In this document: in pieces, positions 1 to 34,106 of the stretch
How positions within the stretch are numbered: the first letter of the stretch is position 1
How the letters are laid out: each line of letters starts with the position of its first letter
Origin: Fimbriimonadaceae bacterium
GTDB taxonomy: Bacteria > Armatimonadota > Fimbriimonadia > Fimbriimonadales > Fimbriimonadaceae
Length of the DNA stretch: 34,106 nt
Assembly: GCA_026129685.1 (NCBI GenBank)
Contig: JAHCHO010000016.1
Coordinates: 1 to 34,106, forward strand
Reading direction: 5' to 3'
Position numbers and translations under genes: made by a program
The notes under the pieces: model-generated
What the model was told of the DNA's origin: nothing
Seen by the model: the letters and a program-made list of their open reading frames with translations, nothing else
Database searches by the model: none

Positions 1-1
1 C

Positions 2-454
2 CTGGGACACGAGGCGCGAGTCTCCGACCAGAAGCGGCGCGAGGATCGGCTGGAGACCGACTTGTCGGCTCTCCGGCTACGCCTTGAGAGGCTGTACCTG
101 GACAGGGCGGACGGACTGCTCTCGGACGAGACCTACGGGAGCCTGAGGACGAAGATCGAGAGCGAGATCGCCGAGAGGCGCATCGAGATCGCCGCCTTGG
201 AGAGGGCCGGTGACCGCTCGGCGGACGAGGCGCTCGCGACCCTCGAACTCGCCCTGGAAGCTCCCGCCAGGTTCGACGAGGGCGATCCCGACGAGCGCAA
301 CGAGACCCTCCGAAGACTGCTATCGAACTGCCTTTGGAACGACGGACGACTCGAGTTCGAGCTCCGAAATCCGTACGATCTGATGCTGAAAGCGGTACAA
401 AACGGTTCGGACGAGGAACCGACCTTCCCGGGGGCGACGGTCGAAAACGAAGAT

Positions 455-481
<27 letters not shown>
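2..481 (+). CDS. Large serine recombinase, C-terminal fragment
   Basis: The reading frame is open from the window edge, so the gene starts to the left; about 159 residues are visible. The visible part starts in a charged helical stretch (about residues 10-65) typical of the coiled-coil region of large serine recombinases. It continues into the family's characteristic tail, LLSNCLWNDG then RNPYDLM, which matches the common pattern 'LLSNC..DG.L...YR.PFDLL'. These enzymes integrate and excise mobile elements at att sites; the catalytic serine domain is outside the window. The stop codon lies inside the tRNA-Ile gene on the opposite strand (27 bp overlap), so the last nine or so codons are read from tRNA sequence. 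This is the layout expected when an integrase gene sits at the edge of its element beside the attachment site. It could be a decayed remnant, but the visible part has no frameshift. Confidence 0.8.
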
Positions 482-531
<50 letters not shown>

Positions 532-544
532 ACGCGGGATACCG

Positions 545-550
545 ATTGTA
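545..550 (-). promoter_or_regulatory. -10 box of the tRNA-Ile promoter (TACAAT)
   Basis: TACAAT on the minus strand lies 13 nt before the mature tRNA 5' end, leaving room for a short 5' leader. No good -35 box is visible. It is useful as a reference because the same hexamer recurs just ahead of several protein starts in this window. Confidence 0.5.
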
Positions 551-651
551 CCACGGCGATTTGGCGCGCGCCACGGGTGGGTTTGAGGGTCCTAGACGGT
601 GCGCGGGGCCGCGGCGGGAGTCTATCCTTAGGGTGCCGACGGACGACGCCC

Positions 652-1404
652 ATGGACCAGCCCCGCGAACTCGCCGAGAAGGAGCAGATCGAGATTCTGT
701 TTTGGCGCGACTCGGCCCACGAGCGGCCGGAAGCGGACTCGCTCGAGAACCTGGTCAACAAGCTCTCCGAGGCGAGGGTGTTCCTCGAAAAGCTGAGCGC
801 GTTCGGCGATCGGTTCGCGGGAGCCCAGACGATTCTCGAGTTGGGCGGCGGGCAGGGGTGGGCGTCGGCAATGCTGAAGAAGCGGTACCCGGACAAGACC
901 TTGATCGCCTCCGACATTAGTGAGTTCGCGATCGCGTCGGTCGGCAAATGGGAGCGGGTGTTCGAGTCGAAGGTGGACCGGACGTTCGCTTGCCGGGCTT
1001 ACGAAATCCCGATGGAAGACGCCTCGGTTGACCTGGTGTTCTGCTTCGCGGCGGCCCACCACTTCGTCCGGCATCGGAGCACGATGAAGGAGCTCGCGAG
1101 GGTGTTGCGACCGGGGGGGGCGGCCCTGTACCTGCACGAGCCGGTCTGCCCGCCGAGCATGCACAAGTGGGCTCATCGGCGGGTGAATCGGAAGCGCCCG
1201 GAGGTGCCGGAGGACGTGTTGATCTACCCGGAGATCGTCCGGTTGGCGAGCGAGGCGGGCCTGCGGGCGACCGTCCGCTTCGCGCCCACGACCACAAACC
1301 GCGGAGCGATCGAGACGGTGTACTACCTGGCCCAGCAGAAGCTGCCGTTCCTGCGAAGGCTCCTGCCTTCCAGCGCGGACTTTGTGATCGAAAAGGCGGG
1401 CTAG
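652..1404 (+). CDS. Class I SAM-dependent methyltransferase
   Basis: A 250-residue protein with the Rossmann-type methyltransferase pattern of the Methyltransf_11 kind. The SAM-binding motif I is ILELGGGQGW (residues 61-70), an acidic residue follows at D88 (SDIS), the motif around 123-138 is DASVDLVFCFAAAHHF, and LRPGG lies at 152-156. The substrate cannot be told; such enzymes methylate small molecules, lipids or quinones. The ATG at 652 was chosen because it gives the usual N-terminal helical extension, and because the longer open frame upstream crosses the tRNA gene and must be spurious. There is no clear Shine-Dalgarno sequence; a TATCCT hexamer at 622-627 could be its -10 box. The gene may stand alone next to the mobile-element boundary. 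Confidence 0.85.
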   Translation: MDQPRELAEKEQIEILFWRDSAHERPEADSLENLVNKLSEARVFLEKLSAFGDRFAGAQTILELGGGQGWASAMLKKRYPDKTLIASDISEFAIASVGKWERVFESKVDRTFACRAYEIPMEDASVDLVFCFAAAHHFVRHRSTMKELARVLRPGGAALYLHEPVCPPSMHKWAHRRVNRKRPEVPEDVLIYPEIVRLASEAGLRATVRFAPTTTNRGAIETVYYLAQQKLPFLRRLLPSSADFVIEKAG

Positions 1405-1429
1405 CCGACAGGGCCCGGCGGATTGCGCT

Positions 1430-1720
1430 CCCGTCATTCCCGTCACTCCTGTGTGTCGCGCGCGGTTCTCGTTCCCGCCAATCCCGTCATTCCCGTCACT
1501 CGCGTGTGTCGCGCGCGGTTCTTGTTCCCGCCGATCCCGTCATTCCCGTCACACTCGTGTGTCGCGCGCGGCTCCCGTTCCCGCCGATCCCGTTCATTCC
1601 CGTCATTCCCGTCATTCCCGTCACTCGCGTGTGTCGCGCGCGGTTCTCGTTCCCGCCAATCCCGTCATTGCCGTCATTCCCGTCACTCTCGTGTATCAGG
1701 CGCGGCTCTCGTTCGCCGCT
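1430..1720. repeat. Five tandem copies of a 53-bp repeat
   Basis: Units begin at 1430, 1483, 1536, 1589 and 1661. The first three are exactly 53 bp. Each starts CCCGTCATTCCCGTCAC, passes through GTGTGTCGCGCGCGG, and ends near GTTCCCGCCAAT or GTTCCCGCCGAT. Unit 4 is 72 bp because the inner 9-mer CGTCATTCC is repeated twice more with one extra T. Unit 5 carries one extra 9-mer and is degraded at its end. 53 is not a multiple of three, and several plus-strand frames are open through the array simply because the unit has no stops, so it is not a protein repeat. There are no unique spacers, so it is not a CRISPR array. Confidence 0.9.
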
Positions 1721-1915
1721 GTTGGCGTCGTTCCCGGTTCGTCGTCGGGCCGGAGGCGGTTCGGTGGGCCGATTCGTCGTGGCTCATCGCCTTCTTTGGG
1801 CGGGCGCCAGACGGTTCGTCAACCGATCGGGCGCGCTATGCGTACGGACTTCGGTTGGTGGGATCGCCGACTCTAGTCGTGAACGTCGCGAGAAGCGGGG
1901 GTCCGCCAACCCGTT
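1721..1915. other. Intergenic stretch with no gene seen
   Basis: Between the repeat array and the end of the DinB-like gene there is about 195 bp with no convincing coding signal or RNA gene. Open frames here are continuations of the frames that run through the repeat. No strong terminator was seen. Confidence 0.5.
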
Positions 1916-2365
1916 CTAGCGCTTAACTTCGCGGACCGCCCGCTTCAGGAGGTTCATTTGTCCCAGGTGGTAGGCGGCGTGGACGGCGAGGGCGACGAGC
2001 ACCTCGATCGCTTTCTCGTCGCTCTCCATGCGATGGTCGAAGGGCTCGCTGTTCGCGATCCGGGCCGCTTCGTCGAGGCCGGCGAGGAATTCGGCGCGGA
2101 GCGTCGGCCATTCCGAGGCCTCGGGCACGCGCCAATCGCCCGTCCAAGCCTTCATCCCCGTCGGGCGTGGCTCGCCGTGGAGCGAGGCGAGCCAGAGGCG
2201 TTGCCAATAGACGGTGTGGCACAGGTTTGTGAGCAGCGAGTACGGCAGAGGGGCGACCTCGCGGGCGGCGGCGTCCCCTTTCACGCGGAGCATGCCGGTG
2301 GGCGTCGGGACGTCCCAACCTTCCCGAATCTGGCGAAACAGGAGGGTGACGGCGCGGCGGTCCAT
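1916..2365 (-). CDS. DinB-fold metal-dependent protein
   Basis: A 149-residue protein with the DinB/YfiT-like four-helix pattern. A histidine sits in the helix NLCHTVYW (H50) and two more sit in the C-terminal helix VHAAYHLGQMNLL (H129, H133). These three histidines are the expected metal ligands, and HxxxHLGQ is typical of the DinB_2 group. Members are often thiol-dependent transferases or hydrolases of unknown substrate (bacillithiol or mycothiol type), and the substrate cannot be assigned here. The ATG at 2365 was chosen over upstream starts because a TACAAT box ends 7 nt before it, which predicts a leaderless mRNA, and because homologues start close to this point. It diverges from the barrel protein at 2440 with only 74 bp between them. 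Confidence 0.75.
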   Translation of the reverse strand: MDRRAVTLLFRQIREGWDVPTPTGMLRVKGDAAAREVAPLPYSLLTNLCHTVYWQRLWLASLHGEPRPTGMKAWTGDWRVPEASEWPTLRAEFLAGLDEAARIANSEPFDHRMESDEKAIEVLVALAVHAAYHLGQMNLLKRAVREVKR

Positions 2366-2372
2366 GCGACCC

Positions 2373-2378
2373 ATTGTA
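2373..2378 (-). promoter_or_regulatory. -10 box for the DinB-like gene (TACAAT)
   Basis: TACAAT ends 7 nt before the ATG at 2365, so transcription would begin at or within a base or two of the start codon. No ribosome binding site is possible in that space. Confidence 0.55.
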
Positions 2379-2426
2379 CGAGACATCGTTTGTGCCGGGA
2401 CCCGTCGGGAAGCCGGGCGTTCCGCC

Positions 2427-2432
2427 GACAAT
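2427..2432 (+). promoter_or_regulatory. -10 box for the barrel protein gene (GACAAT)
   Basis: GACAAT ends 7 nt before the ATG at 2440, the same spacing as for the divergent DinB-like gene. This predicts a leaderless transcript. Confidence 0.45.
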
Positions 2433-2439
2433 AGGAACG

Positions 2440-3156
2440 ATGTCCGCGTCGCGTATTCTGTCGTGCGCCCTCGCCCTCGCCGGGTCGCCGCTCGCCTTGG
2501 CGGGAGGTCCCACCTGGCGCCTCAGCGGCTACCTCGAGGGCGTGTACAACAAGCTGACGGGGAACTCAAGCGCGGTGATCGTCCGCTACGGGACGCGGAA
2601 CGGGCCGCACGAGGTTCACGCCTTCGTGCGCAACGAGACGTTCGACACCACGGGTTCGGACCTTCCCTTCGCCTATTCGAGCCGCGGCGGCGTCGCAGGG
2701 ATCGGTTACCGCTACTACCTGCCGGGGGACAAGGTGTTCGTCTCGGCGAGCGCGGGGGTGGCGGTTTCGGGGCAGGTCAAGACGCCGGACTACCGGGCGG
2801 GCATCGTGGCGGGCGACTACTGGGAGAAGGGATCGTTCGTCGGTGATCTCTACGCGGAGGCTTTCTGGGTTTCGCGGGCGGACGACGTCTACGCCACGCT
2901 TCGTCTGCGTCCCGGCACGATCCTTAGCCGCAACAAGAACGGACGGCTATGGGGCTACGGGGTGCTCCAGGGCTGGGCGAGCGCGCACCAACGGAGCGGC
3001 ACGGAGAACAAGGTGGAAGCGGGGGTCGGCGCGGGCTACGTCTACCAAGGCGAATGGTCGCTGAACGCGGAGTTCCGGGTCGGTTACTCGTTTGCGGGGC
3101 CGATCACGAACAAGCGCTACACGAATCCCTGGGTCACCCTATCGCGGAGCTTCTAG
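2440..3156 (+). CDS. Putative outer-membrane beta-barrel protein
   Basis: A 238-residue secreted protein. Residues 1-22 form a signal peptide (SRILSCALALAGSPLALAGG). The rest is made of alternating-hydrophobicity strands rich in Tyr, Trp and Gly separated by polar turns, for example YLEGVYNKL and GYRYYLPGDKVFVSASAGVAV. It ends in VTLSRSF. A terminal Phe after alternating residues is the usual sorting signal for BAM-dependent outer-membrane proteins. No specific family or cargo can be recognised; it could be a small porin-like or OmpW/OmpA-barrel-like protein. The start at 2440 was chosen because it gives a clean signal peptide and follows a GACAAT box by 7 nt. The gene converges on the GT2 synthase with a 39-bp gap. 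Confidence 0.65.
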   Translation: MSASRILSCALALAGSPLALAGGPTWRLSGYLEGVYNKLTGNSSAVIVRYGTRNGPHEVHAFVRNETFDTTGSDLPFAYSSRGGVAGIGYRYYLPGDKVFVSASAGVAVSGQVKTPDYRAGIVAGDYWEKGSFVGDLYAEAFWVSRADDVYATLRLRPGTILSRNKNGRLWGYGVLQGWASAHQRSGTENKVEAGVGAGYVYQGEWSLNAEFRVGYSFAGPITNKRYTNPWVTLSRSF

Positions 3157-3195
3157 CTCGCGGACGGCCCGGGGCTGCTTTGGCCGAACCGTGCG

Positions 3196-5172
3196 CTACG
3201 CGGCCTGCGCGCCGTCCACTTCCGTTGCGAGCATCTTCTCGAACACTTTGGAGCGACGTTCCAGCGCGGCGAGCATGGAACGGTGGCGGGCCGAGGCGAC
3301 GTAGGCCAACAAGGACCTCATCTTGGGCAGATCCTGCTCGATCATCTTGACCAGGACCTCGATGGCGTAGGCGTCCTTGGAGAACAAGACCCATTCGAGG
3401 AGGTCGGGGAAGTTGGGCTGATCGAGCAGGGCGGACGTTGCGTTGGCGCGGACGGGCCAATCGCGATCGAACAGGAGGCTGCGCAAGCGCGGCTGGAGTT
3501 CCCACCACGCGAGGACGCCGATCGCGTTCGCGACCTCGGCCCGCACGATCGAGTCTTCGTGCCCGGCGAGCCAGGTCAGGGCCATCGAGACGGCGTCGCG
3601 GTACTGGTCTTGGATGTCGGGCGTCAGGCGTTTGAGGGCGAAGACGATCTGGTCGCGCCGGCCCGAGTTGAGTTTGGCGACCAATTCCTCGAGATCGATT
3701 TCCTCGTGGGTGGCGGCGCCCGGGCTTTGGTCGCCGGCGGTGGGAAGCGCGCCGAGGCCCTCGACGTGGTCGGTCTTGGCCCACTTCATCTGCTTCCTTC
3801 CGCGTTGCGAATCGGAGAACGCCTTGAGGGCGAGCACGGAAGCGTGCCCGTTCAGGATGTTGGCAAGGAGCATGCGCGGACCCGCGCCGAGCCCCGCCGC
3901 CACCCCGTAGACCATGGACACGAACACCGTCTTCTGGACTACGCGATACACGGTCAGGCCCATCACGACAAGGAGAATCGTAAAGAGAGGCGTGCCCGGC
4001 CGCACGACGGGCAGGATCGGCAGCGGAATCCAGCCGGCCTGGTTCATCCAGCTCGCCACGACGTAGAGGAACACCAGGTATCCGATCACGGTCGCGCTCA
4101 TCGCGACGAACACCTTGCGGTCCTTGAGGAGGTTCTCCCGTATCCGCCAGCCACCGGACCAGCCGGTCATCACCCACTCTTGAATCGAAATCCCGAGGAT
4201 CCACCGCGACTTCTGACGCACCGACCGCTTGTAGTCCATCGGGAAATAGGACCAGTTCGAGACGAAGCCGCTCCGCTTGCAGAGGGGGGTCCACCAGGGG
4301 GACTCGTCGTCGGCGAGCAAGACGTTCACGAAGACCGACCGGTAGCCGGACTCGAGGATCTTCTTGGACATCGAGTAGTCCTCGGTCAAGGAGGACTCGT
4401 TGAAGACCTGGCCGTGGTGCAGGTCCTTCAGGAAGTGGATGACGCGCCGTGAAAAGCCGGTCCCGACCCCGGCGTAGGGTACGAAGCCCGTCATCAACTC
4501 GCGGGCGGGCACGTCCTTCATGTGGTTCTCGCAGAATTCGTCGGCGTAGATCCAGTGCACCCAACGGCTCAGCTTGGTGGGAAGGGGCAGGATCGGGAGC
4601 TGAACGACGTCGACCCGGGGAATGAGGTAGTTGTAGACCAGGAATCCGTAGGGGTTGACGACGTCTTCGGCGTCGTGCATCGCGATAATGTCGAAGTTGA
4701 TGCCGTGCTGCTTCTCGTAAGCCTCGATCGCTTGAAGCACGTTGTTGAGGCAGTCGGCCTTGTTGGTCGGCCCGGGGCGCGCGGTGACGACTTTGATGAC
4801 CTCGGGGCGGGTGGCGGTGATGCGGTCGAGGGCGTTGTTGGTCTCGGGGTCGTTCGGGTAGACCCCCACGAACACCTTGTACTTCGTGTACTCGACCCGG
4901 TCCAGGATGTTCTTGACCATCTCGCCGATGACCTCTCCCTCGGCCCATGCGGGGACCATCACGGCGATCCACTGCTGTTCGCGCATGCGCAGGCGGGCCT
5001 TGGTCAGGCGATCGCGCCGCTTGAACTTGATTCGACGCATCACCCTGAGGGCGTAGCTGAAGAGGTCGTAGCGCAAGTCTTGGAGGCCACTGACGAGGTA
5101 GATCGCGGCCACGATCCAGGTTAGGACCGTGAACACGTCCCGAAGGAGAATCGACCAGTCTTGCGGCGCCAT
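3196..5172 (-). CDS. NfrB/BcsA-like GT2 polysaccharide synthase with C-terminal HEAT-like repeats
   Basis: A 658-residue inner-membrane family 2 glycosyltransferase that probably polymerises a surface glycan. A TM helix lies near residues 13-32. The cytosolic GT2 domain carries TNKADCLN (136-143), HDAED (166-170, the DxD-like site), TEDYS (263-267, catalytic base region) and the processive-synthase motif QKSRW (320-324). Further TM helices lie near 355-375 and 395-435. The layout resembles E. coli NfrB, the synthase of the phage N4 receptor glycan. In place of NfrB's c-di-GMP-binding MshEN tail, residues about 492-650 form amphipathic helix pairs that look like HEAT repeats (SIVRAEVANAIGVLAW, WPVRANATSALL). 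It starts 15 bp after the BcsB-like gene on the same strand, so the two are probably one operon. PilZ motifs were not seen. Confidence 0.8.
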   Translation of the reverse strand: MAPQDWSILLRDVFTVLTWIVAAIYLVSGLQDLRYDLFSYALRVMRRIKFKRRDRLTKARLRMREQQWIAVMVPAWAEGEVIGEMVKNILDRVEYTKYKVFVGVYPNDPETNNALDRITATRPEVIKVVTARPGPTNKADCLNNVLQAIEAYEKQHGINFDIIAMHDAEDVVNPYGFLVYNYLIPRVDVVQLPILPLPTKLSRWVHWIYADEFCENHMKDVPARELMTGFVPYAGVGTGFSRRVIHFLKDLHHGQVFNESSLTEDYSMSKKILESGYRSVFVNVLLADDESPWWTPLCKRSGFVSNWSYFPMDYKRSVRQKSRWILGISIQEWVMTGWSGGWRIRENLLKDRKVFVAMSATVIGYLVFLYVVASWMNQAGWIPLPILPVVRPGTPLFTILLVVMGLTVYRVVQKTVFVSMVYGVAAGLGAGPRMLLANILNGHASVLALKAFSDSQRGRKQMKWAKTDHVEGLGALPTAGDQSPGAATHEEIDLEELVAKLNSGRRDQIVFALKRLTPDIQDQYRDAVSMALTWLAGHEDSIVRAEVANAIGVLAWWELQPRLRSLLFDRDWPVRANATSALLDQPNFPDLLEWVLFSKDAYAIEVLVKMIEQDLPKMRSLLAYVASARHRSMLAALERRSKVFEKMLATEVDGAQAA

Positions 5173-5187
5173 GGACGAAGGATCGAG

Positions 5188-7245
5188 CTAGGCGAGTTGC
5201 GGTCTGCGCCGGGCCACGAACTGCGACACCAGCCAGACCGCGCCGATGAGGACGAGAAGGAGGATCGCGCCGAGGGTGGCGAGCATGGGCGGGGTGTACC
5301 GGTTCTCTTCGGTGGCGAGTTGGCCGACCAGCGCCTGGTACTCGTCGGACTTCAGTACGATCACCTGACCGTCTCGGTCAAGGATGGCCACGTCGCCCGC
5401 CAGGAGGTCCTGGAAGGCGGGATCGGCGGCGCGGCGGGCAAAGCGAAGGAACCCCGCATCGTCGGCAGCGAGCAGGACGTAGACCACGCCCTGGTCGTGG
5501 AACGGGGAACGGATGGCTTGGAGGATCACCTTGTCCTCCATCAGTCCCGGCATGACGGTGATGCCGTGCTTGCCCTCCAGTCGCCCGGCGGAGCTGAGAG
5601 CCAAGTGCATGTTCTCCGCGATCGGCGCAAGTCGGTTGACGTCCTTGAAGGTCCCGATCCAGAGCTGGGTCTGGGAGCCGAGCGCGTCGTTGTCAAAGGT
5701 CACGCCCACCCGGTTCGCCCTTCCCGCAAGGGATCCGATGGCGGCAAGGGCCTCGTACTGCCCGGGAGACGGGTGATCGGGGAGGCCGACGTGGACCCGC
5801 TCCGGAATGTCGCCGTCGCGCGTGCGGAGGTAGGGGAACGCGACCAAGGACGGGGGACCTTCGACGCCGCCGGGTTCGAGAACGAGCTCCGAGTCCCCGT
5901 CGATCACCGTCCAGGCGACCGACTCGTACGCCTTCGAGCAATCAATGGTGCCGAGATCGTGATAGGCCTCGACCTCGAGTTGCCAGGCGAACTTCGCGAG
6001 TTCTTCCAGGGGCAGCCGCAACTGCAGGACGCCACCGTTCGCATTGGAGGGGTCGAGCACGGTGCTGCCGACGGGGGTGCCGTTCAGTCGTACGGTGAGC
6101 AGGGAGCGAAGGGGGTTGAGGGTGGCGGAGTGCCGGAACTTCAGGCGAAGGTGCGACTGCTTGCCCAGGTTGACGCGGATCGGCCTTCGGACGTAGATCG
6201 TGGCGCGCTGGGTGAAGACGCCCGCCAACGAAACGGACGGGTAACCAAGATCGGCAAAGGTCAGACGGCCGATTCGGCCGAGCTCGTCGGACGGCGGGGC
6301 CGGCAGATCGCGATCCAGGAGCAAGACGCCCTTTCCTCCCGCCTGCTCGAGCAGGGCGGGATTGGCGAGGGCGCGGCGCGCGCGGGCCAAGCCCTGGAAG
6401 CCGTCGCCTTGGACGATCAGGGTGTGAAGCCCATCGGCCTTTTTGCGGACGGCGAGCAGTCCAGAACCCTTCGGCAGACTCTCCCCGCCGTCGGTGGCGG
6501 CGGCGGTGCCAAGAATCTTGACGGCGGGCCGATTCGCGCCCCGCCCGACGTGCAAATCGGCGTATCCGCCGGGCCAGCGTGCGGTCCAGTCGCTCGCCAA
6601 CCCCATCATGCCGAGGGCGGCGGGAACGGTGGGGGTTGCGCCAAGGTCCAAGGAGGAACGGACGAACTCGTCGGTGAGCGGGTTCAACCAGGGCCAGGGG
6701 TAGGCGGCAAGGCCGTCGCGCGCGCCCGCCACCGAGGTGATCAGGCGGGAACCGGGATCGATGCGAACCCAGTTCGCATCGTTCTCGAGGTCCTTGCAGG
6801 GTCCATCGATGGAGCGCTGGCGCGAGACCAGCATCAGTTCGTTGGTGCCTGGGCGGAGATAGCGGACGGGTACGTCCACGACCCACTGAACGAAGGCGGC
6901 ACCCGGAGCGCCGCGAAGGGGACGAGTGGCAAACGTGGTGCCGTTGACGACGAGGGTCATGGAAGCGGTCTGAGGGAGGATCGTGGGGGAGACCGCGTAG
7001 CGAAGATCGAGGCGTTGGGACGCGACGGCGACGCCCTTGGGGATTTCGTAGTACATCCGCCAACGGTTGACGGGGTCGCTCAGGGTCAGGTCCTTTCGGG
7101 TCAGGGAGAGTTCGAAGGCCTGGGCTTGGGAGAACGCCCACAACGTCGCCGCGACCGCAATGAAAGCGAAGCGCAACGCCCGGTGAGGCTTGCCCCGGGC
7201 GCACCGGCGCCGAGGTCGTGTGAAAGTGCCGCTCATCGTATCCAC
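5188..7245 (-). CDS. BcsB-like periplasmic polysaccharide synthase subunit
   Basis: A 685-residue protein related to the cellulose synthase regulatory subunit BcsB and to the BcsB-like partner found with NfrB-type synthases. The N-terminus has an Arg-rich start and a signal peptide ending AFSQAQA at about residue 43. The body is beta-rich, with carbohydrate-binding-like repeats (MTLVVNGTTFATRPL; LTVRLNGTPVGSTVL, each beside a strand-turn motif). A conserved-looking segment, GTIDCSKAYESVAW, lies near 433-446. A single TM helix near 652-675 is followed by a short basic tail, anchoring it in the inner membrane with the bulk in the periplasm, as in BcsB. The GTG at 7245 was chosen because a GACAAT box lies 11 nt upstream; the ATG at 7236 is the alternative. 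It should guide the growing glycan made by the downstream GT2 synthase. Confidence 0.75.
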   Translation of the reverse strand: MDTMSGTFTRPRRRCARGKPHRALRFAFIAVAATLWAFSQAQAFELSLTRKDLTLSDPVNRWRMYYEIPKGVAVASQRLDLRYAVSPTILPQTASMTLVVNGTTFATRPLRGAPGAAFVQWVVDVPVRYLRPGTNELMLVSRQRSIDGPCKDLENDANWVRIDPGSRLITSVAGARDGLAAYPWPWLNPLTDEFVRSSLDLGATPTVPAALGMMGLASDWTARWPGGYADLHVGRGANRPAVKILGTAAATDGGESLPKGSGLLAVRKKADGLHTLIVQGDGFQGLARARRALANPALLEQAGGKGVLLLDRDLPAPPSDELGRIGRLTFADLGYPSVSLAGVFTQRATIYVRRPIRVNLGKQSHLRLKFRHSATLNPLRSLLTVRLNGTPVGSTVLDPSNANGGVLQLRLPLEELAKFAWQLEVEAYHDLGTIDCSKAYESVAWTVIDGDSELVLEPGGVEGPPSLVAFPYLRTRDGDIPERVHVGLPDHPSPGQYEALAAIGSLAGRANRVGVTFDNDALGSQTQLWIGTFKDVNRLAPIAENMHLALSSAGRLEGKHGITVMPGLMEDKVILQAIRSPFHDQGVVYVLLAADDAGFLRFARRAADPAFQDLLAGDVAILDRDGQVIVLKSDEYQALVGQLATEENRYTPPMLATLGAILLLVLIGAVWLVSQFVARRRPQLA

Positions 7246-7256
7246 GTCCAGTGAGA

Positions 7257-7262
7257 ATTGTC
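7257..7262 (-). promoter_or_regulatory. -10 box for the BcsB-like/GT2 operon (GACAAT)
   Basis: GACAAT on the minus strand ends 11 nt before the GTG at 7245. The expected transcript start would leave a leader of only a few bases. Confidence 0.4.
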
Positions 7263-7335
7263 AGTTTCGGGAGGTCGGTCGCTCAGGCTTGGGACGAGAA
7301 AACCCGGGGATTTTGGCGGACGATCGGGTGCGCGG

Positions 7336-7341
7336 TACACT
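7336..7341 (+). promoter_or_regulatory. -10 box for the ABC exporter operon (TACACT)
   Basis: TACACT ends 9 nt before the ATG at 7351. It lies in the 105-bp gap shared with the divergent BcsB-like operon, so the two transcription units start within about 100 bp of each other. Confidence 0.45.
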
Positions 7342-7350
7342 CTCGCCGCG

Positions 7351-8211
7351 ATGCTGGCCGAACTGAAGGAGCTTTGGCGCTTCCGCGAACTCCTCGTCAG
7401 CATGGTCGAGCGCGAGCTGAAGATCCGTTACAAGAACAGCCTCTTCGGCTTCCTGTGGTCGCTGATCGTTCCTCTCGTCACGGTCGTCGTGATGACGCTG
7501 GTCTTCAAGTTCTTTCTTCGGAACGCGACGGACAACTTCAGCGCGTACGTGTTGGCGGCGTACCTGCCCTACATGTTCTTCCAGTTGGCGTTGCTCGACA
7601 GCGCCCAGTCGGTGCTCCTGGCGCTACCGTTGGTACGAAAAATCTACTTTCCGCGCGAAATCCTGCCGTTATCGCTCATTGTCAGCAACTTTATCCACTT
7701 TGTGCTGGCGCTGGTGGTGTTCTTCGCGTACCTGCTGTTCGTCTGGATTCGGCACCCGCAGGTGTGGCCGTTTCGGCTCGAGATGCTGTGGCTTCCGGTG
7801 CTGCTGGCGGTGAACCTGTGCCTGGTGACGGGCCTCGGGTTGCTCTTCAGCGCGCTGAACACGTTCTACGAGGACGTGAAGTACTTCCTGAGCGTGACGC
7901 TGTACGTGAACTTCTTCTTGTGCCCGGTGATGTACTTCAGCGAGGACGTTCGCTACTCGGGGCTGATCCCCGCCCAGTACCGGGAACTCGTGTACACGCT
8001 CTACCATCTGAACCCGATCGCGATGCTCTGCACGGCTTACCGGAAGGTGCTGGTGGCGCCGGGGCCGATCCTCCAAGGCAAGGAGCGGATCGCGCCGATG
8101 GCGCTGGACTGGGGGCTGTTCGCGGTCTGCGCGGGGGTTTCGTTGTTCGTTCTGTGGTTCGGTTACGCGACCTTCAACCGCCTGAAGTGGAGGTTCGTCG
8201 AGCGACCGTGA
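7351..8211 (+). CDS. ABC-2 type polysaccharide/polyol export permease (Wzm/TagG-like)
   Basis: A 286-residue membrane protein with the ABC-2 polysaccharide exporter pattern. The N-terminal amphipathic region LVSMVERELKIRYKNS followed by FGFLWSLIVPL is highly typical of Wzm, TagG and KpsM. About six TM segments follow. It would form the channel that moves a lipid-linked glycan (O-antigen, teichoic acid or capsule type) across the inner membrane, driven by the ATPase encoded next. The ATG at 7351 fits the family start and follows a TACACT box by 9 nt; an upstream frame of 31 codons is probably not translated. The stop overlaps the next start (GTGA at 8208-8211), indicating translational coupling. 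Confidence 0.9.
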   Translation: MLAELKELWRFRELLVSMVERELKIRYKNSLFGFLWSLIVPLVTVVVMTLVFKFFLRNATDNFSAYVLAAYLPYMFFQLALLDSAQSVLLALPLVRKIYFPREILPLSLIVSNFIHFVLALVVFFAYLLFVWIRHPQVWPFRLEMLWLPVLLAVNLCLVTGLGLLFSALNTFYEDVKYFLSVTLYVNFFLCPVMYFSEDVRYSGLIPAQYRELVYTLYHLNPIAMLCTAYRKVLVAPGPILQGKERIAPMALDWGLFAVCAGVSLFVLWFGYATFNRLKWRFVERP

Positions 8212-8972
8212 ACGATACGCCAATCTCGCTTCGCGACCTTCGCAAGGAGTTCGTGTTGAGCCACCAGGGGGCGGCCTCGATCAAAGCGGCATTGCTGTGG
8301 TGGAAGCGGCGCTCGTTCGAGCGACTCGAGGTCCTGCGCGGGGTGTCGTTCGACGTCCGCCGGGGGGAGTGCGTGGCGGTGCTGGGTCGCAACGGCGCGG
8401 GCAAGAGCACGCTGCTATCGCTCCTGGCGCGCGTGTACAAGCCAACATCGGGGACGATCGCGCTCCGTGGCAGGGTGGCGCCGTTGCTGGAACTGGGCGC
8501 CGGGTTCCATCCCGACCTGACGGGGCTCGAGAACGTGTTCTTCAACGGGGTGGTGCTCGGGCTGACCCGTCGCGAAGTCGCGGAGCGCGTGGACGCGATC
8601 GTCGATTTCGCGGAGGTGCGGCGACACATCGACGCGCCCGTCCGCACCTATTCGAGCGGGATGCTGGCTCGGCTTGGGTTTTCGATCGCCGTCCATGTGG
8701 ACGCCGAGATTCTGCTCGTGGACGAGGTCTTGGCGGTAGGCGACTATGCGTTCGAGCGAAAGTGCTACGCGAAGATCGACGAGTTCCGAACGGGCGGTGG
8801 CACGATTCTGTTCGTATCGCACGAGATGTCGGACGTTCGCCGGGTGGCGGATCGGTGCCTCTGGCTGAGCGAGGGGCGAATCGTGCTGGAAGGGACGCCC
8901 GACGAGGTGATTCCCAGGTACGAGGCGGGGTACGGCCCCGACCCGGACGGTGGCACGGCCACGTCGCTATAA
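8208..8972 (+). CDS. ABC exporter ATP-binding subunit (Wzt/TagH-like)
   Basis: A 254-residue ATPase with Walker A GRNGAGKST (60-68), signature YSSGM (148-152), Walker B EILLVDEVL (167-175) and the H-loop SHEMSD (H205). LELGAGFHPDLTGLENVF (94-111) is the hallmark of polysaccharide and teichoic-acid exporters of the Wzt/TagH/KpsT group. There is no C-terminal carbohydrate-binding domain as in O-antigen Wzt of E. coli O9a type, so it resembles the short form. It starts at GTG 8208 inside the permease stop codon. The pair probably exports a glycan; whether that glycan relates to the divergent GT2/BcsB-like operon is inference. Confidence 0.9.
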   Translation: MNDTPISLRDLRKEFVLSHQGAASIKAALLWWKRRSFERLEVLRGVSFDVRRGECVAVLGRNGAGKSTLLSLLARVYKPTSGTIALRGRVAPLLELGAGFHPDLTGLENVFFNGVVLGLTRREVAERVDAIVDFAEVRRHIDAPVRTYSSGMLARLGFSIAVHVDAEILLVDEVLAVGDYAFERKCYAKIDEFRTGGGTILFVSHEMSDVRRVADRCLWLSEGRIVLEGTPDEVIPRYEAGYGPDPDGGTATSL

Positions 8973-8973
8973 T
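8968..8973 (+). promoter_or_regulatory. -10 box for purL (TATAAT, consensus)
   Basis: A perfect TATAAT overlaps the last codon and stop of the exporter ATPase gene and ends 6 nt before the purL ATG. There is no room for a ribosome binding site, so purL should be made from a leaderless mRNA with its own promoter. Confidence 0.65.
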
Positions 8974-8979
8974 CTCCCG

Positions 8980-11238
8980 ATGGCCGCCATCACCCCCGAC
9001 GTCTACCTCTCAATGGGACTGCGTTCCAGCGAGTACGACCTCCTCCTGAAGCGCCTCGGCCGCGAACCCACCCTCACCGAGGTCGGGATGTTCGCGGTCA
9101 TGTGGAGCGAACACTGCGGCTACAAGTACTCCCGACCGGTCCTGGCGTTCTTCAAGAAGTACAAGGAAGCGATGGAGGGTTCGGGGCTCGAGAACGCGGG
9201 CGTCGTCGAGATCGGGGACGGGCTCGGCGTCACGATGAAGGTGGAGTCGCACAACCACCCTTCGGCGGTGGAACCCTACCAAGGGGCGGCGACGGGCGTG
9301 GGCGGGATCATCCGAGACATCCTGACGATGGGAGCGCGACCCATCGCGGGCCTCAACTCGCTTCGCTTCGGCCCGATTCGCGATGGTGAGGACGACCCGG
9401 CGGTGGTGCGACGCAACCGGTTTCTGTTCGAGGGGGTCGTCGCGGGCATCGCCGGGTACGGGAACTGCGTCGGCGTCCCCACGGTGGGAGGCGAGGTGTT
9501 CTTCCATGCCCGGTTCAGCGGCAACCCGCTCGTCAACGCGATGTGCGTCGGATTGCTGGAGTGCGACAAGGTCACCACGGCGGCGGCTTCGGGAGTCGGC
9601 AATCCGGTGATCTATCTCGGCTCGGCGACGGGCAAGGACGGGATTCACGGGGCGACGTTCGCGAGCGACAGCCTCGGGGAGGACAACGAGGCAAAGCGGC
9701 CCAACGTTCAAATCGGCGACCCTTTCGCGGAGAAGCAGGTCATCGAAGCGACCCTGGAGGCGCTCGGTACGGGGGCGATCGTCGCGATTCAGGACATGGG
9801 GGCGGCGGGGCTGACGTGCTCGACGACCGAGATGGCGAGCAAAGGCTCGGTCGGCATGGACGTGGACCTCGACCTTGTTCCGATGCGCGAGCGCGACATG
9901 ACGGCCTACGAACTCATGCTCAGCGAAAGCCAGGAGCGCATGCTGGCAGTCGCCCACCTTGGCCGCGAGCAAGAAGTGCTCGACGTGTTCCACAAGTGGG
10001 GCCTGCCCGCGGTGGTGATCGGCCGGGTGACGGACGATGGGCTCGTCACCATCCGACGCCACGGCAAGATCGAGGCCCAGGTGAATCCGAAGGTCCTTAC
10101 CGACGAGTGCCCGGTCTACGAGACCCCCTGGGAGGAGCCGGCCTACTTCAACGTCGCGCGATCCTTCGACATCGGCAAGGTGCCGGTGGCCGATCCGCAG
10201 GAGTCGTTGTTGCGGCTGCTGGCGTGCCCCAACATCGCCAGCAAGCGGTGGGTGTACCGGCAGTACGACTCGGAGGTTCAGACGCAAACTTCGGTCGGAT
10301 GCGGCGCAGCGGACGCAGCGGTGCTTGCCCCGCGCGGTACCCTCAAGGGACTGGCGCTGGCGATCGATGGCAACGGGCTGAAGACCTACCTCGACCCGTT
10401 CGTCGGGGGGCAGTTGGCGGTGGTGGAGGCGGCGCGCAACGTAGCCTGCACGGGAGCGCGGCCGGTCGCCGCCACGGACGGGCTGAACTTCGGCAACCCC
10501 GAGAAACCCCACGTGTTCTGGCAGTTCCACGAAGCGGTTCGCGGCATCGCGGAGGCGTGCGAGACCATGGAGACGCCCGTGGTGAGCGGCAACGTCAGTT
10601 TCTACAACCAAAGCGACCTGGGCGAGGTGCTCCCGACGCCGATGATCGGGATGCTGGGCGTGCTGGAATCGGCAGAGCGGCGGGTGGGGATGGGGCCGTT
10701 GACGGACGGGGCCCTCCTGATGCTCGTTTCCACCCCGTTGAACGTCGTGCCCCAGTCGGGCCTCGGAGCGAGCGCGTACCTAGCCGAGATTCACGGTATT
10801 GAGAACGGCGTTCCGGTGCCGCCCAACGTGCCCGCCGAACACCGTCTGTGCCGTTTCCTAGAGAAGACGATCGGGGACGGATGGGTCGAGGCGGCACACG
10901 ACGTCTCGGACGGGGGCCTCGCGGTTTGTTTGTCGGAAATGGCAATGGCTTCCGGAGGAGGCTTGAACGTATCGCTCGATTCGGGTGACCGACTCGACGC
11001 CGCCCTCTTTGGCGAATTCCCGGGGTGGGTGGTGGTCGTCGTGCCGCCCGCGCGCGCGGTCGAGACGGCCCAACTCGCCGAACGGATGGCGCTGTCGGCA
11101 ACCCTGATCGGAGCGTTCGACGCGGGGAGCGCCAACCTGACGATCGCGTGCGGGGACGCGACGATTCGAGTGCCGGTGTCGTCGTTGCGCGAGCGGTACG
11201 AACACGCCATTCCGGCGGCGATGCACGTCGAAGCGTGA
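8980..11238 (+). CDS. purL: Phosphoribosylformylglycinamidine synthase subunit PurL
   Basis: A 752-residue protein of the small PurL type, which works with separate PurQ and PurS to convert FGAR, glutamine and ATP into FGAM in purine synthesis. The N-terminus has MWSEHCGYKYSR (41-52) and the ATP/metal region VESHNHPSAVEPYQGAATG (88-106), followed by GGIIRDI. Later are DMGAAGLTCSTTEMA and SESQERM, then the second half with KTYLDPFVGGQ and VSDGGLAVCLSEM. Length is normal for small PurL (about 740 residues). The ATG at 8980 follows a consensus TATAAT by 6 nt. purQ and purS are not nearby. The gene converges on phoU with only four bases between the stops. Confidence 0.97.
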   Translation: MAAITPDVYLSMGLRSSEYDLLLKRLGREPTLTEVGMFAVMWSEHCGYKYSRPVLAFFKKYKEAMEGSGLENAGVVEIGDGLGVTMKVESHNHPSAVEPYQGAATGVGGIIRDILTMGARPIAGLNSLRFGPIRDGEDDPAVVRRNRFLFEGVVAGIAGYGNCVGVPTVGGEVFFHARFSGNPLVNAMCVGLLECDKVTTAAASGVGNPVIYLGSATGKDGIHGATFASDSLGEDNEAKRPNVQIGDPFAEKQVIEATLEALGTGAIVAIQDMGAAGLTCSTTEMASKGSVGMDVDLDLVPMRERDMTAYELMLSESQERMLAVAHLGREQEVLDVFHKWGLPAVVIGRVTDDGLVTIRRHGKIEAQVNPKVLTDECPVYETPWEEPAYFNVARSFDIGKVPVADPQESLLRLLACPNIASKRWVYRQYDSEVQTQTSVGCGAADAAVLAPRGTLKGLALAIDGNGLKTYLDPFVGGQLAVVEAARNVACTGARPVAATDGLNFGNPEKPHVFWQFHEAVRGIAEACETMETPVVSGNVSFYNQSDLGEVLPTPMIGMLGVLESAERRVGMGPLTDGALLMLVSTPLNVVPQSGLGASAYLAEIHGIENGVPVPPNVPAEHRLCRFLEKTIGDGWVEAAHDVSDGGLAVCLSEMAMASGGGLNVSLDSGDRLDAALFGEFPGWVVVVVPPARAVETAQLAERMALSATLIGAFDAGSANLTIACGDATIRVPVSSLRERYEHAIPAAMHVEA

Positions 11239-11242
11239 CGCG

Positions 11243-11950
11243 CTACTCGGTCTGACCGGATCGGTGCGACTCGGCAAGTTGCTCGAAGTGGCCCGTGACC
11301 ATAAAGGCAACGCGTTCGGCGATGTTCACCGCATGGTCGGCGATCCGCTCGAAGTGGTGGATCGCCAGCAAGAGGTAGCTCGCGGTCACGACGTCCTCGG
11401 GGCGATGGCGCATGACCTCGTGAAGTTGGTGGCGGAACTCCTTGTAGAGGGCATCGACTTGGTCGTCTCGCTGACCGACGCGTTGCGCCAGTTCGACGTC
11501 CCGCTTGACGAACGCCTCGATCGCATCGCGCAGCATCCGGGTGGCGAGGGTCGCGATTCTCGGCACGTCGACGAGACCCGGGTCGCCCATTTCGGCCTCG
11601 ATTTTGCGGCCAATCTTCGCGATATCTACGGCAAGGTCGCCGACCCGCTCGATATCGGTGATCATCTTGATGGCGGTACCGACGATGCGAAGGTCGGTGG
11701 CCAACGGGGTGTGGAGGGCGAGCAGTCGGAGGCAAGCGGCCTCGATCGCAAGATCACGCACGTCGATATCGTCGTCGCGCTTGAGCACGGTGAGGGCGAG
11801 CGACGAGTCGAGGTGGGTGAGGGCCTCGGTCGCGTCCGCGATCATGCCCTCCGCGATGGCCGCCATTTCGAGCACGCTGTGCTCGATCTCGGCAAGTTCG
11901 TGGGAGATCTGGTTCCGTACGGGCGAGTTCGCGCCGAAGGTGTCGGACAT
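11243..11950 (-). CDS. phoU: Phosphate-signalling complex regulator PhoU
   Basis: A 235-residue all-helical protein with the two PhoU halves. Each half has the acidic helix that binds a metal cluster: LKRDDDIDVRDLAIE in the first and VGQRDDQVDALYKEF in the second. ISHELAEIEHSVLEMA at the N-terminus and HHFERIADHAVNIAERV near the C-terminus are typical. PhoU links the Pst phosphate transporter to the PhoR kinase and represses the phosphate starvation response. No pst, phoR or phoB gene is in the window, so this copy is separated from its usual operon. No clear -10 box or Shine-Dalgarno sequence was seen close to the ATG at 11950. Confidence 0.92.
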   Translation of the reverse strand: MSDTFGANSPVRNQISHELAEIEHSVLEMAAIAEGMIADATEALTHLDSSLALTVLKRDDDIDVRDLAIEAACLRLLALHTPLATDLRIVGTAIKMITDIERVGDLAVDIAKIGRKIEAEMGDPGLVDVPRIATLATRMLRDAIEAFVKRDVELAQRVGQRDDQVDALYKEFRHQLHEVMRHRPEDVVTASYLLLAIHHFERIADHAVNIAERVAFMVTGHFEQLAESHRSGQTE

Positions 11951-11967
11951 GGTGCACTGCTTGTTCG

Positions 11968-11990
11968 CGCGCCATCCCGAAAAAGGCGCG
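11968..11990 (-). terminator. Weak hairpin between the OppF-like gene and phoU
   Basis: A 6-bp GC stem (CGCGCC with GGCGCG) encloses an 11-nt loop that contains a run of T on the minus strand. It lies 9 bp after the OppF-like stop. The T-run is in the loop, not after the stem, so this may not terminate; it could belong to the phoU leader. Confidence 0.25.
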
Positions 11991-11999
11991 TGGGGCTAC

Positions 12000-12938
12000 T
12001 TAGGAGACGGCGGCGGAGGTCGATACGTTGACGGGATTGTGGCAGAAGTACACGCGGAGGCCTTCGGTCGTCCCGGCAGGGTCCTGGGCACAGGCGGGCG
12101 ACGCGCTCACGCATCTTCCCGCGAACCGGCACCCCGGGAACCGGGTGGTCGGGTCGGGGATTTCTCCCTCGAGCGGTTCCGGCAGCGTCCCGAGTTTCTC
12201 GAGGGTGGGCGCCGAGTCCATAAGGGCTCGGGTGTAGGGGTGGCGCGGGTTCTCAAAGACTTCCGCCGTGGGCCCGGCCTCGACGATGCGTCCCAAGTAC
12301 ATCACGGCGACCCGGTCGGCGAGAAACCGAACGGTGGTCAAGTCGTGCGATATGTATAGGAACGCGCAGCCTAACTCTTCCTGAAGATCGCGGAGCAGGT
12401 TGAGAATCTGGGCGCGGATCGACAGGTCGAGGGCAGCGGTCGGCTCGTCGAAGATGACGAGGGGCGGGCGCAGGGCGAGGGCGCGTCCGATGGCAACCCG
12501 CTGGCGCTGGCCTCCGCTGAGTTGGTGGGGAAAGCGGTCGACAAAGGCGGGATCGAGGCCGACCTCGGAGAAGATCGCACCGACATCTCCCGTGCGCTTG
12601 GCAATGCGAAGCGGCTCCGCGACGGAGCGACCGACCTTCCACTTCGGGTTCAGGCTGGCGTAGGGGTCTTGCCAGACGATTCCCACCCTCTCGGCGAGTC
12701 CGCGCGAGGTGCCGTGCACTTCGTGGCCCTCGACGACGATGCGCCCTCCCGCGACGGGCTGCAGGCCGAGGATGGCGCGGGCGAGGGTGGTCTTGCCGCA
12801 CCCCGACTCGCCCACCACGGCGACCGTCTCACCCGGAAACACCTCCATCGAGACGCCGTCCAGCGCACGGACGACGCCGTTCTGAGCGGCGAATTCGACG
12901 GACACGTCGCGGACGGTAACGAGGGGTTCGGCGCTCAC
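12000..12938 (-). CDS. Oligopeptide/dipeptide ABC transporter ATP-binding protein (OppF/DppF-like)
   Basis: A 312-residue ATPase of the OppF group. Walker A is GESGCGKTT (43-51), the Q-loop is [11 protein letters not shown] (88-98), the signature is LSGGQRQR (140-147), Walker B is [11 protein letters not shown] (161-171) and the H-loop is ISHDL (H198). The C-terminal extension has the Cys-rich oligopeptide-transporter motif CRFAGRC followed by ACA and FCHNP. Normally it pairs with OppD and with permeases OppB and OppC, but no such partner is in the window. It starts at GTG 12938, overlapping the NAD kinase stop as GTGA, so it is translated as part of the TPR-NAD kinase-ATPase chain. It may serve a transporter encoded elsewhere. 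Confidence 0.88.
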
Positions 12939-13804
12939 AGTTCGCTCGGGACTCCGCTGGCGGGTCGCTGGCTCCAGAGGAGCTTCTCACCGAGCTTGCG
13001 GAGGAAGTCATTGTAGCCCGCGCGCACCAGTCTCGTCACGCGGTCGGAGCGGGCGACTCGCACCACGTCGCGCGACAGGATGTGGAGCTGGACCTGGCCG
13101 TCGGCGCTGAGCATGGCGTCCCCGTCCGCCTCGACGCTGAACTCGACGACGGCGTCCGCTCTCAGAATCAGGGGTCGGGCGCTCAGGGTGTGGGGGGCGA
13201 CCGCCGAGAGAAGGAGGGCATGAACGAGCGGGTCGGCGAGCGGGCCGCCGGCGGAGAGATTGTAGGCGGTCGAACCGGTCGGAGTCGAGACCATCACGCC
13301 GTCCGCCGGGTAGCTCGTGATCGGGTCACCGTCCACCGCGACGTCGATGACGACCAGGCCGCTCGAGGGGTTGCGGTGGATCATCGACTCGTTGAGCGAG
13401 TGCAGGGTGACGATCGACTGGCGGTTGCGAATCAGGTCGGTGGTCAGCATCATCCGCTCCTCGATTTCCGCCTTCCCGTCCAGAAAAGTCTCCAACGCTG
13501 GGATGGCGTCGGGCGGTTGGCATTGGCAGACGAAGCCGAACCGGCCGTAGTTGACGCCGAGAATCGGAGTGCCGAGTCGAGAGCACCAGTTGGCGGCGCG
13601 GATCAGGGTGCCATCGCCGCCGAGGGTGACCACCAGTTCGGCGTTGGCGAAGTCGTTGGCGTCGGTCGGGTGCGCGCCGATCTTGGCGGCGGACTCAGGA
13701 TCGGAGCCGACGGTGATTCCCCGCTCGTGCAACCAGCGCACGAGGTCGGCGGCGGCTTCCATCGCGTCGCGCCGATGGCGATTGACCAGAATGTTGACCC
13801 GCAC
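12935..13804 (-). CDS. nadK: NAD kinase
   Basis: A 289-residue ATP-NAD kinase, which makes NADP from NAD. The phosphate-binding motif GGDGT is at 62-66, the NAD-contact NE pair at 138-139, and the glycine-rich DGVMVSTPTGSTAY at 168-181 followed by LSAGGP. Length is typical (about 290). The usual GVNTGHLGFL segment reads GVNYGRFGFV here, a moderate variation. The start is GTG at 13804, sharing one base with the TAG stop of the upstream TPR gene. Its own stop overlaps the OppF-like GTG. No separate promoter is visible, so expression depends on the TPR gene upstream. Confidence 0.95.
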   Translation of the reverse strand: MRVNILVNRHRRDAMEAAADLVRWLHERGITVGSDPESAAKIGAHPTDANDFANAELVVTLGGDGTLIRAANWCSRLGTPILGVNYGRFGFVCQCQPPDAIPALETFLDGKAEIEERMMLTTDLIRNRQSIVTLHSLNESMIHRNPSSGLVVIDVAVDGDPITSYPADGVMVSTPTGSTAYNLSAGGPLADPLVHALLLSAVAPHTLSARPLILRADAVVEFSVEADGDAMLSADGQVQLHILSRDVVRVARSDRVTRLVRAGYNDFLRKLGEKLLWSQRPASGVPSEL

Positions 13805-15261
13805 TAACCGTTACCCGCCCGTCTGATTCGGCGCAAATTGGTTTTGGCCTCCTCATAGTTCGGGTCGATCTTGATGGCCTCCTGGAGCATCTTGATCGCT
13901 TCGGCACGGTTCTCCAACTGCTCGAGGGCGACGGCGAGATTGTTGTAGCCCACGGCGAAACGGGGATTCGCGGCGATCGCGAGACGAAGGGCGGCCTCCG
14001 CCTTCTTCCAGTCCTTTTTGTTAATGTGGAAGAGCCCGAGGCCGTTCAGCGCCTCGTGATTCTTGGGGTTGTCGTCGAGAACGGCGTCGTAGTGGATTTT
14101 CGCCTCGTCCCACTCCCCCAGCCTCGTGAGGGCGTTGGCGAGGCCGACGCGCACGCCGGGGGCTTTCGGGTCGATCGTCAGCGCCTCCTTCCAGGAGTTG
14201 ATCGCCAAGGCGAGGTCGTCCGTCTTGACGGCCGCGGCGGCCAGATTGACCCGGGCGGACACGCTCCCCGGATTGAGGCCGGCCAGTTGCGCGAACAGCG
14301 TCTTAGCCTCCTCGTAATCGCCCTTCCTCATCGCGAGCAGACCGAGGTTGTTGAGGGTGTCCAGGTCGTTGGGATCGATTTCGCGCGCACGGCGGTAGGC
14401 GGCCTCGGCACCGGGGACATCGTTCCGGGCGGCGCGCGCCACGCCAAGGTTGAACCAGACGGTCACGCTCCCGGCGTGAAACTGGGAGAGCGAGCGATAG
14501 ACGTTTTCCGCCAGGTCCGGCTTGCCGATGCGGGAATAGACCTCGCCGAGCGACAGTCCAAGATTCAGGTCGCGGGGGTCCAGCCGGTAGGCGCGCTCAA
14601 GGTAGGGCTGGGCGCGCGCGGGCTCCCGGTTGCGGAGGAGGGCAAAGGCGGCGTTGCGGGCGAAAACGACGCTGGCGGGATCGAGTTGGGAGGCCTTGCC
14701 GAAGTTCGCGGCAGCGGGAGCGAGGCGTCCGGCGTTCTCGTGGGCGACGCCCAGGTTGTTGTACACGTAGGGGTCGGTCGGCTTAAGTTTGGCCGCCGTT
14801 TCGAAGGCCCGGACGGCCTCCTCCCAGGCCTTGCGGCGCAGGTGGATGTTGCCGATGTTGTACCAGGGCTCGAAGGTGTTCGGGTTCCCTTTGGCGACCT
14901 TCGTGAACTGGGAGAGGGCCTTGTCGAGTTGGTCGGTGCCGAGGTAGGCGTTGCCGAGATTATTCTGGACTTCAAGGTCGTTCTCACGCTTGGCGGCGAC
15001 CTTTTCAAGGACGGGGACGGCCTTCTCAGGTTGCTGAACCCGTAAGTATAAGAAACCGAGCCAAGCGAGGACGTCCGCGTTATCGGGCGCCTCGCGCTGG
15101 AGTTCCTCGAACTGCTGGAGGGCGGATTCGACGGTACCCTTGTGGTACGCATCGATCGCGTCTTGGACGCGTTTCGAGACGTCGCGGGTCTGCGCCGCCA
15201 CGGTGGCCAGCGCGAAGGCCAGGATCGCCGCCACCGGCCAGAATCGTCCAATCGTGCCCAT
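13804..15261 (-). CDS. Secreted tetratricopeptide-repeat protein
   Basis: A 485-residue protein with an N-terminal signal peptide (residues 1-23, ending TVAA) and then about a dozen 34-residue TPR units through to residue 480. The consensus is easy to see: NNLGNAYLGTDQLDKALSQF, YNIGNIHLRRKAWEEAVRAF and NNLAVALEQLENRAEAIKML are successive examples. TPR arrays bind other proteins, so this is likely a periplasmic or outer-membrane-linked scaffold; the partner is unknown. A TAGAAT box on the minus strand at 15307-15312 would give a leader of about 40 nt, unlike the leaderless genes around it. NAD kinase follows with a one-base overlap. Confidence 0.85.
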   Translation of the reverse strand: MGTIGRFWPVAAILAFALATVAAQTRDVSKRVQDAIDAYHKGTVESALQQFEELQREAPDNADVLAWLGFLYLRVQQPEKAVPVLEKVAAKRENDLEVQNNLGNAYLGTDQLDKALSQFTKVAKGNPNTFEPWYNIGNIHLRRKAWEEAVRAFETAAKLKPTDPYVYNNLGVAHENAGRLAPAAANFGKASQLDPASVVFARNAAFALLRNREPARAQPYLERAYRLDPRDLNLGLSLGEVYSRIGKPDLAENVYRSLSQFHAGSVTVWFNLGVARAARNDVPGAEAAYRRAREIDPNDLDTLNNLGLLAMRKGDYEEAKTLFAQLAGLNPGSVSARVNLAAAAVKTDDLALAINSWKEALTIDPKAPGVRVGLANALTRLGEWDEAKIHYDAVLDDNPKNHEALNGLGLFHINKKDWKKAEAALRLAIAANPRFAVGYNNLAVALEQLENRAEAIKMLQEAIKIDPNYEEAKTNLRRIRRAGNG

Positions 15262-15306
15262 CGTTCTGTCGTTTTGCCGTTGCGAGTTTGGGACGGAGTC
15301 CCGTTC

Positions 15307-15312
15307 ATTCTA
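15307..15312 (-). promoter_or_regulatory. -10 box for the TPR-nadK-ATPase operon (TAGAAT)
   Basis: TAGAAT on the minus strand lies 45 nt before the ATG at 15261. Between them is a small inverted repeat, GGGAC-tcc-GTCCC. The rest of the 176-bp divergent gap up to the VIT-VWA gene shows no other strong signal. Confidence 0.35.
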
Positions 15313-15437
15313 CACACGGATCGTCCCGCGCGTTCGGGTCTCGCGGCAGGGGTAACCCGGCATCGTCGTAACCGGGCGTCCGTTCGTTCATCTGACACCT
15401 CGGAAGCCACGGAGTTTCCCAGGAGTGGACGCCGAAC

Positions 15438-17765
15438 ATGCTACCGATCCTAGCTTTGATAGGGCTTCAGCAAGCCGTCGCGATGGAGGAGCCGGGCCAA
15501 CTCACGGTCCCGCTGGCGGGCAGGCCGCCGATCGTCTGCCCCCTGGAAGGGACCCAGGTCGTCGCCAATGTCGAGGGTTTTGGGGCGAGGGTCACGGTCC
15601 GGCAGACGTTCCACAATCCGACCCGCGAGGCGATCGAGGCGATCTACACGTTTCCGTTGCCGGAGGACGCCGCCGTCGACCAAATGCGCCTCCGGGTTGG
15701 CGAGCGGGTGGTGGAAGGCGCGATTCGGCTTCGCGACGAAGCTCGGGCCCTCTACGAGGCGGCCCGGAATGCGGGGCAAACCGCTGCGCTGCTCGATCAA
15801 GAGCGACCGAACGTGTTCACGCAGTCCGTCGCCAACATCGGGCCAGGCGCGCGGGTCGAGGTCGAAATCGGTTACGTTCAAGTTCTCAAATATGAAGATG
15901 CACGCTTTGAGTTCGTGTATCCGATGGTCGTCGGACCGCGCAACGTGTCACAGGCGACGGATCCCGGCAAGATCGCGCCGCCGACCTTGAGGCCGGGGGT
16001 ACGAAGCGGCGCCACGATCGACCTGACCCTCAACGTAGACGCGGGTGCGGCGATCCAAGACGCGCGGGCGGTGCTACACGACGTCGACGTGAGTCGCGGC
16101 GGGAAGTCACGGATGGTGGTCCGGCTCAAGAAGAAGGACGAGATTCCCAATCGAGACTTTGTCTTTCGTTACCGGGTGGCGACGGACCAGGTCCAAAGCG
16201 CCTTCTTGCCCCAATGGGACGTCGAGCGGAAGGCAGGGCATTTCGCCCTCGTGCTGTTGCCTCCGACCGACCCGGCGCCCGCGATGGTCGCGAACCGCGA
16301 GTTGTGGTTCGTGATGGATCAGAGCGGAAGTCAGCAGGGTTTTCCCATCGAAAAGTCCAAGGAACTCACGCTCGGGTTGGTCGCAAAGATGCGTTCGGAC
16401 GACACGTTCAATGTGATGGCGTTCAACACGCAGGCGACGACGCTCTGGCCCGAGCCTCGACACGCGACCGAGGAGAACGTCGCCGAGGCGCAGCGCTTTG
16501 TCCAGGGGCTCCAGGCGAACGGCGGGACGAACATCCTCGAGGCGGTCCGACAGGTGTTGCCCGAGAACCCCAGCCAGGACGGCATTCGGATCGTGGTCAT
16601 GAACACCGACGGCTACGTGGGCAACGAGACGGAAATTCTGGCCGCCATCCGGCAGCGGGTGGCGTCGTCGCGGGTCTTCACCTTCGGCATCGGGAACTCG
16701 GTCAACCGGTACTTGGTCGACGCGATGGGGCACTATGGACGCGGCGCGTCGGAGGTCGTGACGCTCGCCGAGAAGGCAGATGAAGCGATGGCCCGGTTCT
16801 ACCAGCGCATCGAGAGTCCGGTCCTCACCGATGTTCGCATGGAAACGGAGGGCCCGGTGAGCGACGTCCTACCCCGAGCCATTCCGGACGTCTTCAGCCG
16901 GACCCCAATCGTGATTCGGGGACGGTACTCGAAGCCCGGTCGAGCGAGTTTCACGGTGTCGGGCAGGGTGGGCGGCCAGCCTTGGGCCCAGACGATGGAG
17001 GTCGTGCTTCCCGGAAACTCAACGCGCGACTCGTCGATCGCCTCGCTCTGGGCGAGGGCCAAGCTCGACCAACTGCGTTTTGAGTCGGCCGAACCCGCCG
17101 ATCCGAACCGAGCGGCCCCGCGCGACTACGCCGCCGAAATGACGCGGGTGGCCCTCGACTACCGAATAATGTCCGAGTTCACGTCGTTCGTCGCCGTCGA
17201 ATCGCGCGTCGTCAACGTGGGCGGCAGGCAAAGGTCGGTGCGAGTGCCGGTCGAGATGGCGGACGGGGTGACAATGGGAATGGACGTCCTCGAGCGAGCA
17301 AGGGACATGAGTGGCGGATTGGCCTTGGGTGGTCGACCGGGGTCGTTGGCGCAGGGCGCCTCAGCCAATCGTGGCGGCCTTGGCGGAGGGGGCTTTGGTG
17401 GCGCGACCGCTTCGCCGGCCACCTCGGCGGGAGTCCAAGTTCGACGCGCCGACCCGAGGCTCAGCCCCGTAATCGGAAGGGCAACGATGGCGGGCAAGTC
17501 GGTCTCGCCGACGACCGGACAGCGGGCCGAGGTGGATGCCCAGAAGATTGCGGCCGGGTTGCGCGGAAAGAAGGGCGTGCTCGAGGTGAGGGTTTTGCTC
17601 CGCCAACTCGACGGCACCGTGCGGAAGGCGATGAAGGAGGCCGGGTTCCAGCTCGACGACCAAGATACGAGGCTCAAGCTCGTGTTCGGGCGGATCGATG
17701 CGGCGAAGCTGGCAGCTTTGGCAAGACTCGAGTGGGTGTTGCGCATCGAGCCCTTGGTCGACTGA
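15438..17765 (+). CDS. Secreted VIT and von Willebrand factor A domain protein
   Basis: A 775-residue protein. A short hydrophobic leader (MLPILALIGLQQAVA) precedes a VIT domain at about 35-165 (VRQTFHNPTREAIEAIYTFPLP is diagnostic; ARALYEAAR and GYVQVLKYED follow). A VWA domain lies at about 285-450 with a complete MIDAS metal site: D294, S296 and S298 in DQSGS, T364 in NGGTN, and D391 in NTDGY. Next come a beta-rich part, a Gly-rich linker near 640-690, and a compact C-terminal domain of about 75 residues (KGVLEVRVLLRQ to RIEPLVD). VIT-VWA proteins resemble inter-alpha-trypsin inhibitor heavy chains and usually bind surface proteins or matrix. No LPXTG or PEP-CTERM anchor was found. The ATG is the only start after an in-frame TGA; a weak AGGAG lies 12 nt upstream. 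Confidence 0.85.
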   Translation: MLPILALIGLQQAVAMEEPGQLTVPLAGRPPIVCPLEGTQVVANVEGFGARVTVRQTFHNPTREAIEAIYTFPLPEDAAVDQMRLRVGERVVEGAIRLRDEARALYEAARNAGQTAALLDQERPNVFTQSVANIGPGARVEVEIGYVQVLKYEDARFEFVYPMVVGPRNVSQATDPGKIAPPTLRPGVRSGATIDLTLNVDAGAAIQDARAVLHDVDVSRGGKSRMVVRLKKKDEIPNRDFVFRYRVATDQVQSAFLPQWDVERKAGHFALVLLPPTDPAPAMVANRELWFVMDQSGSQQGFPIEKSKELTLGLVAKMRSDDTFNVMAFNTQATTLWPEPRHATEENVAEAQRFVQGLQANGGTNILEAVRQVLPENPSQDGIRIVVMNTDGYVGNETEILAAIRQRVASSRVFTFGIGNSVNRYLVDAMGHYGRGASEVVTLAEKADEAMARFYQRIESPVLTDVRMETEGPVSDVLPRAIPDVFSRTPIVIRGRYSKPGRASFTVSGRVGGQPWAQTMEVVLPGNSTRDSSIASLWARAKLDQLRFESAEPADPNRAAPRDYAAEMTRVALDYRIMSEFTSFVAVESRVVNVGGRQRSVRVPVEMADGVTMGMDVLERARDMSGGLALGGRPGSLAQGASANRGGLGGGGFGGATASPATSAGVQVRRADPRLSPVIGRATMAGKSVSPTTGQRAEVDAQKIAAGLRGKKGVLEVRVLLRQLDGTVRKAMKEAGFQLDDQDTRLKLVFGRIDAAKLAALARLEWVLRIEPLVD

Positions 17766-17770
17766 CCCCG

Positions 17771-17805
17771 CCCGGGGCCAGTCCACGGCAGGACCTGGCC
17801 CGGGG
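17771..17805 (+). terminator. Strong GC hairpin after the VIT-VWA gene
   Basis: CCCGGGGCCAGTCC (17771-17784) pairs with GGACCTGGCCCGGGG (17791-17805) with one bulge and a 6-nt loop. It begins 5 bp after the stop codon. No T-run follows, so it may act as a weak or factor-assisted terminator or as an mRNA 3' end protector. Confidence 0.5.
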
Positions 17806-17818
17806 TTGGCGAAGAACG

Positions 17819-17853
17819 CTCCTCGGGCCGGCCAAGCAGGGCGGCCCGAGGAG
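17819..17853 (+). promoter_or_regulatory. Hairpin that covers the ribosome binding site of the DUF2325-like gene
   Basis: CTCCTCGGGCC (17819-17829) is perfectly complementary to GGCCCGAGGAG (17843-17853). The right arm contains the Shine-Dalgarno sequence GAGGAG (17848-17853), 7 nt before the ATG at 17861. Folding would hide the ribosome binding site. Control of translation by this structure is inference. Confidence 0.45.
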
Positions 17854-17860
17854 ACGAACG

Positions 17861-19615
17861 ATGGTGAACGCAGAATCTGCGGCGGGGGTTGAACTCGCCC
17901 TGCAGTTAGCGCGCGAAGGGCTGGAGGCGTCCTCGCGTCAGAACGACCTTGAGGCGGCGCGACGGTTCTTCCTCATCTGGGAGTGCCTCGCCGCTTCTCC
18001 AAAGCTGGAATTGGCGCCCGAACCGGACGGAGCGTCGGCGGTCGTGGAGTCAGAAACGGGTCCGGAACTTGAGCCTGAGCCACCGGAAGACGCCCCCGCT
18101 GATCGTCCGCACCCTTCGAAGGAGTCTCCGGTGTCGGTGGAGCCCACAGAACCTGCGGACGCGATCCCGGTCGCGGAGGGTGCGCCGGCGACGGAGGCTC
18201 CGGTCGACCAACCGACGGCGTCGGCCCCGGAGGCGTCGGAACCGGAGACGCCCGCAGCGGCGCCGGTCGTGGCCGGATTGCCGGTGGTCGTGCGGGCGGC
18301 CGCCCAGGTGGAAGGACCACCGATCGGCGAGCGGGTGAAAGACCTGTGCGAGCGGGTGCGCGCGTTTCTCGCCGCGCCGGACGACGAGCCCCTGAGCCGG
18401 ATCGCGGAGGCGAAGAGCCTCGTGTGCGAAGCGGAAGCCCTTCGCCCCGGGGCGCGGCACGATCACCTTGAGCACATCGTGCGCGAGGAAGCGGAGGCTC
18501 TCCGCGGGTACCTGGAGGAACGTCGGGCAGGGATCTTTGGTGCGGGTCCGCGCTTCCGTGTCCTCGCCGACTTCGAGTGGCGGGAGTTGGCCCAGGCTTT
18601 TCGGTACGCGGCGCAGGCCGAACGCCTCACCGCCCTTCTCAAAACGGGGGAGGCGACCTCCGAAGAGACGCGAGGGGGCGTCCTGCACGCAGCGGCGGGC
18701 CAAGCGCTGGCCGCGCGGTGGTACATCGATCGCACGATGCCGATCGATGCGGGACTTCTACGGCTGAGGGACGACTTGGCGACCCTTCAGGCCGATCGGT
18801 TCTTTATCCCGTGGTGGAGGCTCGATGGACCCGACGCGGCAACGGTCGATCAGATCACCCAATCGGCGAAGGGGATCGAGACGGCCCGGAGGAAGCTCGA
18901 AGCGGCCTACGCGACCCGCGCCCGCACCCGGACGCACGCGGAGAAGGTTGGGAAGTCGCTCGGGGCGCTGGCCGACTTGCTCAACAGCCCGGGAGACGGC
19001 GACTCGTTCGAGGCGAATCTTCTCGGTTCCATCGAGAGCGCGCTCGGCGGAGGCATTCCTCCAAGCAACAAGGAACTGCGCCGCCTTTTGGCCGGATACC
19101 GCCATGTGGCGGAGCGGGTCGTCCATCCCCAGGGAAAGAAGCTCTGCGAGTACCTCGACAAGGACTCGATGAACGCCATCGCCAAGAAGGAGGAGCCCGC
19201 CGAACCGGCCGAGGTCGCGGACCCGACGGAGATCAGCCGTTGGATCGAGGAGTTGGCCCCGTTCCTGCGCGGAAAGACGCTGCTGCTGATCGGCGGCAAC
19301 AAGGGGCAGTCGCACCGCAAGAACGACTACAAGGAGCGTCTCGGTCTTGCAGACGTGCTCTGGCCGGACCTGGAGGAAACGGACAAGCCGACGATCGCGC
19401 GGCCCCAGATCGACAAGGCCGATGTGGTCGCCTACATCGTTCGCTTCTCCCGCCACAGCTACAAAGGCCTCCTGGACGAAGCAAAGCGAGCGGGCAAGAC
19501 AACGGTCACCATTCCTCGCGGACTGGGCATCCACACGGTGGTGCGGGATATGCACGAGCAGTTGGTCCGTCGCCCGTCGAACGGCAAGGAAACGGCGAAC
19601 GGCGACGCGGCCTGA
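17861..19615 (+). CDS. Protein of unknown function with DUF2325-like C-terminal domain
   Basis: A 584-residue protein. Residues 1-48 are helical. Residues about 50-135 form a low-complexity acidic linker rich in Pro, Glu and Ala. Residues 155-440 are mainly helical with coiled-coil character (IETARRKLEAAYATRARTRTHAEKV has heptad-like spacing). Residues 469-570 form an alpha/beta domain beginning GKTLLLIGGNKG and continuing with DVVAYIVRFSRHSY and GKTTVTIPRGLG. That pattern resembles DUF2325, whose function is unknown. There is no signal peptide or TM segment, so it is cytoplasmic. The start is well supported by GAGGAG at 7 nt, one of the few clear Shine-Dalgarno sites in the window. Confidence 0.6.
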   Translation: MVNAESAAGVELALQLAREGLEASSRQNDLEAARRFFLIWECLAASPKLELAPEPDGASAVVESETGPELEPEPPEDAPADRPHPSKESPVSVEPTEPADAIPVAEGAPATEAPVDQPTASAPEASEPETPAAAPVVAGLPVVVRAAAQVEGPPIGERVKDLCERVRAFLAAPDDEPLSRIAEAKSLVCEAEALRPGARHDHLEHIVREEAEALRGYLEERRAGIFGAGPRFRVLADFEWRELAQAFRYAAQAERLTALLKTGEATSEETRGGVLHAAAGQALAARWYIDRTMPIDAGLLRLRDDLATLQADRFFIPWWRLDGPDAATVDQITQSAKGIETARRKLEAAYATRARTRTHAEKVGKSLGALADLLNSPGDGDSFEANLLGSIESALGGGIPPSNKELRRLLAGYRHVAERVVHPQGKKLCEYLDKDSMNAIAKKEEPAEPAEVADPTEISRWIEELAPFLRGKTLLLIGGNKGQSHRKNDYKERLGLADVLWPDLEETDKPTIARPQIDKADVVAYIVRFSRHSYKGLLDEAKRAGKTTVTIPRGLGIHTVVRDMHEQLVRRPSNGKETANGDAA

Positions 19616-19627
19616 TCGGCCAGCCGT

Positions 19628-19633
19628 CATACT
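19628..19633 (+). promoter_or_regulatory. -10 box for the pxpBAC operon (CATACT)
   Basis: CATACT ends 6 nt before the pxpB ATG at 19640, predicting a leaderless operon mRNA. The same hexamer with 7 nt spacing precedes the M24 peptidase gene. Confidence 0.45.
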
Positions 19634-19639
19634 CTGCTC

Positions 19640-20293
19640 ATGCGGATCGAGGCGCTCGGCGACGCGGCATACGTGTTGCGCGATCTGGCCGACCTTCCCG
19701 CCTACGAGTGGGCGCGGCGCATTGAGGGCTTGGGGCATCCCGGCGTGATCGAGGTGACGCCGGCCTTCGGCACCGTGGGGGTGTACGTCGATCCGTTCGG
19801 CTTCGACTCCGATGCGTTCGCCGCCCGATTGAGCGGCCTGGAGTCCGAGCCTTGGACCGAGCCCGATGGAACCCGGACGCACACGATCCCGACATGCTAC
19901 GAGTTGGGTGACGACTTGGAGGAAGCGGCGAGCCACCTTCAGCTTACTTGCGACGAGGTGGCGGCAGCCCACGCAAGCGAGACTTACGTCTGCCACGCGA
20001 TCGGGTTCTGCCCGGGCTTTCCCTATCTCGGTTCCCTTCCGCCTTCGCTACGGGGGGTTCCCCGACGACCGGTCCCGCGCGTCCGGGTGGAGCCGGGTTC
20101 GGTGGCGATCACGGGCGACCAGACGGGCGTGTACCCGCTTCCACGCCCGGGCGGGTGGGCGCTGATCGGGCGGACCCCGCTCCTCCTCGTTTCGGTCGAG
20201 GAGGACTACTTCCCGATCGCGCCGGGCGATCACGTTCGGTTCGCGCCGATCTCGACGGAGGAGTACCGAGAAAGGCTCGGGGAAAGGCTATGA
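19640..20293 (+). CDS. pxpB: 5-oxoprolinase subunit PxpB
   Basis: A 217-residue protein of the PxpB/KipI family, with the family signature CHAIGFCPGFPYLG followed by VPRRPVPRVRVEPGSVAITGDQ and the C-terminal PRPGGWALIGRTP. PxpA, PxpB and PxpC together cleave 5-oxoproline (pyroglutamate), a damage product of glutamine and glutamate, to glutamate using ATP. In some Bacillus species the same family was first described as the kinase inhibitor KipI. Its stop overlaps the pxpA start (ATGA at 20290-20293). A CATACT box lies 6 nt before the ATG. Confidence 0.93.
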   Translation: MRIEALGDAAYVLRDLADLPAYEWARRIEGLGHPGVIEVTPAFGTVGVYVDPFGFDSDAFAARLSGLESEPWTEPDGTRTHTIPTCYELGDDLEEAASHLQLTCDEVAAAHASETYVCHAIGFCPGFPYLGSLPPSLRGVPRRPVPRVRVEPGSVAITGDQTGVYPLPRPGGWALIGRTPLLLVSVEEDYFPIAPGDHVRFAPISTEEYRERLGERL

Positions 20294-20970
20294 AGACGAT
20301 CGATCTGAACGTGGATATCGGCGAGGGAGCGGGCTTCGACGAGGCACTCCTTGGGGTGGCGACCAGCGCCAACGTCTGTCTCGGGAGCCACGCGGGTTCC
20401 TGGGAGATCACCCTCGCCACGATCCGCCGATGCGAGGAGGCGGGAGTTCGGATCGGCGCGCACCCGGGGTTTCCCGACCGAAAGGGTCTCGGACGGAGGC
20501 CTCCCCTGAAGAACGAACGCGACGCCTGGGCGGCGGACGTGCACGAGCAGGTCCGTCACTTTCGGAGACTGGGGGTCGGCGCTTACCTGAAGCCCCATGG
20601 CGCCCTCTACAACCTGTCCGCCGACGGTGACCCCTGGGCGGGCGACGTCGTCGCCCGCGCGCTCGAGGTTCTCGACGTCCCCCTCTTGGGTCTGCCGGGA
20701 ACGGCCCACCTTGGCATCGCCGCCGAGGCCGGACAGTTGCTGATCCGGGAGGGGTTCGCCGACCGGCGCTACACGCCCTCGGGGTTCCTCGTGCCTCGGT
20801 CGGAGGCGGGCGCGGTGCTGACCGAGTCCGACGAGGTGGTGGCCCAAGCGCTCGCTCTTGCGCCGACCGTCGATTCCCTGTGCCTTCACGGCGACACCTC
20901 TGGATGCGTCGAGTTCGCTCGCCGACTGCGAACGGCGCTGGAGGAAGCCGGGTTCGAGGTCTCCGCTTGA
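20290..20970 (+). CDS. pxpA: 5-oxoprolinase subunit PxpA (LamB/YcsF family)
   Basis: A 226-residue protein with the LamB/YcsF features: DLNVDIGEG near the N-terminus, GAHPGFPDRKGLGRR, YLKPHGALYN and LCLHGDT. It is somewhat shorter than the usual 245-255 residues. The usual NIACGFHAGD segment reads NVCLGSHAGS, so two positions near the putative active site differ from the common form. The neighbouring PxpB and PxpC genes make the assignment firm. The stop overlaps the pxpC TTG start (TTGA at 20967-20970). Confidence 0.92.
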   Translation: MKTIDLNVDIGEGAGFDEALLGVATSANVCLGSHAGSWEITLATIRRCEEAGVRIGAHPGFPDRKGLGRRPPLKNERDAWAADVHEQVRHFRRLGVGAYLKPHGALYNLSADGDPWAGDVVARALEVLDVPLLGLPGTAHLGIAAEAGQLLIREGFADRRYTPSGFLVPRSEAGAVLTESDEVVAQALALAPTVDSLCLHGDTSGCVEFARRLRTALEEAGFEVSA

Positions 20971-21794
20971 GTCTTCGGGTGCTTCGTCCGTCCGGCGCGG
21001 TGCGGGTCGCTCGTCGACCGGCCCGGAGGAAGTACGGGGTCCCCGAGGGCGGCCCCTTCGACGCCATGTCGGCTCGTCTCGCGAACGTGTTGCTCGGCCT
21101 CGACCCGGAGTCTCCCGTATTCGAGTTCACCGTGTTTGGGGCGACCCTCGAGGCCCAAACGGACGTTGCGCTGTCCGTCGTCGGAGCGGACTGCCGTGTT
21201 CTCGTGGGCGATGTCGAGCGCGGCGGAAACGCGGCGTTCGGCGTTCTGGGCGGAACCTTGGTTCAGGTGGTCGGTCGCGGGGCGGGGGCGCGCGTTTACG
21301 TCGCCGCTCGGGACATCGAAGGAGTCGGACCGGCCGCGCCGTTCGTCAGGCTTGCGGAGCCGCCCGCGTCGATCCGCCCCGGACCCTTGAGACTTCTCCC
21401 CGGCCCACAGGCCTCTCTCGTTTCGACATCCGCTCTCGTCGCTGCCGAATGGCGGGTGGCCACCGACTCCGACCGGGTCGGTCTGCGTTGCGAGGGCCCT
21501 CGCCTCGGCGAAGCGCCCGAATTCCCGTCCGAACCCGCCTGCGTGGGAGCGGTGCAGTTGACGCCCTCGGGCAGGGTGCTCATCGTCGGCCCAGACGGTC
21601 CGACGATCGGTGGGTACCCCAAGATCGGGGTCGTGGCGACGGTGGATCATCCTCGCCTCGGGCAACTGCGGCCGGGCGATCCGGTGGGCTTTGAGGCCGT
21701 GGATCTCTCGGAAGCCCTGGGCGCGTTGCGGGCCCGGCAAATGGCGATGGAACGACTCGAAGCTTCGATCGGTTGGAGTTCACGATGGAAGTAG
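20967..21794 (+). CDS. pxpC: 5-oxoprolinase subunit PxpC (biotin-dependent carboxylase-like)
   Basis: A 275-residue PxpC/KipA protein. The N-terminus has the expected KYGVPEGGPFD (usual form RxGVPxGGxxD) and ANVLLG; the C-terminus has GPTIGGYPKIGVV and RPGDPVGF. It is shorter than the usual 300-330. The start was placed at TTG 20967 because this gives the TTGA overlap with pxpA and an N-terminus LRVLRPSG that fits the family; an open frame further upstream lies inside pxpA. It shares an allophanate-hydrolase-like fold with PxpB. Confidence 0.88.
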   Translation: MSLRVLRPSGAVRVARRPARRKYGVPEGGPFDAMSARLANVLLGLDPESPVFEFTVFGATLEAQTDVALSVVGADCRVLVGDVERGGNAAFGVLGGTLVQVVGRGAGARVYVAARDIEGVGPAAPFVRLAEPPASIRPGPLRLLPGPQASLVSTSALVAAEWRVATDSDRVGLRCEGPRLGEAPEFPSEPACVGAVQLTPSGRVLIVGPDGPTIGGYPKIGVVATVDHPRLGQLRPGDPVGFEAVDLSEALGALRARQMAMERLEASIGWSSRWK

Positions 21795-22579
21795 TCGGCT
21801 ACCTACTGCTTCTGGCGGCGGGTCTCTCGCTCGGGCTGATCGGGGGTGGGGGGGCGATCCTGACGGTTCCGATTCTGGTCTACCTGTTCCGGATTCCACC
21901 CGTGCAGGCGACCGGCTTTTCGCTGGGGGTGGTCGGCTTGGCGGCCTTGTCGAGTTGCGTCGGGCACCTCCGACAGGGGCTGGTTTCGGTCAGGGTCGGC
22001 GGCTGGTTCGCGCTTCCCTCGGTTCTGGGCGTGTTCCTGGTGCGGAACTACGTCGTCCCCGCGTTGCCGGAAACGCTTTCTTTCGGGTTCGCGTCGGTTG
22101 CACGAGATCGTTTCATCCTTGTGCTGTTCGCCCTCGTGATGCTGGCGGCGGCCCTGTCGATGTTGCGCCGAGGCGACCCGGAGGTCGCTCCACAACCATC
22201 AACGCTAACCGACGACCTGAAGATCGCGGGGGTTGGGTTCCTGGTGGGCGGCTTGGCGAGTTTCCTCGGGGCGGGCGGGGGCTTCATGATCGTCCCCGCA
22301 CTCGTCGCGTTCGCTCGCTTGCCGATGAAGACGGCGATCGGTACCTCGCTGGGGGTCATCGCGGTGCAGTCGCTGGTCGGCTTCGGCGTGGACTTGGCAA
22401 GACACCCGAATCCTCCTTGGGTCTTTCTGGCGGCGGTTTCGACGATCGTTCTCGTCGGCAGCTTTGTCGGTGTCCGGCTGGGGAGGCGGGTGCCGGGCTC
22501 GACCCTCAAGCCCGCGTTCGGCTGGTTCGTTCTGGTGTTGGGGACGTTGATCGTGGCCAAAGAGGCGCTTGGCGGGTAG
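21785..22579 (+). CDS. TauE/SafE family membrane transporter
   Basis: A 264-residue membrane protein with about eight TM helices and the internal duplication of the family: SLGLIGGGGAILTVPIL near residues 15-31 and FLGAGGGFMIVPALV in the second half. TauE/SafE proteins move sulfoacetate, sulfite or other organic anions. The ATG at 21785 overlaps pxpC by 10 nt; a TTG 12 nt upstream is possible. The tight link to pxpBAC suggests the substrate could be 5-oxoproline or a related acid, but the family gives no direct support for this. Confidence 0.85.
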   Translation: MEVVGYLLLLAAGLSLGLIGGGGAILTVPILVYLFRIPPVQATGFSLGVVGLAALSSCVGHLRQGLVSVRVGGWFALPSVLGVFLVRNYVVPALPETLSFGFASVARDRFILVLFALVMLAAALSMLRRGDPEVAPQPSTLTDDLKIAGVGFLVGGLASFLGAGGGFMIVPALVAFARLPMKTAIGTSLGVIAVQSLVGFGVDLARHPNPPWVFLAAVSTIVLVGSFVGVRLGRRVPGSTLKPAFGWFVLVLGTLIVAKEALGG

Positions 22580-22627
22580 CCGGCGCGGGTAGGTCCCACG
22601 CATGGAAGACCCGTGGGCTTCGGGTGT

Positions 22628-22633
22628 CAGAAT
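22628..22633 (+). promoter_or_regulatory. Possible -10 box for the GH127 gene (CAGAAT)
   Basis: CAGAAT ends 10 nt before the ATG at 22644. It fits the window's pattern loosely and is the main reason to prefer this start over the ATG at 22602. Confidence 0.3.
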
Positions 22634-22643
22634 CGGGGACGCC

Positions 22644-24551
22644 ATGGCCTTCGCCCCCCGTATGCGCCCCATCCCTCTTCGCGACGTCACCATCACCGAT
22701 GCGTTTTGGGGGGAACGGCAACGTGCGCTCGCCGAGGTCACGATTCCGCACGAATGGGACCAGATCTCGGTTCAGACCCCGCGCCTCAAGAACTTCCGTC
22801 GCGCTGCGGGCAAGGCGGAGGGCGTGCACGAAGGGCGCTACTTCGACGACAGCGACATCTACAAGTGGCTCGAGGCCGCCGCTTACAGCCAAGCCCTGAA
22901 CCCAAGGCCCGAGGTCGAGGCGATGATGACCGAGGCGATCGGAGCCGTCGCGGCCGCCCAGATGCCGGACGGCTACCTGAACACGTTCTTCCAGACCAAG
23001 CACCCCGACCTGCGCTGGAGGAACCTAGGCGCGATGCACGAGATGTACTGCGCCGGCCACCTCTTCGAGGCGGCGGTGGCGCGGTACGAGGCGCAGGGCA
23101 AGCGCGACTTGCTCGACATCGCGATCCGCTTCGCCGACCATATCGACGCGGTGTTCGGTCCCGCTCCCAAGCGGCGCGGCTACTGCGGCCATGAGGAAAT
23201 CGAGCTCGGCCTGTTCCGCCTGGCGGAGGCGACGGGCGAAGCCCGTTACGCCGATCTCGCGCGGTTCTTCATCAACGAGCGCGGCCAGGGAGACTCGCCG
23301 TTCGCGGCCGAAGCCAAAGACCCGGAAGCGGTGAAACTTGCCCCCTGGCACGCTTCGCTCGTCGACGGGACCGGTGCCTACATCGGCGGCGAGTACTTCC
23401 AGGACCACAAGCCGGTGCGCGAACAGACCGAGATCGTGGGCCACGCGGTGCGCGGGATGTACCTCTTTTCGGCGGTGGCCGAGATGGCGAAGACCTCGCC
23501 CGACGAGGCGCTCGAGCAAGCGAGCCATGCCGTTTGGAACAATCTGACCGAGAAAAGGATGTACGTAACGGGAGGCATCGGACCATCGGGTCACAACGAA
23601 GGGTTCACGTTCGACTACGATCTGCCGAACCGGACGTCGTACGCCGAGACGTGCGCCGCCATCGGCTTGGCGATCTGGGGGCGGCGACTCACGGAGGCAA
23701 CCGGGGACGCCGCGTATGCCGACGTGGCGGAGCGAGCGATCTTCAACGGCTGTCTCGCCGGGATCAACCTGGCGGGCAACCGCTTCTTCTACGCCAACCC
23801 GCACGAGAGCCTGGGGAACGACGAGCGCGTGCCGTGGTTCGACTGCGCCTGCTGCCCGCCCAACATCGCGCGGCTGATCGGTTCGATTACGGACTACGCG
23901 ATGTCGGTCTCGGACGACGGCCTCTGGGTTCACTTTCCGGTATCGTCCCGGTTCTCGGCGCGGCTGGGCGGGGCGACGGTCGGGGTGGAGATCGAGGCCG
24001 ACTACCCTTGGTCCGGAACCTACCGCCTGGCCTTTGGACCGGAAACGCCGACCGAGTTCACCGTTCGCATTCGGGTACCCGAGTGGTGCGAAGACCTGAC
24101 CCTCGAGTTTGACGGGGCGAGCGAGGACGCGGAGTTCGAAAACGGCTACGCCGTCCTGCGGCGGGTTTGGACGCCGGGCGAAATCCTGAAGGTCGAGATG
24201 ACGATGGAGCCCCGTTGGTTGCGGGCCCATCCCAAGGTGATCGACGCGGTCGGCAAGGCGGCCCTCACCTTCGGACCGCTCGTGTACTGCGCCGAAGGCA
24301 CCGACCTTGGCTTTGCCGCGCCAACCCTCTTCGTTGACCCGGAGGAGGAGATCGCGCCCGTGCCCGCGCCTTTTGGGACGGGACTCCGGGCGCTTCGGGG
24401 AAGGGCCTACCGTCCCGACGACGAGGAGCGGCCCCTTTACGACGGTTACGAAGACCTTGCCCTGCAGGACGTCGAGGCGACCTTCATCCCCTACTTCGCT
24501 TGGGCGAACCGGGGCAAGACCACGATGGCGGTGTGGTTCCCGGTTGCGTAA
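22644..24551 (+). CDS. GH127 beta-L-arabinofuranosidase-like glycosidase
   Basis: A 635-residue protein of the DUF1680/GH127 family. It begins with [17 protein letters not shown], the usual family opening, followed by an alpha-barrel. The zinc and nucleophile residues of the Bifidobacterium HypBA1 type are present: SYAETCA gives E335 and C337, and DCACCPPN gives C403 and C404. One of the paired cysteines is the catalytic nucleophile in HypBA1. The C-terminal part (from about 430) is beta-rich. There is no signal peptide, so it acts on oligosaccharides in the cytoplasm. The substrate is unsure, because GH127 and its relatives GH142 and GH146 also cover other arabinose or aceric acid linkages. 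The ATG at 22602 is an alternative start that adds 14 residues. Confidence 0.85.
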
Positions 24552-24573
24552 GCCTTCGGCTTGTTCCGCGACG

Positions 24574-24581
24574 TAGACTAT
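24574..24581 (+). promoter_or_regulatory. Possible -10 box for ispG (TAGACT or GACTAT)
   Basis: Two overlapping hexamers, TAGACT (10 nt before the ATG) and GACTAT (8 nt before it), could serve. Neither is close to consensus. Confidence 0.3.
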
Positions 24582-24589
24582 TGGCAACG

Positions 24590-25822
24590 ATGCTCGAAAC
24601 GACCTATCCGAGACGCAAGACGCGACCCGTTCGGGTCGGGGATGTGACGATCGGGGGCGGCCATCCGGTGGTCGTCCAGTCCATGATCACCTCCGAAACG
24701 CGGGAGATCGAGGCGTGCGTCGAGCAGATCGTCGCGATGCACCGGGCCGGCTCGGAGATCGTGCGCGTCACGACGCCCAGTCTGGACGAGGCGCGCTGCC
24801 TCGGGGAGATCAAGGCCAAGGTTCGGGAGCGGTACCGCGACGTGCCACTGGTCGCGGACGTCCACCATCAGGGATCCGACATCGCGGTCGAAGTCGCCAA
24901 GTACGTCGACAAAGTACGCATCAATCCGGGTCTTTTCGTGTTTCGGAAGCACACCAACCGCGAGGAATACACGCCGGACGAGCACGCCGCCGAACGGTCG
25001 GCGATCGAAGCGTGTCTCGTACCGGTCATCGAAGCGGTGAAGCGGCGCGGCGTCGCAATGCGAGTGGGGGTGAACCATGGGTCCTTGTCGGAACGCATGC
25101 TCGTCACCTACGGCGATACCCCGGAGGGCATGGTCGAGAGCGCTTTGGAGTATCTGCGGATCTGCGAAGCGCACGACTACCGAGACATCGTGCTGTCGCT
25201 CAAGGCGAGCCGGGTGCCCGTCATGCTCGCGGCCAACCGGCTGATGGTGCGGCGCATGGACGAGTTGGGGATGTCGTACCCGTTGCACCTTGGAGTGACC
25301 GAAGCGGGCGACGGCGACTACGCGCGGATCAAGTCGACCGCCGGGATCGCGACCTTGTTGAACGAGGGGATTGGTGACACGATCCGGGTAAGTTTGTCGG
25401 AGGACCCCTTGAACGAATTGCCCGTGTGCTATGACATCCTCCAGGCGCTCGGCCTGCGCAAAACGAAAGTCGAGTACATCGCCTGCCCCTCGTGCGGTCG
25501 GACCAAGTTCGACCTCCCGACGGTCTTGCGGGAAGTTCGGGATGCCACCCGCCACCTAGTCGGCCTCGATATCGCCGTAATGGGTTGCATCGTGAACGGT
25601 CCGGGCGAGATGGCGGACGCGGACTACGGGTATGTGGGCAAGGCGGGCGGCAAGATCGCGCTCTACCGCAAACGCGAGGTCGTGAAGGCGAACATCGCGC
25701 AAGAGGACGGCGTCAAGGAGTTGGTCGCGTTGCTGAAGTCGGACGGCGTTTGGAGCGACCCGCCGGAGGGTCAGCCCGTCTCGGCACGGCCACCACTCAC
25801 CGCCATCCGTACCATCGGCTAA
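24590..25822 (+). CDS. ispG: 4-hydroxy-3-methylbut-2-en-1-yl diphosphate synthase IspG
   Basis: A 410-residue enzyme of the MEP isoprenoid pathway that reduces MEcPP to HMBPP using a [4Fe-4S] cluster. The barrel opens with [16 protein letters not shown] and VVVQSM, and VADVHHQ is typical. The cluster ligands are C299 and C302 in CPSCGR and C333 in [10 protein letters not shown], with the catalytic glutamate E340. Length is slightly above the E. coli enzyme (372), with a C-terminal tail after about residue 385 that looks unstructured. The ATG at 24590 fits the family start. It converges on queF with a 19-bp gap. No other MEP gene is nearby. Confidence 0.96.
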
Positions 25823-25841
25823 AAGACGGAGGGCGACGAAC

Positions 25842-26186
25842 CTAAGGCCGAAGTCCGGTCTCCGTCACGATCACGGAGGCGATGCCGCCGCGGACGTTGA
25901 AGTGACCGGTCACTCGCATCCACTTCGGCGCACAAGAGGCCACAAGGTCGTCGAGAATCTGGTTTGTTACCGCCTCGAAGAACGCCCCCCGGTCACGGTA
26001 GGTGAAGTAGTAGAACTTCAGCGATTTGAGTTCGAGACACAGGCCGGCGGGGATGTACTCGACTTCGATCGTCGCGAAATCGGGCTGGCCCGTCTTCGGG
26101 CACAGACTGGTGAACTCGGGGCAGACGTGCCGGATCGCGTAGTCGCGGTTCGGCGCGGGGTTGGGGAAGGTCTCGACCACGGCCAT
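25842..26186 (-). CDS. queF: 7-cyano-7-deazaguanine (preQ0) reductase QueF, short form
   Basis: A 114-residue unimodular QueF that reduces preQ0 to preQ1 with NADPH for queuosine in tRNA. The catalytic cysteine is C29 in [12 protein letters not shown] with D36 nearby, and the QueF motif ELKSLK is at 52-57. The substrate-contact His-Glu pair of B. subtilis QueF reads Phe-Glu here (F70, E71). RGGI near 99-102 is conserved. The ATG at 26186 was chosen because it begins just before the conserved ETFPNPAP, has GGAGGGG close upstream, and follows a TACAAT box by 10 nt; longer starts at 26198 or 26258 would overlap the promoter or the divergent gene. The other queuosine genes are not in the window. 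Confidence 0.92.
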
Positions 26187-26196
26187 GGGCCCCTCC

Positions 26197-26202
26197 ATTG
26201 TA
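26197..26202 (-). promoter_or_regulatory. -10 box for queF (TACAAT)
   Basis: TACAAT on the minus strand ends 10 nt before the ATG at 26186. It overlaps another in-frame ATG (26198), which therefore cannot be the start if this promoter is used. Confidence 0.45.
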
Positions 26203-26256
26203 TCCGGGCCGAAGCGGTCGCCCCAACGGGCGTCAAGGTACCATCCCTCCACCTCC

Positions 26257-27174
26257 ATGAGCGACCACGGCGCGAGGAAGCGAAGGCCGATCGGCGACCC
26301 TGCCGACTGGGTCCTTTGGTGGTGGTTTCCGATTCGTCGATGGGAGACGGTCGCTCTGTACCGGTCAATTGGTATGGACCGGTACTATTCCTTCATCATC
26401 GGGTTGACGCGCGAGCTGGACTTTCGCCGTTGCGTCCAAGAACTGGCGCCGGGACACACGCCACTGAGCCAGGAGGACCTGACCTGGTTTCGCCAGGAGT
26501 GCCGCTACCACGACGCCGCCAACATGATTCGGATCGGCTTCCTACTGCCACCTTTCGGCGTCCTTGCGGCGCACGGCGCGTGGGGACTGGCGGTGATGTT
26601 GCTTGGCTTCGGTCTGCTCCACACCTACTCGCTGATGTTGGATCGGTACAAGCAACTATTCCTGAACTTGTATGAACAGCAGGCCCGCGATGATGGGGTC
26701 GAACTGCCGGAGAAGATCAGGCGGTCGAGCGGCGTTTCGTTTCAGCCATCCCCGTTTCATCGGGTACCCCTCCGGTGGTACTTCGACCCGAAACCCTGGG
26801 AGTCCGAACGGTTCTTCCTCGCCCTGGGCATCGGTTACTGGCAACGGGTCGTGTACTACATGACTTCCAAGGCCTGGCACCCGGTGGCCGAGCGTCGGGA
26901 GCCCGGAGCCCGGACTTCATTCTTCCGGGAGGGCTCCCGGCAAGAGATGGTGGATTTCGAGTTCGCGACGCGCCTGGGGGAGACGATGCACTGGCTGGGT
27001 CTCCTAACGCTGGCGCCGGTCGCCACCACTCTCTGGCGGTTCGGCAGCTATTGGTCTTCCGGCATTGCGCTGTTCGTCATGCTGACGGACGCGCTCCTCG
27101 TCATGACCTTGCGCATGCATCGGGCCCGCATCTGGAAGCTGGTTCAGCGCGTCGCCGCCCAGGCTCAATCATGA
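26257..27174 (+). CDS. Membrane protein with two CrtO-like halves (putative acyltransferase)
   Basis: A 305-residue protein. The first half has [20 protein letters not shown] (75-94), then a hydrophobic hairpin (about 95-125) ending LMLDRYKQL. The second half repeats the order: [17 protein letters not shown] (233-249), a hydrophobic pair (250-283) ending [11 protein letters not shown]. The pattern 'E...H, hydrophobic with a Pro, then a basic RY/RxH end' resembles CrtO, the glycosyl-4,4'-diaponeurosporenoate acyltransferase of staphyloxanthin synthesis, but as a tandem duplication. This is a weak, pattern-level match and no catalytic proof is visible. The ATG at 26257 was chosen with a TACCAT box 12 nt upstream. 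It overlaps the next gene by ATGA, so they are translationally coupled. Confidence 0.5.
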
Positions 27175-28319
27175 AGCACCCCCGCGTTCTCATCGTCTCC
27201 GCCTCCGTCGGCAACGGCCACATGAGTGCGACGCGCGCGATCCACGAGGAGTGCGAACGACGCGGGGTGCCCGTCAAGTCCATCGATATGATTGAGTTTA
27301 CGCCGCGAGCCTTCCAAGGATGGTATCGCGGAGGCTACGAGAGGGCGGTCAAGGACACGCCGAAACTGTGGGGATTCCTCTACGCCCTTTCGGACGTGCG
27401 GGGACCGATCTTCAGCCTTCAGGACTGGCTCGACCGGACGTTCTGCTTCCGGCTGGATCCGATCGTGCGGGAGTTCGACCCGGACGTGGTCGTCTGCACC
27501 CATTCCCTTCCCCAGCCGCGTCTGCTCCGGCTCAAGCGGCAAGGATTGCGGTTCCGGATGACGATCGTGGTGACGGACATGCACCCCCACAAGATGTGGC
27601 TGCGCGGGGAGCCGGACGACTTCGCGGTGCCGTCCGACTGGTCGATCGCTCGCCTCAAGGAACGCATGCCGGAACTGACCGACGATCGCGTGGCGGCTAC
27701 CGGTATTCCCATCCACCGAGGGTTCGTGGCGATCGGGGAGTTCGCGGACCAGGACCCGCCTCTTGTGGTGCTCACCAGCGGCGGCATCGGCGGCGGGCCG
27801 ATCGTCGAGGCGATGGAGGCCCTGTCGTCGGTGCCGGAACGTTGCCGCATCGTGGCGGTGGCGGGGCGGAACGAACGGGCGAGACAAGACCTGGAGCGCC
27901 ATGCCGCCGCCCTGCCCGCCGGTCGCAACCCGGTCGAGGTGCGGGGCCACGTTCCGCTGGACCAGATGGCAGAACTCGTCCGGGGCTGCACGCTAATGGT
28001 GGCGAAGTCGGGCGGCCTCACTTCTTCCGAAGCCTTGGCGGCGGGGGCGCCCTTCGTGGTGTACCTGCCGCTGCTGATTCCCGGTCAGGAGGAGCAGAAC
28101 GCGGAGTTCCTCAAGGAGTCGGGCGCCGGGGTCCATGCCGCCAACCGCGACGAACTGGTGGCGACGGTGATGCGGCTCCTGCGTTCTCCGGAAGAGCGGC
28201 GAGCGATGAGGAGCAAGGCCCTTTTGGTGGCGAAGCCGAACGCGGCCGCTCGGATCGTGGACGGCCTTCTCGAACATCATACGGGGAACCCGCCGACGAA
28301 TCCCATCAGCAACCAGTAA
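27171..28319 (+). CDS. MGDG synthase/UgtP-like GT28 glycosyltransferase
   Basis: A 382-residue enzyme of the monogalactosyl- or glucosyl-diacylglycerol synthase group (MurG fold). The N-terminus has SASVGNGHMSAT (10-21), followed by YERAVKDTPKLWGFLYALSD, typical of the MGDG_synth domain. TDMHPHKMW (135-143) matches the family's T-D-x-x-x-H-x-x-W region. The nucleotide-sugar site is KSGGLTSSEAL (279-289) followed by PGQEEQN (304-310). It should transfer a sugar from a nucleotide donor to a membrane lipid at the inner face of the membrane; whether the acceptor is diacylglycerol or another lipid is not visible. It starts inside the stop codon of the CrtO-like gene. Confidence 0.85.
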   Translation: MKHPRVLIVSASVGNGHMSATRAIHEECERRGVPVKSIDMIEFTPRAFQGWYRGGYERAVKDTPKLWGFLYALSDVRGPIFSLQDWLDRTFCFRLDPIVREFDPDVVVCTHSLPQPRLLRLKRQGLRFRMTIVVTDMHPHKMWLRGEPDDFAVPSDWSIARLKERMPELTDDRVAATGIPIHRGFVAIGEFADQDPPLVVLTSGGIGGGPIVEAMEALSSVPERCRIVAVAGRNERARQDLERHAAALPAGRNPVEVRGHVPLDQMAELVRGCTLMVAKSGGLTSSEALAAGAPFVVYLPLLIPGQEEQNAEFLKESGAGVHAANRDELVATVMRLLRSPEERRAMRSKALLVAKPNAAARIVDGLLEHHTGNPPTNPISNQ

Positions 28320-28322
28320 TAT
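28317..28322 (+). promoter_or_regulatory. -10 box for the ArsR-B12 regulator (TAATAT)
   Basis: TAATAT overlaps the TAA stop of the glycosyltransferase gene and ends 8 nt before the TTG at 28331. The region 28317-28333 is AT-rich compared with its surroundings, as expected of a promoter. AGAGGA in the gap is only a base or two from the TTG, too close to act as a ribosome binding site. Confidence 0.5.
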
Positions 28323-28330
28323 AAGAGGAA

Positions 28331-29284
28331 TTGAAATCACAGGTATTCGCCGAGATCGCCGACGCCTCCCGCCGCAACATCCTTGCCGAACTCCGGCGGG
28401 GACCGCGCACGGTGTCGGAATTGGTCAGCGCGACCGGACTCAAGCAACCCAACGTCTCGAACCATCTTGCCCGTCTGAGGGATTGCGGTTTGGTCGAGGC
28501 GACCAAGCGGGGTCGGCTGGTGTTCTACGCCCTCAACGACCCGCGCGTCGAGGCGGCCCTAGGGATTGCCGCGAACGGGCTCTGCACCCGCGCTCATGAC
28601 CCGATCTCCCTGGCAACCTACGTCGAGCGGTACGCCGAAGCGGCCGTTCGGGGCGAAGAGGCGGCGTGCGTTGCGGTGGTGGACGAGCTGCTAGCACTGC
28701 ACGTCGACCTGGTGACGCTCTATTCCGACGTGCTTGGGCCGGCGATGGCAAGGGTCGGCGACGGGTACGTTCTCGGTGAGATCGACGAGGGTCAGGAGCA
28801 TCTCGCCAGCGCGATCACGGAGCGCGCGATGGCGCGGATCGTCCACTTTCGCACCAAGGGCGTCATGAACGAGCGGCTGGCCCTACTCGGCTGCTCGGCG
28901 GGGAACCTCCACACGCTCGGACTAAGGATGCTGAGCGATTACCTTGCCTCGGAGGGTTGGGAGGTGCGCTTTCTCGGGGCGAACGTACCCCACCAGGCGT
29001 TCCTCGAGGCCGAACTGCGTTACGAGCCGGAAATCGTCCTGGTCAGTTGCGGAGCGAGGGGAACCGAGGAGGCTTGCGAGTCGCTCGTACGAGCTTTGTC
29101 GGACCGGAAACCGCTTCGGCCCGATCTGCGGGTCGGCGTCGGGGGACGGTGCGCACTGGAAGCGGCCCCACGGTTCCTGGAAGCGGGCGCCGATTTCACC
29201 GCCCGCGACTTGCGCGAGTTCGCGGCGGTCTCCCTGCCGAGTCTGGCGGAGCGGCGTCGTCCGCCCGGCGCAAATCGTCTATAA
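28331..29284 (+). CDS. ArsR-type winged-helix regulator fused to a cobalamin-binding module
   Basis: A 317-residue fusion. Residues 5-68 are an ArsR-type winged helix (DASRRNILAELRRGPRTVSE, then GLKQPNVSNHLARLR as recognition helix) without the metal-binding Cys box. Residues about 95-175 match the B12-binding cap (helical) and 180-300 the B12-binding Rossmann domain. The lower-ligand motif DxHxxG reads NLHTLG, with H194 as the likely cobalt ligand. The cap has Y146-x9-E156-H157, aligning with Trp-x9-Glu-His of the light sensors CarH/LitR. At the next position, where CarH has the histidine that binds cobalt after light exposure, this protein has V147. It probably represses transcription in response to a cobalamin form. 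The start is TTG, with a TAATAT box 8 nt upstream; no nearby ATG fits. Confidence 0.8.
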   Translation: MKSQVFAEIADASRRNILAELRRGPRTVSELVSATGLKQPNVSNHLARLRDCGLVEATKRGRLVFYALNDPRVEAALGIAANGLCTRAHDPISLATYVERYAEAAVRGEEAACVAVVDELLALHVDLVTLYSDVLGPAMARVGDGYVLGEIDEGQEHLASAITERAMARIVHFRTKGVMNERLALLGCSAGNLHTLGLRMLSDYLASEGWEVRFLGANVPHQAFLEAELRYEPEIVLVSCGARGTEEACESLVRALSDRKPLRPDLRVGVGGRCALEAAPRFLEAGADFTARDLREFAAVSLPSLAERRRPPGANRL

Positions 29285-29285
29285 C
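29280..29285 (+). promoter_or_regulatory. -10 box for the TPR gene (TATAAC)
   Basis: TATAAC lies across the stop codon of the ArsR-B12 gene and ends 9 nt before the GTG at 29295. Confidence 0.4.
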
Positions 29286-29294
29286 GGTAGTGCC

Positions 29295-30182
29295 GTGAAG
29301 CCAAGCTTTCGTCAGATCGCCGACTTGTTCGGTATCCCGATCCCCGAACACGCATCCGAGCCGTCGGACGACATTGTGACGGTCAAGGGACGCCTCGGCC
29401 GAACCGCCGAAGAGTCGCGGGCGTTCGGCAACATGCTGATGCTGGAGGGAAAGACGGAGCTCGCGATCGAGCATTTCCGCCGCGCGGTCGAACAAGAGGG
29501 AGAACAGAGCCTTGCCGCCAAGCTGGACCTCGGCGGCGCGTACGAATACGTCGACATGATGCCGCAGGCGTTGCGCCAGTACCGCGCGGCGCTCAAGGTC
29601 CACGCCGACAGCGTGGATCCTTACGTCGCGCTCTCCGACTTCTACAAGCGCCACGGCCGGATGCGGTCGGCGATCGGGCGGATCGAAGAGGCGATTCGGC
29701 TGCAACCCAAGAATGCGTTCCTGCACTCCAAGTTGGCCGAGGACCTGCGCGAGATCGGGGAGCGCGAGATGGCGCTGATCGCGATCCAAGGCGCGGTGTC
29801 CGTCGCGCCGGAGGACGCCTTCTACCACTTCTGGATGGGCGACCTTCTCATCGAGTTGGGGCGATTCGCGGAGGCGCTGGACGCGCTCCGGGCGGCGATC
29901 GAGCTTTCTCCCGGCGACGACCATTACTACCTCCGGGCGGCGGTGGCCTTTTGGAGCGTGGGCAAACGACCGGAAGCGATCCGCGCCATTCGGTTGGCCG
30001 CCGACCTCGAACCGGACAAGCCGTCCTACCAGGGCATCTTGGCGGAATTGCTGGAGCGCACCGGGCAACACGACGAGGCGGCGATCATTCGCAAGACCCC
30101 CCTTGATCGCTACGACCGCGAGGTCGTGCGCCGATTCCTCGAGGAGATCGGGCGCGCAGCGGCCGCAACCGCAACCGATTGA
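29295..30182 (+). CDS. Cytoplasmic TPR-repeat protein
   Basis: A 295-residue protein with a charged N-terminus and no signal peptide. From about residue 38 to 265 it holds six or seven TPR units (AFGNMLMLEGKTELAIEHFRR; KLAEDLREIGEREMALIAIQ; WMGDLLIELGRFAEALDALRA are examples). It ends in a helical tail with repeated Ala. The function is unknown; TPR proteins act as protein-binding scaffolds. It begins with GTG 10 bp after the regulator gene and has its own possible -10 box (TATAAC). Co-regulation with the B12 regulator is possible but unproven. Confidence 0.8.
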   Translation: MKPSFRQIADLFGIPIPEHASEPSDDIVTVKGRLGRTAEESRAFGNMLMLEGKTELAIEHFRRAVEQEGEQSLAAKLDLGGAYEYVDMMPQALRQYRAALKVHADSVDPYVALSDFYKRHGRMRSAIGRIEEAIRLQPKNAFLHSKLAEDLREIGEREMALIAIQGAVSVAPEDAFYHFWMGDLLIELGRFAEALDALRAAIELSPGDDHYYLRAAVAFWSVGKRPEAIRAIRLAADLEPDKPSYQGILAELLERTGQHDEAAIIRKTPLDRYDREVVRRFLEEIGRAAAATATD

Positions 30183-30221
30183 CCCGCCGGAAGCGAGCGC
30201 GAGCGAACTGGAAGCAGTCGA

Positions 30222-30242
30222 GGTCGGGGCAGGAACCCGACC
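30222..30242 (+). terminator. Hairpin between the TPR gene and the amidase gene
   Basis: GGTCGGG (30222-30228) pairs with CCCGACC (30236-30242) around a 7-nt loop. No T-run follows. It lies 39 bp after the TPR stop and could be a weak terminator or a leader element of the amidase gene. Confidence 0.35.
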
Positions 30243-30275
30243 GGCCGCGACATCGTCCAACCTCCCATAGGGCGG

Positions 30276-32129
30276 ATGAAGCGCGCGCTCTGGGCGACCC
30301 TCATGTTGTCGGTGCCCCTGGCCCAAGGCCAGGACTATCCGGGCGCGTACTGGAAGCCCGCCGACCCGAGCAACTACACCGTCGCCGAGCGGCCCACGAC
30401 CTACCCGATCCAGTACGTTGTGATCCACACGGTCCAGGGAAGCTGGCTGGGCGCCCTGAACTGGTTCGCCAACCCCGCCTCGAACGTCAGCGCCCACTAT
30501 ACGATGCGCTCGGCCGACGGCTACGTCGGCCAATCCGTCCTCGAAAAGAACGTCGGATGGCATGCGGGGAACTGGTGGTACAACTGCCGCTCCGTCGGCA
30601 TCGAGCACGAAGGCTACGTGGACGATCCCCGGTGGTACACGGACGTCATGTACCGGGCCTCCGCCGATCTGACCCGCTACCTGGTGCGGAAATACGGCGT
30701 CTCGGTCACGCGGGCCAACGTTTTGGGGCACGTCGAGGTACCCGGCGCCACCCATACCGACCCGGGTCCGAACTGGGACTGGGCGAAGTACCTGTTCCTC
30801 GTGCGAACGTCCGGGCGGGCGATCGCCTGGGACTTCCCCGCCAAGATGGCGCCCGGCGAACGTCGCGAGGTGCGGTTGATCGTTCACAACGACGGCCTCG
30901 ACGCTTGGCCAAGCTCCGGTACCGGTTGGGTGAAGCTAGGGACTCAAGACCCGCAGGATCGTCCGAGCCCGTTCTTCACGGCGGGAAGTTGGGCGGACCG
31001 GCATCGTCCGCGCGCGGTGGATCGGAGCGTCGCGTACGGGCAGACCTTCGACTTTCGCTTCACGATGACCGCCCCCCACCAGCCGGGCAGGTACGTCGAG
31101 TCGTTTCAGCCCGTCGCGGAGGGGGTGGGGTACTTCGGTCCGATCGTGACGTTTGTGATCGACGTAGGCACCACGGAATCGGTGGTCGACAATCGGGACG
31201 TCGGCTTCACGGTCAGCGGCTCGTGGAGCACGGGGACGACGGCGCCCGGGCGTTACGGCGACGACTATCGCTACGCCGCCACCGGTCCCTCGGCCGCCGA
31301 CTACGCCGAATGGAACTTAAACGCGCCGGAGGACGGGGTGTACGACGTGTACGCCTGGTGGTCGCAGGGAACGAACCGTTGCGACCGGACACTCTACACG
31401 ATCTACGGCGCGGAGCCCTGGCAACGGGTCCGAACGACGGTCGACCAGCAGGCCAACGGCGGGCAGTGGAACCGGCTCGGGTCGATCCGTCTCCGCGCGG
31501 GTTCGGGAAAAGTGCGGCTCTTCGCGACCAGTCCGACCGGCGGCAAGGTCTGCATCGCGGACGCGGTGCGCTTCGTCGGGCCGGGCGTGGACCGAACGGT
31601 TCGCGCCCCATCGACGGGCCGACTAGGTTTCCTGGACAAGTTGGTCGACGATGCCGAGCCGGCGTTGCGGTTCTTCTACTCGCTGACCGACGCACAAAAG
31701 CGGCGCGCGCTGAACCGGCGTCCGCTCGAGTACGGCGAATTGGGCGACCAGTCGCGGACGCTGTTCCGTGAGGCGGCGGTCTTGGGAGCGGGGCTCGAGA
31801 CCCTCCGCTTCTTCGACCGAGCGTCGTTCTTCCTCGAGACGTTCCGGCGGCGAAAGGCGATCGAGCCACGATCGGGAGCGATCGTTCGCGGGCCATTGGT
31901 GGACGCCGGCAAGGGTGCGCGCCCTTACGATGGGGTCGAGGTTTCCTTCTCCTTCGGGCTGGATTCGGGTCGGGCCACGACGTACCGCTTCGAGGCAGAC
32001 CTTGCCGAGTCGCCCGCCGACCCGTACCTTGCTTCGTTCCTCGCCGATCGGGATCGGATCGTGGAACGCGGATGCGACGTGTTCCCCCAGCCGCCCAGCG
32101 ACTGCCTGTTGAACGCCCCCAAGGGGTAG
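30276..32129 (+). CDS. Secreted N-acetylmuramoyl-L-alanine amidase with golvesin-like domain
   Basis: A 617-residue protein. A signal peptide covers residues 1-18 (ALWATLMLSVPLAQG). An Amidase_2 domain spans about 35-170; the zinc ligands by comparison with AmpD are H51 (VVIHTVQG), H152 (GHVEV) and D162 (HTDPGPNWDW), and H152 to D162 has the same 10-residue spacing as in AmpD. It should cleave the bond between muramic acid and the stem peptide. A beta-rich linker follows (175-295), then a golvesin C-terminal-like domain near 300-432 (GSWSTGTTAPGRYGDDYRYA; YDVYAWWSQGTNRC; IADAVRFVG), which is common in extracellular enzymes. The last 180 residues match nothing I recognise. No clear promoter or Shine-Dalgarno was found before the ATG. 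Confidence 0.88.
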   Translation: MKRALWATLMLSVPLAQGQDYPGAYWKPADPSNYTVAERPTTYPIQYVVIHTVQGSWLGALNWFANPASNVSAHYTMRSADGYVGQSVLEKNVGWHAGNWWYNCRSVGIEHEGYVDDPRWYTDVMYRASADLTRYLVRKYGVSVTRANVLGHVEVPGATHTDPGPNWDWAKYLFLVRTSGRAIAWDFPAKMAPGERREVRLIVHNDGLDAWPSSGTGWVKLGTQDPQDRPSPFFTAGSWADRHRPRAVDRSVAYGQTFDFRFTMTAPHQPGRYVESFQPVAEGVGYFGPIVTFVIDVGTTESVVDNRDVGFTVSGSWSTGTTAPGRYGDDYRYAATGPSAADYAEWNLNAPEDGVYDVYAWWSQGTNRCDRTLYTIYGAEPWQRVRTTVDQQANGGQWNRLGSIRLRAGSGKVRLFATSPTGGKVCIADAVRFVGPGVDRTVRAPSTGRLGFLDKLVDDAEPALRFFYSLTDAQKRRALNRRPLEYGELGDQSRTLFREAAVLGAGLETLRFFDRASFFLETFRRRKAIEPRSGAIVRGPLVDAGKGARPYDGVEVSFSFGLDSGRATTYRFEADLAESPADPYLASFLADRDRIVERGCDVFPQPPSDCLLNAPKG

Positions 32130-32137
32130 CCGGATGC

Positions 32138-32143
32138 CATACT
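32138..32143 (+). promoter_or_regulatory. -10 box for the M24 peptidase gene (CATACT)
   Basis: CATACT ends 7 nt before the GTG at 32151, predicting a leaderless mRNA starting at a GTG codon. Confidence 0.45.
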
Positions 32144-32150
32144 CGGGAGC

Positions 32151-33251
32151 GTGAAGACGCACCATAAGGCCCGTCTCGAACGACTCGCGGGCGAGGTCGC
32201 CGCGGCGGGAGCGGACGCTTTTCTCGCGTGGTCGCCGGTGGCGATGGGCTATCTGCACGGGCTGTTCGAGAGCGGCCACGAGCGGTTCCTGACCTTGGCC
32301 GTTCGGCACACCGGCGAGGTACGGCTAATCTGCCCGGCGCTGACGGCGACCCAGGCCTCGCGGTGCGGGGTGAAGGACATTCGCCCTTGGAAAGACGGGG
32401 AGGACCCGCTCGCCCACTTCCGGGACCTCGCTTCAGACTGGGGACTGCGTTCGGCGATCGTGGCGGTGGACGACGAACTGCCGGCGCACATGCTCCTCGC
32501 GATGCAGACGGAGTTGCCGGCGGCCCTGTTCAAGCCGGGGAACGCGATTCTGTCGAGCCTGATGCGCGTCAAGGACGCCGAGGAGTTGGACGCGATGCGG
32601 CGGGCGGCGCGGATCGCGGACGCCGCTTATCCGGCGGCCTTGGCGGCGCTCCGGCCCGGCACGACCGAGGTCCAGTTGGAGGGCGTGCTTCGCTCCGAGA
32701 TGCTGCGGCTCGGGGGGAAGCCGACCTTCGCGATCGTGGCGACAGGGGCGCTCGGCGCGGAGCCGCACCACCACAGCGACGAAACGGTGATCCGGCCGGG
32801 CGACGTGGTCATTCTCGATTTCGGCTGCGAGGTGGACGGCTACCAGAGCGACATCACCCGGGTGGCGGCCTGCGGCCGGGCACCGGAGGAGGCGCATCGG
32901 GTTTACGAGATCGTGCTCGCGAGCCACCGGGCGGGTCGGACGGCGGCGCGGCCGGGGGCGACTTGCGGGGCGGTGGACGCGGCCTCGCGGAGGGTGATCG
33001 AGCGCGCGGGCTACGGCGAAGCGTTCTTCCACCGGACCGGGCACGGCATCGGGATGCGGGGCCACGAAGAGCCGTACATCGTCGCGGGCAGCGAGGTCGT
33101 TCTCGAGCCGGGGCACTGCTTCAGCGTGGAGCCGGGGGTGTATCTCGAAGGGCGTTTCGGGGTTCGGATCGAGAACATCGTTACGGTGACGGAAAGCGGT
33201 TGCGAGAGCCTGAACGAGGAGCCCGCCGAACGGTTGCTCGAAGTGGGGTAG
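32151..33251 (+). CDS. M24 family Xaa-Pro aminopeptidase/dipeptidase
   Basis: A 366-residue cytoplasmic metallopeptidase. Residues about 5-130 are the creatinase-type N-terminal domain and 145-360 the pita-bread catalytic domain. All five metal ligands are present: D223 and D234 (LDFGCEVDGYQSD), H298 (RTGHGIG), E327 (VEPGVY) and E341 (RIENIV). The second histidine region HHHSD (206-210) is where Xaa-Pro enzymes keep a substrate-contacting residue. It removes or splits peptides with proline at the second position. It starts with GTG at 32151, 7 nt after a CATACT box. Substrate preference (aminopeptidase P or prolidase) cannot be told apart. Confidence 0.92.
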   Translation: MKTHHKARLERLAGEVAAAGADAFLAWSPVAMGYLHGLFESGHERFLTLAVRHTGEVRLICPALTATQASRCGVKDIRPWKDGEDPLAHFRDLASDWGLRSAIVAVDDELPAHMLLAMQTELPAALFKPGNAILSSLMRVKDAEELDAMRRAARIADAAYPAALAALRPGTTEVQLEGVLRSEMLRLGGKPTFAIVATGALGAEPHHHSDETVIRPGDVVILDFGCEVDGYQSDITRVAACGRAPEEAHRVYEIVLASHRAGRTAARPGATCGAVDAASRRVIERAGYGEAFFHRTGHGIGMRGHEEPYIVAGSEVVLEPGHCFSVEPGVYLEGRFGVRIENIVTVTESGCESLNEEPAERLLEVG

Positions 33252-33301
33252 CGCGGCCCCCCCCACTGGTTCTTCCCTTCCCTGCCCTCGCGACGCGACG
33301 A

Positions 33302-33331
33302 ACCGGAGGGCGGCTTTCGCCGCCCCCCGGT
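33302..33331. terminator. Bidirectional intrinsic-type terminator
   Basis: ACCGGAGGGCGGC (33302-33314) pairs with GCCGCCCCCCGGT (33319-33331) with one mismatch and a TTTC loop. A short T-rich stretch follows (CGTGTTTGCC). It sits between two convergent genes, the M24 peptidase and the small secreted protein, and can serve both. Confidence 0.65.
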
Positions 33332-33391
33332 CGTGTTTGCCAGAGGAGGTTCTTGGAGTAGGAGGGTCGGTTCACCCGAGGCGGGTTCGCG

Positions 33392-33979
33392 TCAGGACCG
33401 GACGATGGCGATCTGGGCGAGGTTGCTGTAGGTGCCGGGGCCGGTGCCGGGGTCCACGGTGATCTTGCGGGTGAGGTCGAGGCGGAGGAAGCCGTCGGTG
33501 GCGGCGGCCGGGAAGATCGGGCCGCTGGGCTCCATCACGTCGTTGATGTTGAAGGCGTGCATCAGGCCGGTGTCCCAGAGCAGGCCGTTGGTCGTGCCGT
33601 TGTAAATCGCGGCCTGGACGTCGAGCTTGATGGACTGGCTGCCGGTGACGGTGCCGCTGGTCTTGACCAGGTCGTCCCAGAAGCGGAAGTCCAGGGCGAG
33701 GGTCTCGTTGTGATAGAAGTTGATGTTCTGCATCTTGCTGTCGCTGCCGTTGCCCCAGCCGTCCACTTCCCACCAGACGCCGACGCAGCCGTTGACGTAG
33801 AGGTAGGGCTTGACGGTGACGGAGGTGGGGGTGTCCAGGTGGACGTAGCCGGCTCCGGAGAAGTCGGAGTCGACGCACCAGCTGCAGTCGTAGGTGAAGG
33901 TGCGCCACTGGGCGAGGGCGCCGGTGGACAGAGCGACGAGACCGAGAGCGATGGCGGAGATTCTTTTGAGACCGAACAT
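33392..33979 (-). CDS. Small secreted protein of unknown function
   Basis: A 195-residue protein with a strong signal peptide (residues 1-23, KRISAIALGLVALSTGALA). The mature part is rich in Thr, Trp, Tyr and Asn, and looks like a beta-sandwich. It has a CSWC pair near residue 32-35 and another Cys near 65, so a disulfide is possible. It resembles secreted Armatimonadota or Planctomycetes-type surface proteins in composition, but no PEP-CTERM or other sorting signal is present at its end (NLAQIAIVRS). The ATG at 33979 is preceded by AAAGGA at 11 nt, so this gene, unlike most here, probably has a normal leader. Confidence 0.65.
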   Translation of the reverse strand: MFGLKRISAIALGLVALSTGALAQWRTFTYDCSWCVDSDFSGAGYVHLDTPTSVTVKPYLYVNGCVGVWWEVDGWGNGSDSKMQNINFYHNETLALDFRFWDDLVKTSGTVTGSQSIKLDVQAAIYNGTTNGLLWDTGLMHAFNINDVMEPSGPIFPAAATDGFLRLDLTRKITVDPGTGPGTYSNLAQIAIVRS

Positions 33980-34028
33980 GACCGTTTGTTTCCTTTGCCG
34001 ACCCTTCTTCGGGGCCGTGCTCGATGGG

Positions 34029-34034
34029 ATTGTC
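34029..34034 (-). promoter_or_regulatory. Possible -10 box for the small secreted protein (GACAAT)
   Basis: GACAAT on the minus strand lies 49 nt before the ATG, giving a leader of about 42 nt that carries the AAAGGA site. No strong -35 box was seen. Confidence 0.35.
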
Positions 34035-34106
34035 CGTTCTCGGAGACGTTCGCGGAAGTCGCCTCTTCGGGGGTCGCCGGGACTAGGCTCGCAGGGGTGC
34101 CGGGTT

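Follow-up and report, generated by a model that had tools for sequence, protein, structure and literature searches.

A candidate ArsR-type, cobalamin-dependent and possibly light-released repressor of its own gene and of an ECF sigma factor gene in Fimbriimonadaceae

The DNA analysed here, a stretch of 34,106 nucleotides from a Fimbriimonadaceae bacterium (hereafter the window), contains a gene for a regulator in which an ArsR-type winged helix is joined to a cobalamin-binding module resembling that of the light sensors CarH and LitR. The locus raises the question whether such a protein could serve as a B12-based light switch although its DNA-binding part and some photosensor residues differ from those of CarH, and which genes it would control. 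To our knowledge, all B12-photoreceptor transcription factors known by experiment have a MerR head. No paper on an ArsR-B12 fusion regulator was found in the open-licence literature, and SignatureFinder lists HTH fusions in general terms only. The coordinates of the features discussed are summarized in Table 1.

Table 1. Location of the regulator gene, its domains, the predicted operators and associated genes.
Feature	Position	Strand	Remarks
ArsR-HTH/cobalamin-binding regulator gene	28331..29284	+	317 aa, single open frame, TTG start
ArsR-type winged helix, residues 3-76	28337..28558	+	Pfam, NCBIfam, ortholog alignment
Four-helix B12 cap, residues 98-169	28622..28837	+	Y146 at 28766-28768, V147, E156-H157 at 28796-28801
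B12-binding Rossmann domain, residues 184-289	28880..29197	+	lower-ligand His H194 at 28910-28912; GxxxP = residues 216-220
Predicted operator TCCCATCAGCAACCAGTAATATAA	28301..28324	+	14.7 bits, best in 34-kb window; second 7.4
MGDG/diglucosyl-diacylglycerol synthase-like glycosyltransferase gene	27174..28319	+	ends 11 nt before regulator
CrtO-family (glycosyl-4,4'-diaponeurosporenoate acyltransferase-like) gene	26356..27174	+	PF18927, E 1.5e-17
Own-genome ECF sigma ortholog	G000:C14:191228-191785		65% identical; unlinked to regulator gene
Own-genome ECF operator site (predicted)	G000:C14:191145-191168		15.3 bits, between TTGACA and TAATAT

The start of the gene is supported by the ortholog of the same genus, which has ATG at the place of the TTG and a protein beginning with MKSRVFDELGDASRR. 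The first-pass annotation, made from the letters of the DNA, had described an ArsR winged helix, a B12-binding cap and a B12-binding Rossmann domain in one protein, and all three were confirmed above curated cut-offs. HTH_5 (ArsR, PF01022) matched residues 13-56 at 3.5e-15 (56 bits, gathering cut-off 22), and the ArsR/SmtB model HTH_metalloreg NF033788 of NCBIfam scored 82 bits with a cut-off of 55. The Pfam matches of the B12-binding_2 cap at residues 98-169 (1.8e-14) and of the B12-binding domain at residues 184-289 (6.9e-18) also exceeded their gathering scores. An AlphaFold model of the protein, made with 45 orthologs, has a mean pLDDT of 93. The cap and pocket residues are as first read, namely Y146-x9-E156-H157, V147 at the place of CarH H132, and H194 in NLHTLG; of the motif D/ExHx2G...SxT/V...GG, the His, Gly, Ser and GG are present and the D/E is replaced by Asn. 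The domain matches support the assignment of the protein as a cobalamin-module regulator with a predicted non-MerR DNA-binding domain.

A phylum-wide search showed that the protein is not isolated. Among 291 Armatimonadota genomes, 53 full-length orthologs (matches at E <= 1e-30, window included) were found, spread over numerous genera of the family to which the window belongs and over three other families; the 52 members from outside the window are 31-59% identical over nearly the whole protein. No full-length match outside the Armatimonadota was obtained in a scan of genome contigs, whose reach is close relatives only, no phage match to the protein was found, and no place on plasmids covered 80% of it. 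In the ortholog alignment, position 146 (Trp in CarH) is aromatic in 50 of the 53 proteins (Tyr 37, Trp 11, Phe 2), and His was never found (0/53) at position 147, the equivalent of the bis-His residue H132 of CarH. E156 and H157 are kept in 52/53, the lower-ligand H194 in 51/53, G216 and P220 of GxxxP in 53/53, G271 in 52/53 and G272 in 53/53, and position 192, the Asp/Glu of the classic D/ExHx2G, is Asn in 39 and Ser in 11 of the 53. The recognition helix residues Q39, P40, N41, S43, H45 and L46 are invariant. When residues 1-90 were inspected for the metal site of ArsR/SmtB proteins, H45 was the sole conserved Cys/His position and no cluster was seen. The residues first described as altered are old family traits, since the same states recur across the 53-member alignment. 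Full-length MerR-type CarH-like genes are present in about 27 Armatimonadota genomes, one of them (L259, G096:C2:197380-198252) with RxWERRY. Mutual exclusion of the two types was considered and rejected, as a hand count gave MerR-type genes in 5/53 genomes with the ArsR type and 22/238 without it.

By its sequence features the protein is not a CarH. The top HTH match is ArsR-type HTH_5 and no MerR model is listed in Pfam or NCBIfam, in agreement with the earlier statement that the DNA-binding part differs from the MerR-type HTH of CarH/LitR. Wx9EH, described as a motif without exception in CarH (PMC8156234), is Yx9EH in the window, and the W is found in 11/53 orthologs. The NCBIfam CarH equivalog NF052513 gave 31 bits against a cut-off of 400, which is strict, since no gene in the 291 Armatimonadota genomes reaches it.

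The B12 half was compared with known structures. In a profile search of the PDB, CtMerR (8jbs, 118 bits), SasPcob (110) and AbDPcob (90) ranked above MttC (82), other corrinoid proteins, methionine synthase and CarH (54). Foldseek placed 8jbs first (TM by target 0.83), and VIA placed the photocobilins and CtMerR first (Z 24.5-25.8; methionine synthase 22.5). CtMerR and the photocobilins SasPcob and AbDPcob are AdoCbl photoreceptors by experiment (PMC11796333); the fold and the nearest relatives of the B12 half are thus those of proven AdoCbl photoreceptors. Of the light-responsive signature GxxW/EH/GxxH/GxxxP of SignatureFinder, the window protein has EH, GxxH and GxxxP, and GxxY in place of GxxW. 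On these scores the B12 domain belongs with the light-responsive group, and we infer that the window protein would bind cobalamin and respond to light. The Tyr and Val changes had been taken as signs of a different signal, a reading that does not hold: Trp, Tyr and Phe interchange within the family, and the place of CarH H132 is taken by Arg, Gln or Tyr in CtMerR and the photocobilins, CtMerR using a reoriented Glu in its light state (PMC11796333), so that the loss of this histidine is no argument against light sensing. For the same two reasons the proposed choice between B12 level, redox and light by a route different from that of CarH is narrowed: light leads, probably through a light state that lacks bis-His ligation, and B12 level and redox are kept as rivals.

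A binding motif was learned from the upstream regions of 42 non-redundant orthologs, with the window and its genus-mate left out. Gene calls at the loci were homology-supported, because coding-score calls mis-split GC-rich loci. The motif is a 24-bp palindrome with the consensus ATATATCAnTGnnCAnTGATATAT and a log-likelihood of 118.6 (39.7-42.9 in shuffles). The new element here is that this palindromic operator, learned from other genomes, has its best match in the window directly before the regulator gene. The site ends six bases before the TTG. It shares bases with the 3' end of the glycosyltransferase gene lying upstream and with a -10-like TAATAT (28317-28322). In 4 Mb of Markov sequence matched to the composition of the window, no site of 14.7 bits occurred. 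Binding had been proposed at 28280-28340, where the predicted conserved operator lies, and in the region before 26257, where the motif scan found no site (best -2.6 bits; up to 26356 also without a site). Directly 5' of the operator, at 28295-28300, stands GACGAA, which has the same register in L048, L054 and L061 (four genomes, that of the window included); RACGAA was seen within short range in 6/45 upstream regions, with 0.42 expected by shuffling. It may be a -35-like element read by an alternative sigma factor, and a feedback loop would then exist. Weak motif matches also drew attention to repeats of TCCCGTCACTCxCGTGTGTCGCGC, at least five near-copies, at window positions 1438-1701.

The gene recurrently found at such sites encodes an ECF sigma factor (Sigma70_r2, Sigma70_r4), in a pattern scan of 30 genomes that gave more operator sites than the reversed control. 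At the ECF locus of the window's own genome the next-best site in 12 kb has only 2.0 bits, and in the genus-mate a site of 21.9 bits stands immediately in front of this gene. In a wider genome set, with sites counted at >=12 bits, the ECF promoter carried a site in 29 of the 30 genomes that have the regulator and in 4/23 relatives without it. Those four genomes are 72-89% complete, and the near-complete relatives without the regulator gave 0/16. Over all genomes the Fisher p is 1.3e-9, a value inflated by the relatedness of the genomes. The ECF gene itself was present in 38/40 tested family genomes with the regulator and in 23/41 without. As the ECF-promoter site tracks the presence of the regulator, the comparative evidence indicates that protein and palindrome belong together, and the regulator would be expected to bind the predicted operator. 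The ECF gene usually shares the operator with a divergent 121-aa gene (e.g. L139:4169-4534, about ten genomes), whose conserved product has no Pfam match.

Other genes follow operator-like sites less widely. In one genome (G031) an 18.4-bit site precedes crtI (TIGR02734, 525 bits, cut-off 238), which is followed in the operon by genes for an aldehyde dehydrogenase, a second desaturase-like protein and an acyltransferase. Fasciclin genes lie 3' of such sites in three genomes (G031, G129 and G088), and a flavin amine oxidase, an Old Yellow Enzyme relative and a DUF2867 SDR each follow a single site. These genes are read here as light or photo-oxidative-stress genes. These sites, from single genomes for crtI and the flavoenzymes, weigh less than the ECF test because they were picked after the motif search. 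No operator was detected within the 19 kb examined around the sole clear crtI of the window's own genome (C16:154888; best 6.3 bits), and an 18.4-bit site before a cytochrome gene of that genome (C11:215680) is GC-rich and was left without interpretation.

The commonest neighbour of the regulator gene among the 53 loci is not a pigment or photolyase gene but a divergent acyl-CoA dehydrogenase gene (about 33/53, e.g. L047:6762-7922), a neighbour that the window and several families lack. The dehydrogenase gene is followed by one for a 335-aa protein, for which no Pfam or NCBIfam match was obtained. The CrtO-type and glycosyltransferase neighbours in the window are compatible with a possible role in carotenoid or glycolipid tailoring; the predicted operator is not upstream of these genes.

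From what was computed (the domain composition, the fold, the conservation of the pocket, the operator and its co-occurrence with the regulator), the best explanation, in which we place moderate confidence, is that the protein is a one-component repressor which depends on AdoCbl, is most likely released by light, and acts on its own gene and on the ECF sigma factor gene. The ArsR winged helix would sit on the inverted repeat of about 24 bp that overlaps its own promoter and the unlinked ECF sigma promoter, and in relatives on the similar sites of photoprotection-type genes. The C-terminal module would hold adenosylcobalamin with H194 as lower ligand, with Y146 and E156-H157 forming the cap over the Ado group. 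In darkness the AdoCbl form, bound to the palindrome across the promoter, would repress; light would cleave the Co-C bond, the cap would move, and the oligomer or the DNA affinity would change. Repression of the ECF gene and the regulator gene would then end, and the ECF sigma factor produced would direct a photo-oxidative-stress regulon. Repression rather than activation is suggested by the position of the operator alone, and it is presumed that the protein binds AdoCbl, that light is its signal and that the oligomer changes. AdoCbl can be made in the window's own genome, since a cobalamin adenosyltransferase is encoded there, together with other B12-domain proteins. The changes of W to Y and of D/E to N in the predicted pocket count against this explanation, as do the acyl-CoA dehydrogenase as commonest neighbour and the lack of an operator near the crtI gene of the window's own genome. 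The recurrence in 53 genomes, with a matching site before the own gene and the ECF sigma gene, makes it probable that this is a second kind of light switch based on B12.

The protein was also compared with the nearest known systems. The closest match of its B12 half, CtMerR of Chloracidobacterium thermophilum (8jbs/8jbt, 31% identity), shares the EH, the lower His, GxxxP and the lack of a bis-His residue, but has a MerR-type DNA-binding domain, Trp, and Asp in DxH, where the ArsR family has Tyr in most members and Asn or Ser. CarH/LitR of Thermus, Myxococcus and Streptomyces share the one-component order of HTH, four-helix cap and B12 Rossmann domain and the EH; they differ in a MerR HTH and, for CarH, a direct-repeat operator and H132, as opposed to an ArsR HTH and a palindrome. 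Judged by its anatomy, the protein would work like CarH/LitR. In Streptomyces, illumination of LitR with bound B12 turns on litS, the gene of an ECF sigma factor, and LitS drives crtE (PMC12705666); by analogy, the wiring here would be that of LitR-LitS with another DNA-binding head. The photocobilins have the cobalamin fold (VIA Z about 25) and the signature residues, but carry a bilin domain and no HTH. ArsR/SmtB metalloregulators such as CmtR and NmtR have the winged helix and an inverted-repeat operator at the promoter, whereas the sensor here would be an added B12 module and not a metal site on the HTH. Corrinoid methyltransferase proteins and MetH are without the Wx9EH-type cap, unlike the ArsR-B12 family with its EH and fused HTH, which scores closer to the photoreceptors.

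Three rival explanations were weighed. A sensor of the AdoCbl level, which would repress at high AdoCbl and come off at low AdoCbl, with light incidental, is unlikely. The AdoCbl-type pocket and the B12-related metabolism of the genome agree with it, and the divergent dehydrogenase would fit acyl-CoA metabolism; however, none of the genes seen downstream of the examined sites encodes a B12-dependent enzyme or transporter, and the operator is tied to the gene of the ECF sigma factor and, among relatives, also to those of CrtI and fasciclin, a set resembling light or photo-oxidative regulons. ECF, fasciclin and amine-oxidase genes also belong to singlet-oxygen regulons, which would suit a redox or singlet-oxygen sensor of AppA/AerR type or ChrR-ECF-like, in which cobalamin or a B12-free fold reports the oxidation state. 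AppA SCHIC and AerR are indeed structural relatives in VIA, but they stand well below CtMerR and the photocobilins in sequence and fold scores, and the family has kept the EH and the aromatic cap characteristic of AdoCbl photoreceptors, which leaves this reading improbable. In one ortholog (L083, genome G083) the EH is changed to YR and the lower His to Cys, yet the ECF operator is kept in the genome; B12-free action is therefore possible in at least one member, and L083 is possibly a B12-independent form, like CarA beside CarH. That the whole family consists of B12-independent, fatty-acid- or acyl-CoA-responsive regulators of the acyl-CoA dehydrogenase, with the B12 fold a relic or used for another ligand, is very improbable in spite of L083 and of the dehydrogenase being the most conserved neighbour, as a relic would not keep the EH, lower His, GxxxP and GG in nearly all members and the dehydrogenase is no neighbour in the window and several families.

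If the light-released repressor is the correct reading, the Armatimonadota would gain a predicted light-signalling circuit. It stands at about even chances that the family is a second lineage of B12 photoreceptor-repressors, in which the MerR head is replaced by an ArsR head, the operator is a palindrome and the light state has a Tyr cap and no bis-His ligation, and which governs an ECF sigma photoprotection circuit, and an acyl-CoA dehydrogenase, across Fimbriimonas-related Armatimonadota. Such a family would test the need for bis-His ligation and for the Trp cap. With its ArsR head, defined operator and conserved ECF target, it would show the B12 light switch to be a portable module, and it would provide a green-light switch that works through a simple palindrome.
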